A stretch of 64,000 bases of DNA, from positions 124,001-188,000 of the forward strand of contig NZ_ACJN02000004.1 in assembly GCF_000174435.1 (NCBI RefSeq), read 5' to 3'. Shown in pieces: positions 1 through 64,000 of the stretch. Numbering within the stretch: the first letter of the stretch is position 1; each line of letters opens with the position of its first letter. The notes below the pieces were generated by a model that was not told where the DNA came from, made no database searches, and saw only the letters and a list, made by a program, of their open reading frames with translations. The stretch comes from Desulfonatronospira thiodismutans ASO3-1. GTDB lineage: Bacteria > Desulfobacterota > Desulfovibrionia > Desulfovibrionales > Desulfonatronovibrionaceae. Position numbers and translations under genes: made by a program.

Positions 1-459
1 CGGTATTCTGAATATCTCGCGGCCGGAATGATCATTGATGGATACTTCCCTGATAACTGTATCCTTCTCGTCGTCGTCCAGGGCGGAAGTAGTTATGCCG
101 GTGAGAGCGGTTACATGTTCGGCAATATCCATATCTTCACTTTCATGGATATTTTCCACCATCTCCCGCAGACGATCAAAGGCCAGCAGAATTATGTTGA
201 CAATTTCCGGGTTGGGGGTGAGCTCCATGTTGCGGATCATGTCCAGGACATTTTCTATCTTGTGGGCCAGTTCCTTAAGGTTGATCAGGCCCAGAAAACC
301 CGCTCCGCCCTTCATGGAGTGCGCCGCCCGGAAAACCTTGTTCACCAGGTCCAGGTCGACATCTTCTCCGGCCTCCTCGATCTTTAAAAGATCGCTTTCA
401 ATGTCCTCCAGGTGTTCCCTGGATTCCTCCACATACATTTGCAGGGTTTCATCATCCAT
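1..459 (-). CDS. cheA: Chemotaxis histidine kinase CheA, N-terminal part (cut by window edge)
   Basis: The reverse strand has an open frame of 153 codons from the ATG at 459 to the window edge with no stop, so only the N-terminus is visible. It begins MDDETLQMYVEESREH and carries an HPt domain with the phospho-acceptor motif AAHSMKGGAGF (His near residue 48), the typical start of CheA. CheA autophosphorylates under control of chemoreceptors and passes phosphate to CheY and CheB. A GAGGTG ribosome site lies just upstream of the ATG. The STAS protein upstream and the chemoreceptor beyond it fit a chemotaxis block. The kinase and CheW-like domains would lie outside the window, so a stand-alone HPt protein cannot be formally excluded. 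Confidence 0.85.
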   Translation of the reverse strand, partial: MDDETLQMYVEESREHLEDIESDLLKIEEAGEDVDLDLVNKVFRAAHSMKGGAGFLGLINLKELAHKIENVLDMIRNMELTPNPEIVNIILLAFDRLREMVENIHESEDMDIAEHVTALTGITTSALDDDEKDTVIREVSINDHSGREIFRIP

Positions 460-646
460 TGATCTTCACCTCTTGCGGCATTCTGCTGCCTGATATTCTG
501 CCGGAATGTGCTTTCGGCAGTTGTTCTGATTTTACCGTTGACGTATACGGATTATCAGTGAAATATTTTCCCCGGCCTGTGCAATTGTCCGCCATTGATA
601 TTTCTGTCCGGGCCGGCCTATTTTTTAATGATCCGAAATCCCTTCC

Positions 647-744
647 AATCCCCAATCCCTAAATTCCCCAATCCCTAAATTCCCAATCCCTAAATCCCCC
701 AATCCCTGAATTCCTAAATCCCTAAATCCCTAAATCCCCAAATC
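647..744. repeat. Low-complexity AATCCCTAAATT-type tandem array
   Basis: Degenerate tandem copies of AATCCCTAAAT(T)CCC with a period of roughly 7-15 bp fill the gap between the STAS gene and cheA. The array runs into the stop codon of the STAS gene (745-743). A related array of AATCCCTC units lies at 26313-26408. No protein or RNA role is visible. Confidence 0.75.
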
Positions 745-1042
745 AATTTTTACCCTCAATCTCGAAATGTTTATTCAGACGCATGACCTGAAAAAGGTTG
801 TAGAGGTTGTCGTCGACGTTCACCAGCTTAAACCCCTTGCCTTCCTTCTTGAGAGAATTAAATGTGGCGATAAGTACGCCAACGCCGATGGAATCCACCT
901 GGTCCACCTGCCCCAGGTCAACCACCAGGGTCCCGGACTCCTGCGGGATGGACTCCTTTAGCTTTTCCTTGATCTCCTTGGCGTTGGCTGAAACAATATT
1001 TTGGTCAATCTTGAGAACCAACTGGTTTTCTTCCCCCTGCAT
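743..1042 (-). CDS. STAS-domain protein (anti-sigma factor antagonist type)
   Basis: This 99-residue protein is a single STAS domain of the SpoIIAA/anti-anti-sigma family. The motif VDQVDSIGVGVL contains the conserved phosphorylatable Ser (about residue 51). Such proteins switch partners with a serine kinase or anti-sigma factor, and some adjust chemotaxis or c-di-GMP signalling. The open frame extends to 1207, but the ATG at 1042 follows a strong GGGAGGTG site and starts the conserved domain, so it is taken as the start. It lies directly upstream of cheA in the same orientation, which suggests co-transcription. No cognate kinase or phosphatase is visible in the window. Confidence 0.85.
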   Translation of the reverse strand: MQGEENQLVLKIDQNIVSANAKEIKEKLKESIPQESGTLVVDLGQVDQVDSIGVGVLIATFNSLKKEGKGFKLVNVDDNLYNLFQVMRLNKHFEIEGKN

Positions 1043-1236
1043 ATAAAGCACCTCCCGGCAATAAGCGTGTTTCCGCAGTCTCTGCCTGACCAGACGAGCA
1101 GTGCTGAGCTGACATCGCCTGCATAGTCGACCTGCTTGAAAAACGCTATACTCCAATATTGATTTTTCATCAATACTTAACTTATCGACCAGAACCAGCA
1201 AAAACAATAGCCCCCCTTATAAACAGAACATTTTTT

Positions 1237-1265
1237 TTGTATAACAACATAATTCCCGATAAAAT
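1237..1265 (+). promoter_or_regulatory. Candidate sigma-70-type promoter of the haem chemoreceptor gene
   Basis: TTGTAT (1237-1242) and TAAAAT (1260-1265) are 17 bp apart inside the AT-rich divergent region 1043-1404. That region holds no gene and has nothing else recognisable in it. The leader to the ATG at 1405 would be about 130 nt. The match is by eye only. Confidence 0.35.
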
Positions 1266-1404
1266 ATTATTTGCATATTGCCCATCTTCCTGTCAGAGAG
1301 GAATTTCTACCATTCACCGGAACCTGTATGCTTGTTTCTGGAAAAAGATCTAGTTTTAGCTAAAATTAAAACAAACATCTCCAACTCTCATCAGGGAGAA
1401 AAAA

Positions 1405-3132
1405 ATGTCCTGGAAAAACCTGAGCATCAAGTGGAAAATACTGGCAATTTCCCTGTCCGCGCCCATAGTGGTGGCGCTGATATTCGCCTATATGCAGATT
1501 TCACAGGTGCGGCAGAATGCCCATGAATCCATCGTGGACACCAGCCGGGCCATCACTGTCATGGCCGAAGCCACCCGCCAAGACATGGCCAACAAGCTGA
1601 CCATGGGCATAATCAGGCCCTTTGACGAACTGGAAACCAGAGAAGAAATCCTGGAGGCTGTGCCCATTGTCACCGCCATGAACGTGGCCAGGGAAAACGC
1701 TGATGAAGCAGGGTACAATTTCCGGGTGCCCAAGATCAACCCGCGCAATCCGGACAACGAGCCCAATGAGATTGAGCGCGAAGTTCTTGAAGGTTTCCAG
1801 GAAGAATACCAGGAAGAAAAAGTGCTCATAACCCGGGATGAAATTCGCTATTTCCGGGCCATCCAGCTGACCCAGGACTGTATGGCCTGTCACGGGGACC
1901 CTGCGGGCGAAGAAGACCCTGTGGGCGGCACCAAGGAAGGCTGGCAGGTTGGCGAGGTTCACGGTGCCTTTGTCATAACCACCTCCCTGGACGAAACCAA
2001 TCAGGCCATCCAGAGGGCCCAGATGAACATGGCCCTCTGGACAGCGGCCATCCTGGCGGTGCTTGGCACAATCATATATATCATGATAAAATTCAGTATC
2101 GTTCGACCCCTGTCCATGGCCGGGGATTTCCTGCGCAAGATCTCCTCCGGGGACCTGAGCCGGGACATAGACAGCTCTAAACGCGATGAATTCGGCAACA
2201 TGATAAACGACCTGGGCCAAATGAGCGCCAACCTGCGCCAGATGCTCATGGGCATAGCCCAGAAGGCCCAGTCCCTGCTGGAATCGGCCCGGAGCCTGGA
2301 CCAGGTTTCCGGCAAGCTGTCCGATGAGTCCGGGGAAATGTCCGCACGCTCCAACACAGTCGCTTCTGCTTCCGAGGAAACCAGCACCAACATGAACTCT
2401 GTAGCTGCGGCCATGGAGCAGGCCTCCACCAATGTATCCACAGTGGCTACCGCTGCCGAGGAAATGAGCTCCACCCTGTCGGAAATTTCCGGAAATGCAG
2501 ACCAGGCCAGAAACATAACCGGCAAAGCCGTGGACCAGGCCCAGAGCGCCTCGGACAGGGTAAAGCTTCTCAAGGACGCCGCCCAGGAAATCGGCAAGGT
2601 CTCAGAAACCATCACCCAGATATCCTCCCAGACCAACCTTCTGGCTTTAAACGCCACCATTGAGGCGGCCCGGGCCGGCGAGGCCGGCAAGGGCTTTGCC
2701 GTGGTGGCCAACGAAATAAAGGAACTGGCCGACCAGACCGGAAAGGCCACTGAAGAAATCAAGCAGAAGGTCGAGCATATCCAGGCTTCCACGAGCGACA
2801 CTACCCAGGAGATCGATATGGTGATGCAGGTGATCCGGGAAGTAAACGAGTTCGTGGACAGCGTGGCTGCGGCGGTTCAGGAGCAAACCCAGACCACCCG
2901 GGATATTGCCGAAAACGTCGGCCAGGCCTCCAGCGGAATTCAGGAGGTCAACGAAAACGTGGCCCAGGCTTCCAGTGTATCCCAGGATATGACCCGGGAC
3001 ATATCCAGGCTCAGTGAATCATCCAATTCCATCAGCCAGAGCAGTTCCACTCTGAAGCAGAGTTCGCAGTCCCTTTCGGAGATGGCCGAGGAGCTGCAAA
3101 ATATGGTTGAAAAATTTAAATTTCAGAGGTAA
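1405..3132 (+). CDS. Methyl-accepting chemotaxis protein with haem-binding Tll0287-like (DUF3365) sensor
   Basis: Membrane chemoreceptor of 575 residues. It has TM1 (about 12-30), a periplasmic sensor (31-207), TM2 (208-230), a HAMP domain and a long cytoplasmic coiled coil with the MCP hairpin core ([20 protein letters not shown]). The sensor contains [14 protein letters not shown] and CMACHGDP (159-166), the signature of Tll0287/DUF3365 domains. CMACH is a CxxCH c-type haem attachment site, so a redox- or gas-sensing role is inferred. The start follows CAGGGAGA. There is no C-terminal CheR-tethering pentapeptide. The REC-PAS-GGDEF-EAL gene follows 35 bp downstream and is probably co-transcribed. 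cheA and the STAS gene diverge upstream. Confidence 0.9.
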
Positions 3133-3167
3133 CTAATCTCCAAGCAACGGATAGCTCGCAAGTAATC

Positions 3168-5333
3168 ATGTCGAATGACGATACACAAATGCAGGAAAAC
3201 ACACCCAAGATACTCGTAGTTGATGACGAGCTCATCAACAGGTCCATGTTGCGCAAGTTTCTTGCCTCCCGGGCCGAGATCCTGGAAGCTGAAGACGGTT
3301 ATCAGGCCTTGGAGCTTGCCTCCTCCGAGACCGACCTGGTGCTTCTGGATCTAATGATGGAGGGCATAGACGGAATAGAAGTATGCAGACGTCTCAAAGA
3401 GCGCCCGGACACTAAGGAAGTACCGGTAATTTTCATCTCCGCGGTTAATGACCCCAAGGTCAAGGCCCAGGGTCTGGAAGCCGGGGGGATGGACTTTGTG
3501 GACAAACCCTTTGACCGCAACGAACTGCTCTCCAGGATAAATATCCACCTGACCCTGCGCAATCAGGCCATAGAAATCAAAAAATACACCCAGGAACTGG
3601 AAGAGCTGGTGGAAAAACGTACCCGGCAGCTCCAGGAATCTGAAAAGAAGTACAGAACTCTTTTTGAAACCTCCAAAAGCGCCATGCTGCTGGTAGATAC
3701 CGAAAGCGGCCTGTTGACCATGGCCAACAAAGAATTTTGCGATCTCATCGGCTATACCAGACAGGAGGTGGAAAACAGCCTGCACTTCCTCAATTTTGTT
3801 CACCCCGATGACCATGAAAGAGCCAGGAAATACTTCGACACAAGCCGCCAGGATGCCGGCACTGCTCCAGCCGAATTCGAAATCAAAGGGCTGACCAGGG
3901 AAGAAAAAAAACTTCATCTTTACTACAAGGTAGCAGCCATTCCCGAATGGAACTCTCTGGTGATATCCATTTTTGACCTCACGGACAAACGCCGGGTGGA
4001 GGAGGAGCTCAGACAACGCACCTTTTACAATTCCTTGACCGGCCTTCCCAACAGCGAGCTTTTCAAAAACAGGCTGAAAAAATCCATCCAGACCAGGCAG
4101 GAAGACCAGGGATATTTTTTCGCGGTGATCTTTATCGACCTGGACCGCTTCAAACTGGTCAACGACAGTCTGGGGCACCAGAAAGGCGACGAACTTATTT
4201 CCCTTATGGCCAAAAGGCTGGAGCGGGGAGTAAAGAAAAGAGACACTGTGGCCCACTTCGGCGGAGACGACTTCGGCCTGCTCATTGAGGCCGAGGATCT
4301 GCCCGAAGCCGCCCTCAGGGCTGAAAAAATCAAGGACCAGTTCGTCGAACCTTTTGAAATAGCCGGCAACGAGATCTACACCACCTGCTCCATGGGCATC
4401 GTGGTCTCATCCCAGGATTACAGCGAGCCTGAAGAAATATTCAGGGACGCGGACACGGCCCTGCACCGGGCCAAATCCACAGGACCTGGCAACTATGTCG
4501 TGTTTGACCCTCAAATGCATGCCCAGGTTTCCGACCTTCTGCAACTGGAGACGGAGCTGCGTAAAGCCATACAGCAGAAGGAATTCGTCCTTTACTACCA
4601 GCCCATATACAATCTGGCCGACCTCAGGATCACCGGGTTTGAGGCCCTTATCCGCTGGATTCACCCCGAAAAGGGGATGGTCCCCCCCAATGTATTCATT
4701 CCCATTGCAGAAGAAACAGAACTTATAAATCCCCTGGGGGAATGGATACTGGATACCGCCTGCAGGCAGGCCCGGAAGTGGAACAAAGGCGGCCGGGAGC
4801 TGACCATGAACATCAATCTGTCCGGAGTGCAGTTCAAGGACAAGAACCTGATCAATGTCCTGGAAAATACTTTCAGAAAAAACAGCATATCCCCTCTGCA
4901 CATCAACCTGGAACTTACCGAAAGCGTGGTCATGGGCGATGCCGAAGAATCCATCAACACCCTGAACAAAATCAAAAAACTGGGAGCCAGGCTGTCCATA
5001 GACGATTTTGGTACCGGGTATTCCTCCCTCAACTATCTGCAGAAGTTTCCCATAGACAACCTCAAGATTGACCGCTCCTTTATAAACACCATGGAGACTC
5101 AGAGCGGACAGGAACTGGTGCGGGCCATTCTGGCCATGACCCAGAGCCTGGGCATCAAGGCCGTGGCCGAGGGAATCGAAACCTGGGAACAGGTGAAGCT
5201 TCTTCAGGAACTCAACTGCAACCTGGGACAGGGCTACCATTTCTCCAAGCCCCTGGACGAGGAGAGCGCAGACGCCTTGCTGCAAGAACATAACACGGAC
5301 TCACCAGCCATGCAGGAAAAGGAACCATCATGA
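3168..5333 (+). CDS. Response regulator with REC-PAS-GGDEF-EAL domains (c-di-GMP turnover)
   Basis: This 721-residue cytoplasmic regulator has a receiver domain (Asp19/Asp20 pocket, phospho-acceptor Asp61, Lys113), a short coiled coil, a PAS domain (about 160-275), a GGDEF domain (about 285-445) and an EAL domain (about 460-710). The cyclase signature is GGDDF (365-369) rather than GGDEF, while the phosphodiesterase side keeps FEALIRW (491-497) and DDFGTGYSS (612-620). It is therefore more likely a c-di-GMP phosphodiesterase with a modified or regulatory GGDEF. GGDDF does not by itself prove inactivity. The ribosome site is weak. The ATG at 3189 is an alternative start. Its stop overlaps the purQ start (ATGA). 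Confidence 0.9.
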   Translation: MSNDDTQMQENTPKILVVDDELINRSMLRKFLASRAEILEAEDGYQALELASSETDLVLLDLMMEGIDGIEVCRRLKERPDTKEVPVIFISAVNDPKVKAQGLEAGGMDFVDKPFDRNELLSRINIHLTLRNQAIEIKKYTQELEELVEKRTRQLQESEKKYRTLFETSKSAMLLVDTESGLLTMANKEFCDLIGYTRQEVENSLHFLNFVHPDDHERARKYFDTSRQDAGTAPAEFEIKGLTREEKKLHLYYKVAAIPEWNSLVISIFDLTDKRRVEEELRQRTFYNSLTGLPNSELFKNRLKKSIQTRQEDQGYFFAVIFIDLDRFKLVNDSLGHQKGDELISLMAKRLERGVKKRDTVAHFGGDDFGLLIEAEDLPEAALRAEKIKDQFVEPFEIAGNEIYTTCSMGIVVSSQDYSEPEEIFRDADTALHRAKSTGPGNYVVFDPQMHAQVSDLLQLETELRKAIQQKEFVLYYQPIYNLADLRITGFEALIRWIHPEKGMVPPNVFIPIAEETELINPLGEWILDTACRQARKWNKGGRELTMNINLSGVQFKDKNLINVLENTFRKNSISPLHINLELTESVVMGDAEESINTLNKIKKLGARLSIDDFGTGYSSLNYLQKFPIDNLKIDRSFINTMETQSGQELVRAILAMTQSLGIKAVAEGIETWEQVKLLQELNCNLGQGYHFSKPLDEESADALLQEHNTDSPAMQEKEPS

Positions 5334-6139
5334 GTCAGGCAAAAGTGCTGGTGGTCACAGGTCATGGAACCAACTGCCACGGTGAAACCGCCTATGCAGC
5401 CAGGCAGGCCGGAGCAGACCGGGTGAGCATATGCTTCTTTTCCGATCTGACATCTGAAAAGGAAAATATCCGGGACTACAATCTCCTGATATTTCCAGGA
5501 GGGTTCCTGGACGGGGACGACCTGGGAGCGGCCCAGGCCGCGGCCCTGCGATGGATGTATTCCAGCACTGAAAGCGGTCGTCAGATCATCAGGGACCTGG
5601 AAGAGTTTTACACCGATGGAGGACTGATCCTGGGCATCTGCAACGGGTTTCAGCTGCTGGTCAAGCTGGGACTTTTGCCGGCCATGGACCGGGCCTATTT
5701 TCAACGCCAGGTCAGCCTGACCCACAACGATTCCTCCAGGTTTGAGGACCGCTGGGTACATCTGGGGTGCAACCCCGGTTCTCCATGCGTTTTCACCCGG
5801 GGCCTGGACAGGCTGTATCTTCCCGTACGACACGGAGAAGGCAAGCTGGTATGCAGGGATGAAACCATGCTGAACAGCCTGGAAGAAAACAACCTGGTAG
5901 CCCTTAAGTACATCCATCCAGATACCAGAGGTCCCACTCAGGAGTACCCATACAATCCCAACGGGTCGCCCTCGGCCATTGCCGGACTTACCGACCCCCA
6001 GGGCCGCATCCTGGGCCTTATGCCTCATCCCGAGGCGTACAACCACCCCACCAACCACCCCGGCTGGACCAGAGGAGAACAGGACATCCTGGGAACCGAG
6101 ATCCTGGCCAGGGGCATCGAATACCTGCACTCTTGCTGA
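5330..6139 (+). CDS. purQ: Phosphoribosylformylglycinamidine synthase subunit PurQ
   Basis: Class I glutamine amidotransferase of 269 residues. It supplies ammonia to PurL in the fourth step of purine synthesis. The catalytic triad is visible: Cys104 in LGICNGFQLL, and His233 and Glu235 in MPHPEAYNHP. The oxyanion segment is FPGGFLDGDD. The length fits the longer PurQ form. The ATG overlaps the stop of the upstream regulator by four bases, implying translational coupling to a functionally unrelated gene. No other pur gene is in the window. Confidence 0.9.
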   Translation: MSQAKVLVVTGHGTNCHGETAYAARQAGADRVSICFFSDLTSEKENIRDYNLLIFPGGFLDGDDLGAAQAAALRWMYSSTESGRQIIRDLEEFYTDGGLILGICNGFQLLVKLGLLPAMDRAYFQRQVSLTHNDSSRFEDRWVHLGCNPGSPCVFTRGLDRLYLPVRHGEGKLVCRDETMLNSLEENNLVALKYIHPDTRGPTQEYPYNPNGSPSAIAGLTDPQGRILGLMPHPEAYNHPTNHPGWTRGEQDILGTEILARGIEYLHSC

Positions 6140-6164
6140 CCCAGCATTTTGCAATTTTCATGGT

Positions 6165-6680
6165 ATGGCTGCAAATAATGCCTTGAACTCCTGCTCTTCA
6201 ACATCTGCTGCCGGCTCTCAGGAACAGTGGCGTGTTCTCATGCAAGAGGCCCTGAAAGAAGCCGGGAAAGCCAGGAGCCGGGGAGAAGTACCGGTGGGGG
6301 CTGTACTGGCGGATGCCGGCACCGGCGAGATCCTGGCCGGGGGAAGCAACCGGTGCATAGAACTAAACGACCCCACAGCCCACGCAGAAATTATCGCCCT
6401 GCGCCGGGCAGGGCAGGCCAGGGGCAACTACCGCCTGCCCGGGACCGTCCTGGCGGTAACCCTGGAGCCATGCCTCATGTGCCTGGGGGCAATAGCCCAG
6501 GCCAGAATAGACGGCCTGGTCTATGGACCGCGCGATCCTGGAGCCGGTGCACTTTTTTCCAGACCAGACATCCTTGACTTTGTCTGGCTTAGTCATAAAT
6601 TCTGGATAGTTGAAAATATCCTGAAAGACGAGTGCCTTGAGCTTCTGCAGAATTTTTTCCGCGACAAAAGAAGCCCTTGA
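6165..6680 (+). CDS. tadA: tRNA-specific adenosine deaminase TadA
   Basis: This 171-residue zinc deaminase converts A34 to inosine in the anticodon of tRNA-Arg(ACG). The zinc-site and catalytic residues are present: TAHAEI (His73, Glu75) and EPCLMC (Cys103, Cys106). The C-terminal part resembles other TadA proteins. The open frame extends upstream into purQ in another frame, and the ATG at 6165 is the first sensible start. The first 20 or so residues are Ser-rich and not part of the fold, so a later start is possible. It lies 25 bp after purQ on the same strand. Confidence 0.88.
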   Translation: MAANNALNSCSSTSAAGSQEQWRVLMQEALKEAGKARSRGEVPVGAVLADAGTGEILAGGSNRCIELNDPTAHAEIIALRRAGQARGNYRLPGTVLAVTLEPCLMCLGAIAQARIDGLVYGPRDPGAGALFSRPDILDFVWLSHKFWIVENILKDECLELLQNFFRDKRSP

Positions 6681-6844
6681 GCTCTGCTGGCTGGTCTGGT
6701 AGTTTCAGCAAAATAACGCACACAGATTGCCGGTGCAAGAAGTGACAAACAGCTGAATGGTTATGTTATTTTTCTGCCGGTCACACGGCAACCGTGATTC
6801 ACTGTTCCCTGACCTCTGATCTCTGACGTCTGCCCTGCTATAGC

Positions 6845-6939
6845 GGAGAGGTAGCGAAGTCCGGCTGTAACGCGCCCGGCTCGAAACCGGGTTGTCCCTT
6901 AACCGGGGCACGTGGGTTCGAATCCCACCCTCTCCGCCA
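6845..6939 (+). tRNA. tRNA-Ser (anticodon CGA)
   Basis: Class II tRNA of 95 nt including the encoded CCA. The acceptor stem GGAGAGG pairs with CCTCTCC, the anticodon stem CCCGG/CCGGG encloses the loop CTCGAAA, there is a long variable arm, and the T arm is GTGGG-TTCGAAT-CCCAC. The CGA anticodon reads UCG serine codons. Confidence 0.95.
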
Positions 6940-7159
6940 ATCATAAAATATTTCAGATGGTTATACATAAATCAGGCAAGCATACCCCACCTGTTGAACC
7001 AGTAAAAAATACTTCTCAAAGAAAACTCTTTTTCCACACCTTTTTTTGCTTCCCTTACGGAAAAATTAGTCCTTTCATCCACACCTTCCCAGAAAAATCG
7101 TAACAGCTTAGCCAGTTGCATGCGGCATGAGGACTGGATCTGGCAGTGCCCATGTAAAG

Positions 7160-7801
7160 CTAAATAGATACATCCCAGTATTTTCTTTTTACCCATCGCA
7201 AAAGGACAAAAATAACCATGAACATGGCCAGAGCGATATATAAAAGCGTCGGATCCATTGCAGTAGCCGATCTTCCAAGAACAATAAACGGTATCCCCTG
7301 AGGCGCCTGAACAATACTGTTCATCAAAACACAATAGCTGAAGGGAACGCCGGCCAGGGGCAGAATATAGTTCTTTCCGGAATATGGTATTCCAGGAATG
7401 GCATAAAACAGGAAGCTGTACATGGCTGTACTGTTTTCAGGTATTTTCGGAACATGATAATTTCTCTTTTCGATTAATCTTTTGATGGTCTGCCTGAGCC
7501 TGCTGGATAGAAAGTATCCGATCATGGCATGCAGGGGCAGGATAAGTATCCACACTATTGTAGCATAAAATATTCCAAACTTGATCCCGGCCATTATTAG
7601 AAATACGCTTATAGGGAATCCTGCCGCCGGGAGAGTGATCATCAAGACAATAAATAAAAACGGCGATATGCTTTTCAAAAAAGACGAAACTTCATGATGC
7701 AATGATTCCAGCTGGATACCATAGTAAACTCCGGAAACAAGCAATCCTGCGGCCAGAAAGATGCATATGGTGATAATGATTATTCCGCGTTTCTTATCCA
7801 T
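7160..7801 (-). CDS. TVP38/TMEM64 (VTT-domain, DedA-like) membrane protein
   Basis: A 213-residue integral membrane protein with an N-terminal TM helix followed by a VTT/SNARE-associated domain. ITLPAAGFPISVFLIMAG and FYAIPGIPYSGKNYILPLAG are the family's two re-entrant Pro/Gly-rich segments. The family has been linked to lipid scrambling or transport, and the substrate here is unknown. The open frame begins at 7834, but the ATG at 7801 has GGAG eight bases upstream and gives MDKKRG before the first helix, so it is chosen. It is convergent to the tRNA gene and has no operon partner. Confidence 0.8.
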   Translation of the reverse strand: MDKKRGIIIITICIFLAAGLLVSGVYYGIQLESLHHEVSSFLKSISPFLFIVLMITLPAAGFPISVFLIMAGIKFGIFYATIVWILILPLHAMIGYFLSSRLRQTIKRLIEKRNYHVPKIPENSTAMYSFLFYAIPGIPYSGKNYILPLAGVPFSYCVLMNSIVQAPQGIPFIVLGRSATAMDPTLLYIALAMFMVIFVLLRWVKRKYWDVSI

Positions 7802-8310
7802 TAAGACAGCTCCGATGTGCCTGCAAAAAGTCATTTTGCCCCGCCAGGCGCGTGAAAAAAAACAGATGCCAGAAGTCCAGGCTGATCAGGCCAGCACATG
7901 CTTTGGCCGCAGCCCAGTTATCTGTTAACAATATTATTTTTTATGACATGGTTTCACCAGTAAACCACTGATCATGCTAACCACGCTCAGGAAACGTGAC
8001 AAGGAATGTATGGCAGGAAAGCGAGGCAGGCGGGAGGGGCAGGTAACGGATAGAAAAATCAAAGCGTTGCAAAGCCAGCTTTAAAGGCTGAAACCTGCTT
8101 TTGTTTTTTTCAGCTGCAGCTCAGGATAGTTTTGTCAATTTAAACAACAATTTTGAAACCATTATCCGGCCGGTCCTTTAAAAAACCAAAAGACCTGTGG
8201 ACTTTGCACCGGGACAAATTATATTGACCGGGCACTGAGAATAAACTACCACTCACTTTTTTGCACAGGGCCAGATTTTTATACGATATTAAATATTCAG
8301 GGAGGATATG
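7802..8310. other. Intergenic region without recognisable gene
   Basis: About 500 bp between the VTT-domain gene (minus) and the SLOG-like gene (plus). I see no coding frame with neighbour-like codon use and no strong promoter. A short GCTGAAA/TTTCAGC inverted pair near 8088-8115 is followed by no T-tract. Weak promoter-like hexamers near 8261-8287 (TTGCAC, TACGAT) have only a 15-bp spacer. Confidence 0.5.
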
Positions 8311-8859
8311 ATGCAGCCAAGCGCTTTTACATTGTTCAGCGGAGGCGCCCGGGGCGCCGAGGCATACTTCGGGGAACTGGCGGAAAAGTACGGCCTGGAT
8401 GAGGTCAACTACAGTTTCGAGGGTCATCCCATTGAAAGAACCAGGGGGGTCAGGTACCTGACTAACGAAGAACTGGCCAAAAAAGATGTGAGCATAACTT
8501 ATGTGTCCAACCTCATGCACAGGAATTATTCCCGGGCACCCATCTTCCGCAAGGTCCTGCAGACCATATGCTGGCAGGTATCCAGCGGCATGGAAGTGTT
8601 CGTGGTGGGCCAGATCCAGGATGACAACACGGTCAAGGGCGGCACTGGATGGGGTGCTGAGTACGCCAAAATCTGCAATAAACCATTATTTGTTTTCGAC
8701 CAGGTAAAAAACGCCTGGTTTACCTGGGACGAAGGCGAGTGGAGGCAGATACAGGCCCCGGTAATCTCCAGGCAGCACTTCACCGGCACAGGGACCAGGT
8801 TCCTGGAAGACAACGGCAGGCAGGCCCTGGATGATCTTTTCAAAAGGTCATTTGGTTAA
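8311..8859 (+). CDS. Orphan SLOG-like (Rossmann, nucleotide-binding) protein
   Basis: This protein of 182 residues begins with FTLFSGGARGAEAYFGELAE, a Gly-rich loop typical of SLOG-superfamily proteins (DprA/LOG/YspA-like), and has a later GGTGWGAEYAKICNKPLFVFD segment with a second Gly turn followed by a beta strand. SLOG proteins bind or process nucleotides or nucleotide-derived ligands; nothing here fixes the ligand. The ATG at 8311 is preferred over the one at 8308 because GGAGG (8301-8305) then has a 5-nt spacer. It stands alone, flanked by repeats. The exact family is uncertain. Confidence 0.65.
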   Translation: MQPSAFTLFSGGARGAEAYFGELAEKYGLDEVNYSFEGHPIERTRGVRYLTNEELAKKDVSITYVSNLMHRNYSRAPIFRKVLQTICWQVSSGMEVFVVGQIQDDNTVKGGTGWGAEYAKICNKPLFVFDQVKNAWFTWDEGEWRQIQAPVISRQHFTGTGTRFLEDNGRQALDDLFKRSFG

Positions 8860-8867
8860 AAATACTT

Positions 8868-8955
8868 TAAGGCGGGCTTTGTCCGCAACCCAATAAAGAA
8901 AAGAGTTTTTGACCCCAGTGTATTGGAAGAATATACACGGGGCAGGCAGGATTAA
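8868..8955. repeat. Dispersed composite repeat, copy A (GCGGGC palindrome plus bulged hairpin)
   Basis: It starts with GCGGGCTTTGTCCGCAACCC (8873-8892). It continues to TTTTTGACCCC and a hairpin at 8913-8942 in which CCCC-A-GTGTAT pairs with ATACACGGGG around a GGAA-containing loop, then GCAGGCAGG. Copies B (12898-13066) and C (37345-37645) share the same parts. In C the arms read GTGAAAT/ATTTCAC, so pairing is kept although the sequence differs. Confidence 0.7.
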
Positions 8956-9101
8956 CCACGCCAAAGACGCGTGGCAGGCATAGATTAAGAGATGGATAAA
9001 GAGAAAAAACATTTTGTCCTGGCTCCCAGTTTAATGCCCTTCGGGCTTGCTCTGCGAGCAATTAAACGGGACAGGCGGAAGCCAGGCCAAAAGGTTATCA
9101 C

Positions 9102-9157
9102 TCCAGCACTCACTTTTTTCCGGCACTCATGAATCCCAGAAGAAAGTGAGTGCTGGA
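9102..9157. repeat. Perfect inverted repeat with 15-bp arms
   Basis: TCCAGCACTCACTTT (from 9102) is the exact reverse complement of AAAGTGAGTGCTGGA (ending 9157), separated by about 26 bp. There is no T-tract. It lies in the gene-free stretch 8860-9381. Confidence 0.7.
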
Positions 9158-9215
9158 TGGTTAATGCAATCTGCGGCTTCCGGCTTGCCCTGTGAAATAA
9201 GGAAGGGATCCCATA

Positions 9216-9360
9216 CAACCACCCCCAGCCCCTCCTTGGCTAAAGAGGGAAGTTTACGCCGTGCCCGCAATCCCATACTTAGGAGCAGGCCCGGTTGAAC
9301 ATTGCCATACACATAGCATTTTTTTTCTTTGCCATCTTAGCGCCTTTGCGTGAGAAAAAA
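9216..9360. repeat. Fragments of two dispersed repeats
   Basis: 9217-9246 holds CCACCCCCAGCCCCTCCTTGG, a reverse-complement relative of the 73-bp repeats at 16894 and 17053. 9336-9356 holds TTAGCGCCTTTGCGTGAG, a half-copy of the inverted repeat in 12936-13006. The rest of the 8860-9381 gap shows no gene. Confidence 0.55.
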
Positions 9361-9381
9361 TGGGATCGTGCATAGCCCGCT

Positions 9382-10080
9382 TTAGCCGTTTAGCATAGTG
9401 CGGTACTTGCGCCAATGGGGATAAAACTTGTCCATTATGGCATAAAAACGTTCATTGTGATTTGATTCCAGCAGGTGAACCAGTTCATGGATCACCAGGT
9501 ATTCCAGGCACTCAGGTTGATGGTGAACCAGGTCTGTATTCAGGCGTATATTGCCGTGGACCATGTTGCAGCTGCCCCACTTGGTTTTCATACTCTGAAC
9601 AAAGATTTTGTTCACCTGCACCCGCATTATTCGAGACCACTTGTCCACAAGCTCCCGGGCAGCATGTTTAACCTGCTCCCGAAACCATTTCTCCAGCAGA
9701 GCCTGCCTCTTTTCCGGGCCGGTGCCTGGACGAACGGACATGATCATGCTTCTGCGCCTGAGCTTTACCGAGGCCGGTCTCTCCCGCTCAACCAGCAAAA
9801 GGGTATACTGCCAGCCCCATATACTGTAAACCGCACCACTCTGGGGGAAGGCAGGGCTATCTGAGGCTGCATTCAGGATCCTGCTTCGTGTTCTCCTGAC
9901 CCATTCCAGCCTGGAGATCAGAAAATCACGCACCTGCCTGATGTCTGCGCCCCTCGGGGCTGTAATATAAACATGCGCGCCAGGAGCCTTTATTCTCAGG
10001 TTCAGATTTTTCACAGCCTTGAAATCAACCTGCGCACTGATTTCTTCCACCTGAATCCTGGTTGTATTCACCTGCTGCAC
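9382..10080 (-). CDS. YgjP-like M48-type metallopeptidase family protein
   Basis: A 232-residue protein of the YgjP/DUF45 (SprT-like) family. The signature HELVHLLESNHNERF contains the HExxH zinc motif and a third His/Glu region, preceded by the family motif MKTKWGSCN. The physiological substrate is not established. The start is a GTG at 10080 with an AGGGGG tract just upstream. It begins 3 bp after the stop of the HAD gene on the same strand, so the two are almost certainly co-transcribed and translationally linked. Confidence 0.82.
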   Translation of the reverse strand: MQQVNTTRIQVEEISAQVDFKAVKNLNLRIKAPGAHVYITAPRGADIRQVRDFLISRLEWVRRTRSRILNAASDSPAFPQSGAVYSIWGWQYTLLLVERERPASVKLRRRSMIMSVRPGTGPEKRQALLEKWFREQVKHAARELVDKWSRIMRVQVNKIFVQSMKTKWGSCNMVHGNIRLNTDLVHHQPECLEYLVIHELVHLLESNHNERFYAIMDKFYPHWRKYRTMLNG

Positions 10081-10083
10081 CCC

Positions 10084-10704
10084 CTAATCCTCAATGCCTG
10101 GACAAAACCCGGCAAATCTTTTCAAAAAGTCATCCCGGCCGGTGTAGTAAATTCCGTTGATTCCCCGGGAGATGGCCCGCTCAACATGCGGCAGGTGATC
10201 ATCCACAAAAACTGCCCTGTGCGCTTGAACCCCGGTCCATTTCAGCAGATCGTCGAAAAGTGATGCGTCGTTCTTGCTCTTGCCCAGGTGGTAGCTGTTG
10301 AACACTTGGTCAAAATACCTGAAAAAACTGTCTCTGGCCTCCAGTTCATCCAGCCAGTTCACCTGATCGCTCAAGATTATCCTTCCCACACCCAGAGTCT
10401 GCAGTTTTTGCATAAGCTCCAGCATCCAGGGCCTGAGCTGGAACCTGGATAGAATGTCCTGTCTGAGACCGTTGGGACTGCCCTTTATTCCCGTGGCCGC
10501 CTTGAATTGATCCCAGAAGACCTCCTCACTGCCCTGCCCGGTAAGATAGCCGGTGGATAAAATCACTTCCCTTGCGGACTGGAAAACAAAATCCCTGTCC
10601 AGCCCCGCTCTGTCAGCCATTGCGTTCAGCCCGGCCATAAAACCTTCCTCAGCCAGGACTCCACCGTAATCGAATACAGCCAGCTCTATTTCACAAGCAC
10701 GCAT
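10084..10704 (-). CDS. HAD-superfamily hydrolase (subfamily IA)
   Basis: A 206-residue haloacid-dehalogenase fold. Motif I is VFDYGGVL (nucleophile Asp), motif II IILSDQ, the motif III Lys lies around HLGKSKND, and motif IV is VFVDDHLPHVERA. Such proteins are mostly phosphatases, and the substrate cannot be read from sequence. The open frame begins at 10755; the ATG at 10704 (MRACEIE) sits at the usual short distance before motif I, but neither start has a good ribosome site. It is the first gene of a two-gene unit with the YgjP-like peptidase. Confidence 0.8.
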   Translation of the reverse strand: MRACEIELAVFDYGGVLAEEGFMAGLNAMADRAGLDRDFVFQSAREVILSTGYLTGQGSEEVFWDQFKAATGIKGSPNGLRQDILSRFQLRPWMLELMQKLQTLGVGRIILSDQVNWLDELEARDSFFRYFDQVFNSYHLGKSKNDASLFDDLLKWTGVQAHRAVFVDDHLPHVERAISRGINGIYYTGRDDFLKRFAGFCPGIED

Positions 10705-10825
10705 ACAGACATCCAGTTGTTGACAGTTAATAACAGCTTCGATAACTATAAACATTAGACATGACCGCCTTAGAACAGGACCTGTTCAACCGGCAATCAG
10801 TAATAACAACATAAAAGGAGAAAAA

Positions 10826-11488
10826 ATGCTCAAAGACGGAGAGAAAGGGGCCATCCTGCAGAATGACAAAAAGACCTACGCCATAGCACCTCACCTGCCC
10901 TGCGGTGTTGTATCCCCTGACACCCTGCGCAGAATAGCCGATGTCGCCGAGAAATACAACTGCGCCGCGCTCAAAGTAACCAGCGCCGCCAGGATTGCCA
11001 TGGTGGGCCTTAAAGAAGAAGACATAGACGCTGCCTGGGAGGACCTGGGGATACCGCCGGGTGCTGCCGTGGGAGTATGTGTCCGCAGCGTCAAGGCCTG
11101 CCCGGGCACCACTTTCTGCAGGCTGGGACAGCAGGACAGCCTTAATGTGGGCCTTGAACTGGACAAAAAATATCATGGACGCGAACTCCCCGGCAAACTC
11201 AAGTTTGGAGTCAGCGGATGCCCCCATCAGTGCGCCGAGACCTGCATCAAGGATATCGCCCTGGTAGGCAAAAAGAAGGGATGGACCCTTCTCACCGGCG
11301 GATCAGGAGCCGGCAAGCCGAGACTGGCCGATGAAATCGCCTCGGAGCTGGAAACTGATCAAATCATGCAGATGGTGGAAAAAGTAATTGAAGTCTACAC
11401 TGCCCAGGCCAAAAAGCATGAGCGCATGGGCAAGATGATGGACCGTATCGGGGTGGACAGCTTTAAGCAGATGGTCCTTGCATCATGA
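10826..11488 (+). CDS. Small assimilatory-type siroheme sulfite reductase
   Basis: This 220-residue protein is a single nitrite/sulfite reductase repeat: an N-terminal ferredoxin-like half-domain (about 10-70) and the siroheme/[4Fe-4S] half-domain. The cluster ligands are visible as ACPGTTFC (Cys92 and Cys98) and GCPHQCAETC (Cys132 and Cys136), the C-x5-C...C-x3-C pattern. Its size and pattern match the low-spin assimilatory-type sulfite reductase known in Desulfovibrio, far shorter than CysI or DsrA/B. A strong AAAGGAG site precedes the ATG. It is monocistronic in this window, and its physiological electron donor and role are unclear. Confidence 0.85.
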   Translation: MLKDGEKGAILQNDKKTYAIAPHLPCGVVSPDTLRRIADVAEKYNCAALKVTSAARIAMVGLKEEDIDAAWEDLGIPPGAAVGVCVRSVKACPGTTFCRLGQQDSLNVGLELDKKYHGRELPGKLKFGVSGCPHQCAETCIKDIALVGKKKGWTLLTGGSGAGKPRLADEIASELETDQIMQMVEKVIEVYTAQAKKHERMGKMMDRIGVDSFKQMVLAS

Positions 11489-11632
11489 TCTCCCGGGGGC
11501 ATTATCCCAGGTTGTCCGCATCCATGCCGCGAAAAAGCAGTGCGGTTCTGCCGGCAGTGACCTTCGAGTCCGGGGCTGTGCTGACAAAACCCGGGTAATG
11601 CTCCTTTCCCGTCCTGCTTTCAACCCCGATAT

Positions 11633-12772
11633 TCAGGCATACCTGGTCCTGGCCCGGACCACCTTGGGCAGGTAATCCCTGGTCTCCTGATAGGGAAGGT
11701 TTCGTACCATGTGTTCATACACCTGCCTGCTGTTCATGGAATTGATGCGCTCAAAGGCGCGGTCCCTGTTGGAATGAAATGCCCGGAGCACGTTTCCGCT
11801 GCCGGTATTGTACCCGGCTATGACGCAGTACTCCCTGGACCGGGCATTTGTTACCCGGTTCAGGTAACGGTTGAACAGTATGTGCAGATAGGCAGACCCC
11901 ATGCGTATATTATTGTCCGGCACAAAAAGATAATCCCGGGTGGGCGTGCCTTTGCGGTTGTAAATAAAAAGGTGCGCGTCCCTTCCGGCGGTTTCCGGTA
12001 CAATCTGCATCAGGCCGTACGCCGGGACATGGCTCATGGCATACGGATTGAAGCTGCTTTCCACTTCCATGATGGCGTAAACCAGGGCCGGGTCCACCCC
12101 GAACCTGCGGGAATGCCGGTAAACAAGCCCCTGGTAGCGTTTCTGCTGCTGAAAACCGTGCTCCTCAACCATGCTCAAGGTTACAAAATGCCTTTTTCGC
12201 TGGTTGTAAACATCTGTCTGGTAGGCTGTGCGCATGAGATACTCAGCGTACCTGTTCGCCCTCCACTCCCAGCGGATGGGGGTATCCTCGTGATCCAGCA
12301 CCACGTTGTGTAAAAAGGGTTCCGGCCCAAGACTTACCTGCTCATCCGAGAGAAGATCCACCCGGGCAGGGTCCTCAGGGGTAAGCAGGGTGTGGACAAT
12401 GGCTGTTTTCAGCTTTTGCCGGGGGTTATCCTCTTCCACGGTTTCCACCCTGATATTGCCGGTTTCAAAATTGATCACCGCCCTGGTCTGATAATCGTCT
12501 GTATACTTGACGTATTCTGTCTGGGTGGGAACTTTTTCATCGCCCCACTCCTCCATGAGCCTTTGGACCATCTCCTGTACTCCCCGGCGAACCAGGCTGT
12601 CCAGTTCCGGCACCCCTGTGCCGGGAAGCATTGAGGTCACAGCCCCGGATACAGATCCGCGGGCCAGTTGTGAACCGGCGCTGATTCCCTGACGGATCTG
12701 GGAGGGCTGACAGCCGAAGCCCGAAAATATGCAGGGCAGAATCAGAAGCCGGATAAAATCGCGTCGATGCAT
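11633..12772 (-). CDS. mltC: MltC-like membrane-bound lytic murein transglycosylase
   Basis: A 379-residue predicted lipoprotein. The N-terminus is Arg-rich, followed by a hydrophobic stretch ending FSGFGC (imperfect lipobox). An MltC N-terminal-type domain carries YVKYTDDYQTRAVINFETG, and a C-terminal SLT domain has catalytic Glu in MEVESSFNPYAM and AYGLMQIVPETAG. It would cleave peptidoglycan glycan strands at the outer membrane. The open frame runs to 12937 through repeat-like sequence; the ATG at 12772 begins the signal peptide and has AGAAAG upstream. It is convergent with the siroheme gene. Confidence 0.85.
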   Translation of the reverse strand: MHRRDFIRLLILPCIFSGFGCQPSQIRQGISAGSQLARGSVSGAVTSMLPGTGVPELDSLVRRGVQEMVQRLMEEWGDEKVPTQTEYVKYTDDYQTRAVINFETGNIRVETVEEDNPRQKLKTAIVHTLLTPEDPARVDLLSDEQVSLGPEPFLHNVVLDHEDTPIRWEWRANRYAEYLMRTAYQTDVYNQRKRHFVTLSMVEEHGFQQQKRYQGLVYRHSRRFGVDPALVYAIMEVESSFNPYAMSHVPAYGLMQIVPETAGRDAHLFIYNRKGTPTRDYLFVPDNNIRMGSAYLHILFNRYLNRVTNARSREYCVIAGYNTGSGNVLRAFHSNRDRAFERINSMNSRQVYEHMVRNLPYQETRDYLPKVVRARTRYA

Positions 12773-12897
12773 ATACTTTCTTCTATGTTTGAAGAGTTGA
12801 GCAGTTGACCCTTGATAGCCCGGTTCCGGGCAGCCTGCAATATTCAATTTACAACCAGCCTGCATTCCTGTAAGTTTCGATTTTTTGATCCGGCTGT

Positions 12898-13066
12898 CCT
12901 TATAACGCGGGCGGTGCCCGCAACCCATATTTTTCACGCAAAGGCGCTAAGATCGCTAAGGAAGGCAGCCTTGACTTTGCGTACTTAGCGTCTTTGCGTG
13001 AGAATTTTCTTGTTTTTATGACCCCAGTGAAATGAAGGAAATTTCAGGGCAGGCAGAATTTCAAGA
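12898..13066. repeat. Dispersed composite repeat, copy B, with nested CGCAAAG inverted repeat
   Basis: It begins with GCGGGCGGTGCCCGCAACCC (12904-12923). A nested imperfect inverted repeat TCACGCAAAGGCGCTAAG / CTTAGCGTCTTTGCGTGA lies between about 12936 and 13006. The ACCCCAGTGAAATGAAGGAA hairpin begins at 13021, then a GGGCAGGCAG tail. The right hairpin arm is shortened (ATTTCAGGG), unlike copies A and C. This element occupies most of the 12773-13135 gap. Confidence 0.7.
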
Positions 13067-13135
13067 GTAAGTCTAAAAAGGGTCCGTATCAGGTTATCCC
13101 GAACCGTCCATGCAGAACGCTTCCAAGGAGAGATT

Positions 13136-15637
13136 ATGCAACGCTGCACAAAGCTTTCAGGACTGATATTTTCTATTGTGCTGGCAGTATTTTTTCTGTT
13201 CCTGCAGCCTTTTTCCGCCTGTGCCCAGAGCAATACTGCAGCATCTCCTTCAGGGGACGTCTCCAGGGCCGGCGTCGAAAGACTGCTGCAGGACCTGGAG
13301 GATCCCCAAAAGCTTGAAGAACTGAAAGAGGACCTGAAGATTCTTCTTGCAGCACAGGAAACCAGGGAAGAAGACAAGCCCTATGAACCCCTGGCCGATG
13401 CCGAAGGACTTCTGGGCCAGCTTTTGATCCTCATGTCCGGGCATATGCAGGAAATAAACAGGGTCCTCACTGATGCCGGCCAGAGCACCCTGGAGTTGCC
13501 TGAGATCGCCAGAGACCTGGTCCAGCAGTCCCGGGACCCGGAAACACTCAGGACCTGGGGGGAGATGGGAGGCAAGGTCGCCCTGGTCCTGGTGGCCGGA
13601 TTCCTGGCCTTCTGGCTGGCAAAGCGCCTCCTGAGAAGACCGCTCAAATCCCTGGAAGACCAGGAGGCCTATTCCAGGGCCACAAGGGCCGCGTTTCTGC
13701 TGGGCAGCACCCTGCTGGAAATAGTCCCCATAATCGCCTTCGCTGCTGTGGCCTACGCTGTTCTGCCCCTTCTGGATCCTGCCGACGGCACCCAGGTGGT
13801 GGCCCTGACCGCTGTAAACGCCATAGCCTTTGCCAAGCTGGTCCTGGCCCTGGCCAGGCTGATCCTGGTTCCGGGAGCCCCGGCTCTGCGACTTTTTGAC
13901 ATAGAAAATGAAACCGCAAAGTATCTGTATATCTGGGTACGCCGCATCGTAAGCCTGGCAATATACGGTTATTTCATACTGGAGGCTTCCCTGCTGCTGG
14001 GCCTGCCTGCCAGCCTTTACGTTTCCCTGCAGAAGCTCCTGGGCCTTATAATCACGCTTATGGCCATAATCCTGGTCCTGCAGAACCGCTCCTGCGTGGC
14101 CGAGTGGCTTCGCGGGGACCCCGTCCAGGAGGATCAGGACCAGTCTGCGCAATCCCAGCTGACCGAGGCCATGCGCCGCAGGATGCAGGCCCTGGCTGCT
14201 TTTCGCCGCAGGCTGGCCAGTTTCTGGCATGTCCTGGCCATCGTCATTATCCTGGGACTCTTCGGCACCTGGGCCCTGCAGATTGAAGGAGGGCTTTTTT
14301 TTCTGGCCAGGGCCCTGGTCCTCACCGGGATCATCATACTCATCACCACCTTTATCCTGCGCTTGAACGACCGGGGTCAGGACTACCTGTTCAGGATAAG
14401 CGACGACCTCAAAGCCGGTCACCCCGAGCTTGAAGCCAGGGCCAACCGCTACCTGCCTCTGCTGAAAAAGACCATAAGGGCAGTCATCTATGTTCTGGCT
14501 GTTTTTTCCATCCTCAATGCCTGGGGACTGGGCACCCTGGGATGGCTCATGTCTCCGCAGGGCTTTGCAATCATCTCTCAGGTAGTGACCATCCTGGTTA
14601 TACTCATGATTGCATCCCTGATCTGGGAGTTCGCCGCAATCAGGATTGAAAAGTCCATGGCCCTGGAGAGCGAATCCGAGGACAAAAGGGCCACCTCGCG
14701 CAAGCTTACCCTGCTGCCGCTTCTAAAAAATGTAATAATGATAGCTGTTATCCTGGTGGCCGGAATGAGCGTCATGGCCCACCTGGGCATCAATATTGCG
14801 CCTCTTCTGGCTGGTGCCGGTGTCATCGGCCTGGCCATCGGCTTCGGGGCCCAGACCCTGGTACGCGACGTCATAACCGGGGCCTTTATCCTCCTGGAAG
14901 ACTCCATGGCCGTGGGGGACTGGGTGGAGGCAGGAGGACACGCCGGTACAGTGGAACACCTGACAGTGCGCACGGTTTCCCTGCGCGACCTGGCCGGCAC
15001 GCTGCAGGTCATTCCCTTTGGGGAGGTAACTACGGTTCAGAACTACAACCGGGACTACGGCTACGCCATGATCGATGCCGGGGTGGCCTTCCGGGAGAAT
15101 TACGGCGAAGTGGTGCATGCCCTGCAGGATGTGGCAGCGGAACTCAAAGAGGATGAAACATGGGGACCGGACATCATTGGAGACCTGGAGATATTCGGGC
15201 TGAACAAGATCACCGATTCAGCCGTGGAAGTACGCGTGCGCATCAAGACCAGGCCCCTTTGTCATTTTGCCATCCGCCGCGCCTTCCTGGAACGTATGAA
15301 GCGGGTATTCGAGGAGCGCGGCATCGAGATACCCTTTAAGCATCACACCATCTGGTTCGGTGAGGACAAACAGGGAGATTCCAGGCCCATGCGGGTGGTG
15401 CACGAGGCCAGAAAATCGCTGCCGGAAAAAACAGAGGCATACCAGCCGGAACCCGACCAGCTCCCTGAAAGGAAAATCGAGTACGTTACCGAATCCGACG
15501 CCTCCAAGGAAGTGGTAAAGGATAAGGAAGAGGCCGAGGAGGGAAAGGAAGAGGAAGAAAGGCGCAGGCAGGAGCAGGAACAAAAAGAAAATAAAGGCCC
15601 TGAAGAAAAAGACTCTGAAGATAGCAGAAAAAAGTAG
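13136..15637 (+). CDS. Large MscS-family mechanosensitive channel
   Basis: An 833-residue membrane protein. It has a signal peptide (about 1-30, ending SACA), a periplasmic helical region (to about 145), some nine to ten TM segments, and the MscS pore and beta domain (from about 545). The pore-helix signature AGVIGLAIGFGAQTLVRDVI lies near 560-580, followed by EDSMAVGDWVE. The C-terminus (about 760-833) is a highly charged Glu/Lys/Arg tail. It releases osmolytes on hypo-osmotic shock. The size resembles extended MscS/MscK-like channels. A clear AAGGAG site precedes the ATG. No operon partner is visible. Confidence 0.88.
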   Translation: MQRCTKLSGLIFSIVLAVFFLFLQPFSACAQSNTAASPSGDVSRAGVERLLQDLEDPQKLEELKEDLKILLAAQETREEDKPYEPLADAEGLLGQLLILMSGHMQEINRVLTDAGQSTLELPEIARDLVQQSRDPETLRTWGEMGGKVALVLVAGFLAFWLAKRLLRRPLKSLEDQEAYSRATRAAFLLGSTLLEIVPIIAFAAVAYAVLPLLDPADGTQVVALTAVNAIAFAKLVLALARLILVPGAPALRLFDIENETAKYLYIWVRRIVSLAIYGYFILEASLLLGLPASLYVSLQKLLGLIITLMAIILVLQNRSCVAEWLRGDPVQEDQDQSAQSQLTEAMRRRMQALAAFRRRLASFWHVLAIVIILGLFGTWALQIEGGLFFLARALVLTGIIILITTFILRLNDRGQDYLFRISDDLKAGHPELEARANRYLPLLKKTIRAVIYVLAVFSILNAWGLGTLGWLMSPQGFAIISQVVTILVILMIASLIWEFAAIRIEKSMALESESEDKRATSRKLTLLPLLKNVIMIAVILVAGMSVMAHLGINIAPLLAGAGVIGLAIGFGAQTLVRDVITGAFILLEDSMAVGDWVEAGGHAGTVEHLTVRTVSLRDLAGTLQVIPFGEVTTVQNYNRDYGYAMIDAGVAFRENYGEVVHALQDVAAELKEDETWGPDIIGDLEIFGLNKITDSAVEVRVRIKTRPLCHFAIRRAFLERMKRVFEERGIEIPFKHHTIWFGEDKQGDSRPMRVVHEARKSLPEKTEAYQPEPDQLPERKIEYVTESDASKEVVKDKEEAEEGKEEEERRRQEQEQKENKGPEEKDSEDSRKK

Positions 15638-15649
15638 GGTCTTACCCGT

Positions 15650-15735
15650 TAGCTTATCGCTTCCACGCTCAGCATGGGAGCATCATCCGACCGCTCTGCG
15701 GCCACAAACTATGTACGCACAGCGTCTTGAAGAGT
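15650..15735. repeat. Degenerate copy of the CTCCCACGC / GACCGCTC hairpin element
   Basis: CTTCCACGCTCAGCATGGGAG, GACCGCTCTGCGGCC and a CGCACAGCGTC stretch repeat, in decayed form, the three-hairpin element at 52799-52911. It lies just after the mscS stop. Confidence 0.55.
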
Positions 15736-15766
15736 TACAAACAACACCATGACAAAGGAGAAATAC

Positions 15767-16819
15767 ATGCAGGAGTATAAAGTGGCCGTCATCCCCGGAG
15801 ACGGCATAGGCCCGGAAGTGGTCCGGGAAGGACAGAAAGTTCTCGAGGCCGCCGGAAAAAAATACGGCTTCAGGCTGGACTGGCACAGCTACGATCTGGG
15901 CGGGGAGCGCTACCTCAAGACCGGCGAAATCTTACCGGACTCGGTCCTGGAAGAGCTCAAGGGTTTTCACGCCATATACCTGGGGGCCATAGGGCATCCC
16001 GATGTAAAGCCGGGCATCCTGGAACAGGGCATTCTGCTGCGCACCCGCTTCGTCCTGGACCTTTACGTCAACCTGCGCCCCATCAAGCTCTATCCCGGGG
16101 TGGAATGCCCATTAAAGGAAAAAGGCCCGGAAGACATAGACTACATAGTGGTCCGGGAAAATACCGAAGGTCTTTACGCCGGAAGCGGCGGCTTTCTGCG
16201 CCAGGGCACAGAACATGAAGTTGCTGTGCAGGAATCGGTGAACACCTATATGGGCGTGGAACGATGCCTGCGCTACGCCTTTGAGCTGGCCGCCACCCGC
16301 AAGCGCCGCAAACTCACCCTGTGCGGCAAGACCAATGTCCTGACCTATGCCTTCGGCCTATGGGAGAGGGTCTTCCGGGAAATGGCCAAAGAATACCCTT
16401 CGGTGGAAATCGACTACACCCACGTGGATGCCACCTGCATGTGGATGATCAAAAGCCCGGAATGGTTCGACGTGGTGGTCACGGACAACATGTTCGGGGA
16501 CATCATCACCGACCTGGGGGCCATCACCCAGGGTGGACTGGGCATTGCCGCCGGAGGCAATATCAATCCCCGGGGCGTGTCCATGTTCGAGCCCATCGGA
16601 GGCTCGGCTCCCAAGTACGCCGGCCAGAACAAGGCCAACCCGGTTGCCGCCATCCTGGCCGGTCAGCTTATGCTCACCGACCTGGGCCAGGCACAGGCCG
16701 CCCAGGGCCTGGAAGAAGCCGTTTCCAGGGTGCTGCCCCGCATGCAGACCCAGTCCGCAGGACGCATGGGCATGAGCACCAGCGAGGTGGGCGATGCCAT
16801 AGCTGCTGAAATCAGCTGA
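15767..16819 (+). CDS. leuB: 3-Isopropylmalate dehydrogenase, type 2 (actinobacterial-like)
   Basis: Decarboxylating dehydrogenase of 350 residues that oxidises 3-isopropylmalate in leucine synthesis. It has the family start [39 protein letters not shown] and the NAD site [15 protein letters not shown]. The segment [20 protein letters not shown] replaces the GAVGGPKW seen in proteobacterial LeuB and resembles the type 2 enzymes of actinobacteria. Tartrate- or homoisocitrate-type substrates are possible alternatives. The ATG at 15767 follows AAAGGAG with 6-nt spacing and is preferred over 15749. No leuA, leuC or leuD is nearby. Confidence 0.8.
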
Positions 16820-16879
16820 AACCATTCAGGGGGTCCTCGGTAGTGATTACAGGTCAATTGAGGCACCCCCTGAATGGTT
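16820..16879. repeat. Near-perfect 20-bp inverted repeat after leuB
   Basis: AACCATTCAGGGGGT-CCTC and GAGGCACCCCCTGAATGGTT pair with a single bulged base around a 21-nt loop. It starts at the base after the leuB stop. No T-tract follows, so it is either a non-canonical terminator or a mobile palindromic element. Confidence 0.6.
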
Positions 16880-16893
16880 ACCAAAAATTAGAT

Positions 16894-16966
16894 TTTCAGC
16901 ACGGCCTGCTCCCCTCCTTGGTTAAGGAGGGGCTGGGGGTGGTTCGTTATTAATGACCACTTCCTT
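16894..16966. repeat. 73-bp direct repeat, copy 1
   Basis: Identical over 73 bp to 17053-17125. It contains a perfect hairpin CCCCTCCTT-GGTT-AAGGAGGGG followed by CTGGGGGTGGTT. Confidence 0.85.
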
Positions 16967-17052
16967 CCCTTCATGGTTGATAACTCTTACAAGCAACCAC
17001 CTGTTCAACCAATAACTACAACAGGTTAAACTCATGTGCATATGTCCAAAAA

Positions 17053-17125
17053 TTTCAGCACGGCCTGCTCCCCTCCTTGGTTAAGGAGGGGCTGGGGGTG
17101 GTTCGTTATTAATGACCACTTCCTT
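17053..17125. repeat. 73-bp direct repeat, copy 2
   Basis: Second copy, offset by 159 bp. The sequence after each copy (AAGCAACCA-containing) is also similar, so a unit of roughly 159 bp may have duplicated and decayed outside the 73-bp core. Together the two copies fill most of the 16820-17215 gap. Confidence 0.85.
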
Positions 17126-17215
17126 ATCCAGCTGCTCTCAGGTTCAACCTGGGAATAACGCTTAAAAGCAACCAAAATACTCAGTCCATGGTGATCAAGA
17201 AAATCACAGCACCTG

Positions 17216-18202
17216 CTACTGCCTCTTCCGCTCTACCCACACCTCTACACTTTCCATGGCCTCCCGGGTTTCCAGCCCGCGGATCTCCCTGTATACATCT
17301 TTGCACTCCTCATAGTCCAGACTTCCGGCCAGCTGTACCGCTTTTAGCTCGTTTCTGGAATGGGGAAACCTGTCTGTTTCCTCCAGGATCTCGTCCTTGC
17401 GCACTATCTTGTTGTAAATAAGGCTGCGGGCCGCCAGCAGGTCTGCCCTGGGACCGCCGTATTCCGGCATCCAGGTATAAAGAAGGGTCAGGACGTCCCC
17501 GGGACCCAGAACCTGTCTTCTTCCCAGTCTTTCCCTGAAAAAGTCCTGCAGACTGTAGAATGTCTCCAGCCTGGAAAAGGGAGGTTTTCTGGCAAACAAC
17601 AAAGCGGCCAGAAAGAAATGGATATATCCGGCTTCAACGTATACGCTCTGGTAACCCGGCAAAATATCCTCCAGGGCCCTGGCCCGCATCTTATCGCGCA
17701 GCCTGCCCTTTTCGGCATCGGCCCGGGCGAAATTCTTCACCGCCTTTACCAGGTAGGAAAAATCCCGGTTTGCACCGGAAACCTGGTAAAACTTCATGAG
17801 CTTGTCGCTCCACCTGCGTTCGCAGTCATAAACCATCCCTGCCCTGGTCTCAGGCCTGATCTGATCCGGTCTGCCCTCTGCCGCGAAAAACTCGTGCAGG
17901 CCGATGAGTTCCTCCACAAAGGGCTCCACCTGCAGGATGGTCTTGCCCATACCGTACATCTGCTGCAAAAGAAGGCACTGTTTTTCTGCAAAGCCTGGAA
18001 ACCCGAACTCTGTCAGCATCAGGTAGTCGTGTACCTGCATTTCACCTTTTAGCATCTCATCAAAACCAGGCGTTGGTGGCTCTTCCAGCACAATGCAGTC
18101 ATAATGCTGCATTTTGCTCTGGACAAAGGGCAGGGTTTCCAGTCGATATGAAGTATAGCCCAGGCAGATACGGGACTTGAAATTGTTTTCTTGCAATGTC
18201 AT
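17216..18202 (-). CDS. Conserved hypothetical protein (possible distant TraB/EreA-like fold)
   Basis: A soluble protein of 328 residues whose family I do not recognise. It has no signal peptide or TM segment. Features are CIVLEEPPTPGF near residue 36, a charged helical middle, RARALEDILPGYQSVYVEAG near 180-200 followed by HFFL, and ELKAVQLAGSLDYEECKDVY near the end. The early EE pair and the ME-like helix-Gly-strand-His order are loosely like TraB/TIKI or erythromycin-esterase folds; this is a guess. The ATG has no ribosome site, and a candidate promoter ends a few bases upstream, so the message may be leaderless. It is divergent from the sigma-54-type regulator. Confidence 0.6.
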   Translation of the reverse strand: MTLQENNFKSRICLGYTSYRLETLPFVQSKMQHYDCIVLEEPPTPGFDEMLKGEMQVHDYLMLTEFGFPGFAEKQCLLLQQMYGMGKTILQVEPFVEELIGLHEFFAAEGRPDQIRPETRAGMVYDCERRWSDKLMKFYQVSGANRDFSYLVKAVKNFARADAEKGRLRDKMRARALEDILPGYQSVYVEAGYIHFFLAALLFARKPPFSRLETFYSLQDFFRERLGRRQVLGPGDVLTLLYTWMPEYGGPRADLLAARSLIYNKIVRKDEILEETDRFPHSRNELKAVQLAGSLDYEECKDVYREIRGLETREAMESVEVWVERKRQ

Positions 18203-18210
18203 AAATAAAA

Positions 18211-18239
18211 ATGTTAATTTGTATCAGCCGAACCTGCAA
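18211..18239 (-). promoter_or_regulatory. Candidate promoter of the divergent hypothetical gene
   Basis: On the minus strand TTGCAG (18239-18234) and TAACAT (18216-18211) are 17 bp apart. The predicted transcript would start within a few bases of the ATG at 18202, consistent with the absence of a ribosome site. Confidence 0.3.
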
Positions 18240-18315
18240 TCCAAATCTTACTGCCCACGGAAAAAAATGGTTGACAGGGCTCTTACTATTGCAGCCGGCC
18301 TGAAGGTCTTTCAAT

Positions 18316-18517
18316 GGTTACATAGTTTTCATCCGGAAACGGTTCTTTTTCCTTTTGGCGGTGTCAATCAGCACAATTATTCGTCAACGTATTAAGATAC
18401 GCCTCCTCATAATTGCTTGATTTCCTTGCCAAAAGAAAAAACTCCTCGTTTCCGGAAAGAAAACCATCAGCTTCAGCATCCGGAAATAAAGAATTTCCGG
18501 ATGGAAACTACATAACC
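18316..18517. repeat. Large nested palindromic element
   Basis: The outer arms are GGTTACATAG...ATCCGGA and TCCGGATGGAAACTACATAACC. An inner imperfect palindrome pairs about 18323-18380 with 18409-18466, including CCTTTTGGC with GCCAAAAG. A separate perfect hairpin CATCCGGAAAT/ATTTCCGGATG sits at 18477-18503. It occupies the divergent region 18203-18610, in which I see no gene. Confidence 0.7.
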
Positions 18518-18610
18518 CTGCAGCAACAATTAAAAAACGGGTGACTTGTAAAAATCAGGCACAAACAAGTGTCGTTGCAGGGATAAGCGCAATGAGCAAC
18601 AGGAATTAAT

Positions 18611-19990
18611 ATGGCCAGAGTTCTGGGTGTCGAAGAAAACCACGCCTACCACAATATACTGAGCAGAGCACTGGGGGCAGAGCACTTGCTGACCCTTTGC
18701 TCCTCCATGTCCAGTTTGGGACAGAAAACCGGGAAAACAGCCTACGATGTGGCAGTATTGAGCCTTGATGTCAACGGCAACGGGGCCGAAGACCTGGAAC
18801 CCATTCAAAAAATTCAGGAACAGCTTGGACAGGCTCCCGTTATCGTTACCAGCGAAAAGGACGACTCGGACTGGATAGTCCGGGTAATCCGGGCCGGGGC
18901 GCATGACTTCATCGCCAAGCCCTATTCCGGGGAAAAAATCCGCCTGGCCGTGGACAGCGCCCTGGAAAAAAGAAGCATGAAAAATGAAATCGACTACCTG
19001 CGCCGCCAGCAGGACGTCATCTACGACCTGGACAGGATAGTGGCCAGCACCCCGGCTATGCAGGATATTCTCAGCTGGACCCGGAAATATGCCCAGACTG
19101 AATCCAACCTGCTGCTTACCGGAGAAACAGGCACCGGCAAGAGCTTTCTGGCCGGAGCAGTGCACTTCAACAGCCCCAGAAAAAAAAGGCCTTTTATCAA
19201 GATAAACTGTGCCAATCTCCCGGAAAATCTCCTGGAAAGCGAACTCTTCGGCCACGAAAAGGGAGCCTTCACCGATGCAACCCAGACCAGGGTGGGCAGG
19301 CTGGAGCAGGCCGCCGGCGGCACGGTATTTCTGGATGAGATAGGAGAAATGACCCCGGCTCTGCAGGCCAAATTTCTACAGGTGGTGGAGGAAAAGAACT
19401 TTCAGCGCCTGGGCGGCAACAGAACCATATACAGCGATATACGCATTATAGTGGCCACCAACCGGAACTTAGAACAGATGATGGAGGCTTCTGATTTCAG
19501 AAGCGACCTTTATTACAGACTGAACATATTAAAACTGCACCTGCCTCCCCTGCGTGAACGCAAGCAGTGCATCGAACCACTCACACGCATGCTTCTGGAA
19601 AGGATCTGCCGCCAGTTGCGCAAAAAAATGATGGACATCTCTCCCGAGGCCCTGGAAATCCTGGGCGCATATCACTGGCCGGGCAACATCAGAGAACTGT
19701 CCAACGTCCTGGAAAGAGCCATCCTCCTGGAACATTCAGACGTCATCACCGCAGAAAGCATCCACCTCAATTCCGGCCTTCACCTCCAGGAGAATTCTTA
19801 CCAGAATTCCCCGTCAGCATCCCGGCTTGAAAACACGGAATACAGATCCATCATCCAGGCCCTGGAAGACAACCTGTGGGTCCAGAAACATGCCGCTGCT
19901 CAGCTGGGCATCTCTCCGCGCAGCCTCAACTACAAGATCAAGAAGCTGGGTATCACCCACTGGCGCTGGCCCCGGCACAAGGACAAATAA
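18611..19990 (+). CDS. NtrC-family sigma-54-type response regulator (GAFTDA variant)
   Basis: This 459-residue regulator has a divergent receiver domain (1-120; VLSLDVNG holds the likely phospho-Asp, FIAKPY the Lys, but the acidic pocket is EE). The AAA+ domain (about 140-370) has Walker A GETGTGKS, Walker B GGTVFLDEIGE and the arginine-finger region FRSDLYYRLN. A C-terminal Fis-type helix-turn-helix follows (about 415-450). The sigma-54 contact loop reads ELFGHEKGAFTDA, where most activators have GAFTGA. The target is unknown and no histidine kinase is adjacent. The ribosome site is weak. Downstream is an empty 214-bp gap before trxA. Confidence 0.85.
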   Translation: MARVLGVEENHAYHNILSRALGAEHLLTLCSSMSSLGQKTGKTAYDVAVLSLDVNGNGAEDLEPIQKIQEQLGQAPVIVTSEKDDSDWIVRVIRAGAHDFIAKPYSGEKIRLAVDSALEKRSMKNEIDYLRRQQDVIYDLDRIVASTPAMQDILSWTRKYAQTESNLLLTGETGTGKSFLAGAVHFNSPRKKRPFIKINCANLPENLLESELFGHEKGAFTDATQTRVGRLEQAAGGTVFLDEIGEMTPALQAKFLQVVEEKNFQRLGGNRTIYSDIRIIVATNRNLEQMMEASDFRSDLYYRLNILKLHLPPLRERKQCIEPLTRMLLERICRQLRKKMMDISPEALEILGAYHWPGNIRELSNVLERAILLEHSDVITAESIHLNSGLHLQENSYQNSPSASRLENTEYRSIIQALEDNLWVQKHAAAQLGISPRSLNYKIKKLGITHWRWPRHKDK

Positions 19991-20120
19991 GCCCTCTGCC
20001 CGGGTAAGCTCTGAACCGGATTGCACACTGCCCGCCTGTGGTAGAGCTGAAGTACGCCCGGTGCCCGGCGAAAAATCGAGATCCACCAGGTATAAAAGCA
20101 GAGATGATAACTAATTATGG

Positions 20121-20150
20121 TTGACAGTCTTTTCATACTTCTCTTAATAT
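20121..20150 (+). promoter_or_regulatory. Sigma-70-type promoter of trxA-trxB
   Basis: A consensus TTGACA (20121-20126) is followed after 18 bp by TAATAT (20145-20150), about 55 bp before the trxA ATG. It is the best consensus match I noticed in the window. Confidence 0.6.
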
Positions 20151-20204
20151 CCGCTCCAGATAAAATAAAGCTCAACAACTTCCAGCATAAACAAGGAGAC
20201 GAAG

Positions 20205-20522
20205 ATGCCAAACCCAGTAACAGACAACAACTTTGAGGAAGAGGTCCTGAAATGCGAACTGCCGGTTCTGGTTGATTTCTGGGCCCCTTGGTGCGGACCA
20301 TGCAGGGCTATCGGCCCCGTGGTTGAAGAACTGGCCCAGGAATATACAGGCCGCCTCAAGGTACTCAAGATGAACGTGGACGAAAACCCCGGTACTCCAG
20401 GCAAATACGGCATCCGGGCCATCCCCACCCTGATCCTGTACAAGGGCGGAGACGTCATGGAGCAGGTAACCGGTGCTGTATCCAAGGCCAACCTGAAGCA
20501 GATGATCGATAAAGCTGTGTAG
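20205..20522 (+). CDS. trxA: Thioredoxin
   Basis: A 105-residue thioredoxin with the redox motif WCGPC (29-33), the buried Asp in VDFWAPWC, and the cis-Pro in GIRAIPTLILY. It is a general cytoplasmic disulfide reductant, recycled by TrxB. The start follows AAGGAG. trxB starts 4 bp downstream, so the pair forms an operon from the promoter at 20121. Confidence 0.95.
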   Translation: MPNPVTDNNFEEEVLKCELPVLVDFWAPWCGPCRAIGPVVEELAQEYTGRLKVLKMNVDENPGTPGKYGIRAIPTLILYKGGDVMEQVTGAVSKANLKQMIDKAV

Positions 20523-20526
20523 TTTT

Positions 20527-21447
20527 ATGAAAGAATACGAAAGCGTAGTCATAGGTGGAGGGCCTGCCGGTGTTACAGCAGCCCTCTACCTGTTGAGGGC
20601 GGGTATACAGGTGGCCTGGGTGGAAAAGCTCTCCCCGGGAGGCCAGGTCCTTCTCACCGAAACCATAGAAAATTATCCCGGCTTCCCCCAGGGAATAAAG
20701 GGCTTTGAGCTGGTGGATCTCTTCACAGCACACCTTGAAGGCTTCGAGTACGACAAGATAGGTGATGAAGCAACTGAGATCAAAGCCTCGGACGGAAAGT
20801 TCGAAACAGTGCTTTCCCAGGAGAGCATCATTTCCAGAAGCGTTATAATAAGTACAGGTGCCAACTGGAAAAAGCTCGGAGTGCCCGGAGAAGGCAAGTT
20901 CAACGGCCGTGGCATATCCTACTGCGCCCTGTGTGACGGCAACTTCTTCAAAGATCAGGAAGTGGCCTGCATAGGCGGAGGAGATACAGCCCTGGAAGAA
21001 TCCCTGTACCTGACCAAACTGGTGAAAAAAGTATACCTCATTCACCGCAGAGACGCTTTCAGGGGGTCCAGGATCTATCAGGACAAGGTGGTAAACAACC
21101 CCAAGATAGATATCCTCTACAATACCGTGGTCCGGGAATTTGCAGGGGACAAGGAACTGGAAAGCGTAAAACTTGAGAATGTCCAGACCGGTGAAGAATC
21201 GGATCTCGAGGTACAGGGTGCATTCGTTTTCATAGGCCTGATCCCGGCAGCGCCCTCTCTGCCTCAGGAAGTAGAGACTGATGAACTGGGGTTCATCAAG
21301 ACGGATACCGAGATGAGCACCAGCATTCCAGGCCTTTATGCAGCCGGGGACATCCGCTCCAAACTGTGCCGCCAGATTACTACTGCGGTGGGCGAAGGAG
21401 CCTCAGCAGCCCACAATGTACAGGTTTACCTGGAAAAAACAGGTTAG
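20527..21447 (+). CDS. trxB: Thioredoxin reductase
   Basis: FAD/NAD(P)H enzyme of 306 residues that reduces thioredoxin. It has the FAD-binding GGGPAGVTAALYL near the N-terminus, the redox pair Cys133/Cys136 in SYCALCDG, the dinucleotide site CIGGGDTALEES, and the C-terminal FAD motif GLYAAGDIRS. The common CATC/CAVC motif is CALC here, which keeps both cysteines. It is 4 bp after trxA. bamD follows after 47 bp and may be transcribed from the same promoter. Confidence 0.95.
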   Translation: MKEYESVVIGGGPAGVTAALYLLRAGIQVAWVEKLSPGGQVLLTETIENYPGFPQGIKGFELVDLFTAHLEGFEYDKIGDEATEIKASDGKFETVLSQESIISRSVIISTGANWKKLGVPGEGKFNGRGISYCALCDGNFFKDQEVACIGGGDTALEESLYLTKLVKKVYLIHRRDAFRGSRIYQDKVVNNPKIDILYNTVVREFAGDKELESVKLENVQTGEESDLEVQGAFVFIGLIPAAPSLPQEVETDELGFIKTDTEMSTSIPGLYAAGDIRSKLCRQITTAVGEGASAAHNVQVYLEKTG

Positions 21448-21494
21448 TCCCCAAAACACTCTGACATTCTTCCGTTTTCACTAAATAGGCCGAC

Positions 21495-22226
21495 ATGAGA
21501 ATCAAAAACCTGCTTTTATCAATTATTCTTGCCGCCGCACTGGCGGCGCTGTCAGGCTGCGCCTGGTTTCAAAGAGGTCCCGAACCACTGGAGGACACCC
21601 CGCAGGAACTGGCCCAGGCCGGGGTGGATGCCATGGAGCAGGAGCGCTACAATAAAGCCATTGAATATTTTTCAGACCTGAGGGACCGTTTTCCCTTCAG
21701 CCCCCATACCCCGACAGCCGAAGTGGCCCTGGGAGATGCTTACATGAAGTCCGGCAACTATGATGCGGCCATCACCGTATTCACCGAGTTCGCCGAGATG
21801 AACCCCCGTCACGAATACATGCCCTATGTACTTTTCAGGACAGGACTGGCCCACTTCAACAAATTCACTTCCATAGACCGTCCGCAGCGCAACATGCAGG
21901 AGGCTCTGGAGTACTTCAGGCGGGTGGCCCAGGTTTATCCTGAGACTGAATATGCTGAGTATTCCCGGTACTACAAGGTACAATGCCGCAAAAAAATAGC
22001 CGAACACGAACTGTACATAGCCGATTTTTACTGGCGAACCAAGCGCTATGGATCGGCCTATGAGCGCTACAGGTACGTTATGGACAATTTTGAAGATCTG
22101 CCTGAATACGTGGAATACGCCGGTGAAAGGGCCAAAAGAAGCTACTACAAACACCAGGAACATGTCTCCAGCCACAAAAGAGCCACAGAAGAAGGTTCCT
22201 GGAGGGACTGGCTGGACTGGCTGTAA
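21495..22226 (+). CDS. bamD: Outer membrane assembly lipoprotein BamD
   Basis: A 243-residue lipoprotein with a signal peptide and lipobox ALSGC (lipidated Cys22), followed by TPR repeats of the YfiO/BamD type (AMEQERYNKAIEYFSDLRDR, LGDAYMKSGNYDAAITVF, and others). It forms part of the BAM complex that inserts beta-barrel proteins into the outer membrane, which confirms a diderm host. A short basic tail ends SWRDWLDWL. There is no clear terminator downstream; a REPIN-like element follows. Confidence 0.9.
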   Translation: MRIKNLLLSIILAAALAALSGCAWFQRGPEPLEDTPQELAQAGVDAMEQERYNKAIEYFSDLRDRFPFSPHTPTAEVALGDAYMKSGNYDAAITVFTEFAEMNPRHEYMPYVLFRTGLAHFNKFTSIDRPQRNMQEALEYFRRVAQVYPETEYAEYSRYYKVQCRKKIAEHELYIADFYWRTKRYGSAYERYRYVMDNFEDLPEYVEYAGERAKRSYYKHQEHVSSHKRATEEGSWRDWLDWL

Positions 22227-22408
22227 AATACACCGCAATCAGCAGCATTAACACCGCCTGGTTATTCGCGCCTGTAGGGACTTATGCCTTCAAAATCAAA
22301 CCAGGTTCATCCACGCACTCCAGACAACACAGGTCTTTTGCATCAGACTAAACACGGACCGTGACTTCGTGCGTCATTTCCGGCAAAGTCTTGAAGCATG
22401 GCAGATCC

Positions 22409-22571
22409 AGTATCTGTTTAGCGCTTTGCATGTGGCATGGGGACTGGCTCTTCCGTCACGCCTGAAGCGTGATTGTCCCGGAAATAGAGTCATTTTAGCA
22501 CAAAATGAGGCTCAAGTGGGTCCCGGAGTGCCTGTCCCCTGCTTTCCTTAAAAGCGCTGACAGATACGCAG
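22409..22571. repeat. REPIN-like element, copy 1
   Basis: About 160 bp bounded by imperfect inverted ends: GTATCTGTTTAGCGCTTT on the left, and on the right the reverse complement of GTATCTGTCAGCGCTTTT. Each is followed inward by a REP-like core, GGGGACTGGCTCTTCCG and GGGGACAGGCACTCCGGGAC. It lies in the 420-bp gap between bamD and the MltD-like gene. A second copy in opposite orientation lies at 49582-49737. No RAYT transposase is in the window. Confidence 0.8.
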
Positions 22572-22647
22572 ATCCAAATGAGAAGCAGCCCCCCGGATGG
22601 GAGGGCTATGGCCAATCGCTTCCAGATGAGCTTTAAGCCGGTCCTTC

Positions 22648-24417
22648 TTAATCCACTCTTACTTCCAGACTGTCTCCGGGCCGGATGACCTGGCCACTGG
22701 AGAGATTGTTCCAGTTCTGCAGGTCCCTGGTGCTTACTCCGAACCTGCTGGCGATTTCCGAAAGGGTGTCTCCCCTGCGCACCTGGTAAGTGGTAACACT
22801 GCCGCCGCTGTCGCCGCTGCCGCCGCCGGGAATATCCAGCTCCTGTCCGGGACGGATGGTGTTGCCACTCAACCCATTGGCATTTCTCAGATCATCCATG
22901 CCGACGTTGAATTTTCGGGCAATTTCCCAGAGGGTATCCCCGCTGCTGACGCTGTAGGTGGTCTGCACCCTGGAGCCTTCATCTCCACCACCGGCCTGGG
23001 TATGCCCCGGAATATAGAGCTTCTGGCCGGGACGGATTGTGTTGCCGCTTAGACCATTGGCCGCTATGAGTGTCTGCATTTCCACATTGAATTTGCGTGA
23101 AATATCCCAGAGGGTATCTCCACTTTGAACTTCGTAGTTCCCCCTGCGCTGAGCGTAATCCTGGGTGGAAGACCCGGCATGGGTGGAACCGCTGGCCGGT
23201 ACAAATACATACTGCCCGGGACGGAGCATATCAGATGTAGTATTGTTCATCTCTTGAAGTACCGATACCGGCACCCCGAAACGGTTGGAAATACGCCACC
23301 AGGAATCTCCGCTGCTCACCTGGTATCTATGATATCCAGCATGCTGCTCTGCCTCGGGGCTGTCCAGAAATTCGGCTGCCGCCTGAGCCTTTGTGTCCGG
23401 CAGCATAACCTGTGTCCTGGTATCAGAAGGACTTACTTCCCTGCGAAAGGCCGGGTTGTATTCCTTGAATTCATCAAACTCCATGCCGGCTGCTCTGGAA
23501 AGGGCTATCAAATCTGTTCCCGGCGGAATCTCCAACTCCCTGTAATCCGGTGCCCTATCCCAATCTATGGGATCAAAATCCAGCTCTTCCAGGTTTCGCA
23601 GTATCTTCAGGATAGCCAGAAACTTAGGCACATAGTTCCTGGTTTCCATAGCCAGGTAAGGGCCGTTTATCAGATCGAAGTAATTATCATGCCCGCTTCT
23701 CTGCATGGCCCGGCCGACCCTGCCCTCCCCGGCGTTGTAGGCGGCCAGAGCCAGATACCAGCACTCGAATTCGTCATATAGCTTGGCTAAGTAATCTGCC
23801 GCGGCATAAGTGGAGAGAAAAGGGTTGCGGCGTTCATCTAACCACCAGTCCACCCTGAGGTCGTACATTCTGCCGGTGCCGGGCATGAACTGCCATATTC
23901 CGGCGGCCCCGGCCCTGGAATACGCCCTGGGGTTAAACCCGCTTTCGGCAAAAGGCAGGTAGATAAGATCTTCTGGAAGCCCCCTTTCCTGAAAGACTTC
24001 TTTTATGTAGGGCAGATATTTTTCCGAACGATCCAGCCATGCCTGAAAATTGTTGCGGTATCTGTGTGTGTAGAGCTTGAAGTAGTTTTCCATGGCCTGA
24101 GTTTCCCTGGCATCCAGAACAAAATCGAACTCTATCTCGGTTTCCAGGGCCTCTTTTTCGGCCTCAGTAAGCGGTGTCCGCTGGAGCTCAGCCTTTTCTT
24201 CGGGGCTTAGATCATCCATTTCGTCCCTGAACATGCTTTCGGCTGCTTCGGCCTCCTTGGATATGCCGTCAGCGTCCACCTCGAGTTCCGGGTGGGACAA
24301 AATCCGGGACTGCTCAAGGGTCCTGGGCTTAAGGTCTGCAGAATCATCCCGGGGTGTTGAAGCGCAGGATAAAAGCAGAAAAACAGCCGGAAAAATCCAT
24401 AAAAAACGTAAAGGCAT
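22648..24417 (-). CDS. mltD: MltD-like lytic transglycosylase with four LysM domains
   Basis: A 589-residue lipoprotein (lipobox LLLSC). It has an acidic N-terminal linker, an SLT domain (FAESGFNPRAYSRAGAAGIW holds the catalytic Glu; YNAGEGRVGRAM), then four LysM repeats, each starting like YxVxSGDTLWxIxRKF and ending IRPGQxLxIPG. The third and fourth are separated by a Gly/Ser linker. It degrades peptidoglycan glycan strands. Four LysM units is more than the two or three common in MltD. The ATG at 24417 follows AAGGAG, so the longer open frame from 24459 is rejected. It is convergent with bamD. Confidence 0.88.
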   Translation of the reverse strand: MPLRFLWIFPAVFLLLSCASTPRDDSADLKPRTLEQSRILSHPELEVDADGISKEAEAAESMFRDEMDDLSPEEKAELQRTPLTEAEKEALETEIEFDFVLDARETQAMENYFKLYTHRYRNNFQAWLDRSEKYLPYIKEVFQERGLPEDLIYLPFAESGFNPRAYSRAGAAGIWQFMPGTGRMYDLRVDWWLDERRNPFLSTYAAADYLAKLYDEFECWYLALAAYNAGEGRVGRAMQRSGHDNYFDLINGPYLAMETRNYVPKFLAILKILRNLEELDFDPIDWDRAPDYRELEIPPGTDLIALSRAAGMEFDEFKEYNPAFRREVSPSDTRTQVMLPDTKAQAAAEFLDSPEAEQHAGYHRYQVSSGDSWWRISNRFGVPVSVLQEMNNTTSDMLRPGQYVFVPASGSTHAGSSTQDYAQRRGNYEVQSGDTLWDISRKFNVEMQTLIAANGLSGNTIRPGQKLYIPGHTQAGGGDEGSRVQTTYSVSSGDTLWEIARKFNVGMDDLRNANGLSGNTIRPGQELDIPGGGSGDSGGSVTTYQVRRGDTLSEIASRFGVSTRDLQNWNNLSSGQVIRPGDSLEVRVD

Positions 24418-24623
24418 ATTCAGAACTCCTTGATATAACAATTCTTCTGGTTGACGCATTCATGAATCATAAAAATGCCAAACAGAGCACCTGCCGGTTG
24501 TAAGTCTCGGGAACGCTTCAAGCAAACCACGTTTGGTTATTAAATTCCTTGGGGTTTGGCAATAGTAAACTTGCAGCACTTTACAGATTTACAAGGACAA
24601 TCAAGACTGCTACTTCCAATTTC

Positions 24624-25346
24624 ATGCACGAAAATCTTGTACTGGGCAAAAAACCGGTAATGGAGGCCCTGGAGGAAAACCCGGAGCATATTGATCTGGT
24701 TCTGGTAAAAAAACCGGTCCCCCGGGGACTGGACCCGGTGATATCCAGGTGCAGACAGCTGCATGTGCGCTTCAAGCTGGTCCCGGACCAGGAACTGCAG
24801 CAAATGGGTGCAGCAAGACAGGGGATTGCCGCCAGACTGCGGATGCAGACCCTTGTGGACCTGGATCTGCTTCTAAATAACACCACCCGGGCCGTTTTTC
24901 CGGTGCTGCTGCTCTTAGACCAGGTCCAGGACCCGGGCAACCTGGGCACCCTGGCCCGCACCCTGGCCGCCCTGGGCGGGGCGGGCATCATTATTCCCCG
25001 TGACAGAAGCGCACCCCTGGGGCCCGGGGCCATGAAGGCCTCGGCAGGAGCCCTGAACAGGATCGGGGTTGCCCAGGTTACCAACCTGGCCCGCACCCTG
25101 GATCATATAGACCAGGCTGGATTTAATATCTATGCCGCAACCATGGACCAGGGACAAAGCGTTCTGGAGCAGACTTTTGTCTTTCCGGCAGTTCTGGTAT
25201 TGGGCGGGGAGGAAAAGGGCATCCGGCCAAATGTCCTTAAAAGGTGCCCCGGTAAAATCCATATTCCCATGGCGGGCGGCATGGATTCCCTGAACGTGGC
25301 CCATGCCGGCGCACTGATCCTGGGAAGAATGCTGTCCTGGAGATAA
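24624..25346 (+). CDS. rlmB: SPOUT-family RNA 2'-O-methyltransferase (RlmB/TrmH-like)
   Basis: A 240-residue enzyme with an N-terminal L30e-like substrate-binding domain (LVLGKKPVMEALEENPEHID) and the C-terminal SPOUT knot. The SPOUT motifs are LDQVQDPGNLGTLARTLAAL, VLGGEEKGIRP and IPMAGGMDSLNVAHAGALIL. It most likely methylates G2251 of 23S rRNA, although related tRNA Gm18 enzymes cannot be excluded. The open frame begins at 24549; the ATG at 24624 fits the family start but has a poor ribosome site. aroE follows after 23 bp. Confidence 0.82.
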   Translation: MHENLVLGKKPVMEALEENPEHIDLVLVKKPVPRGLDPVISRCRQLHVRFKLVPDQELQQMGAARQGIAARLRMQTLVDLDLLLNNTTRAVFPVLLLLDQVQDPGNLGTLARTLAALGGAGIIIPRDRSAPLGPGAMKASAGALNRIGVAQVTNLARTLDHIDQAGFNIYAATMDQGQSVLEQTFVFPAVLVLGGEEKGIRPNVLKRCPGKIHIPMAGGMDSLNVAHAGALILGRMLSWR

Positions 25347-25369
25347 AAAAACACAACAGGAGAAGCTGA

Positions 25370-26176
25370 ATGTATCAGGCTTACGGCGTACTGGGACGGA
25401 CACTGGGACATTCCCTGAGCCCCTATCTGCACAACTGTGCCTTTCAGGCCGCAGGCATGAAGCGGGTGTATCTCAAATGGGAGATTGAACCGGAAAATCT
25501 GGGTGACTTTATACGAGCGGTGCGCATTCTGCCCCTGTCCGGGGCCAGCGTCACCATCCCCTACAAGGAGGATGTCATGGAGTACCTGGACTATATAAGC
25601 CCGGAAGCATCCGACATGGGTGCTGTAAATACCCTGTACTGGCACAGAAAAAGCCTTTGCGGGACCAACACCGACTGCAGGGGTTTTATGGCCCCCATAG
25701 AAGACCTGCAGCTGGATTCAGCTCTGATCCTGGGAGCAGGAGGAGCCTCGCGGGCTGTACTCTACGGCCTGAAGCGCATGGGCATATCAAACATATACCT
25801 GACCAACCGCAGCAAAAAAAAAGCCCTGGCAATGGCCGGGGAATTCAACGTAAAAAGCATACCCTGGGATGAACGCTACCGTCTCAAGGCGGACCTGCTG
25901 GTGAACACCACCCCCCTGGGTACCGCCGGGGATCTGCAGGACCTCTCCCCCTGGGAAAGCAGCATCTTCCCCTTCAAGATAGTCTATGACCTGGTGTACA
26001 ACCCGCTGCAGACAAGGCTTCTGCAGCAGGCCAGGGCGCATGGAGCCCATACGGTATCAGGGCTGAGCATGTTCGTGCACCAGGCCTTGAAGCAGTTCAA
26101 GATATGGACCGGCCAAGGCTTTGATCCTGGATGGGCAGAGGATCTACTGCAACGAAAAATCACCGGGGAGATATGA
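25370..26176 (+). CDS. aroE: Shikimate dehydrogenase
   Basis: A 268-residue NADP-dependent enzyme that reduces 3-dehydroshikimate in the chorismate pathway. It has the substrate motif GHSLSPYLHN, the catalytic Lys in VTIPYKED, the Asp in NTDCRGF, the Rossmann loop LGAGGASRAVLYGL, and NRSKKKA for the NADP phosphate. A CAGGAG site precedes the ATG. It is probably co-transcribed with the methyltransferase gene upstream. The GTCNGAC array begins 10 bp after its stop. Confidence 0.92.
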   Translation: MYQAYGVLGRTLGHSLSPYLHNCAFQAAGMKRVYLKWEIEPENLGDFIRAVRILPLSGASVTIPYKEDVMEYLDYISPEASDMGAVNTLYWHRKSLCGTNTDCRGFMAPIEDLQLDSALILGAGGASRAVLYGLKRMGISNIYLTNRSKKKALAMAGEFNVKSIPWDERYRLKADLLVNTTPLGTAGDLQDLSPWESSIFPFKIVYDLVYNPLQTRLLQQARAHGAHTVSGLSMFVHQALKQFKIWTGQGFDPGWAEDLLQRKITGEI

Positions 26177-26186
26177 GGAGTACCGA

Positions 26187-26277
26187 GAGGCTGTCGGACT
26201 TGTCGGACTGGTCTGACCTGTCTGACCTGTCGGACCTGTCCGACCCGTCAGACCCGTCTGACCTGTCAGACAGCCTC
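26187..26277. repeat. GTCNGACNN 9-bp tandem array, copy 1
   Basis: Nine consecutive 9-bp units of form GTC-N-GAC-NN start at 26193. They are bracketed by GAGGCTGTC (26187-26195) and its reverse complement GACAGCCTC (26269-26277). The palindromic core is held while the central base takes all four values. Forward frames can read Ser-Asp-Xaa repeats. It lies between the convergent ends of aroE and korC. A second array is at 42896-42994. Confidence 0.85.
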
Positions 26278-26312
26278 CAGAAATCACTCCATATCATCCT
26301 GCCTAAATCCCC

Positions 26313-26408
26313 AATCCCTCAATCCCTCAATCCCTCAATCCCTCAATCCCTCAATCATTCAATCCCTCAATCATTCAATCCCTCAATCCCTCAATCATTC
26401 AATCCCCC
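26313..26408. repeat. AATCCCTC / AATCATTC 8-bp tandem array
   Basis: About twelve 8-bp units alternate between AATCCCTC and AATCATTC. The last unit supplies the final codons and stop of korC (stop at 26397-26395). It is related to the array at 647-744. Confidence 0.85.
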
Positions 26409-26940
26409 CTGCCCCGGCCTCCAGGGCCTGTGCATTCTGGGGCAGGAGGTTGTGGTACCTCTCGGGAATTACCTGGGCAAGACTGTCCTTGACTGTCTGC
26501 AGAGAAACTATACCGGTGGTCTCGACATATGCCCCCAGGGCCACCATATTGGCCAGCCTGGGATTGCCCAGATCGTTGGCGATGTCGTTGGCCTTTACCC
26601 CCCTGGCCTGAAGGCGGCTTGAGTCCGCAAGTCCGGGCTCCACCTGGGAAGCATTGAACACTACTGTGCCCCCCTTTTTCACCCTGGGCTGAAACTTTTC
26701 CATGGAAGGCCGGTTCATGGCAATGAGGGTGCCGGGGCTTTTGACAATAGGTGAACCCACTTCCTGATCCGAGATGACCACCGTGCAGTTGGCTGTGCCG
26801 CCGCGCATTTCTGGACCGTATACGGGTATGTAAGTCACATGCAGTCCGGAATGCATGGCTGAAACCGCCAGCAGGTTGCCCATGAGCATCACCCCCTGGC
26901 CCCCGAAACCTGCGATTATTACGTCCTGGTACACGCTCAT
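26395..26940 (-). CDS. korC: 2-Oxoacid:ferredoxin oxidoreductase, gamma subunit
   Basis: A 181-residue gamma subunit of the 2-oxoacid:ferredoxin oxidoreductase family. The N-terminal IIAGFGGQGVMLMGNLLA motif and GPEMRGGTANCTVVIS are family hallmarks. It belongs to the complex that oxidatively decarboxylates a 2-oxoacid (2-oxoglutarate or a branched-chain oxoacid), yielding acyl-CoA and reduced ferredoxin. The ATG overlaps the korB stop by four bases. The last codons (GGIE) and the stop lie in the AATC array, so the C-terminus has been shaped by repeat sequence. Confidence 0.88.
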   Translation of the reverse strand: MSVYQDVIIAGFGGQGVMLMGNLLAVSAMHSGLHVTYIPVYGPEMRGGTANCTVVISDQEVGSPIVKSPGTLIAMNRPSMEKFQPRVKKGGTVVFNASQVEPGLADSSRLQARGVKANDIANDLGNPRLANMVALGAYVETTGIVSLQTVKDSLAQVIPERYHNLLPQNAQALEAGAGGIE

Positions 26941-27692
26941 TGTGCTTCTCCTGCAACATCCTTGTGTATCCCCAGGGGAAAGCAGGGTATCATCTCATTG
27001 TCCACCCGGGCATTGGCATCCAGGGCATTCATGCGCCAGTTGGTGGGACAGGCGGCCAGAAACTCTACAAAACCGAAGCCAAGACCCTGCTCCTGGACCT
27101 CAAAGGCTCTGCGCAGGGCTTTTTTGGCCTTTTTCAGATTCTTAATGTTGTTTACCGCCACCCTTGCTGCAAAACTCACCCCCTGCAGCCTGGACATTAT
27201 CTCGGTCATCTGCATGGGATAACCATCAGACCCGGACTGTCTGCCCAGAGGGGTGGTGGTGGTTTTCTGACCCAGCATGGTTGTGGGGGCCATCTGCCCC
27301 CCGGTCATACCGTAGACGGTGTTGTTCACGTAGACCACGGTGATCTTTTCCCCCCGGTTGGCGGCGTGCATGATCTCGGCCAGGCCGATGGAGGCCAGGT
27401 CCCCGTCTCCCTGATAGACCAGCACCAGGCTGTCCGGTGAGCTTCTCTTGACCCCGGTGGCCACTGCCGGAGCCCTTCCATGGGGAGCTTCCAGGGTATC
27501 CACCAGTACGTAGTTGTAGATAAAGGCTCCGCAGCCGATTGCAGCCACGCATATGCTTTTCTGAGCCAGCCCGGCGTCTTCCAGTCCGGAGGCCAGCATC
27601 TTGTGTACAATGCCGTGATGGCAGCCCGGACAGAAATGTGTGGGCACATCCGCCAGAATATCCGGGGATTTGTAGGCCAGTACTTCCTGCAT
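26937..27692 (-). CDS. korB: 2-Oxoacid:ferredoxin oxidoreductase, beta (TPP-binding) subunit
   Basis: A 251-residue TPP-binding subunit. FCPGCHHGIVHKML carries the cluster-associated CxxC, YQGDGDLASIGLAE is the Mg-TPP motif (GDGD), and NNTVYGMTGGQMAPTT follows, as in KorB/VorA proteins. The four-base overlap with korC and the shared strand with korA and korD show one complex. The substrate is not decided by sequence here; 2-oxoglutarate is common for this arrangement and a branched-chain 2-oxoacid is the alternative. Confidence 0.9.
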   Translation of the reverse strand: MQEVLAYKSPDILADVPTHFCPGCHHGIVHKMLASGLEDAGLAQKSICVAAIGCGAFIYNYVLVDTLEAPHGRAPAVATGVKRSSPDSLVLVYQGDGDLASIGLAEIMHAANRGEKITVVYVNNTVYGMTGGQMAPTTMLGQKTTTTPLGRQSGSDGYPMQMTEIMSRLQGVSFAARVAVNNIKNLKKAKKALRRAFEVQEQGLGFGFVEFLAACPTNWRMNALDANARVDNEMIPCFPLGIHKDVAGEAQ

Positions 27693-27786
27693 GTTGTTTG
27701 CTCCTTGAATATCCTAAACCAGGTTCCACTTTGCGGGCATAAAAATATCACCTGCCGGGTTTTAATACCCCGGCACACCAGCACGT

Positions 27787-28839
27787 TTATCCTGTAAGTT
27801 CCTTGAGTATGGGCTCCTCGAAATCCTCAGGGGTAGGCAGGTTGCCCGGCAGGTGTCCATAAAAACCGCTTTCAGCAAGCCCGCAGATGGACAGACGCAC
27901 ATCCTCCACCATCTGGCCCATATTGTGCTCAATGGTCATAAAGCGTTTGCCCTGGCGGGCCAGATCCTGCAGAGCAGGCGCAGGAAAAGGAAAAAGGGTT
28001 ATGGGACGCAGAAGCCCCACCATATGGCCCTCTTTACGCAGCTTACGCACTGTAGACTTGACAATGCGCCCAATGGAACCGAAAGCCACCACCACAAGCC
28101 GGGCGTCAGAGGTTAAAAACTCTTCATGCCGGCATTCTTTGCGGGCCTTTATATACTTTTCCTGCAGGTCCTGGTTGTGCCTGCCCAGAGTACCCTCGGC
28201 CAGGCGCAGGGACCGGATGATACGGGGACTGCGCTCCCCCGAGCCTTCAAGCCTCCAGGAGGCCGCCTCCTGGGGATCCGGACCGGCTGGCTCCCGGGTG
28301 TCAATGGGCTCCATCATCTGACCCAGGATGGCGTCCCCAAGGATCATTACCGGATTGCGGTATTCAAAAGCCAGGTCAAAGGCCTCAAAAGTCAGATCAT
28401 AAGCCTCCTGCACACTGCCCGGGGCCAGCACAATCTGGCGGTAGTCCCCGTGGCCCCCGCCCTTGACCGCCTGGAAATAATCCCCCTGGGAAGGACCAAT
28501 ATCCCCGAGTCCCGGCCCGCCCCGGCTGATATTTACGATGACCCCGGGCAGATCGCTGCCGGCCATGTAGGATATGGCCTCCTGCTTCAGGGATATGCCC
28601 GGGCTTGAGGATGAAGTCATGGCCCGCACCCCGCAGGCCCCTGCCCCCAGAAGCATGTTGGCCGCTGCGATCTCGCTTTCGGCCTGGATGAACTCCCCTC
28701 CTGATGCGGGCAGGACCCTGGACAGATACTCGGGTATGTCGTTCTGGGGAGTTATGGGGTAGCCGAAATAGCACCTGCAGCCGGCGTCCACAGCCCCCCT
28801 GGCGATGGCCTCGTTGCCCTTGACGAATATCCTAGACAT
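27787..28839 (-). CDS. korA: 2-Oxoacid:ferredoxin oxidoreductase, alpha subunit (VorB/KorA type)
   Basis: A 350-residue alpha subunit with the family opening KGNEAIARGAVDAGCRCYFG-YPITP, the substrate loop MTSSSSPGISLKQE, and GGPGLGDIGPSQGDYFQA. It resembles proteins usually named VorB (3-methyl-2-oxobutanoate) as much as KorA. The open frame begins at 28923; the ATG at 28839 is preceded by GGAGGAAGAGC and starts the conserved sequence. It overlaps the ferredoxin subunit by 8 bp. A 94-bp gap separates it from korB. Confidence 0.9.
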   Translation of the reverse strand: MSRIFVKGNEAIARGAVDAGCRCYFGYPITPQNDIPEYLSRVLPASGGEFIQAESEIAAANMLLGAGACGVRAMTSSSSPGISLKQEAISYMAGSDLPGVIVNISRGGPGLGDIGPSQGDYFQAVKGGGHGDYRQIVLAPGSVQEAYDLTFEAFDLAFEYRNPVMILGDAILGQMMEPIDTREPAGPDPQEAASWRLEGSGERSPRIIRSLRLAEGTLGRHNQDLQEKYIKARKECRHEEFLTSDARLVVVAFGSIGRIVKSTVRKLRKEGHMVGLLRPITLFPFPAPALQDLARQGKRFMTIEHNMGQMVEDVRLSICGLAESGFYGHLPGNLPTPEDFEEPILKELTG

Positions 28840-29089
28840 GCTCTTCCTCCAGGTTTTCAGCGCCGGCCCTGTCCTTTTTACTGCGGTAGACCACAAACAC
28901 CTCGTCGGGACATATCTCGGCACAGAACCCGCATCCTTTGCACACGCTCATATCCTGGTTCTTCACCCGGATCACCTTGTACCCCTGCCTGTTGGGCCTG
29001 TCCGCCTGCTCCAGCATATCCACCGGGCAAACAAGGGTACACAGAAGGCACCCTTTGCACCTTTCCTCGCGAATTATCACCCTGGACAT
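28832..29089 (-). CDS. korD: 2-Oxoacid:ferredoxin oxidoreductase, delta (2x[4Fe-4S]) subunit
   Basis: An 85-residue ferredoxin-like subunit with two CxxCxxCxxxCP clusters: CKGCLLCTLVCP and CKGCGFCAEICP. It passes electrons from the TPP site to external ferredoxin. The start follows GGGGGGAGGAT. It is the first gene of the kor set and begins 25 bp after queA, so queA-korD-korA-korB-korC may be a single transcript. Confidence 0.9.
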   Translation of the reverse strand: MSRVIIREERCKGCLLCTLVCPVDMLEQADRPNRQGYKVIRVKNQDMSVCKGCGFCAEICPDEVFVVYRSKKDRAGAENLEEEHV

Positions 29090-29114
29090 CTATCCTCCCC
29101 CCGATCAAATAAAT

Positions 29115-30197
29115 TTATTTTATAAACATGGCATCGCCGTAGGAAAAAAAACGAAAACCCTTCTCCCTGGCGTATTGGTAGCTGTGCAGTATTTTTCGCC
29201 TGCCTGCAAAAGCGGATACCATAATTAAAAGAGATGATTTGGGCAAATGAAAGTTGGTGATGAGCTGGTCCACAGCTTCAAATTTAAACCCAGGATAGAT
29301 ATACAGATCGCTCCAGCCTGTAAAAGGCTCCACCCGGCCCTTCATCCTGCAGACACTCTCCAAGGTACGCACCGTGGTGGTTCCTACGGCCACCACCTTG
29401 CGTCCCTGTGCCCTGGCCGCCCGGATGCTCTCTGCAGCCTGGGATCCCACCTCGATGTACTCCGGGTGCATCACATGCTGCCTTATATCCGCGGACTTCA
29501 CCGGGCTGAAAGTGCCGTATCCCACGTACAGGCAGACCTCCGCCCACATGCACCCCAGATCCTCAAGCCTGTGGCATAGCTTCGGCGTGAAATGCATGCC
29601 AGCGGTGGGTGCTGCCACAGAGCCCTGCTTGTCCGGATGGGCATATACGGTCTGATAGCGGTTGACATCCTGGGGCTCATCCTGTCTTTTGATGTAGGGA
29701 GGAAGGGGTACATGACCGTAGCGCACGAAAAAATCCCCCAGGTCCCCGGTCCAGAAAAGATCACCCTTGGCCCTGCCCTGGTCCAGGTCCTGCACAAGCC
29801 TGAAACGCACGTTTTCCGCGAAATAAACCCAGTCCCCGGGCCTGGGGCGTCTGGAAGCCCGCACAAGGCACTCTACCCGGGCCTTTTTTTCCCTGTTTTC
29901 CATGGCCGGGCTGATAAGAGGCAGCGGGGTCAAAAGCAAAAATTCCACTGACCCGGAACTTTCTTTGTGTCCCATGAGCCTTGCCGGCAGCACCTTTGAA
30001 TTGTTCACCACCAGAAGCGACCCCGGCTCCAGATGCTGGTCAATGTTTTCAAACCTGTCCTCCTGCAGCTCACCTCCCTGCCTGTCCAGCATCAGAAGCC
30101 TGGATTCGCTTCTGTCCGGGGTGGGCCAAGAAGCTATCCTGGCCGGATCCAGCTCGTAATCATAATTTTCAAGATCAAAATCTTCAGAAATGCTCAT
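29115..30197 (-). CDS. queA: S-adenosylmethionine:tRNA ribosyltransferase-isomerase QueA
   Basis: A 360-residue enzyme that transfers and isomerises ribose from SAM onto preQ1-tRNA, giving epoxyqueuosine. It has typical segments YDYELDPARIASWPTPDRSE, VVNNSKVLPARL, APTAGMHFT, and the late block FEAVDQLITNFHLPKSSLLI. The ribosome site is weak. queD lies divergently 160 bp away, so two queuosine genes flank one intergenic region. The kor genes follow on the same strand without functional relation. Confidence 0.93.
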   Translation of the reverse strand: MSISEDFDLENYDYELDPARIASWPTPDRSESRLLMLDRQGGELQEDRFENIDQHLEPGSLLVVNNSKVLPARLMGHKESSGSVEFLLLTPLPLISPAMENREKKARVECLVRASRRPRPGDWVYFAENVRFRLVQDLDQGRAKGDLFWTGDLGDFFVRYGHVPLPPYIKRQDEPQDVNRYQTVYAHPDKQGSVAAPTAGMHFTPKLCHRLEDLGCMWAEVCLYVGYGTFSPVKSADIRQHVMHPEYIEVGSQAAESIRAARAQGRKVVAVGTTTVRTLESVCRMKGRVEPFTGWSDLYIYPGFKFEAVDQLITNFHLPKSSLLIMVSAFAGRRKILHSYQYAREKGFRFFSYGDAMFIK

Positions 30198-30357
30198 GGC
30201 TGAACTTTAGTGTAATTTACTTTAGAAATCCACCAGAAAGGTTCCCCTGCAATGCCCCCAGACCCTGGTCATCCTTCAAAATTGACAGCACAAGCAAAAA
30301 GCAATAATCAAACCGGAATCAGTTATACACCTTTTTTAAAGATATAAAGGAGTAGAC

Positions 30358-30744
30358 ATGGCCGCACCCAGGTATTGCCTCCGGGTAAGCTCGGATTTTA
30401 GTTCATCGCATCAACTGCGCAACTACGGGGGGAAGTGCGAAAGCCTGCACGGGCACAATTTTCAGGTGCAGGTCCAGGTGTGCGGAAAAGAGGTCGATCC
30501 GGACACAGGCATGCTCATGGATTTCAAGGAACTCAAGAACACTCTGCTGGCAGTACTGGAAGAACTCGACCACAAACATTTAAACGACCTGCCCCACTTC
30601 AAAGAGACCAACCCCTCATCGGAAAATCTGGCCTGCTTCGTTTACCAGGGCCTGAAAAAAAGCCTGGGAAACCGGGGCGTATACCTGGACTGGGTCATGG
30701 TGGCGGAAAAAGACAGCTCCAGGGCCTATTACAGCGAATCCTGA
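30358..30744 (+). CDS. queD: 6-Carboxy-tetrahydropterin synthase QueD
   Basis: A 128-residue PTPS-family enzyme of the preQ0/queuosine pathway. It has the zinc ligands in SSHQL and LHGHN, the catalytic Cys in GGKCESLHGHN, the family segment GMLMDFKELK, and the Asp/His pair in LDHKHLND. A TAAAGGAG site precedes the ATG. Its stop (30742-30744) directly abuts the stop of the convergent HD-type gene. It is divergent from queA, which acts later in the same pathway. Confidence 0.92.
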   Translation: MAAPRYCLRVSSDFSSSHQLRNYGGKCESLHGHNFQVQVQVCGKEVDPDTGMLMDFKELKNTLLAVLEELDHKHLNDLPHFKETNPSSENLACFVYQGLKKSLGNRGVYLDWVMVAEKDSSRAYYSES

Positions 30745-31746
30745 TCAGTCCGGGGCGACCTGCACCTGGGGAACCAGCTCCTGCAGACTGCTGCTCAGCT
30801 TGGCATCGTACTTGTTCTGGGCCTGGGCCAGGCATTCAGCCACTCTGGACAGGTCCTGCCCCTTAGCATCCGGGCGCAGGGAGTACTCACAGAAGGCATG
30901 CACCAGCGCTGCCAACCGTCCATGCAAGCTGATTTCGGCTCCCTTCAGCCCCCTGGGAACCCCGGAACCGTCCAGCAGTTCTTTGTGCTCCAGGTGGCAA
31001 TTAAGCGCCACATCCTCCAGCACATCCAGCTTGCGCATAATATTGGCCCCGGTCATGGGATAATTTGTTATCTTGTCCTGCTCTTCTCTGGAAAGCCTGG
31101 TCTTTTTTTCCAGGATAAAAGCCGGGACCTTGGTCATGCCCAGCATATGCGTCAACAGCCCCAACGCCAGATTATCCATGGCCCGGCGCTTGAGGCTGTC
31201 CTCCTGCATCTTCATGAACAGGGCCAGCCCCAGAATGGTGCTGTTGTAGCAGAGCCTGGCCCAGGAATATTCCTGGTGCAGCATTTTGAGCAGATTTTCC
31301 AGCCTGGATCTGTCCTCCCACAGGTACTGAGTCAAAACTAAGCTGTCTTTTTTCAGCTTCTCCATGGCCGCAGGAACCGGCTGCTCGAAAAAATCGGAAG
31401 CTTTCTCGGTAAGGGCGAACCTGATAATGTAAACTACTTCTTCAGTGGTCAGGTTCCTGTCCTGCAGGACCAGGTCCAGCTGTTTGCTGATGTGTTTGGC
31501 GTAAATCTTGTGATCTGAACGGGCCACAAAGATCTGACCCTTCCTGGAATAGTTGTGCAGATCTTTCTGCATGTTCTGATCCAGGCGTCTGTCTGCATAA
31601 TAATAGGGCTGCAGTTGCCCGATATCCTCCTTGAATCTGTACAGGTTAAGGGGCAGTCGAAACTTGGGGAAGCTCTCCAGTATATCCGGCGTGACCTGGT
31701 AGAATTCCTCGTTTAAGCTTTCAGCGTCAATCTGCTTTGAACTCAT
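30745..31746 (-). CDS. Degenerate HD-GYP-like domain protein
   Basis: A 333-residue protein with a divergent N-terminal region (to about 130) and a C-terminal region resembling an HD-GYP fold. HLEHKELLDGSGVPRGLKGA parallels the HHExxDGxGYPxG block, and ISLHGRLAALVHAFCEY the following helix. The HD dyad expected around LGLLTHMLGMTKVPAFIL is lost (LTHMLGM instead of HDIGK), so c-di-GMP hydrolysis is doubtful and a binding or scaffold role more likely. The ATG at 31746 has GGGAGGG upstream, so the longer frame to 31773 is rejected. pyk lies upstream on the same strand with a 46-bp gap. Confidence 0.7.
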   Translation of the reverse strand: MSSKQIDAESLNEEFYQVTPDILESFPKFRLPLNLYRFKEDIGQLQPYYYADRRLDQNMQKDLHNYSRKGQIFVARSDHKIYAKHISKQLDLVLQDRNLTTEEVVYIIRFALTEKASDFFEQPVPAAMEKLKKDSLVLTQYLWEDRSRLENLLKMLHQEYSWARLCYNSTILGLALFMKMQEDSLKRRAMDNLALGLLTHMLGMTKVPAFILEKKTRLSREEQDKITNYPMTGANIMRKLDVLEDVALNCHLEHKELLDGSGVPRGLKGAEISLHGRLAALVHAFCEYSLRPDAKGQDLSRVAECLAQAQNKYDAKLSSSLQELVPQVQVAPD

Positions 31747-31792
31747 GTAAACCCTCCCCTGAATATCCGGCAAGTTTATACAACGATCGGTT

Positions 31793-33199
31793 TTATTTGC
31801 GGTAAATCTTTAACAGATTGGTGGGAGAACTTTCCACTCCTGGCTTGGGGTGTCCAGAGGTTATCACCAGGTCTTCACCGCTCAAAAACCCGGAAAAATT
31901 CTCTACAAATTTTTCCGTGCGCTGCAGGTGATCCTGGGGCTCTTCTGATATGTGCACAGGCACCACCCCCCAGGAGAAATTCATGAATTTCTGGGTGTCC
32001 CACCTGGGACTCAGACCGAAGATGGTCTGTCTGGGTCTGCAGGAACTGATGAGCCTGACCGTTGCTCCGGAATCGGTATGGGCCACAAGGGCCTTGCTCC
32101 CGATCTTGTCCGCCAGAAGACAGGCGTTGTAGCCGATGAAATTTTCGGAAACCTGTTTTTTGGGCTCCAGGGGGCTTGTGCCCAGCTCGAAGAAAAACTT
32201 TTCCGCCTCCTCAGCTATCTCGCGCATGTAACCCACAGCCTGAACCGGGTACTCCCCGATGGCGGTTTCTTCCGAGAGCATGAGGCAGTCGGTGCCGTCC
32301 AGGACGGCATTGGCCACGTCCGTAGTCTCAGCCCTGGTGGGCATGGGATTGCTGACCATGGACAGAAGCATCTGGGTGGCCACAATCACCGGCTTGGCCG
32401 CCTGGTTGCACGCGGCAATGATTCTCTTCTGCAGGGTGGGCAGGGAAGACAGAGGGCATTCCAGGCCAAGGTCCCCCCGGGCCACCATGATCCCGTCGGC
32501 GATCCTTAGAATCTCCTCCAGGCGGTTTACCGCCACCTGCCTTTCCAGTTTGGCGATTACCGGAATCCAGCGGCCTTTTTTCTCTATGACGTGCTTGGCG
32601 CTGGAGACATCTTCCGGGCACTGCACAAAGGACATGGCCACCGCGTCTATGCCCATGTCCAGGCCGGCGGCCAGGTCTTCGCGGTCCTTGGTGGTCAGGG
32701 CGGCAATGGAGGCCTTGAGGCCGGGAAAATTGATGCCCTTGCGCGAGGTGATGATTCCGCTGTTTTCCGACCTGAGCTTGAGCACCTGTCCACTTTTTTC
32801 CAGGATCTCGAAACTCAGGCCGCCGTCGCTGACCCTGACCTCGTCCCCCACTTTAAGGTCCTTGATGATCTCCCTGTGGTCAAAAGGCAGATACGGGTCA
32901 TGCCTGTCCATTTGATCCGAAGGGCCCATGAACAGCTCATCCCCGACATTTATGCTCAGGGGGGATTCCTTGAGTTCCCCGGCCCTTATCTTGGGTCCGG
33001 ACAGGTCCTGCATTATGGTTATTCCATGCTGCAGCTCATTCTCCACGCTGCGCAGGTTCCTGACTATATGCTCAAAATCACCGGCGCTTCCATGGGAAAA
33101 GTTGAGCCGGAAAATCCGCACCCCCTGCTCCACCAGCCTTTTGATCATAAACCTCTCGTTACAGGCTGGTCCGATGGTGGCTATTATCTTGGTGTGCAT
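31793..33199 (-). CDS. pyk: Pyruvate kinase
   Basis: A 468-residue glycolytic enzyme that makes pyruvate and ATP from phosphoenolpyruvate. It has the N-terminal KIIATIGPACN, LNFSHGSAGDF, the B-domain inserted after MQDLSGPKIRAG, the signature IMVARGDLGLE, and ATQMLLSMVSNPMPTRAE in the active-site barrel. The C-terminal regulatory domain is complete. AAGGAAT lies upstream of the ATG. A small CCCGCA/TGCGGG hairpin is at 33219-33238 in its leader; it has no T-tract and its role is unknown. It is divergent from mraZ. Confidence 0.93.
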   Translation of the reverse strand: MHTKIIATIGPACNERFMIKRLVEQGVRIFRLNFSHGSAGDFEHIVRNLRSVENELQHGITIMQDLSGPKIRAGELKESPLSINVGDELFMGPSDQMDRHDPYLPFDHREIIKDLKVGDEVRVSDGGLSFEILEKSGQVLKLRSENSGIITSRKGINFPGLKASIAALTTKDREDLAAGLDMGIDAVAMSFVQCPEDVSSAKHVIEKKGRWIPVIAKLERQVAVNRLEEILRIADGIMVARGDLGLECPLSSLPTLQKRIIAACNQAAKPVIVATQMLLSMVSNPMPTRAETTDVANAVLDGTDCLMLSEETAIGEYPVQAVGYMREIAEEAEKFFFELGTSPLEPKKQVSENFIGYNACLLADKIGSKALVAHTDSGATVRLISSCRPRQTIFGLSPRWDTQKFMNFSWGVVPVHISEEPQDHLQRTEKFVENFSGFLSGEDLVITSGHPKPGVESSPTNLLKIYRK

Positions 33200-33394
33200 A
33201 TGTTCATTCCTTTTTTACCCGCAACATTAACTGCGGGAGTCTTACTTAATGGTTGCAGGCCCTCTACAGGCCACGGGACTTAATCTGCAGTCGTGCAGAA
33301 AAAATTTTAAATTTTTAAATTCAAATATAATGAATGCTTAACTAAAAAAAGACTTAAAATCAAGCTAAACAGGCCAAAAAATTTCATTCTACAG

Positions 33395-33450
33395 TTGACT
33401 TTTCCTTGCCTGAAAAAAAACAAAGTGGTAAATGGTGGTAAATAGTGGTT
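33395..33450 (+). promoter_or_regulatory. mraZ promoter region with MraZ operator (three TGGTW boxes, 10-bp period)
   Basis: Three repeats GTGGTAAATG, GTGGTAAATA and GTGGTTAGAT start at 33425, 33435 and 33445, immediately before the mraZ ATG (33459). TGGTN spaced by 5 bp matches the TGGGN-N5 MraZ boxes known upstream of dcw clusters. TTGACT at 33395-33400 is a plausible -35 with a weak -10, and TATAAT at 33326-33331 is another possible -10. It implies MraZ autoregulation of the cluster. Confidence 0.7.
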
Positions 33451-33458
33451 AGATAATT

Positions 33459-33914
33459 ATGTTCAGAGGACACAGCCAAAGAAGCATAGACCCCAAGGGA
33501 CGGCTCATGCTGCCCCCCGAATTCAGGGAAACAATCCTGGAGCACTCTCCCGAAGGCCGGGTCATGCTCACCAATTTCGACGGCTGTGCCGTAGGCTATC
33601 CTTTACCTGAATGGGAACGGATTGAACAGAGTTTTAACCAGTTAAATATGGCTAACCGCAAATTCAGGGATTTCCACCGCTTTTTTATTTCCGGGGCCAC
33701 TGAGATCAGCCTGGACAAACAGGGCCGTATCCTTGTGCCGCCCTATCTGCGCTCATACGCAGGCATGAACAGGGAGGTCGTTCTGGCCGGAGTGGGAAGA
33801 AAATTCGAGATCTGGGACATGGAGCGCTTCGAGGCGCAGCGCAGAATGATGGAGCAGGACTTTGACGGTATAATGGATTCCCTGGCGGAAAACGGATTCG
33901 AGCTGAGGTTTTAA
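33459..33914 (+). CDS. mraZ: Transcriptional regulator MraZ
   Basis: A 151-residue AbrB-fold DNA-binding protein made of two SpoVT/AbrB-like repeats. The first is MFRGHSQRSIDPKGRLMLPP; the second, around residue 75, reads ATEISLDKQGRILVPPYLR. It is known in other bacteria to form rings and repress its own dcw operon. The ATG gives the canonical MFRG start. The operator boxes overlap the place where the ribosome site would be, and no good Shine-Dalgarno is visible. It is the first gene of the cluster. Confidence 0.95.
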   Translation: MFRGHSQRSIDPKGRLMLPPEFRETILEHSPEGRVMLTNFDGCAVGYPLPEWERIEQSFNQLNMANRKFRDFHRFFISGATEISLDKQGRILVPPYLRSYAGMNREVVLAGVGRKFEIWDMERFEAQRRMMEQDFDGIMDSLAENGFELRF

Positions 33915-33969
33915 AATTGTCCCCGGTTACCACCGAGACGGACAAAAACCAGAAGGACAGGTAATATCC

Positions 33970-34929
33970 GTGCAGGCTCAGGAGTTGGCAGACTATACCC
34001 ATCAGCCGGTGATGCTTGAAAAAGTCCTTGAGCTTCTGGCCCCTGCCCCTGGAGGGCGCTACCTGGACGGCACCCTGGGCTTGGGCGGACATTCACTGGC
34101 AATACTCAAGGCCTGCAAAGGTGAATGCAGCATTCTGGGCATGGACATGGACCAGGAGGCCCTGGAACTGGTTGCAGAAAACCTGGAAGAACAGCAGGGC
34201 GGGTTGCACATGGTCCAGGATGCTTTCCATAATTTTCAGGAATATCTCCAGGAGCTGCAGTGGCCTGGACTGGACGGAGCCCTTCTTGATCTGGGCATGT
34301 CCTCGCTGCAGCTGGATAAAAAGGAAAAAGGATTCAGCTTTATCCATGATGGACCTCTGGATATGCGCATGGGCCTGGCCCAGGGCTTCCCCCCGGCATC
34401 CAGCCTGGTGCAGAACGCGTCCTTTTCCAGGCTGAAACAGATAATCTATGAGCTGGGCGAGGAGCCCATGGCCCCCAGGATAGCCAGGGCCATAATCCAG
34501 GCCAGGGAAAAAAGCCCCATAAATACCACCCTGGAACTGGCCCGCATAGTGGAGCAGGCCTACCCGGCCCAGAGACGGCGGGCGGCCAGGAATCATCCGG
34601 CCACCAAAACATTCCAGGCCCTGCGCATGGCCACAAACAAAGAACTGGAGAGCCTGCAGGATTTTCTGGAAAAAATCGCCCCCTGGCTCAGGCCCGGGGC
34701 AAGGCTGGTGGTAATCTCCTTTCATTCCCTGGAAGACAGGATGGTAAAACAGTATCTGCGCAGGCAGGCATCTGACTGCATCTGTCCGCCAAGGTCTCCT
34801 GTATGCAGCTGCAGCCATAGAAAAACTCTGGAAATTTTAACCAGAAAGCCCCTGACCGCTTCGGAAAGGGAAATAAGCCGCAACCCCAGAAGCAGAAGCG
34901 CTAAACTAAGGGCGGCTCAAAGGGTTTAA
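33970..34929 (+). CDS. rsmH: 16S rRNA (cytosine1402-N4)-methyltransferase RsmH
   Basis: A 319-residue SAM-dependent enzyme that methylates C1402 of 16S rRNA. It has the N-terminal HQPVMLEKVLELL, the SAM loop YLDGTLGLGGHS, LDLGMSSLQLD, FSFIHDGPLDMRM, and VVISFHSLEDRMVKQYL near the C-terminus. The start is a GTG with AAGGACAGG upstream. It is the second gene of the dcw cluster. A 14-bp tandem array begins at the very next base after its TAA stop. Confidence 0.93.
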   Translation: MQAQELADYTHQPVMLEKVLELLAPAPGGRYLDGTLGLGGHSLAILKACKGECSILGMDMDQEALELVAENLEEQQGGLHMVQDAFHNFQEYLQELQWPGLDGALLDLGMSSLQLDKKEKGFSFIHDGPLDMRMGLAQGFPPASSLVQNASFSRLKQIIYELGEEPMAPRIARAIIQAREKSPINTTLELARIVEQAYPAQRRRAARNHPATKTFQALRMATNKELESLQDFLEKIAPWLRPGARLVVISFHSLEDRMVKQYLRRQASDCICPPRSPVCSCSHRKTLEILTRKPLTASEREISRNPRSRSAKLRAAQRV

Positions 34930-34998
34930 GGGCATAGGGCATGGAGCATAGGGCATGGAGCATAGGGCATGGTGCATAGGGCATGGTGCATGGGGAAG
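34930..34998. repeat. 14-bp tandem array GGGCATGGAGCATA
   Basis: Four full 14-bp units (GGGCATGGAGCATA or GGGCATGGTGCATR) plus a leading half unit start at 34930, exactly after the rsmH stop. GGAGCATGGAGCATGGAG at 61276-61293, after the LUD gene, is a related fragment. Confidence 0.85.
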
Positions 34999-35082
34999 AA
35001 AGGCAGGGGAGCAAGAGAGGCGCAGAACATAAACTTGAAAGAACGTTAAATATATTTATCTGGCTGGCTTTGGACCTTGAAC

Positions 35083-35373
35083 ATGCCTGAAAAGAAGAAA
35101 GAAAAAAAAACCGGGAGCTATAAGTGGCTGGCAGTTATGCTGCTGGCGACATTTGTTCTGGGCATGGCCAAGGTCTGGGTTACAGTAGAAAGGGTGGATC
35201 TGGCCTACCGTATGGAAAGGCTCCAGGAAGAATACCGGGACAACAGGGAACTGCGCACCAAGTTGTCCATAGAGAAAAACAACCTCCTGTCTCCCTACAG
35301 GCTCAGAGAGTTCGGCCGGGAACACGGCCTCTCCAGGCCCGGGGATGAACAGGTTCGCAAAATCAGGAAGTAA
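35083..35373 (+). CDS. ftsL: Cell division protein FtsL
   Basis: A 96-residue bitopic protein with a basic cytoplasmic N-terminus (KKKEKKTGSYK), one TM helix (about 16-34) and a periplasmic coiled coil (RMERLQEEYRDNRELRTKLS). FtsL forms the FtsQLB complex of the divisome. Identification rests on position between rsmH and ftsI and on topology, since the sequence is poorly conserved in the family. The ATG at 35083 is chosen over a TTG at 35077. ftsI starts 9 bp downstream. Confidence 0.85.
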   Translation: MPEKKKEKKTGSYKWLAVMLLATFVLGMAKVWVTVERVDLAYRMERLQEEYRDNRELRTKLSIEKNNLLSPYRLREFGREHGLSRPGDEQVRKIRK

Positions 35374-35382
35374 GTCAGGGTT

Positions 35383-37341
35383 ATGACCAGGCAGCCCCCA
35401 AGAAAGAAGACCAAGGAATACAGCAGAATCAAGATAGGCCTGGTGCTGGCTTTCTGTTTTATATTCTGGGGAGCCCTGTGGGCCCGGGCCCTGCAAGTGC
35501 AGGTCCTCCAGGGTGAAGAACTGGCTGAGCAGGCCCAAAGGCAGTATTTCAGCCAGGAAAAGATCATGGGCAAAAGGGGAGAAATATTCGATCGCCAGGG
35601 TCGGGTCCTGGCTCAGAGTGTGCGCAGCAAATCCGTATATGCCAATCCTTTTCTGATGGACGATATTCACGCTCAGGCAGCTGAGCTGGGCCGGATACTT
35701 GATGTAGACCCCGATTCCATCCGGGTCAGGCTTGGCCGCAAAAGCAGTTTTGTCTGGCTGGACAGGAAGGTAAGCGACCGGGTGGCCCATGAAGTTGTCT
35801 CTGCAGATCTTCCCGGAGTTTTTATAGTTGATGAGCACAGCCGCGTTTATCCCCAGAAACATATGCTGGGACAGGTACTGGGGTTTGTGGGCATAGACAA
35901 CACCGGGCTGGAAGGATTGGAAAGATCCCTGGATAAAAGACTCAGCGGAGCAGAAATGGTCTTGGTCAGGCAAAGAGACGCCTCAGGGCAGAGGTTCAGC
36001 CTGATGCCCAGGCAACCCGACCAGCAGGTGGACGGTGAAGACGTGCACCTGACCATTGATTCCAGGATGCAGTTCCACGTGGAGCAGGCCCTGGCCGATG
36101 CCGTGGAAGAAAACAATGGCCAAAGCGGTGTAGCCATGGTGGTGCACGTACCCACCGGGGATATTCTGTCCTGGGCCAACTACCCCTTTTTCAACCCCAA
36201 TAATTACCGCGCCTCAAGCCCGGATATCTGGCGCAACCGGGGCGCAACCGATCTCATTGAGCCGGGCTCCACCCTGAAGCCTTTTCTTGTGGCCGCCGCC
36301 CTTGAAGAAAATGTGGCCCGTGGTGATTCCCTGTACTACTGTGAACAGGGCCAGTGGAGGCTGGGCAACAACCAGATCAAGGACGTCAGGGAGTACGGAT
36401 GGCTCACCGTGAACAGAATCCTCCGCTATTCCAGCAACATAGGCGCGGCCAAGGTGGGCATGGACCTGGGAGCAGGCACCCTTCACAGCTATTTAACCAG
36501 GCTGGGCCTGGATCAGGCCACCGGGGCCCAGGTTCCCGGTCAGAGCCGGGGGCTGCTGCGCCCCCCCAATACCTGGAGCAATATGGACCTGGCCACCATT
36601 TCCTTCGGGCAGGGCATGGCCACCTCGTTCCTGCAGCTGGCCAGGGCCTATGCAACCCTGGGCAACCACGGGGTTTACACGGACCTGAACATCCTGCAGG
36701 AACAAAGCAGCCCTGTTTCTTCGCAGCAAAGGGTCTTTTCCAGGGGGGTCAGCCGGGATGTCCTGGCCATGATGCGTGACTCGGTGGAACGAGACGGCAC
36801 CGGGACCAGGGCCAGAATCAGCGGCATCGAAGTGGGAGGCAAGACCGGAACCGCCCAGAAGGCATCTCCCCAGGGAGGCTACAGCGATGAATATGTAGCC
36901 TCTTTCGTGGGTTTCCTTCCGGCCATGGATCCGGAATACATGATAATGGTGCTGGTGGATGAACCTGAAAGTCCCTACTATGGCGGACTGGTGGCTGCCC
37001 CGGCGTTTCAGCGCATCGGGGGCAGACTGCTTTCATCGCAAAAGGGCCTGGGACTGCGCAGTCTGGCCCTGGACGAATCCAGTGCAGACAGGGAGTCATT
37101 TGACAGGGAAAATGACAGGTTCAGCGTAGCACCCAGGCAGACCAGGAAAGTGGACACTTCCAGCGTGCCCGACCTGCGTGGAACCCCGCTGCGCCTGGCC
37201 GTGGAAAGCCTCATCCAGGCCGGCATAGAACCCAGGCTTAAAGGCACCGGAGTCAAAGTCCGGGAGCAGAACCCCTCTCCCGGCAGCAGCTGGGACAGCG
37301 AAGAGAAACATATCACTCTCAAGCTTTGCCCTGGGTCATGA
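35383..37341 (+). CDS. ftsI: Division transpeptidase FtsI (PBP3) with C-terminal PASTA domain
   Basis: A 652-residue class B penicillin-binding protein with a short cytoplasmic tail, a TM helix (about 17-38), a dimerisation domain, and a transpeptidase domain. The active-site motifs are STLK (Ser296, Lys299), SSN (in RYSSNIGAAKVG) and KTGTAQ. One PASTA domain closes the protein (from VPDLRGTPLRLAVESLIQAG, about 595-652). It cross-links septal peptidoglycan with FtsW. A PASTA domain on FtsI is common in deltaproteobacteria and Gram-positives but absent from E. coli FtsI. The gap to murE is 314 bp, unusually long for this cluster. Confidence 0.93.
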   Translation: MTRQPPRKKTKEYSRIKIGLVLAFCFIFWGALWARALQVQVLQGEELAEQAQRQYFSQEKIMGKRGEIFDRQGRVLAQSVRSKSVYANPFLMDDIHAQAAELGRILDVDPDSIRVRLGRKSSFVWLDRKVSDRVAHEVVSADLPGVFIVDEHSRVYPQKHMLGQVLGFVGIDNTGLEGLERSLDKRLSGAEMVLVRQRDASGQRFSLMPRQPDQQVDGEDVHLTIDSRMQFHVEQALADAVEENNGQSGVAMVVHVPTGDILSWANYPFFNPNNYRASSPDIWRNRGATDLIEPGSTLKPFLVAAALEENVARGDSLYYCEQGQWRLGNNQIKDVREYGWLTVNRILRYSSNIGAAKVGMDLGAGTLHSYLTRLGLDQATGAQVPGQSRGLLRPPNTWSNMDLATISFGQGMATSFLQLARAYATLGNHGVYTDLNILQEQSSPVSSQQRVFSRGVSRDVLAMMRDSVERDGTGTRARISGIEVGGKTGTAQKASPQGGYSDEYVASFVGFLPAMDPEYMIMVLVDEPESPYYGGLVAAPAFQRIGGRLLSSQKGLGLRSLALDESSADRESFDRENDRFSVAPRQTRKVDTSSVPDLRGTPLRLAVESLIQAGIEPRLKGTGVKVREQNPSPGSSWDSEEKHITLKLCPGS

Positions 37342-37344
37342 TAA

Positions 37345-37645
37345 AGGCTAAGGCGGGCTTTGCCCGCAACCCAAGCGAAAAATTTACCCCTGGCCACTTA
37401 ACTGTCTATGCTTACGCTTATCATCGGGGTCGGGATCGGTATCGGGATCGGGGTCGAAGTCTGAATCAAATCCGGTAGGCAAAGCCATGTAAAAAGCTGC
37501 CCGGTATTTTTGATACCGATTCCGATACCGACACCGACCCCGACAAATGCGGAAAATTCCAGCGCCATAGCACAAATTTTTCTTGTTTTTTATGACCCCA
37601 GTGAAATGAAGGAAATTTCACGGGGCAGGCAGGGTTTCAGGAGTA
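37345..37645. repeat. Dispersed composite repeat, copy C, with nested GGGATC-type inverted repeat
   Basis: It begins GGCGGGCTTTGCCCGCAACC (37351-37370). The middle holds an imperfect 33-bp inverted repeat built from 6-bp ATCGGG/GTCGGT units (37423-37455 against 37512-37544). It ends with the bulged hairpin CCCC-A-GTGAAAT...ATTTCACGGGG (37596-37625), GCAGGCAGG and TTTCAGGAGTAAGT. The AGGAG in this tail (37639-37643) is the only ribosome-site candidate for murE. Confidence 0.75.
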
Positions 37646-37655
37646 AGTCACTAAA

Positions 37656-39116
37656 ATGAAAAGCTGGAAAGAAATCATAAACGAAGCCAGGCAGGGCAGG
37701 CAGGTACGAAGCGACTCGCGCCAGGTGTGTCCAGGGGACATATTTGTGGCCATGCCCGGAACCAAAGTCCACGGCAACAGCTTTATCCCCGAAGCCTTAG
37801 ACAGGGGAGCCGCCTTTGTCGTTGCCAGCGAACCTGCCGGGCAGGACCGGGTGCTCCACCATGAAAATCCCGCTATGGCCCTGGGAGAACTGGCCAGGGC
37901 TCACTTTGGAACCGACAGACTGAGCATGAAGGTGGTGGGAGTTACCGGAACCAACGGCAAGACCACCACCAGCTATATACTGGAACATATTTTTACCAGC
38001 ATCGGATATAAAACCGGGGTGCTGGGCACAGTCAATTACCGCTGGCCCGGGACTGTGCTCAAAGCCGGCACCACCACGCCGGACTGCCTGGACCTGCACC
38101 GCATGCTGGCCCGGATGCAGGCCCATGGAGTAGAGGTGGTCTGCCTGGAAGCATCCTCCCATGCCCTGGACCAGAAGCGCCTGGCAGGCATTGATATCCA
38201 TGTGGCTGTCTTTACCGGTCTTTCCAGGGATCATCTGGACTACCACAACGACATAGAGGACTACTTCCAGGCCAAGAAAAAACTCTTTTGGCCATCCAAC
38301 CCCCAAAATTTCCTTGGCAGCGTAATAAACATGGATGATCCCCATGGCCGGGACCTGGCCGGGGAAGCCCCCCGGGTCATGGGCTATGGACTGCAGAAAA
38401 ATTTTTCCCCTGAGCTTCAGGGGCATCTGGTTCAAAGCACTGCCAGCGGGCTGGTCATGGAATGCAGCCACCAGGGCCGGTCATGGACCATCTCCTGCAG
38501 CCTGCCGGGAATCCACAACGCCCAGAACCTTCTAGCCGCCCAGGGGGCCGGGATTTGCCTGGGCCTGGAACCGGAACATTTTGACTGCTTAAAGGACCTG
38601 GGCCCCATACCGGGGCGTCTGGAAAAGGTGCCGGCCCCTGAAGGAATAAATATTTACGTTGATTATGCCCATACTCCGGACGCTCTGGAAAACGTATGCC
38701 TTGCCCTGAAAGAGCTGTCTTTCAGCAGACTGGCCGTGCTTTTCGGGTGCGGCGGGGACCGGGACCGGGGCAAACGCCCGGAAATGGCCCGGGCGGTTGC
38801 CGCACATGCAGACGCAGTCTTTCTCACCTCGGATAATCCCAGATTCGAAGAACCCGGCGAAATTATAAAGGATATTCTGCCCGGGCTTGCAGGACACCCC
38901 TGCGTGGAGGTGGAACCGGACCGCAGACAGGCTATACAAAAGGCTGTATCCCTGCTGGCACCGGGCGAGGCCCTGCTGGTGGCCGGCAAAGGACACGAGG
39001 ACTACCAGGAGATCCGGGGAGTCCGACACGATTTCAGCGACACCGGAGAAATCCAGATGGCTGTAAGCAAGCTGCAGCGCAAGGTCACCGGCCCTTGCCA
39101 TACAGAGGTGAGGTAG
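37656..39116 (+). CDS. murE: UDP-MurNAc-tripeptide synthetase MurE (meso-DAP type)
   Basis: A 486-residue Mur ligase that adds the third residue to UDP-MurNAc-dipeptide. The ATP loop is VTGTNGKTTTSYIL, and the substrate signature SDNPRFEEP contains the DNPR motif associated with meso-diaminopimelate. The late GKGHEDYQ is typical. The start is preceded by AGGAG at 12-nt spacing, lying in the tail of a dispersed repeat. murF follows 3 bp downstream. Confidence 0.95.
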   Translation: MKSWKEIINEARQGRQVRSDSRQVCPGDIFVAMPGTKVHGNSFIPEALDRGAAFVVASEPAGQDRVLHHENPAMALGELARAHFGTDRLSMKVVGVTGTNGKTTTSYILEHIFTSIGYKTGVLGTVNYRWPGTVLKAGTTTPDCLDLHRMLARMQAHGVEVVCLEASSHALDQKRLAGIDIHVAVFTGLSRDHLDYHNDIEDYFQAKKKLFWPSNPQNFLGSVINMDDPHGRDLAGEAPRVMGYGLQKNFSPELQGHLVQSTASGLVMECSHQGRSWTISCSLPGIHNAQNLLAAQGAGICLGLEPEHFDCLKDLGPIPGRLEKVPAPEGINIYVDYAHTPDALENVCLALKELSFSRLAVLFGCGGDRDRGKRPEMARAVAAHADAVFLTSDNPRFEEPGEIIKDILPGLAGHPCVEVEPDRRQAIQKAVSLLAPGEALLVAGKGHEDYQEIRGVRHDFSDTGEIQMAVSKLQRKVTGPCHTEVR

Positions 39117-39119
39117 CGC

Positions 39120-40508
39120 ATGAACATTGGACTTGGGGAAGCAGCCCGGGCCATGCAAGGCACAGCAGACCTCCAGGGGCTTGAAAACGCGCCTGTAAAC
39201 GCTGTCAGAACCGACAGCCGTCAGACAGGCCCGGGGGATCTCTTTTTCTGCCTGCAGGGAACCAGATCCGACGGGCACAGCTTTGCCGGGCAGGCCGCAG
39301 ACAGAGGGGCTCTGGCCATTGTGGCCCACAGGGACCTTGGCTCTATCCAGAATACACCGGTACTTGCAGTGGACGACACCCTGAAGGCCCTGGGCAGACT
39401 GGGCCGGCACTGGAGGCTCAAAGCCGGGCCCAGGGTTCTGGGCATTACCGGCTCGGCTGGCAAGACCACAACCAAGGAAATCCTGGCAGAGGTGCTTAAA
39501 ACCCGCTTCACTGTAGGCAAAAATCATAAAAACTGGAACAACCAGCTGGGCCTGCCCCTTTCCCTGCTTATGCAGAAAGGTGACGAGGATTTCTGGATAA
39601 TGGAACTGGGCATCAACAACACCACGGACATGGATGAACTGGGAGAGATCCTGCTTCCCGACGCGGCTTTGATCCTCAATGTCGGCCCCTGCCATCTGGA
39701 AGGCCTGGGGGATGTTTCCGGGGTGGCCCGGGCCAAGGCACGTCTTCTGGATTATCTCCGTGCAGAACACAGGGCCTTTATCAACCTGGACTATCCGGAT
39801 CTTAAGCGCGAGGCCGGGGCCAGGCCAGACCTCAACACCACCTGGTTCTCCAGCCGCGACCCTGAAGCCGACTGCCGCGTAAGCCACAGCAGGGACAACC
39901 TGTTTGTCCTGAATTTAAACGAAGAAGAAATCCCCTTTCATGCACCTGTGCAGGGAGCGCACTTCTGCGAGAACCTGGCCGCAATCTGGGCCGTGGCCCT
40001 GGAATACGGCATGCAGCCTGACGAAATCCAGGCCGGCCTTGAAAAGTCATCTCTTCCGGAACAGAGAATGTGCATAAGTCGCTCAGGAGACTGGACAATC
40101 ATAGACGACTCATACAATGCCAACCCCATGTCCATGCAGGCCGCCCTGGAGACCGCCCGTAGCCTGGCCTCCGGGGGCGATCTCGTTTTGGTCCTGGGGG
40201 ATATGGCCGAACTGGGCCGGGACGAGGCCAGGGCCCATAGAGACCTGGGGCGCAGTCTTTGTGCCGGTGCCTTTACCGCCCTTTTCTATAACGGGGACAA
40301 CCTGGAGCATGTCCTCTCGGGGATGAATGGAGAGGGCAGCCGAAAGGCCCATAAAATCAAGGATGTTTCCTCATTTCTCTCAGCGCATGACAAACTTGGC
40401 TGCCGGCACGGCGTGATACTTTTTAAGGGTTCCAGGAGGGCCGGAATGGAAAACTTTGTGCAGGCCTTCAAGGCCCGCGTGGAAAAAAACCGGGAAGCAG
40501 GCACATAA
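39120..40508 (+). CDS. murF: UDP-MurNAc-tripeptide:D-Ala-D-Ala ligase MurF
   Basis: A 462-residue ligase that adds D-Ala-D-Ala to complete the UDP-MurNAc pentapeptide. It has the ATP loop ITGSAGKTTTKEIL, the MurF-typical GKNHKNWNNQLGLPLSLL, ELGINNTTDMDEL, and DDSYNANPMSMQAAL. It is tightly placed between murE and mraY (0 bp to the next start). The D-Ala-D-Ala ligase itself is not in this cluster. Confidence 0.95.
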   Translation: MNIGLGEAARAMQGTADLQGLENAPVNAVRTDSRQTGPGDLFFCLQGTRSDGHSFAGQAADRGALAIVAHRDLGSIQNTPVLAVDDTLKALGRLGRHWRLKAGPRVLGITGSAGKTTTKEILAEVLKTRFTVGKNHKNWNNQLGLPLSLLMQKGDEDFWIMELGINNTTDMDELGEILLPDAALILNVGPCHLEGLGDVSGVARAKARLLDYLRAEHRAFINLDYPDLKREAGARPDLNTTWFSSRDPEADCRVSHSRDNLFVLNLNEEEIPFHAPVQGAHFCENLAAIWAVALEYGMQPDEIQAGLEKSSLPEQRMCISRSGDWTIIDDSYNANPMSMQAALETARSLASGGDLVLVLGDMAELGRDEARAHRDLGRSLCAGAFTALFYNGDNLEHVLSGMNGEGSRKAHKIKDVSSFLSAHDKLGCRHGVILFKGSRRAGMENFVQAFKARVEKNREAGT

Positions 40509-41585
40509 ATGCTTTATCATCTGCTTTACCCCTTAAGCGAAGACATAAGTTTCTTTAACGTCTTTCGCTACATTACCTTCAGGAGCATATACGCCCTGCT
40601 TACTGCCCTGCTTTTGAGCCTGTGGCTGGGCCCCAAGTTTATAAAGTGGCTGCAGCGCATCAAATGCGGACAGTATGTTCAGGAAGACGGGCCGGATCAC
40701 CAGGTAAAACAGGGTACCCCCACCATGGGCGGTGTTCTCGTGGCCTTTTCTCTGGCGGTAAGCGTTCTTTTGTGGGGGGATCTGACCAACAAGCTCGTCT
40801 GGATGTGCCTTTTTGTATTCGGAGGATTTTTCTTAGTGGGCTTTTTTGATGACTACCTGAAAGTAATCAAGAAACACAACCAGGGCTTAAGCGTCAAAAG
40901 CAAGCTTCTTGGCCAGGGCATAATTGCCCTGGGTGCGGTCTCCATGCTCCTGACCATGCCGGGTTACAACACTGAGCTGCTTATTCCCTTTTTTAAGGAT
41001 CTCCGGCCGGACCTGTTTCTTTTTTATGTTCCCTTTGCCGCGGTGGTCATGATCGGGGCCTCCAACGGGGTGAACCTCACCGACGGCCTGGACGGCCTGG
41101 CCATCGGGCCGTACATAGTCAGCGCCGGGTGCCTGTCCATATTTGTATATGTATCCGGGCATTATCACCTGGCGGACTATCTGCAGGTGCCCTACATACC
41201 CGGACTGGGCGAGGTGACAGTATTCTGCGGGGCCCTGGTGGGGGCGGGACTGGGATTTCTATGGTACAACGCCTACCCGGCCCAGATTTTTATGGGCGAT
41301 ACCGGCAGCATCAGCCTGGGGGGTACCCTGGGTTTTATTGCAGTTCTTTGCAAACAGGAACTTTTGCTCATCATCGTAGGGGGGCTTTTCGTTATCGAAA
41401 CCCTCTCGGTGATCCTTCAGGTAGGCTATTACAAGATGAGCGGAGGCAAGCGCATTTTTCGCATGGCCCCGCTGCATCATCATTTTGAACTAAAAGGGGT
41501 CCCGGAATCCAAGATAATTATCCGGTTCTGGATTCTGTCCATACTCTTCGCTTTGGCGGCATTGAGCACACTTAAGCTCAGGTAG
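40509..41585 (+). CDS. mraY: Phospho-MurNAc-pentapeptide transferase MraY
   Basis: A 358-residue polytopic membrane enzyme (about ten TM helices) that makes lipid I from UDP-MurNAc-pentapeptide and undecaprenyl phosphate. Catalytic motifs are [17 protein letters not shown] (Asp pair), [17 protein letters not shown] and the His cluster MAPLHHHFE. The ATG directly follows the murF stop. Confidence 0.96.
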
Positions 41586-41593
41586 GATAAATC

Positions 41594-42895
41594 ATGCAGG
41601 AGATGGTGCACAAAGATCAGTTGAAAGGCCACAAGGCGGTGGTAGTGGGCGCTGGCCGTTCAGGCCTGTCCGCCGCTGCCCTGCTTGAGTCCCTGGGAGC
41701 CGGGGTACGACTTCTGGAGAAGCGAACCGACTTTGATGTCTCCCAGCTGGATTCCAGAGGGTTGTTCAACGTGGAGCCTGTCCTGGGAGAGCACAGACCG
41801 GAGCATTTCCAGGGCGCGGACCTGGTGGTGGTCAGTCCCGGCATCTCCCTGGCCATGGTCAGGGGTCTTTGCCCGGCAGGCCAGACCGTGATCTCGGAGC
41901 TTGAGCTGGCTTCCTGGTTCATTTCCGAACCTGTCATCGCCGTCACCGGCACCAACGGCAAGACCACCACCTGCATGCTCATTCAAAAAGTCCTGGAAAA
42001 AGCCGGACGCAGGGTGTTCACCGGCGGCAACATAGGAACCCCGTTGAGCGATCATGTGCTTTCGGGAAAAAGAGCCGACATACTGGTCCTGGAGGTAAGC
42101 AGCTTTCAGCTACAAGGCTGCAGCGGGTTTACCCCGCACGTGGGTGTGCTGCTCAACTTCTCCGCCAACCACCTGGATCACCATGAAAGCGAAGACGAGT
42201 ATTTCAGAGCCAAGATGCAGCTCTTTGCCCGCCAGGGCCCCATGGACCTGGCTGTACTGCCCCTGGACCTGAGAGCAAGGGTGGAGTCTGATTTCAGAAT
42301 CAAAAGCAATATCACCTACTTTGCCCCCACGGGAAGATTTCATTGCCCCGGCCTGCCCGGGGCACACAACCAGGCCAATATGGAGGCGGCCATGCTGGCC
42401 TGCGGCTTTGTGGACGTAAGCAGAAATATCTTTGACCAGGCCCTGCTTGAATTTGTCCCCCCGCCGCACCGGCAGGAGGTGTTTCTACAGGACAAAGGGG
42501 TGCGCTACATCAATGACTCCAAGGCTACCACTCTGGAAGCCATGACAGCCGCCCTCAAGGCCTTTGACTCACCCATCAGGCTGCTGGCCGGGGGAAGATA
42601 CAAGGGCGGGGACTTTTCCCTGCTGGCCGGCACCCTGCAGGAAAAGGCGGCCAAGGTTTACCTCTTCGGCGACAGCCGGGAGATATTTGAAGACGCCTGG
42701 AAAAACAGCGCTGACATGGAGCACTTCGCGGACCTGGAGCAGGCCGCAGCCAGGGCGGTGCAGGAAGCAGGTCCCGGAGACAATGTACTTTTGTCCCCCG
42801 GCACCTCGAGCTTTGATCTTTTCAATAATTACCAGGAGCGAGGGGAGGCCTTCAAGGTAGCCGTGAGAAAGGCAACCGGCATAACACTGCAGTGA
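41594..42895 (+). CDS. murD: UDP-MurNAc-L-alanine:D-glutamate ligase MurD
   Basis: A 433-residue cytoplasmic ligase. It has the N-terminal UDP-binding Rossmann loop VVGAGRSGLSAAALL, the ATP loop VTGTNGKTTTCMLIQ, FSANHLDHHES, and the C-terminal block INDSKATTLEAM. It is placed as usual between mraY and ftsW. A GTCNGAC array starts at the base after its TGA stop (42896), separating it from ftsW by 115 bp. Confidence 0.95.
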   Translation: MQEMVHKDQLKGHKAVVVGAGRSGLSAAALLESLGAGVRLLEKRTDFDVSQLDSRGLFNVEPVLGEHRPEHFQGADLVVVSPGISLAMVRGLCPAGQTVISELELASWFISEPVIAVTGTNGKTTTCMLIQKVLEKAGRRVFTGGNIGTPLSDHVLSGKRADILVLEVSSFQLQGCSGFTPHVGVLLNFSANHLDHHESEDEYFRAKMQLFARQGPMDLAVLPLDLRARVESDFRIKSNITYFAPTGRFHCPGLPGAHNQANMEAAMLACGFVDVSRNIFDQALLEFVPPPHRQEVFLQDKGVRYINDSKATTLEAMTAALKAFDSPIRLLAGGRYKGGDFSLLAGTLQEKAAKVYLFGDSREIFEDAWKNSADMEHFADLEQAAARAVQEAGPGDNVLLSPGTSSFDLFNNYQERGEAFKVAVRKATGITLQ

Positions 42896-42994
42896 GTCGG
42901 ACCCGTCTGACTGGTCCGACCTGTCGGACACGTTGGACTTGTCGGACTGGTCAGACACGTCGGACACGTCAGACCGGTCAGATACGCCGGACAA
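42896..42994. repeat. GTCNGACNN 9-bp tandem array, copy 2 (murD-ftsW junction)
   Basis: Eleven consecutive 9-bp units begin at the base after the murD stop. Nine keep GTCNGAC exactly; unit 5 is GTTGGAC and the last two are GTCAGAT and GCCGGAC variants of the core. The frame is open into ftsW and would read Ser-Asp repeats from a TTG at 42933. Confidence 0.85.
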
Positions 42995-43010
42995 ACCAGA
43001 GCAAAAAAAC

Positions 43011-44120
43011 ATGACCAGCAATAAAAACGCCGCCAAAAAACAGGGGCCGGATCTGTGGCTCCTTTTCTCGGTGCTCATTCTGGCCGGGCTCGGGCTTATG
43101 ATGATCCTGAGCACCAGTGCGGTCATGGCTGAACGGTATTATGCGGACAAATACTTCTTTTTCAAACGCCAGCTCCTTTTCGGCCTGGCTGGAATGTTGG
43201 TCATGTACCTGGGTTGCAGGATCAACAGAGAAGTGCTGTACCGGCTTCGCTATCTCTGGGTGGCCGCAGCTCTTGCCCTGCTGGCGGTGACGGTTTTCAC
43301 ACCCTGGGGCTATGCAGCCGGAGGCGCCACCAGATGGGTAAGCCTTGGTTTTTTCAACATTCAGCCCCTGGAACTGGCCAAGGTGGCCCTGGTCATTTAC
43401 CTGGCCTGCTTTTTTGCCTTCAAGCAGGACAAGGTCAAGACCTTCAGCGTGGGCTTTTTGCCGCCTACTGTGATTACCGGCTTATTCTGCGCTCTTTTGC
43501 TGCTGCAGCCCGACTTCGGAGGGGCGGTATACATGGCCGGGCTTTTATTTCTTTTGAGCCTGGTGGGAGGAACCAGGATCATTTACCTGTTCTCCTCTTC
43601 GGTGCTGGCCGGGATAACCGCCGTTGTCCTGGTGCTGCAGTCGCCCTACAGGTTCAGGAGATGGTTTTCCTTTCTGGATCCTTTTCAGGACGCCCAGGAT
43701 GCAGGATATCAACTGGTACAATCCCTGTACGCCTTTGGTTCCGGGGGAATCTGGGGCATGGGGCTTGGCGAAGGTAGACAGAAGCTCTTTTTTCTGCCGG
43801 AAGCGCACAACGACTTTATTATGGCCGTGGTGGGCGAGGAACTGGGCTTTATCGGGGTATCACTGGTCTTTATCGTTCTGGGGATCCTTCTTTGGAGGGT
43901 GCTGGTCATCTGCATGTCCCAGAGTGACCTGGTGGACAGGTTTGCAGGGCTGGGCATGGGAATGATCATTATCCTGGGGGCCCTTTTAAACCTGGCGGTT
44001 GTTCTGGGGGTCATCCCTCCCAAGGGACTGCCCATGCCCTTTATCAGTTACGGAGGCAGCAGTCTGCTTGTGTCTTTCTTCTGCGCGGGCTTTCTGCTCA
44101 ACCTATCCAGGAGCAGGTGA
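43011..44120 (+). CDS. ftsW: SEDS-family septal glycosyltransferase FtsW
   Basis: A 369-residue SEDS protein with about ten TM helices. It polymerises septal glycan with FtsI. Family motifs include ILSTSAVMAERYY near the first helix, AAGGATRWVSLGFFNIQPLE-LAK, LQPDFGGAV, YQLVQSLYAFGSGGIWGMGLG, and PPKGLPMPFISYGGSSLL near the end. The frame is open upstream through the GTCNGAC array, but a Ser-Asp-rich leader from a TTG is unlikely, so the ATG at 43011 is chosen; its ribosome site is poor. It overlaps murG. Confidence 0.93.
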   Translation: MTSNKNAAKKQGPDLWLLFSVLILAGLGLMMILSTSAVMAERYYADKYFFFKRQLLFGLAGMLVMYLGCRINREVLYRLRYLWVAAALALLAVTVFTPWGYAAGGATRWVSLGFFNIQPLELAKVALVIYLACFFAFKQDKVKTFSVGFLPPTVITGLFCALLLLQPDFGGAVYMAGLLFLLSLVGGTRIIYLFSSSVLAGITAVVLVLQSPYRFRRWFSFLDPFQDAQDAGYQLVQSLYAFGSGGIWGMGLGEGRQKLFFLPEAHNDFIMAVVGEELGFIGVSLVFIVLGILLWRVLVICMSQSDLVDRFAGLGMGMIIILGALLNLAVVLGVIPPKGLPMPFISYGGSSLLVSFFCAGFLLNLSRSR

Positions 44121-45202
44121 TGCTGAACAAAGTGCTTATTGCCACCGGGGGTACAGGAGGACATATTTACCCGGCCCTGTCCGTGGCCAGAAAAATAAAG
44201 GAACTTTATCCCTCCTGCAGGGTGGTGTTCGCAGGCGGGCTATACGGTTCTGAAAAGGATATCATCCCGCAGGCTGGATTCGAATTCAAGGCATTTCCAG
44301 CCAAAGGAGTACTGGGCAGGGGCATAAAGTCCCTGGGTTCCGTATGGTGGGTAAGCAGAAGTCTGGCCAAAAGCTATTTCCTGCTGCGCTCCCTGAGACC
44401 GGACGTGGTGGTGGGCTTCGGTGGATATGCCGGGTTCATCCCGGTACTTACCGCCAGAATGATGAAAATACCCACGGCCATACATGAGCAGAACAGCCTG
44501 CCCGGGATGACCAACCGGGTCCTGGGACGCAAGGTAAAAAAAGTCATGCTCAGCTATGAGGACATAAAGAACTTTTTTCCACCGGAAAAGGTGGTTCAGA
44601 CAGGAAACCCAGTGCGTACCGAGCTTTTGGAGCACCAGTATGCTTCACACGGAATGCACCAGCCCGGAAAAAGGCTCCTGGTCCTGGGAGGCAGCCAGGG
44701 GGCCAGCGCCATAAACTCCGCGGTCCTGGAACGCCTTGATGAATTAAAGGCCATGGAGGTCAGGATATGGCATCAGACCGGGGAAAGAGACTATGAAATG
44801 GTGAAAGAGGCTTACCAGGAAAAGTATCCGGAAGCCAGAGTTGATGCATACATACAGGATATGGCCGGGGCCTATGATTTTGCGGACCTGGTGCTCAGCC
44901 GGGCCGGGGCTTCCACCATCTCCGAGCTTTGCGTGGCCGGAAAGGCCTGTGTGCTCATACCTTTTCCCCATGCCACGCATGATCACCAGATGATCAACGC
45001 CAGATACCTGGAAGATGCCGGCGCAGCCATGGTTCTGGACCAGAGCTACCTGGACCAGGTCAACCTGGCCCGGGTCATCACCGATCTTCTGGCTATGCCG
45101 GAAAAAATAAGAGACATGGGCAGGGCCGCAAAAAAAATAAGCCACCCCGAGGCAGCACAAAACATAGTCCAGGAACTGGTAAGTCTTAAAACAGGAAAAT
45201 AA
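44120..45202 (+). CDS. murG: UDP-GlcNAc:lipid I N-acetylglucosaminyltransferase MurG
   Basis: A 360-residue GT-B glycosyltransferase that makes lipid II at the inner membrane face. It has the N-terminal [37 protein letters not shown], and the donor site [17 protein letters not shown]. The ATG shares its first base with the ftsW stop (TGATG), with AGGAG upstream; a GTG at 44117 is possible. Confidence 0.95.
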
Positions 45203-45203
45203 A

Positions 45204-46565
45204 GTGCACAACTACATCAATCGCATACATATGGTGGGCATCGGGGGCTCCGGCATGAGCGGCATTGCCGAGGTCCTATTAAACCTTGGCTACCAGGTAA
45301 GCGGCTCGGACCTGTCCAGAGGTCCCACTGTAAAAATACTTCAGGAGCAGGGAGCAAAAGTGTTCCAGGGTCATCACCAGGACAACGTGGGCCCGGCCCA
45401 GGTGGTGGTGAAATCCACCGCAGTGCGCGAGGACAACCCCGAGATACTGCAGGCCAGATCCGCAGGGATACCGGTCATCCCCAGGGCGGAGATGCTGGCC
45501 GAGCTCATGCGGCTCAAAACCGGGGTGGCCGTGGCCGGAACCCACGGCAAGACCACCACCACGTCTTTTCTGGGAACCATTTTCAAAGAGGCCGGACTGG
45601 ACCCCACGGTGATCATCGGGGGCAGGCTGAACAAGTACGGCAGCAACGCCCTGCCCGGCACAGGGGAATACCTCATAGCCGAGGCTGATGAGTCGGATGG
45701 ATCATTTCTGACCCTTTTGCCCATCATCAATATTGTAACCAATATCGGCGCTGATCACCTGGATTATTACCGCGACCTGGATGAAATCCGGGAAAGCTTT
45801 GTGCGTTTTATGAACAATGTCCCCTTTTACGGACTAAATGTCGTCTGCGGCGACGACCCGGAAATCCGCCAAGTCCTGGACCGGGTCAAGCGACCGGTTC
45901 TGACCTACGGCTTCCAGGAACAAAGCCGGCTGCGTGCGGAGATCCTTTCCACCAGCCCGGGATCGCAGTTCAATGTTTTCCATGACCAGAACTTCTGGGG
46001 CCGGGTAAAGCTCAACCACCCCGGCCGGCACAACGTACTCAACTGCCTGGCCGCCATCGGAGTAGCCATACAGGCCGGGATAGACAAACAGGACATCCTG
46101 CGTTCCCTGGCCGACTTCGGCGGAGTAGGCAGGCGTTTCGAGCGCAAGGGAATAAAGGATGACGTCATAGTGGTGGACGACTACGGCCACCACCCCACGG
46201 AAATCGCGGCCACGCTGGAAACAGCCAGGCAGTGCCATCCAGATCGCAGACTGGTGGTGCTTTTCCAGCCCCACCGCTTTACCCGGACCAGGGATTTCTT
46301 CGGGGAGTTCTGCCGGGTCCTGGCTGGTGCGGACCTGCTTTTGCTCACGGAAATATATCCGGCTTCAGAGGATCCCATACCAGGTGTAAACGGGTGGAGC
46401 CTGGCCCAGGGAGTCATGCAGGTGGCCCGGACCCCGGTACGCTTTTACCAGAGCCTGGATGAGGCAGGCCGCGACCTGGACAGCGTCCTTAAACAGGGAG
46501 ACCTGTTCATGACCCTGGGAGCAGGTAATGTATGGCAGGTGGGAGAAAGGTTTATCCAGGAATGA
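45204..46565 (+). CDS. murC: UDP-MurNAc:L-alanine ligase MurC
   Basis: A 453-residue ligase that adds L-Ala to UDP-MurNAc. It has the N-terminal Rossmann loop [14 protein letters not shown], the ATP loop [24 protein letters not shown], and [16 protein letters not shown]. The start is a GTG two bases after the murG stop. Its stop overlaps the murB ATG (ATGA). Gene order murG-murC-murB is standard. Confidence 0.95.
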
Positions 46566-47440
46566 AAACCGTACACCAGCCGGACTTGAAGAAAATGTCT
46601 ACCCTGAAACTCGGGGGAGTGGCCCTGGCGGCACTTTACCCGGAAGATGAACAGGATCTGGAAGAAATAAACCGCAACTGGGCCGGCAAAGGCCTGCGCT
46701 GCATGTACCTGGGCAAAGGCAGCAACGTTCTTTTCACTGAGAATAATAAAGACCTGGTGCTGGTCAGATGGCAGGGGCGCACTATGCCTGAGAGCCGCGT
46801 CCAGGACAAAGACCGGGTGCTGGTCCTGGTGGATGCAGGATATCCCCTGCCCCGCCTCCTTGGATGGTGCGCGTCACGGGGACTTTCAGGACTGGAGGGA
46901 CTGGCCGGCATCCCCGGAAGCGTGGGCGGGGCGATGGCTATGAACGCCGGTTCCCACGGGGTGGAGATATGCAGCCTGCTGACCAGGATCTGGATCTGGA
47001 CCCCGGAAGACGGAACAAAAAAGCTTAGGGCCGGACAGTTCAGCTTCGGGTACAGGTGGTTCAAGCCGGAGGGTGATCCGGAAAATTTTCTGGTGACCGC
47101 CGCTGAAATATCCTTGACACCATCCAGGACCCGGGACGTGCAGGACAGCATAAAAAGGTTCTACCTGCGCAAGAAAAGTGCTCAGCCGGTGCTGGCCGCC
47201 ACCGCTGGATGCGTGTTCAAAAACCCCCCGGGTCTGGAGCCGGCCGGAAAACTGCTGGAGCAGGCCGGATTCAGGGGCAGACAGAATAAAGGCGTGGCTT
47301 TCTCCAGCAAACATGCCAACTTTCTGGTGAACCTGGGACACGGAAGCAGTTCCCAGGCCCTGGATCTAATCGCAGAAGCCAGGGAAAAGGTATTTGAAAT
47401 GTCAGGACATGAACTGCAACTGGAAATAAAGACAGTCTGA
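46562..47440 (+). CDS. murB: UDP-N-acetylenolpyruvoylglucosamine reductase MurB
   Basis: A 292-residue FAD enzyme that reduces UDP-GlcNAc-enolpyruvate to UDP-MurNAc. It has the FAD-site motifs LGKGSNVLF and [18 protein letters not shown], the catalytic region [11 protein letters not shown], and [11 protein letters not shown], consistent with MurB. The ATG at 46562 overlaps the murC stop by four bases; the open frame from 46532 is not used. No ddl lies between murB and ftsQ. Confidence 0.94.
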
Positions 47441-47450
47441 GGAATCCATC

Positions 47451-48290
47451 TTGACCGCAAGGCGAACCCGGACAAGGCGCAATACCGGCAGCCAGCACAG
47501 TCCAAGGCCTGTTGGTGTGCTGCGCAGATTTTTTTCAGCCGTGACAGGACTTCTGGGGCTGGTACTGGTCCTTTGCCTGAGCCTGGGAATACTTGTCCTG
47601 GTGAGCGCGGCCCTTATCCACGGCTATCGCTACGCCACCAGCAGTGAGTACCTGGCTCTGCAGGAGATTGAAATCAAGGGCAATCAGCGCCTGACTTACG
47701 CTGAAGTCCTGAGGCTCATGCAGGTGGATACAGGCGAAAACATGCTTAAGCTGAATATATCCCGAATGCAGAAAAACCTGGCTGACAGCCCCTGGATCAA
47801 GCAGGCCAGGGTCAGGCGTGACTTTCCTGATCAGCTGCACGTGGATATCCAGGAGAAGCAGGCTTATTTCTGGGTCCAGAACGACCACAACCTTTATTAC
47901 GCAGATAAAAAGGGCCGGACCATAGACCGCTTGAGTCCCGAGAGACTTGTTTCACTGCCGGTTCTGCACCTGCATGATGGGGCCGGGTCCAGGCATGTGG
48001 CCGAAATTGTAACCACGCTGGAAAGAAGAAGATTTCCCTTTTCCATCCAGGACATATCCTGGATCCGCATCACCGAGACCGGCAGGGCGCACATGTACAT
48101 CCATGGACTGGACCTGGAACTGTCTCTTGATTGCCGTGAACTTGAGCCGCAGACGGATAAACTCAATCTGGTATGGAACGACCTGCGCCGCAGGCAGGAT
48201 ATTGACGCTGTAAAGAGGATAACCGTGGCCGGAGAAAATGCCTGGGTGGCTTATCGCCGGCAGGCTAAACCAGAAAATCAAGGAAAGTAG
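47451..48290 (+). CDS. ftsQ: Cell division protein FtsQ
   Basis: A 279-residue bitopic protein with a basic cytoplasmic tail (about 1-25), a TM helix (about 28-55), a POTRA domain (LQEIEIKGNQRLTYAEVLRL), and a beta domain ending near VKRITVAGENAWVAYRRQ. It links early and late division proteins. The start is a TTG at 47451 with GAGGAAT upstream; no in-frame ATG precedes the TM helix. ftsA starts 1 bp after its stop. Confidence 0.9.
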   Translation: MTARRTRTRRNTGSQHSPRPVGVLRRFFSAVTGLLGLVLVLCLSLGILVLVSAALIHGYRYATSSEYLALQEIEIKGNQRLTYAEVLRLMQVDTGENMLKLNISRMQKNLADSPWIKQARVRRDFPDQLHVDIQEKQAYFWVQNDHNLYYADKKGRTIDRLSPERLVSLPVLHLHDGAGSRHVAEIVTTLERRRFPFSIQDISWIRITETGRAHMYIHGLDLELSLDCRELEPQTDKLNLVWNDLRRRQDIDAVKRITVAGENAWVAYRRQAKPENQGK

Positions 48291-48291
48291 T

Positions 48292-49518
48292 ATGGCCAAA
48301 TCAGACTTAATCGTTGGGCTGGATCTCGGGACCACCAAAATCACATCAGTTGTAGGGGAGATGACCCCTGAAGGGGTGGATATCGTAGGTATAGGCACCA
48401 GCCCTTCAACCGGGCTGCGCAAAGGGGTGGTGGTCAATATCGAGCAGACCGTGCAGTCCATAAAAAAGGCCCTGGAAGAAGCCGAGCTCATGGCCGGATG
48501 TGAAATCCAGTCTGTGTATGCAGGCATAGCCGGCAGCCATATCAAGGGCTTCAACAGTCATGGTGTTATAGCCGTAAAAGGCGGGGAGGTCAGCAACCGC
48601 GACGTGGAAAGGGTCCTGGACGCGGCCAAGGCAGTGGCCATCCCTCTGGACCGGGAGGTTATCCATATCCTGCCCCAGGAATACATAGTGGATGATCAAA
48701 ACGGCATAGCCGACCCCCTGGGCATGGCCGGGGTACGCCTCGAGGTCAAGGTGCATATCGTCACCGGGGCCGTCAGCAGCGCTCAGAACATAGTCCGTTC
48801 CTGCCATAGAAGCGGCCTGGATGTCTCGGACATTGTCCTGGAATCTTTGGCCTCGTCCAAGGCGGTGCTTACCGAGGAAGAAAAGGAAATCGGGGTGGCC
48901 CTGGTGGATATAGGCGGCGGGACCACTGATGTGGCCATTTTCGGGGAAGACTCCATCAAATACACCGGGGGCATTGCCATCGGCGGGGCCAACCTGACCA
49001 ACGACATAGCTTTCGGCCTGCGCACCCCCATGGTGTCTGCGGAAAAGATCAAGGTCAGGTACGGCTGCTCCATGGCGGACATGCTGGAGGAGGAAGAAAT
49101 AATCGAGGTCCCCAGTGTAGGGGGAAGATCCCCCAGGAAACTCTCCAGGCACGTGCTGGCTGAAATTTGCGAACCCAGGATGGAGGAACTTTTCCTCCTG
49201 GTGGACCAGGAAATAAACCGCTCGGGGTTCAAGAATTCCACCGGGGCCGGGGTGGTGCTCACCGGGGGCGCGGCCCTGATAGAGGGTGCCCAGGAACTGG
49301 CGGAACAGATATTCAACATGCCCACCCGCATCGGGTATCCCCGCAAGGTGGGCGGACTCAAGGACGTGGTCAACAACCCCATGTACGCCACTGCAGTGGG
49401 AGTACTTATTTACGGGGCGGAAAAGGAAAGCTCGGAAAAACAGTTCCGCATCCGGGACAAAAACATGTTCAACCGTATACTTAGCAAAATGCGCAAGTGG
49501 TTTGTTGATATAAAATAG
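48292..49518 (+). CDS. ftsA: Cell division protein FtsA
   Basis: A 408-residue actin-like ATPase that tethers FtsZ to the membrane. It has the phosphate 1 loop GLDLGTTKITSVVG, the 1C region GVIAVKGGEVSNRDVERVLD, phosphate 2 ALVDIGGGTTDVAIF, and the adenosine motif VLTGGAALIEGAQELAE. The C-terminal amphipathic helix (RILSKMRKWFVDIK) is the membrane anchor. The ATG has AAGGAAAG upstream. A 298-bp gap with a REPIN-like element separates it from ftsZ. Confidence 0.95.
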   Translation: MAKSDLIVGLDLGTTKITSVVGEMTPEGVDIVGIGTSPSTGLRKGVVVNIEQTVQSIKKALEEAELMAGCEIQSVYAGIAGSHIKGFNSHGVIAVKGGEVSNRDVERVLDAAKAVAIPLDREVIHILPQEYIVDDQNGIADPLGMAGVRLEVKVHIVTGAVSSAQNIVRSCHRSGLDVSDIVLESLASSKAVLTEEEKEIGVALVDIGGGTTDVAIFGEDSIKYTGGIAIGGANLTNDIAFGLRTPMVSAEKIKVRYGCSMADMLEEEEIIEVPSVGGRSPRKLSRHVLAEICEPRMEELFLLVDQEINRSGFKNSTGAGVVLTGGAALIEGAQELAEQIFNMPTRIGYPRKVGGLKDVVNNPMYATAVGVLIYGAEKESSEKQFRIRDKNMFNRILSKMRKWFVDIK

Positions 49519-49581
49519 CCCCGGACATCACTTTTGTCCGGCCTGATAAGCAAGCCGCAGGACTTCTTACAAAATGGTAAC

Positions 49582-49737
49582 AACGCATCTGTTTTGCGCT
49601 TTTAAGGAAAGCAGGGGACAGGCACTCCGGGACCCACTTGAGCATCATTTTGTGCTTAAAATATCTCATTTTTTGGGACAAGTGGGTCCCGGAAGAGCCA
49701 GTCCCCATGCCACATGCAAAGCGCTAAACAGATACGT
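49582..49737. repeat. REPIN-like element, copy 2 (ftsA-ftsZ gap)
   Basis: The inverse-orientation copy of 22409-22571. It opens CGCATCTGTTTTGCGCTTTT, has the REP cores CAGGGGACAGGCACTCCGGG and, inverted, GGAAGAGCCAGTCCCC, and closes AGCGCTAAACAGATACG. The two GTGGGTCCCGG-type inner arms are inverted within this copy. The terminal parts are nearly identical to copy 1 and the middle differs. Confidence 0.8.
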
Positions 49738-49816
49738 AACAACAATTACAAACTACAAAACAACTAACTAGATGCAGGCAAAATATTTTCTCAGCTAAAC
49801 GGGTAAGGAGGAAGCT

Positions 49817-51055
49817 ATGGAATACCAGGAAATCCAGATGGACGGCAACGCCAGGATAAAGGTGGTCGGCGTCGGCGGCGGCGGAAGCAACGCCGTCAAC
49901 AACATGATCTGCTCGGCCATGAAGGGGGTTACCTTCATTGTGGCCAACACAGACCTGCAGGCCCTGAAGCACTCCCAGGCGGAATATAAGGTCCAGCTGG
50001 GGGAAAACCTGACCAAGGGCCTCGGCGCCGGCGCAGACCCACAGGTGGGCAAAGAGGCGGCTGAAGAAAGTATCGATCACATCCGGGAGGTCCTGGACGG
50101 CTGCGACATGGTCTTTGTAACCGCCGGAATGGGAGGTGGAACCGGAACCGGAGCCGCCCCGGTCATCGCCAGGGTGGCCAAGGAAATGGGCGCTTTGACC
50201 GTCGCAGTAGTGACCAAGCCCTTCTATTTTGAGGGCAAGCGCAGGCGCGGACAGGGAGAAAGCGGGATCTCAGAACTCAAGGACGTGGTGGACAGCATCA
50301 TCACCATCCCCAATGACCGCCTGCTTTCCCTGGCTTCCAAGAAGGCCTCCTTTCTGGAGATGCTCAAGAAGGCCGACGAGGTCCTTTACTACGGCGTAAA
50401 AGGCATATCCGACCTGATCATGGTCCCGGGGCTCATCAACCTGGACTTTGCCGACGTCAAGGCGGTCATGTCCGAGATGGGTCTGGCCATGATGGGCACA
50501 GGCATAGCCACTGGAGAAGGCCGGGCCAGGGAAGCGGCCATGAAGGCCATAACCAGCCCGCTTCTGGAAGATGTTTCCATTGACGGGGCCAAGGGCGTAC
50601 TGATGAATGTCACCTGCGGCATGGACCTGGCCATTGACGAGGTCAGCGAAGCAGCGGAAATCATACATGAGTCCGCTGACGAAGACGCCCAGATCTATTT
50701 TGGAACGGTGTTCGACGAAAACATCGAGGACGAGATCCGCATTACAGTCATAGCCACCGGAATCGAGGATGAACATTCCTCATCTGAGCGCACCTCGTCC
50801 AAGGTCACTGATCTCTCCAAGGTGCAGAAGGGTCAAAACAATGCCAGGCAAAGGCCCAGGAACATGTCTGTGGATCCCGATGGCAAGGACAACCTGAATA
50901 TCCCGGCCTACATCCGGCGCAGCAGGAACAATCAGGACCAGGCACCCATTGAAAGTGTAAAGCAGAACAAGACCAGGCAGAAAAAGGGAGAGGAATTCAT
51001 ATTCGACGAAGATGAATTCGAAATCCCCTCCTTTATACGCAGACAGGCGGATTAA
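49817..51055 (+). CDS. ftsZ: Cell division protein FtsZ
   Basis: A 412-residue tubulin-like GTPase that forms the Z ring. It has [13 protein letters not shown] near the N-terminus, the tubulin signature [13 protein letters not shown] (near 105-117), and the T7 loop [15 protein letters not shown]. An acidic linker follows residue 320. The C-terminal peptide [13 protein letters not shown] binds FtsA. A GTAAGGAGGA site precedes the ATG. The last 44 bp overlap the open frame of the radical SAM gene. Confidence 0.96.
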
Positions 51056-52748
51056 CACCAGGGCGGGAAATACCTGCAAACCGGATCAGAATTTGCTTCA
51101 GGTTCCAAGGGAAGATTCAATCTCAGGGCCTTCCAGGTCCAAAAGCCGGGAATGGGGAGGCAGGCTTCCCGTTGCCCTGGTATTTCCTGAAGAAAGGTCT
51201 CTGGCCCTGTCCACCCTGGGGTGGCAGGCAGTGTATATGCAGCTGGAAGAGGAAGGGACCTTTCATGTCCAGCGCTTTTTCTGGGATCGCAGGCAAGGCA
51301 GGGCTGTAAACCAGGACTCGGATAAAACATTGTCCGATTTTCCCCTTATCTGCTTCAGCCTGAACTTTGAGGGTGATTACCTGAACCTGGTGCAGAGCCT
51401 GCAGGCTGAAGGAATTGAGGTTTACTCCGGCAACAGGGAAAAGTGGCCCCTGGTCATGGCCGGAGGGCCGGTCACCTTTATAAATCCCTTTCCGGTCATG
51501 CCCAGCCTGGACTTTATCTATGTGGGGGAGTCGGAAGACACTTTTATTTGTATAGCCGGTGCACTTAAAAACTGCTTTTTACAGGGAAAAGACAGACACA
51601 AGACCCTGGAGACCATCGCCGGATTACCCGGAATTTATGTATCCGGGCGGACAAGCAGGGCACACAGGCAGGTGGCTGAGTCAGACTCACGCCGGCTTGA
51701 AACTCCGGCGCACTCGGCCTTTGTCTCGGGGCAAAGCGTGTTCAGGGACAGTTTTCTGGTGGAGATAAACCGGGGATGCCCCCACGGATGCCGCTTCTGT
51801 GCAGCAGGCTTCGTGTACAGGCCCCCGCGTACAGCTGACATAAATAAGCTCAAGGAGCTGATATCCGGGATACGTCCCAGGAAGGTGGGCTTAGTGGGCA
51901 CTGCCCTGACGGACTGGCCTGACCTGCAGGAATTTCTTCAGTGGCTTAAAGCACAAAAAATTAAATTTTCCCTGTCCTCAATGCGCTCTGATGGCCTGAC
52001 CAGCAGTTTTCTTGAATTTCTGCGCCGCAGCGGCACCCGGAGTATAACCCTGGCTGTGGAAGGTATTAGCCGGGATCTGCGTACGGCTGTAAACAAGCGC
52101 TTTGACCACAAAAAATTTTTCCAGGCCGTGGAAGAGATAAGCAGGCTGCAGTTCAACACCCTGAAACTCTATTTCATCCTTGGACTGCCCGGGGAATCCG
52201 GCAAAGATTTTCAGGAACTGGAGAACTTTCTGGAAGAAATGCAGCAGGCCCGGTTCAAAGGGATGGGCAACAGGAAAAAAGGCATCGGACTGATACAGAT
52301 AAGCGCCTCCATGTTTGTGCCCAAGCCCTGGACCCCGCTGCAGTGGGCAGCCATGATCTCCAGGCAGGAGTTTGAATCCGGATGCAGGCGGTTTAAAAAA
52401 CTCTGTTCCAGGCACAAGGCAGTTAAGTTCACCTCTGAAAACCCTTTTCAGGCCCGTATTCAAGGACTTCTGGCCCGGGGGGACGAAAAAGTGCACGAAC
52501 TATTGCTCCTGGCGGCTGAGCACCAGGGCAGCTGGAAAAAAGCCCTGGCGAACTGGTCCAGGGACATGGAGCGTTACACTGACAGGCAGATCCCCCTGGA
52601 GGAAAACCTTCCATGGGACAGGCTGGACATCGGGGTGAAAAAGGAATACCTCAAGCGCGAATGGCGGAAATACTGGCAGGGAAGGCTCACCTCGCCCTGC
52701 CCTGATACAGAATGCAGCAACTGCCTTAGATGCGGAATGCAGGCATAG
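51012..52748 (+). CDS. B12-independent-looking radical SAM protein
   Basis: A radical SAM enzyme of up to 578 residues. The cluster motif is [15 protein letters not shown] (Cys-x3-Cys-x2-Cys), followed by [12 protein letters not shown] and an [10 protein letters not shown]-type turn. The N-terminal 200 residues ([42 protein letters not shown]) resemble the B12-binding-like half of TIGR03960-type proteins but lack a clear DxHxxG cobalamin motif. The C-terminus has [12 protein letters not shown]. The substrate is unknown. The first ATG (51012) overlaps ftsZ by 44 bp; a TTG at 51093 would avoid that. No other gene suggests a pathway. Confidence 0.75.
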
Positions 52749-52754
52749 AGGACA

Positions 52755-52915
52755 GAATTTAGAGATCAGAGGTCAGAGGAACCCGGGGACAGTCCCCGGC
52801 TTCTTTATCGCTCCCACGCTCTGCGTGGGAGCGTAGCCTGACCGCTCCTGCGGTCATTGTGGACGCGGAGCGTCCGGGGATTGTTCCCAAGCAGAGCGTG
52901 GGAACAATAAGAAAC
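52755..52915. repeat. Three-hairpin dispersed element preceded by a short repeat
   Basis: It starts with TAGAGATCAGAGGTCAGAGG, inversely related to 6807-6828. CGGGGACAGTCCCCG is a perfect hairpin. GCTCCCACGCTCTGCGTGGGAGC, GACCGCTCCTGCGGTC and GGACGCGGAGCGTCC then form three hairpins in a row, ending GAGCGTGGGAACAA. A degenerate copy of the three-hairpin part is at 15650-15735. No gene lies between 52749 and 53033. Confidence 0.75.
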
Positions 52916-53033
52916 TTGAGTGAATGATTTTGCCCTACGGGGCGTAGGCCCCTCTGGGCCGGAGGCCGAGCTTGGCAAGATTGGCAGCTCAGGTGGAGTG
53001 CTGGATCGCTTAAGTCGCTTAAAGGGAGCTTTT

Positions 53034-53288
53034 ATGCCTTATATTCCTGAAAAACGCAGACAAGTCTTTGACCCCCTCCTGGAAGAGCTGTCCCGGGAAG
53101 TCCATACCCAGGGGGAGCTCAACTACTGCATTTACAAGCTTTCCAGGCTGATAGCCCAGCGCATGGGTGACAGTTACGACAATCTGAGCATGTGTTCCAG
53201 TGCCATGGAACACGCCAAGCTCGAATGGTACCGCAAAGTCCTGGCCCCATACGAGGACGAAAAAATCCGTGAACACGGAGACATTTAA
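53034..53288 (+). CDS. Small conserved protein (DUF6899-like)
   Basis: An 84-residue soluble protein, MPYIPEKRRQVFDPLLEELS followed by HTQGELNYCIYKLSRLIAQR. The PYI-start, DPLL and GELNY pattern is reminiscent of DUF6899, whose function is unknown; the match is from memory. The ATG at 53034 has AAAGGGAG upstream, and the open frame from 52920 runs through repeat DNA and is rejected. It lies 31 bp before the M23 gene. Confidence 0.65.
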   Translation: MPYIPEKRRQVFDPLLEELSREVHTQGELNYCIYKLSRLIAQRMGDSYDNLSMCSSAMEHAKLEWYRKVLAPYEDEKIREHGDI

Positions 53289-53319
53289 AACAGACGCCCG
53301 GTTCACAGGAGGTAAAAGC

Positions 53320-54807
53320 ATGGATTATTATATACCATCCTACGGCAAGTCGCGCATCAGGTACAAACGCAGAAGAAACAGAAAATATCTTTTCCTGGCT
53401 GCTGCCTGCGTTGTCCTTGCCCTGACGTTCGTGTTTTCTGGCTTTGATTTCATCGAAACCAGAAAACACGAACAGTCCGGCCAGGAAAATTTCAAAGGCC
53501 TGACCATTGAACAATCCATCCCTGAAGCTTCCGGCTTGCAGACTGCAGGCGACAGCAGCTCTTCAGCTGATACAGCATCTCCTGAAATTGTTCCCGGCAA
53601 CACCGGTGACGCCCTTGCACAAGAAGCCCAGGCCCCCGGCACAGGCGATATTTTGGATGCCGGGGACCAAAAAGAGGTCCGGGCCAAATTATCAGAAAAA
53701 AACATCAGGGTCTCTTCCGGAGACACCCTTATGGGACTTTTAAACGGGGAGGGGCTGCCCAGGACACAGGCCCATGAAATCATTGAAGAACTTTCAGAAG
53801 TATATAATCCCCGGCGTATCCGGCAGGGACAGGAAATCACCCTGGTCTTCCGGGAAGAGGATGATCAGGAGCCCATCTTTGAGGCCATGAACCTGAAGCT
53901 GGATGTGGACCGGGACGTGAGGGTGGAAAAATGCCCTGAAAACGGTCTGGTGGCCACTGAAGAAAAGCGTGAACTGGATACCAGGACGGTCGTGGCCCAG
54001 GCCGAGATAACTTCCAGCCTGTACAACGCTGCAGTAGCCTCGGATATGCCCCTGCGGGTACTTATGCAGATGATCCGCGCCTATTCCTTCGATGTAGACT
54101 TTCAGCGCGATATCCGCCCCGGGGACTCCTTTGAAGTCATGTTCAAAGAAAAACTGGACCAGGACGGAAATTTTGTCCGGGGAGGATCAGTCCTATACGC
54201 CACACTGAAAACCAGGGGCCGTGATCTTCCTATTTACCGCTACGAAACAACCGACGGGGAAGTGGACTTCTTCAACCCGGACGGAGAATCTGTGCGCAAG
54301 ACCCTCATGGTCACCCCCATTGACGGGGCCAGGCTGACTTCCGGATACGGCAAACGTCGTCATCCCATACTTGGCTACAGCCGGATGCATCAGGGCCTGG
54401 ACTTTGCAGCCCCCACCGGCACCCCCATCATGGCCGCCGGGGACGGGGTGGTGGAGTACGCCGGGCGTAAGGGCAACTACGGCAACTACATCCGTATCAG
54501 GCACCCCAATGAATACCACACCGTCTATGCCCATTTAAGCCGCTTCGGATCCGGAGTACGTCGCGGAGCCAGGGTCGAGCAGGGGCAGACCATCGGTTAC
54601 GTGGGCTCAACAGGTATGTCCACGGGACCGCACCTGCACTACGAAGTCCATCACCGGGGCAGTCACGTCAATCCCTCCACGGTGGATACTCCTCCGGGAC
54701 GCACCCTGGAAGGAGAAGAACTGCAGCGTTTCAAGGCGGCCAGGGAAGACCTGGAAACCCTGTTTGCCTCGTTGAAGGATGAGGACACAATGGCCAGGCT
54801 GGACTAA
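53320..54807 (+). CDS. M23-family peptidoglycan endopeptidase
   Basis: A 495-residue protein with an Arg/Lys-rich cytoplasmic start and one TM helix (about 24-43). A Ser/Ala-rich linker follows, then a LysM/OapA-like region (SSGDTLMGLLNGEGLPRTQA near 130-150), and a C-terminal LytM domain. The zinc site is complete: HQGLDFAAP (His and Asp near 353-357) and HLHYEVH near 438-444. It is likely a periplasmic DD-endopeptidase or amidase activator. An AGGAGGT site precedes the ATG. A perfect 15-bp inverted repeat lies in its coding sequence just after the TM helix (53427-53473). The methyltransferase gene starts 6 bp after its stop. Confidence 0.88.
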   Translation: MDYYIPSYGKSRIRYKRRRNRKYLFLAAACVVLALTFVFSGFDFIETRKHEQSGQENFKGLTIEQSIPEASGLQTAGDSSSSADTASPEIVPGNTGDALAQEAQAPGTGDILDAGDQKEVRAKLSEKNIRVSSGDTLMGLLNGEGLPRTQAHEIIEELSEVYNPRRIRQGQEITLVFREEDDQEPIFEAMNLKLDVDRDVRVEKCPENGLVATEEKRELDTRTVVAQAEITSSLYNAAVASDMPLRVLMQMIRAYSFDVDFQRDIRPGDSFEVMFKEKLDQDGNFVRGGSVLYATLKTRGRDLPIYRYETTDGEVDFFNPDGESVRKTLMVTPIDGARLTSGYGKRRHPILGYSRMHQGLDFAAPTGTPIMAAGDGVVEYAGRKGNYGNYIRIRHPNEYHTVYAHLSRFGSGVRRGARVEQGQTIGYVGSTGMSTGPHLHYEVHHRGSHVNPSTVDTPPGRTLEGEELQRFKAAREDLETLFASLKDEDTMARLD

Positions 54808-54813
54808 ATTATT

Positions 54814-55359
54814 ATGCAGCAACACAACGCCTCTGAACCAGCAGGAATTTTAAAAAAGCATCTGCATCTTTTTACTGCTTCACCTCTGCCGGGGCCGGTA
54901 CTGGACCTGGCCTGCGGCTCCGGGAGAAACGGCCTTTTTCTGGCGGAACAGGGGCTGGAGGTTTATTTCTGGGACAGGGATCAATCAGGACTGCAGAAGA
55001 TCCATGACCTGGCCCTGGAAAAAAAGCTGAAGGTACACACTAAGGAAGTTGACCTGGAGGCAGAGTCTGAGAGCACCCTGCCCCCAAGCTTCTTCGGGGC
55101 GGTGCTTGTTTTCAGGTACCTGCACCGCCCCCTGCTGCCGGACATAAAAAACACCCTGAAACCCGGCGGCATAATCGTCTATGAAACCTTTACATCCAGC
55201 CAGGCCCTGCTGGGACGGCCCACCAACCCGGATTTTCTTCTCCGGGACCGGGAACTATACTCCTGGTTTCAGGACTGGGAAATCCTGCATTATTTTGAGG
55301 GCAAAACCGAAGCTCCCCAGGAATACCTGGCCGGCCTTATCGCCCGCAAACCTTCGTAA
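54814..55359 (+). CDS. SAM-dependent methyltransferase (TehB-like, class I)
   Basis: A 181-residue class I methyltransferase. Motif I is VLDLACGSGRNGLFLAEQG, the acidic loop follows (WDRDQSG), and the post-motif region is LKPGGIIVYETF. It resembles small TehB/UbiE-like enzymes; the methyl acceptor is unknown. It is 6 bp after the M23 gene and on the same strand, so co-transcribed. There is no strong ribosome site, consistent with coupling. Confidence 0.8.
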   Translation: MQQHNASEPAGILKKHLHLFTASPLPGPVLDLACGSGRNGLFLAEQGLEVYFWDRDQSGLQKIHDLALEKKLKVHTKEVDLEAESESTLPPSFFGAVLVFRYLHRPLLPDIKNTLKPGGIIVYETFTSSQALLGRPTNPDFLLRDRELYSWFQDWEILHYFEGKTEAPQEYLAGLIARKPS

Positions 55360-55402
55360 TACCTGGCCTGACCCGTAACATAACCCCCGGACAGGTATCT
55401 TA

Positions 55403-56518
55403 TTACTCGTACAGGTCTTTGAGCCGCCTGGATTTTTGCGGACTCCAATTCGGACAGAAGGCCGGTTTTCCCTGCATAACCAGCTGCATGCACACGTCCC
55501 TGCAGCCGGGATCGCATATCACCAGGTCATCCTCCCTGTCCTGTCGCACCTTCTCAGGCCACTCGGGATCTGCCCAGAGTACCCGGGCCAGGCCCACCAG
55601 GTCGGCCCTGCCCGAGGAAAGAACCTCCTCGGCAACATGCCCCAGGGCAATACGGCCTGCAGCAATGACCGGCACCCTGACCTGATCCCGGATTTCACCC
55701 GCCAGGTCGGCCATGTACCCAGGCTTCTTGGTGGCCTTGATCACCTCGGGCATGGAAAAAGACTCATAAGTCCCGCCCATAACCGAGAGGTATGCAGCGC
55801 CGGCATCCGACAGCCTTGACGCCAAAGGTCCGGACTCTTCCAGGGTCAGCCCGTCAGGGAGCCATTCATCGGCCAGAAAGCGGTACCCCACAGGCTTATT
55901 GCCCGCAGCTTCCCTGACCGCCTGCATTACTTCCAGGGGAAAGCGCATCCTCTTTTCCAGGGAACCGCCGTAATAGTCTTTTCTCTTGTTGGTTCTCGGG
56001 GATGCGAACTGGGCCAGGAGATAACCGGTGCCGCCATGAAGTTCCACCATGTCGAAACCGGCCTTGAAGGCCCTTTGGGCGGCCCGGACAAAGCTGTTCC
56101 TGATCTCTTCAATCTCCTCCAGGGTCAAGGCCCTGGGAGTCCTGCCGAAAGTATTTACCTCCGATGGAGCCACCGCTTCCTGCGCACCTGCAAATCTTCC
56201 GGCATGATTGATCTGCAGGCAGGCCAGGGCCCCTTCATTCTTTATCGTTGCGGCCAGTTTTTCCAGGCCGGGCAGATTTTCGTCGGTATCCGCCCTGATG
56301 GTCCGGTTGGAACCACTGCCTGCAGGATGATCCACAGTTGCGTTCTCCACGGTTATCATGGACACCCCGCCGGAGGCCATCAAGCGGTAATGCTCCAGCA
56401 AAAGAGGCGACACAGTGCCTCCCTCCCCGGCATAGCCCAGGTATAACGGAGCCATGGTTATACGGTTCTTAAGCGTTTTGCCTGCGATTTCCAGTGGTGA
56501 GAACAGGGTAGTATACAT
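55403..56518 (-). CDS. NADH:flavin oxidoreductase, old yellow enzyme family
   Basis: A 371-residue FMN TIM-barrel protein. It has LFSPLEIAGKTLKNRI-TMAP at the start, QINHAGRF, ELHGGTGYLLAQFASPRTN-KRKD, VIAAGRIALG, and LVGLARVLWADPEW near the FMN phosphate site. The C-terminal CDPGCRDVCMQLVMQG-KPAFCPN is like the Fe-S cysteine block of 2,4-dienoyl-CoA reductases, but the second flavin/NAD domain is missing, so only the barrel half is present. The substrate is unknown. It is convergent with the methyltransferase gene. Confidence 0.85.
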   Translation of the reverse strand: MYTTLFSPLEIAGKTLKNRITMAPLYLGYAGEGGTVSPLLLEHYRLMASGGVSMITVENATVDHPAGSGSNRTIRADTDENLPGLEKLAATIKNEGALACLQINHAGRFAGAQEAVAPSEVNTFGRTPRALTLEEIEEIRNSFVRAAQRAFKAGFDMVELHGGTGYLLAQFASPRTNKRKDYYGGSLEKRMRFPLEVMQAVREAAGNKPVGYRFLADEWLPDGLTLEESGPLASRLSDAGAAYLSVMGGTYESFSMPEVIKATKKPGYMADLAGEIRDQVRVPVIAAGRIALGHVAEEVLSSGRADLVGLARVLWADPEWPEKVRQDREDDLVICDPGCRDVCMQLVMQGKPAFCPNWSPQKSRRLKDLYE

Positions 56519-56581
56519 TTTTAACCTCCTGTCTGTGCTTAAAACTTTAATAACTGCTGAATTTAAAATGCCCGATCTGCA

Positions 56582-57454
56582 TCAGAACCTCCATGTAAGG
56601 CCTGCCTGGAGTCCCGGGGCACTGTCGAGGTCCCATGTGCCGATACGGCTGTCATGGCGGTCGTAGAACTGCCACTTTCTGGACAGCACATAATACGGGC
56701 CGAACTCAAGAGTCATCTCTTCAAGGGGACTCCACTCCGCCTGCATGCTCAGCCTGATATCGCGCTTGCGGAAATACCCTCTTTCAACTGCTGAACTGTT
56801 GTTCTCGAGGCGATATATCCTGGAAGAATAATCCGCTCCTGCCTGCATGGCAAAATCCTCGCTGAACCCGTATCTGACCATTGTCCTGGGCATGCCTATC
56901 CTGGCGGTCCATCCCTCCTGGCCGGGCAGTCCGTAAGCAAACCCTGCAGCAGGAATCCAGATACTGCGCACCGGGTGATATCCTCCCACGGCCCCGACTC
57001 CAACCATCCAGCCGCTGTCAAAGACCCTGAGAAGAACAGCCCTGGCCGAAGTTCCCAGGGACCGGGACATCTCTTTTTCAAAGGAAGTGTTCACGCCCGC
57101 GGCCAGATTCAGGTACCAGTCATCCTTCACGGGAAATATAACGTCAGCAGTCAGATATACATTGTGCAGCGATTCAAAGGGTTCTTTGCCGTCATCTGTA
57201 ATATCTGAATCACCCGGTTTGTCCCAGGAGTATCTGCTGTGGTCATAGCCCAGGGTCAGAAAAGACCAGGATGCCTCTACACCATATGTGGTCCGGGATA
57301 CTTCCGTATCCGAGCCCTTTACCCCGGATTTGAAGGTATGCTCCACCCCGGCCCCGGACTCCAGGCCCCCGTAGTACATGCCCTGGTCCCCGGCAAAGGA
57401 TGCGGAAGCAGGGATAAACAGCAGACAGAAGATCAAGAAAAAGCATTTTTTCAT
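56582..57454 (-). CDS. Outer-membrane beta-barrel-like protein
   Basis: A 290-residue protein with a signal peptide (MKKCFFLIFCLLFIPASASFAG), many alternating amphipathic strands rich in Tyr, Trp and Gly, and the C-terminal Phe of outer-membrane barrels (LQAGLTWRF). It resembles DUF6268-type proteins, but I cannot fix the family. No plug or ligand motif is visible. It lies 63 bp upstream of the OYE-family gene on the same strand. Confidence 0.7.
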   Translation of the reverse strand: MKKCFFLIFCLLFIPASASFAGDQGMYYGGLESGAGVEHTFKSGVKGSDTEVSRTTYGVEASWSFLTLGYDHSRYSWDKPGDSDITDDGKEPFESLHNVYLTADVIFPVKDDWYLNLAAGVNTSFEKEMSRSLGTSARAVLLRVFDSGWMVGVGAVGGYHPVRSIWIPAAGFAYGLPGQEGWTARIGMPRTMVRYGFSEDFAMQAGADYSSRIYRLENNSSAVERGYFRKRDIRLSMQAEWSPLEEMTLEFGPYYVLSRKWQFYDRHDSRIGTWDLDSAPGLQAGLTWRF

Positions 57455-57816
57455 TGTTTTCCTCTTCTAAAAAAGATTGCAGCTTTTTGCCAGTAAAGAA
57501 TATTCCCCGGACAACCGATACTTAATACAGGGTGTTTGCCTTGAGATTTTTGCTGCGTCAACTGCTGCCTGGCAAAAAACAAAAACTTTTGGCGCCCGAG
57601 TCAGGAAAATCCCCGGATAAGCAACCTGCACCCCGGGGCTGTTCCTTCACACACAAGGTAAAACGACTTCAATCTGCTGTTTTTTCATTTGCTTCTAACA
57701 GCACTTAAATGTATTGTGTCCCAAAAAAGACGATCTCCGGTATCAAAAACTCCAGAATCGCTGGTTATATACAGTCTGCTTCTGCATTGCTTTTTAAATC
57801 CCACAGGAGAGCATTT
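57455..57816. other. Intergenic region without recognisable gene
   Basis: About 360 bp of divergent intergenic DNA between the outer-membrane protein gene and the second chemoreceptor. The frame is open upstream of the chemoreceptor start to 57709 but does not look coding. No promoter match, repeat or RNA gene stood out. Confidence 0.5.
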
Positions 57817-59955
57817 ATGAACAATATTGCAATTGGAGTCAAACTTGTAGCCGGTTTTGTCGCTGTGGCCCTCATTGTCGTTGTCGTCGGCCTGGTGGGC
57901 TGGCGCAGCGCAAACAATCTATCCGGGCACATCGACGAGGTGGGGCGGGTGAATATGCCGGCAGTGAACAACCTGCGCATCATAGAGGCCGAGTTTGAAA
58001 CCGTTGTGCGCTCCCTGCGCGCCCTGGTCAACCCGGCCCTGGGCATGGAAGCAAGGCAGGAGCAGTACCAGGAGATTGAGTCCGCCCGGGAGAACTACGA
58101 AAAAGCATGGGAAAACTACGAGGCCCTGCCCCGGACCGAAGATGAAACCCGGCTCTGGGCCAGTTTTGAAGACGCCATACAGGACTGGGCCGAGGTCAAC
58201 AACCAGTTTCTTGAACTTTCCAGGGAACTGGAGGAAATCGGCATTTTGAACACCGAGGAATTTCTGGGCCATCTGCAGCAGTTCCGCGGGGATCATTACC
58301 AGGTCATGGAAGATGTGCGGGGGTATGTGGATTTCGGAATCGACTTTGAAGGCGGCGATGATCCGGAAGCCTGCAATTTTGGAGTCTGGCTGCAGGATTT
58401 TGATACGGACAACCAGGAACTGCTGGATATCTTAAGACGTCTGCAGGGACCTCATGACAACTTCCACGGCGTGGTAGAGCCCATAAGAGAACTGGCTGAC
58501 GCCGGACAGGAACAGCAGGCCCGGGAAATGCTGCGCGATGATATGGGCAGATATGCCGACCACGTATTCATGCTCTTTGATGAACTCATCGACTTCGCCA
58601 GGGAGGCCAATGACCTGTATACGGAAATGAACCGGCTCATAATGGTGGACTCAGTGGAGATGCAGGACCGGGGACAGGGTCTGCTGCAGGAACTCATCGA
58701 GCTCAATGAACGTCAGGCTGACAGGGCTGTGGGTCTTGCAGAACGCGATGCAGCCCGGGGAGTAACCATCTCCCTGGCCGGGCTGGCCATCGGAGTCATT
58801 CTGGCCCTGGGCCTGGGGCTGTTTCTCACTGCGGTCATTACCAGGCCCCTCAGGAAAACCGTGGATTTCGCCGAAAAAGTGGCTCAAGGCAGCCTGGACG
58901 AAGAACTTGAAGTGACCGGCAAAAATGAACTGGGCATCCTGGCCGGCTCCCTGCGCAACATGGTCAGCAACCTCAAGACCAAAATCAGGGAAGCCGAAAC
59001 CAAGAGTGCCGAGGCCGAAGAGCAGGCCCAGAAGGCCCGGCAGGCCATGCAGGAAGCCAACCAGGCCAAGGAGCAGGCCGAGCAGGCCAAAAGCCAAGGT
59101 ATGCTCCAGGCGGCCTCCAGCATCGAAGGCGTGGTGGAGCGCATGACCTCGGCTTCAGAAGAGCTTTCAGCCCAGGTGGAACAGGCCAGCCGTGGCGCTG
59201 ACGAGCAAAGCTCCCGGGCCGGTGAAGCTGCCACATCCATGGAAGAGATGAACGCCACAGTACTGGAGGTGGCCCAGAATGCCTCCAAAGCAGCTGAAGG
59301 ATCGGACCAGGCCCGAAGCAAGGCCCAGGAAGGCTCGGATGTGGTCAGCAGATCCGTGACCGCCATCAACCGGGTCCAGGAGCAGTCTTCCCAGCTCAAG
59401 TCCAACATGAGCCAGCTTGGACAACAGGCTGAACAGATAGGCAAAATCATGAATGTCATTGAAGACATTGCCGACCAGACCAACCTACTCGCCCTGAACG
59501 CGGCCATAGAGGCGGCCAGGGCCGGGGATGCCGGACGCGGCTTCGCCGTGGTGGCCGATGAGGTGCGCAAGCTGGCGGAAAAGACCATGAACGCAACCAA
59601 GGAGGTCGGCCAGGCCATAACCTCCATCCAGCAGGGAACAGAGAACAATATCCAGAGCATGGACCAGGCTGCCGGGCTTATTGATGAGGCCACTACCCTG
59701 GTAAACCGGTCCGGGGATGTGCTCCAGGAAATCGTCAGGCTGGTGCAGTCAGCTGCTGACCAGGTCCAGGCCATTGCCACGGCCACAGAGGAACAGTCCA
59801 CCGCCAGCGAGGAAATAAACAAAAACATCGAGGAAGTAAGCCGCATATCCAAAGAGACCAGCGAGGTCATGACCCAGTCAGCCCAGGCCATTGGAGAACT
59901 CTCCCAGCAGGCCCAGGAGCTGCAGAACCTGGTAAACCAGCTCAAGCAGGGCTGA
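57817..59955 (+). CDS. Methyl-accepting chemotaxis protein with periplasmic CZB-like zinc-binding domain
   Basis: A 712-residue chemoreceptor with TM1 (about 8-30), a large periplasmic helical sensor (31-317), TM2 (about 318-342), HAMP, a long coiled coil rich in Glu/Gln/Ala (about 395-430), and the MCP signalling hairpin ([18 protein letters not shown]). The periplasmic part contains His160, Cys186 in ACNFGVWL, and GPHDNFH (His213, His217), the 3His/1Cys pattern of chemoreceptor zinc-binding (CZB) domains. CZB domains are usually cytoplasmic. The ATG at 57817 follows AGGAGAG. There is no C-terminal pentapeptide. A strong terminator follows. Confidence 0.9.
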
Positions 59956-59983
59956 TTTCTTCACCCTGTCATCTAAAAAAACC

Positions 59984-60015
59984 AAAGGGCGAATTGCACA
60001 ATTCGCCCTTTTTTT
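59984..60015 (+). terminator. Rho-independent terminator after the chemoreceptor gene
   Basis: AAAGGGCGAATTG and CAATTCGCCCTTT form a perfect 13-bp stem around CA, followed by a run of seven T. A run of A on the left side could also allow minus-strand termination. Confidence 0.93.
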
Positions 60016-60180
60016 GTCCCTCGAAATATCCCGGCTGTCCCTGAGAAAGGTCAGGTTGCCCCCTTTCAGGGGATTGATTTGAGTGCGGCTGTCTATTAGG
60101 ATACTCTGGTTGTTTTAAAAGGACTCGCCTGAAACCCGCCTGGCTGATGCTTCGGTCAAGGAACAATATACTCTTCAAAC

Positions 60181-60588
60181 ATGCTTTATAGAAATATATA
60201 CTGTGCCACTCAGAAAAAGATAAGCGGCAGCTACTACACCACTCCCATCAGGTGCGTACGTTACTGCCGGTATTTTCCCTGTTCTTTTTTTACCCAGGAC
60301 GATATAGAAGGATATATATCCCGGGAGCTTATAGCCCGTGAATTCACAGGATTCAAAATCAGGAGGACAAAGATGTACCTTTTCAAAAAAAATGACGGCA
60401 GCCTCGTGGAGGCTCCGGAAGACTTCGATCCCAAGGAACCGGACTGGAACAGCATGCAGGAGGTGGAGGAAGTGCTGGTGATCAGCAAGATACTGGTTCC
60501 GCAGATGAAGCTGGTGCCCAAGACCCAGGGCAGCGCGGAAAAAAACTCCTCCGGGACAGCGGCCAAACCACCCAAAACAGATAAATGA
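60181..60588 (+). CDS. Small Cys-containing hypothetical protein
   Basis: A 135-residue protein of no family I know. The N-terminal half has clustered cysteines (IYCATQKK, RCVRYCRYFPCSFF), suggesting metal binding. The middle reads DDIEGYISRELIAREFTGF. The tail, after MYLFKKNDGSLVEAPEDFD, is charged. Codon use of the first 64 codons looks coding, so the ATG at 60181 is kept. A second ATG at 60373 has a perfect AGGAGG 7 bp upstream and could be a true start, giving a 71-residue protein without the cysteines. It precedes the LUD gene by 18 bp. Confidence 0.6.
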   Translation: MLYRNIYCATQKKISGSYYTTPIRCVRYCRYFPCSFFTQDDIEGYISRELIAREFTGFKIRRTKMYLFKKNDGSLVEAPEDFDPKEPDWNSMQEVEEVLVISKILVPQMKLVPKTQGSAEKNSSGTAAKPPKTDK

Positions 60589-60606
60589 GCAGAAAAGGAA
60601 GTATAT

Positions 60607-61260
60607 ATGGGCAACGAAATAAAAGACTACTGGGACATGAGGCTTTTGCGGGTCCAGGAAAACCTGCGGGCCAACAATTTCGACTGCCGCCTGGCTGAAA
60701 ACCCGGGCCGGGCAAAAAGCCTGGTCCTGGAAGAAATAATCCCTGAAGCCCGGCCTGCATCCATATCCTGGGGCGGCTCCGCCACCTTCAAGGAAACCGG
60801 ACTTTATGACACGCTGAAAGACAGAACCGACATGCAGGTCATGGATACCTTTGACAAGAGCCGCGGCCCTGAAGCAAACCTGGAGCTGAGGCGTCAGGCT
60901 CTGCTGGCGGACATGTTCATTACCGGGACCAATGCAGTCACCGAGCAGGGATACCTGGTCAACCTGGACATGATCGGCAACCGTGTGGGTGCCCTGGTCT
61001 TCGGCCCCAGAAAAGTAATCATCCTGTGCGGACGCAACAAAATAGTCGGTGATACAGACCAGGCCATGGAGCGCATAAAGTCCTACAGCGCACCGGCCAA
61101 TGCCCTGCGACTGCAGAAAAAAACACCATGCATAAAGACCGCCTGCTGTCACGACTGCGAAAGCCCGGAGCGCATCTGCAACGTGTGGAGCATCACCGAG
61201 AAGTCTTTCCCCAAGAATCGCATCTGCGTTATACTGATTAACGAAGATATGGGTCTTTGA
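60607..61260 (+). CDS. LUD-domain protein (lactate utilization, LutC/YkgG-like)
   Basis: A 217-residue DUF162/LUD protein. The hallmarks are ISWGGSATFKETGL, FITGTNAVTEQGYLVNLD, MIGNRVGALVFGPRKVIILC, and GRNKIVGDTDQAMERI. Related proteins take part in L-lactate oxidation with LutA/LutB, but neither partner is in the window, so the role is inferred only by family. The late CCHDCESPERIC adds cysteines that could bind metal. An AAGGAAGT site precedes the ATG. It forms a pair with the upstream Cys-containing gene. Confidence 0.82.
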   Translation: MGNEIKDYWDMRLLRVQENLRANNFDCRLAENPGRAKSLVLEEIIPEARPASISWGGSATFKETGLYDTLKDRTDMQVMDTFDKSRGPEANLELRRQALLADMFITGTNAVTEQGYLVNLDMIGNRVGALVFGPRKVIILCGRNKIVGDTDQAMERIKSYSAPANALRLQKKTPCIKTACCHDCESPERICNVWSITEKSFPKNRICVILINEDMGL

Positions 61261-61263
61261 TGG

Positions 61264-61365
61264 CTTGGGGCGCGGAGCATGGAGCATGGAGAAGATGGGG
61301 CGAGAGAGCGACAAAGGCATGGTGTTTTGAGCTTTCAGCTTAGAACTTTGAGCTTTGACCATAAA
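61264..61365. repeat. Simple repeats after the LUD gene
   Basis: GGAGCATGGAGCATGGAG (61276-61293), related to the 34930 array, and 61326-61358, a GAGCTTTCAGCTTAGAAC / TTTGAGCTTTGA imperfect repeat. They start within a few bases of the LUD stop. Confidence 0.6.
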
Positions 61366-61396
61366 CTGACAATAATCACCATAACCCGAGAGATCA

Positions 61397-64000
61397 ATGT
61401 CCGACTTTACCCATTTACACTGTCATACCGAATACAGCCTTCTGGACGGGGCCATCAGGATAACTGATCTGTGCGCCCGGGCCGTGGACCTGGGTATGCC
61501 TGCCGCGGCCATCACTGATCACGGCAACATGTTCGGGTCGCTGAACTTCTATCTGGAAGCCAAAAAATACGGCATCAAGCCCATCATCGGCTGTGAGGTG
61601 TATTTGGCTCAGAATCACCAGGTCAAGGATCAGCTGCGCTACCACCTGGTTCTGCTGGCCATGGACAAGGAGGGTTATCACAACTTAGTGAAAATAGTTA
61701 CCAGGGGCTGGCTGGACGGCTTCTACTACAAGCCCCGGGTGGACAAGGACATATTAAAGGCCCACAACCAGGGGATTATCTGCCTGTCCGCCTGCCTGCA
61801 GGGCGAGGTGCAGCACGTCCTGCGCCGTCAGGGCTTTAAGCAGGCCAGGGAGACCGCCCTGCAGTACGCGGATATATTTCCCGGACGCTTTTACCTGGAA
61901 ATGGAGGCCAACGGCATCCCGGAGCAAATGGAGGTCAATGATCAACTGCTGGAAATGTCCAGGGAGACTCAGCTGCCTGTAGTGGCCACCAACGACTGCC
62001 ACTATCTGGGTCCGGACGACGTCCAGGCCCACGATATACTTTTGTGCATCCAGACCAATTCCAAGGTCCAGGACAGCTCCAGGATGCGCTTTGACACAGA
62101 CCAGCTCTACTACAAATCAGTGGAGGAGATGGAGAAGGAATTCTCCCACTGCCCCCAGGCCCTGGAAAACGTCCAGGAGATAATCAAGCGCTGCAACCTG
62201 GAAATAGAAACGGACACCTTTCATTTCCCCCGGTACACTCCATCCAGGGAAAACACCCTGGACGAAGAATTCATAAGCCTTTCCAGGGAAGGACTCCAGC
62301 AAAGATTCCAGGAACTGCCCTACAGCGTAGACCAAAAACATTACCGGGAGCGCCTGGAGGAAGAACTGGAGATAATCTGCTCCATGGGTTTTCCCGGTTA
62401 TTTTCTCATTGTCCAGGACTTCATCAACTGGGCCAAGTCTCAGGGCATACCAGTAGGTCCCGGACGGGGTTCTGCCGCAGGCAGTCTTGTGGCCTATGCC
62501 CTGCGTATCACCAACCTGGACCCCATCCGATACAATCTGCTGTTCGAGCGCTTCCTGAACAAGGAACGGGCCAGCATGCCGGATATTGACGTGGATTTCT
62601 GCTACGATCAGCGCGAAAAGGTAATCCGCTACGTGGCGGAAAAGTACGGCCGGGACAGCGTGGCCCAGATCACCACCTTCGGGACCATGAAGGCCCGGGC
62701 CGTGGTCCGGGACGTGGGCCGGGCCCTGGGCATGAAGCTGTCTTTGACGGACAAGATAGCCAAACTCATTCCTGAAGAACTCAAGATGACCATTGACAAA
62801 GCCATGCAGCAGGAGCCCGACCTGCGCAAAATGGTGGACGAAGATGAAGACGTGGCCAGACTAATGGATATCTGCCGCCGCCTGGAAGGCATGGTGCGCC
62901 ACGCCTCCACCCACGCCGCAGGCATCGTCATCTCCGACAGGGCCATGCAGGAGCATCTGCCCCTTTACCGCGGAAAAAAAGACGAAGTGGTCACCCAGTT
63001 CGACATGAAGAGGGTGGAAAAAGTAGGGCTCATCAAGTTTGATTTTCTGGGTCTCAAGACCCTTACCGTACTCAAGGACACCCTGGCCATGGCCTCCAGA
63101 AACGGCCAGGAAACCCCGGACCTGGACAGCCTGCCCCTGGAGGACCCGGAAACCTTCAAGCTCCTGGGCCGGGGGCTCACCGACGGGGTATTCCAGCTGG
63201 AAAGCTCTGGAATGCGCAATGTCCTGGTGGACTTAAAGCCCACCTGCTTTGAAGACATCATCGCCCTTCTGGCCCTTTACCGTCCAGGGCCCCTGGAAAG
63301 CGGCATGGTCACGGACTTCATCAAGCGCAAGCACGGCCTGGTCCCTGTTGAATACCCCCACCCGGAACTGGAACCGGTACTAAAGGAAACCTACGGGGTT
63401 ATCCTGTACCAGGAACAGGTCATGAAAATCGCCCAGGTCCTGGCCGGGTATTCCCTGGGGGACGGCGATATCCTGCGCCGGGCCATGGGCAAGAAGGAAG
63501 CCTCGGTCATGGCCAGGCAGAGAAGCAAATTTTTGCAGGGTGCCAAAGAACATGGGGTCAAACAGGAGACAGCGGAATATATTTTCGACCTGGTGGAAAA
63601 ATTCGCCGGATACGGCTTCAACAAATCCCACAGTGCGGCTTACGCCCTGATTTCCTATCAGACCGCCTACCTCAAGGCCCATTTTCCCAGCGAATTCATG
63701 GCCGCGCTCATCACCTCCGAGGTAAACAACACAGACAAGGTCATAGCCCATGTCAACGCCTGCAGGGATATGGAAATCACCGTACTGCCCCCCTGCATCA
63801 ATTCCAGCCTGAACGAGTTCAGCGTGGAGAACAACCAGGTGCGCTTCGGGCTCTCGGGCATAAAAAACGTAGGCAGAAGCGCCATAGAGGCCATCATCCG
63901 GGAGAGAAAAAAGAACGGCCCCTTTGAAAACCTCCTGGATTTCTGCGAAAGAGTAGGTTCGCGCAAGGCGGGCAAACGGGTCCTGGAAATGCTCATCAAA
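61397..64000 (+). CDS. dnaE: DNA polymerase III alpha subunit (cut by window edge)
   Basis: 868 codons are open to the right edge. The N-terminal PHP domain starts SDFTHLHCHTEYSLLDGAI and continues AITDHGNMFGSL. The polymerase catalytic motif PDIDVDFCYDQR lies near 394-405, and GPGRGSAAGSLVAYAL and LALYRPGPLESGM are typical of the DnaE palm and fingers. It is the replicative polymerase. The reading frame continues to the last base; the C-terminal OB and tau-binding parts are outside. The ATG at 61397 has GAGAG a few bases upstream. Confidence 0.95.
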   Translation, partial: MSDFTHLHCHTEYSLLDGAIRITDLCARAVDLGMPAAAITDHGNMFGSLNFYLEAKKYGIKPIIGCEVYLAQNHQVKDQLRYHLVLLAMDKEGYHNLVKIVTRGWLDGFYYKPRVDKDILKAHNQGIICLSACLQGEVQHVLRRQGFKQARETALQYADIFPGRFYLEMEANGIPEQMEVNDQLLEMSRETQLPVVATNDCHYLGPDDVQAHDILLCIQTNSKVQDSSRMRFDTDQLYYKSVEEMEKEFSHCPQALENVQEIIKRCNLEIETDTFHFPRYTPSRENTLDEEFISLSREGLQQRFQELPYSVDQKHYRERLEEELEIICSMGFPGYFLIVQDFINWAKSQGIPVGPGRGSAAGSLVAYALRITNLDPIRYNLLFERFLNKERASMPDIDVDFCYDQREKVIRYVAEKYGRDSVAQITTFGTMKARAVVRDVGRALGMKLSLTDKIAKLIPEELKMTIDKAMQQEPDLRKMVDEDEDVARLMDICRRLEGMVRHASTHAAGIVISDRAMQEHLPLYRGKKDEVVTQFDMKRVEKVGLIKFDFLGLKTLTVLKDTLAMASRNGQETPDLDSLPLEDPETFKLLGRGLTDGVFQLESSGMRNVLVDLKPTCFEDIIALLALYRPGPLESGMVTDFIKRKHGLVPVEYPHPELEPVLKETYGVILYQEQVMKIAQVLAGYSLGDGDILRRAMGKKEASVMARQRSKFLQGAKEHGVKQETAEYIFDLVEKFAGYGFNKSHSAAYALISYQTAYLKAHFPSEFMAALITSEVNNTDKVIAHVNACRDMEITVLPPCINSSLNEFSVENNQVRFGLSGIKNVGRSAIEAIIRERKKNGPFENLLDFCERVGSRKAGKRVLEMLIK

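Follow-up and report, generated by a model that had tools for sequence, protein, structure and literature searches.

TAACTGA heptamers have been described in Beggiatoaceae, Cyanobacteria and Bacteroidetes, and the accessible text of that report gives their mobilising mechanism as not known (MacGregor 2015, PMC4679880). The GGGAATC / GGGGA(C/T)T heptamers of Xanthomonas and Nostoc belong to the G-quadruplex type, and their function is not known (PMC4692102). BrickBuilt is a minisatellite inside a MITE, described in one species, Porphyromonas gingivalis, with a 23-bp unit (PMC4596501). REPs are hairpins of 20-40 bp with GTAG or CGTC tags, and the GTAG types are linked to RAYT (PMC3733652). Judging from the accessible text of these sources, these are the published kinds closest to the arrays presented here, and none of them has a GTCNGAC unit. 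We found no published description of GTCNGAC arrays in the open-licence literature, where six two-unit forms of the repeat gave no match and the GTCNGAC string itself occurs in three papers on other subjects; an earlier description elsewhere is possible.

We analyzed a stretch of 64,000 nucleotides from the soda-lake bacterium Desulfonatronospira thiodismutans ASO3-1 (contig NZ_ACJN02000004.1, positions 124,001 to 188,000), referred to as the window. The repeat unit is GTC-N-GAC-NN, 9 bp long, with a palindromic core, and the units are joined head-to-tail. The sequence-only reading of the window had claimed two such arrays, and both were present at the places given below (window coordinates).

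25370..26176, + strand: aroE-type gene (shikimate dehydrogenase; Pfam Shikimate_dh_N, SDH_C), upstream of array 1
26187..26195, + strand: left arm of the array 1 bracket, sequence GAGGCTGTC
26193..26271, no strand assigned: GTCNGAC array 1, nine 9-bp units between convergent genes
26269..26277, + strand: right arm of the array 1 bracket, sequence GACAGCCTC
26395..26940, - strand: POR-type oxidoreductase subunit (Pfam POR), convergent, on the other side of array 1
41594..42895, + strand: murD (Pfam Mur ligase domains, MurD-like_N), its stop abutting array 2
42896..42992, no strand assigned: GTCNGAC array 2, eleven 9-bp units directly 3' of the murD stop codon
43011..44120, + strand: ftsW-type gene (Pfam FTSW_RODA_SPOVE), downstream of array 2

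All nine cores of array 1 were perfect GTCNGAC. Eight of the eleven units of array 2 were perfect, while the other three read GTTGGAC, GTCAGAT and GCCGGAC. The end of array 1 had been placed at 26273, which includes the last spacer; the last core ends at 26271. The bracket claimed for array 1 was also found, and its two arms pair with each other in DNA and RNA folds. These arms are unchanged in one congener (G001) and altered in two others (G006 and G002). Array 1 folded far better than its shuffles (z = -5 to -6, DNA and RNA). The DNA fold of array 2 was weakly better (z = -1.2 and -2.0), and the RNA folds of both arrays beat the shuffles (z = -2.8 to -6.4). The window also holds a 14-bp tandem repeat, GCATAGGGCATGGA, at 34929-34995 (4.6 copies, 96% matches). 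Octamer arrays of AATCCCTN lie at 649-743 and 26302-26406 and at about 40 further places of the genome, and one of them begins 30 bp from array 1. Their core AAT(C/T)CC is kept and two positions vary.

We searched the whole 4.1-Mb genome with a three-unit pattern and obtained 39 exact matches, compared with none for the backward-read control. When one mismatch was allowed, the counts were 54 and 5, respectively. Therefore the GTCNGAC arrays are not a product of chance. With a seed of three perfect units at least nine arrays were located, all of them at a stop codon or no more than 23 nt after one: six start or finish 0-23 nt past a stop codon, and the other three overlap a reading frame at its end. 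They lie in four convergent and five codirectional gaps and in no divergent gap (n = 9). Flanking genes, as assigned by Pfam, include murD, ftsW, aroE, the POR-type subunit, a T2SS F-type gene, fdhD, a menaquinone gene and a sigma-54 activator; no common theme was found among them. The distance between successive perfect cores was 9 in 166 of 177 cases and 18 in the remainder. Constant-length units joined head-to-tail, as in a bacterial long-unit simple sequence repeat or minisatellite, were thus found at nine loci.

Conservation was assessed on units that lie between perfect units and were themselves unselected by the search (177 units, Desulfonatronospira). The consensus base was present at the six core positions, in order, in 94.9, 100, 98.3, 97.7, 100 and 98.3% of the units, T2 and A6 being invariant (177 of 177). 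The corresponding values were 32% for the centre and 43% and 40% for the spacers. The same pattern, with a kept core and free centre and spacer, was observed in Prevotella ihumii (165 units). Other groups agree, but their core figures are inflated because four perfect units served as the seed for finding them. At the edges, the first two flanking units retained 3.1 and then 2.2 of 6 core matches, followed by a background of about 1.5. Core changes were few and showed no evident strand preference; A6->G was seen in 0 of 177 units of the genus and C->T was rare. Near-identical units of a minisatellite should carry mutations over all positions, whereas here the variation was confined to the centre and the spacer.

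A core is likewise kept in the AATCCC octamer arrays of this genome (AAT 98-100%, CC 95%, other positions variable; 56 units, with figures partly inflated by internal duplications). Since the octamers are not palindromic, symmetry is not required for conservation of the core alone, and this similarity weakens any inference from dyad symmetry. Inverted template switching was rejected as the source of variation at the free positions: it predicts complementary exchanges, while neighbouring units commonly had G/A or C/T at the centre (by eye). Perfect mirror hairpins, hinted at by some P. ihumii arrays, were rejected as well, as shuffling of centres and spacers gave no general excess; in Desulfonatronospira, mirror pairing of centres and spacers was not above shuffles (mean z = -0.5).

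The unit had been said to read Ser-Asp-Xaa on both strands, which is correct, because its reverse complement is the unit again. It had also been held that palindrome and protein reading are inseparable. This is so for the two loci alone, but the wider data separate them: T is nearly absent from position 7 (GAC, hardly ever GAT) and most arrays begin past a stop codon. A reading in which the arrays are kept as Ser-Asp-Xaa repeats, on either strand, has the frame of the genes that enter them in its favour. A gene runs into an array at four loci in two genera (L264, L265, L266/L307, L315), and the frame is Ser-Asp in 4 of 4, so that the earlier remark on the frame is right as a consequence of the unit. 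The Ser-Asp-Xaa tails at the gene ends of L264, L265, L266, L307 and L315 comprise about 4 to 25 repeats, and the genes bearing them include fdhD-type and menaquinone biosynthesis genes, the others having no assignment. In public contigs, 36 of the 71 long open frames that lie over arrays were Ser-Asp (p = 0.002 vs one third), a count biased because the remaining frames stay open less often. The ftsW frame is open upstream through array 2 as Ser-Asp-Xaa in three of the four species and is broken in G002; the ATG at 43011 is conserved together with the sequence around it. Against a protein code stand, besides the scarcity of GAT, the biased frame count and the break in G002, the six of nine arrays that start after a stop codon and the mostly intergenic position of the P. 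ihumii arrays. We consider such a code highly improbable. We read the run-ins as a sign that a hydrophilic stretch and a TGA-free frame are tolerated, not as the cause of the arrays, and the constraint acts on DNA (or RNA), not on a Ser-Asp code.

A search of the complete genome and of relatives had been proposed, and it gave, besides the nine loci at gene 3' ends, common junctions in three congeners. The murD-ftsW array has 11 units in D. thiodismutans, 18 in G006, 8 in G001 and 5 in G002, with both junctions kept; such a difference in unit number between close relatives at one site is that of a minisatellite. The aroE junction likewise bears an array in G006, G001 and G002, with both junctions kept and different units. 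Every array fetched from these three congeners sits at a junction that is also array-bearing in D. thiodismutans, and the number and order of units at the common junctions vary among the four Desulfonatronospira species. An array of G006 was also found in record PWSL01000162.1 (Desulfonatronospira sp. CSSed11_143; L060). Three further congeners (G003, G004, G005) had no GTCNGAC arrays; the murD-ftsW array was absent from G003 and G005, and the aroE array from all three. One array in another genus of the family (G010, L315) lies next to a gene with a 69% alignment to that of L266. The comparison of relatives had been suggested as a means of telling neutral slippage from function. Its outcome lies in between: the positions are inherited, the contents are not, and sister species are without arrays.

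Across the phylum, a four-unit match was found in 12 of 394 sampled genomes (backward control 0). Single genomes of unrelated groups had 734, 668, 269, 223, 150 and 118 such matches, with 0-2 for the control, the richest being P. ihumii (734), a Verrucomicrobia (668) and a Lentisphaerae (269). The genome contigs scanned contained at least 114 array stretches, some of which, inside long reading frames, may be protein repeats. Array-bearing groups among the matches listed were Lentisphaerae, Verrucomicrobia, Bacteroidales, Deltaproteobacteria, Hydrogenedentota, Sumerlaeota, WOR-3 and others. Of the 120 genomes from the P. ihumii genus, only 3 had arrays. A few very rich genomes beside nearly array-free relatives form a burst pattern. 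Viral contigs gave at least 120 stretches (L142-L261) with three-unit arrays, one of which (L179) had six matches in 6.7 kb. The array-bearing contigs L083, L087, L036, L063 and L108 also carry further repeats of 9 or 10 bp whose motifs are related (TCCGGATAT, GATCGGACC, TGATCGGAC, GTCCGTACAA, ACGGACTTTT).

We read 35 arrays of P. ihumii (G429), 27 of which were placed: 12 in codirectional, 10 in convergent and 5 in divergent gaps, therefore with no promoter preference. The flanks paired beyond the 5% shuffle limit in 14 of the 35 arrays. The arm AACCCAAATCG was present at 13 of the 35 (background 2%), and it ends a MITE-like element (247 and 233 matches on the two strands). Copies of this element (L378-L407) have the ends AACCCAAATCGGTCGTTAG and, in most cases, an interior of 159 bp that comes in at least two types. 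Of the 30 copies read, 3 carry a five-unit GTCNGAC array where the interior would be. Thus an array can sit within the inverted ends, and such arrays probably spread with them. A second family of inverted-repeat arms (GCCAAAT...GTTTT / AAAAC...; L336, L340, L341, L348, L353) seems to have central GTCNGAC arrays as well. Around the Desulfonatronospira arrays no MITE-like ends were found beyond short arms at three loci. Some of the P. ihumii arrays, but not all, lie between the inverted-repeat ends of a multi-copy element, as in BrickBuilt; in the window only the short bracket of array 1 was seen.

We observed directly the sequence of the arrays, their copies across the genome, the inherited junctions with turnover of units and the conservation restricted to the core, and likewise the sporadic cross-phylum bursts and the placement inside MITE-like ends in P. 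ihumii. Taken by itself, the classification of the arrays as a palindromic long-unit repeat family is likely right. The fuller account, in which a palindromic simple repeat family with long units turns over in place, occasionally proliferates and keeps its core through dyad symmetry, is our tentative preference, to which we give somewhat less than an even chance. The array would then be a non-coding 9-bp repeat just 3' of genes in Desulfonatronospira, with units gained and lost in place at inherited sites; in occasional lineages it would multiply strongly, and it could ride in MITE-like inverted-repeat elements. Growth and repair of arrays may rely on the unit's dyad symmetry, with the units of a single strand folding onto one another while the DNA is replicated or transposed, and the core would be kept because both processes depend on that symmetry. 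Units whose core is broken would fail to be amplified and would decay at the edges of the array. The bases of centre and spacer would lie in loops or mismatches and be free to vary. Such an array would propagate itself and be tolerated at the ends of genes, and would be neither a regulatory code nor a protein motif. The weak DNA fold of array 2 and the missing mirror pairing of centres and spacers in Desulfonatronospira speak against this account. No mobilising enzyme was found for the arrays. Symmetry alone is insufficient to explain why one particular palindrome recurs, and the positions inherited in four species could instead reflect a host function.

The sequence-only reading had offered three roles: a binding array, a folded RNA and a spreading simple repeat. 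The last fits best, the first is less likely and the folded RNA is weak. A putative dimeric DNA-binding protein, recombination or nucleoid factor might recognise the GTC/GAC half-sites, which we regard as rather unlikely. GTCNGAC presumably resembles FadR/LldR operators. Six fixed bases in perfect dyad with a free centre and spacer have the look of a dimer site, and the invariance of T2 and A6, the scarcity of core changes, which have no evident strand preference, and the positions inherited in four species all agree with one; the core-keeping octamer would fit a second recognised motif. The GTCNGAC string also occurs in the accessible text of papers on LldR and fatty-acid regulation. That occupancy at a 9-bp period affects expression, topology or segregation, with selection keeping the six contacted bases, is equally on the unlikely side. 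The three array-free congeners, the flanking genes without a common theme and the lack of a promoter preference in P. ihumii argue against it, and 117 array-free genomes of that genus beside one with 734 matches would be odd for a regulon. No candidate binding protein was identified. If a trans-acting system present sporadically in many phyla recognised the half-sites and built, amplified or rearranged the arrays, a distinctly unlikely case, the core would be the recognition sequence; that unit number and the content of centre and spacer would be its output is no more probable.

Transcribed arrays could fold at mRNA 3' ends into long hairpins that serve to protect the transcript or to terminate transcription, a role proposed for REPs too. 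The position of the nine arrays directly 3' of genes, in convergent and codirectional gaps only, the RNA folds of both arrays and the outer stem at array 1 are consistent with this; still, the reading is unlikely, as array 2 lies within the murD-ftsW cluster, where termination is unexpected, pairing of centres and spacers shows no excess, A6->G, tolerable in RNA pairing, is missing from 177 units, and 5 of the 27 placed P. ihumii gaps are divergent. A known RNA family was rejected, as the arrays had no Rfam match, and so was an intrinsic terminator, as neither array 1 nor array 2 has a T run or terminator. Plain neutral slippage, by which a chance 9-mer expanded at some junctions with meaningless content, agrees with the variable number and order of units between close species, with array-free sister species and with other tandem repeats nearby. 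However, slippage should copy and mutate all nine positions alike, whereas three vary by 30-42% within arrays and six by 0-5%, and the same core recurs in unrelated phyla with the backward control near zero. Since the junctions are inherited in four species and the core is constrained, plain slippage is insufficient. Unless some mutational bias leaves the core untouched, the position-specific conservation has largely refuted it, and we hold it to be very unlikely.

In summary, one and the same 9-bp palindrome has expanded in individual members of distant groups (Desulfobacterota, Bacteroidales, Verrucomicrobia, Lentisphaerae, Hydrogenedentota and others), with six of its bases fixed and three drifting. 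An old question thereby becomes testable: why given short motifs turn into tandem repeats across the genome in some few bacteria but not in species closely related to them, the candidate causes being symmetry-dependent replication, a dedicated enzyme or binding of a host protein. P. ihumii, with hundreds of matches beside nearly array-free relatives, is a practical case for such a study.

As far as the accessible text goes, the GTCNGAC arrays are similar to the TAACTGA repeats in being short intergenic tandem repeats with an exact motif, present at many loci in some genomes and sporadic (PMC4679880). They differ in that the TAACTGA unit has 7 bp, lies mostly upstream of start codons and not just after stops, and has no free positions described there. 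REPs are, like our arrays, extragenic palindromes near gene 3' ends in convergent and unidirectional gaps (PMC3733652), but GTCNGAC is a 9-bp tandem unit with no tag (by inspection). A REP/RAYT origin was rejected, as the richest genome, P. ihumii, is without Y1_Tnp; the count was 0 also in G430, G433 and G001, and inside the family Y1_Tnp counts track the arrays loosely. The genome of D. thiodismutans itself has 31 Y1_Tnp (IS200-type transposase) matches, many more than its congeners. The GGGAATC repeats share with our arrays the intergenic position at many loci, mostly the same gene pairs in relatives with extensively varying length and sequence, and the under-representation of divergent gaps, although they are 7 bp long and of the G-quadruplex type (PMC4692102). 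The AATCCC octamers of the window are closer to them than the GTCNGAC arrays are, and the G-rich strand of the octamers resembles the quadruplex-forming GGGAATC repeats of Xanthomonas. BrickBuilt (PMC4596501) differs from our arrays in unit length (9 bp here), and the Desulfonatronospira arrays were found without MITE ends; the tandem repeats of P. ihumii are like it in lying between inverted-repeat ends and in being intergenic and multi-copy.
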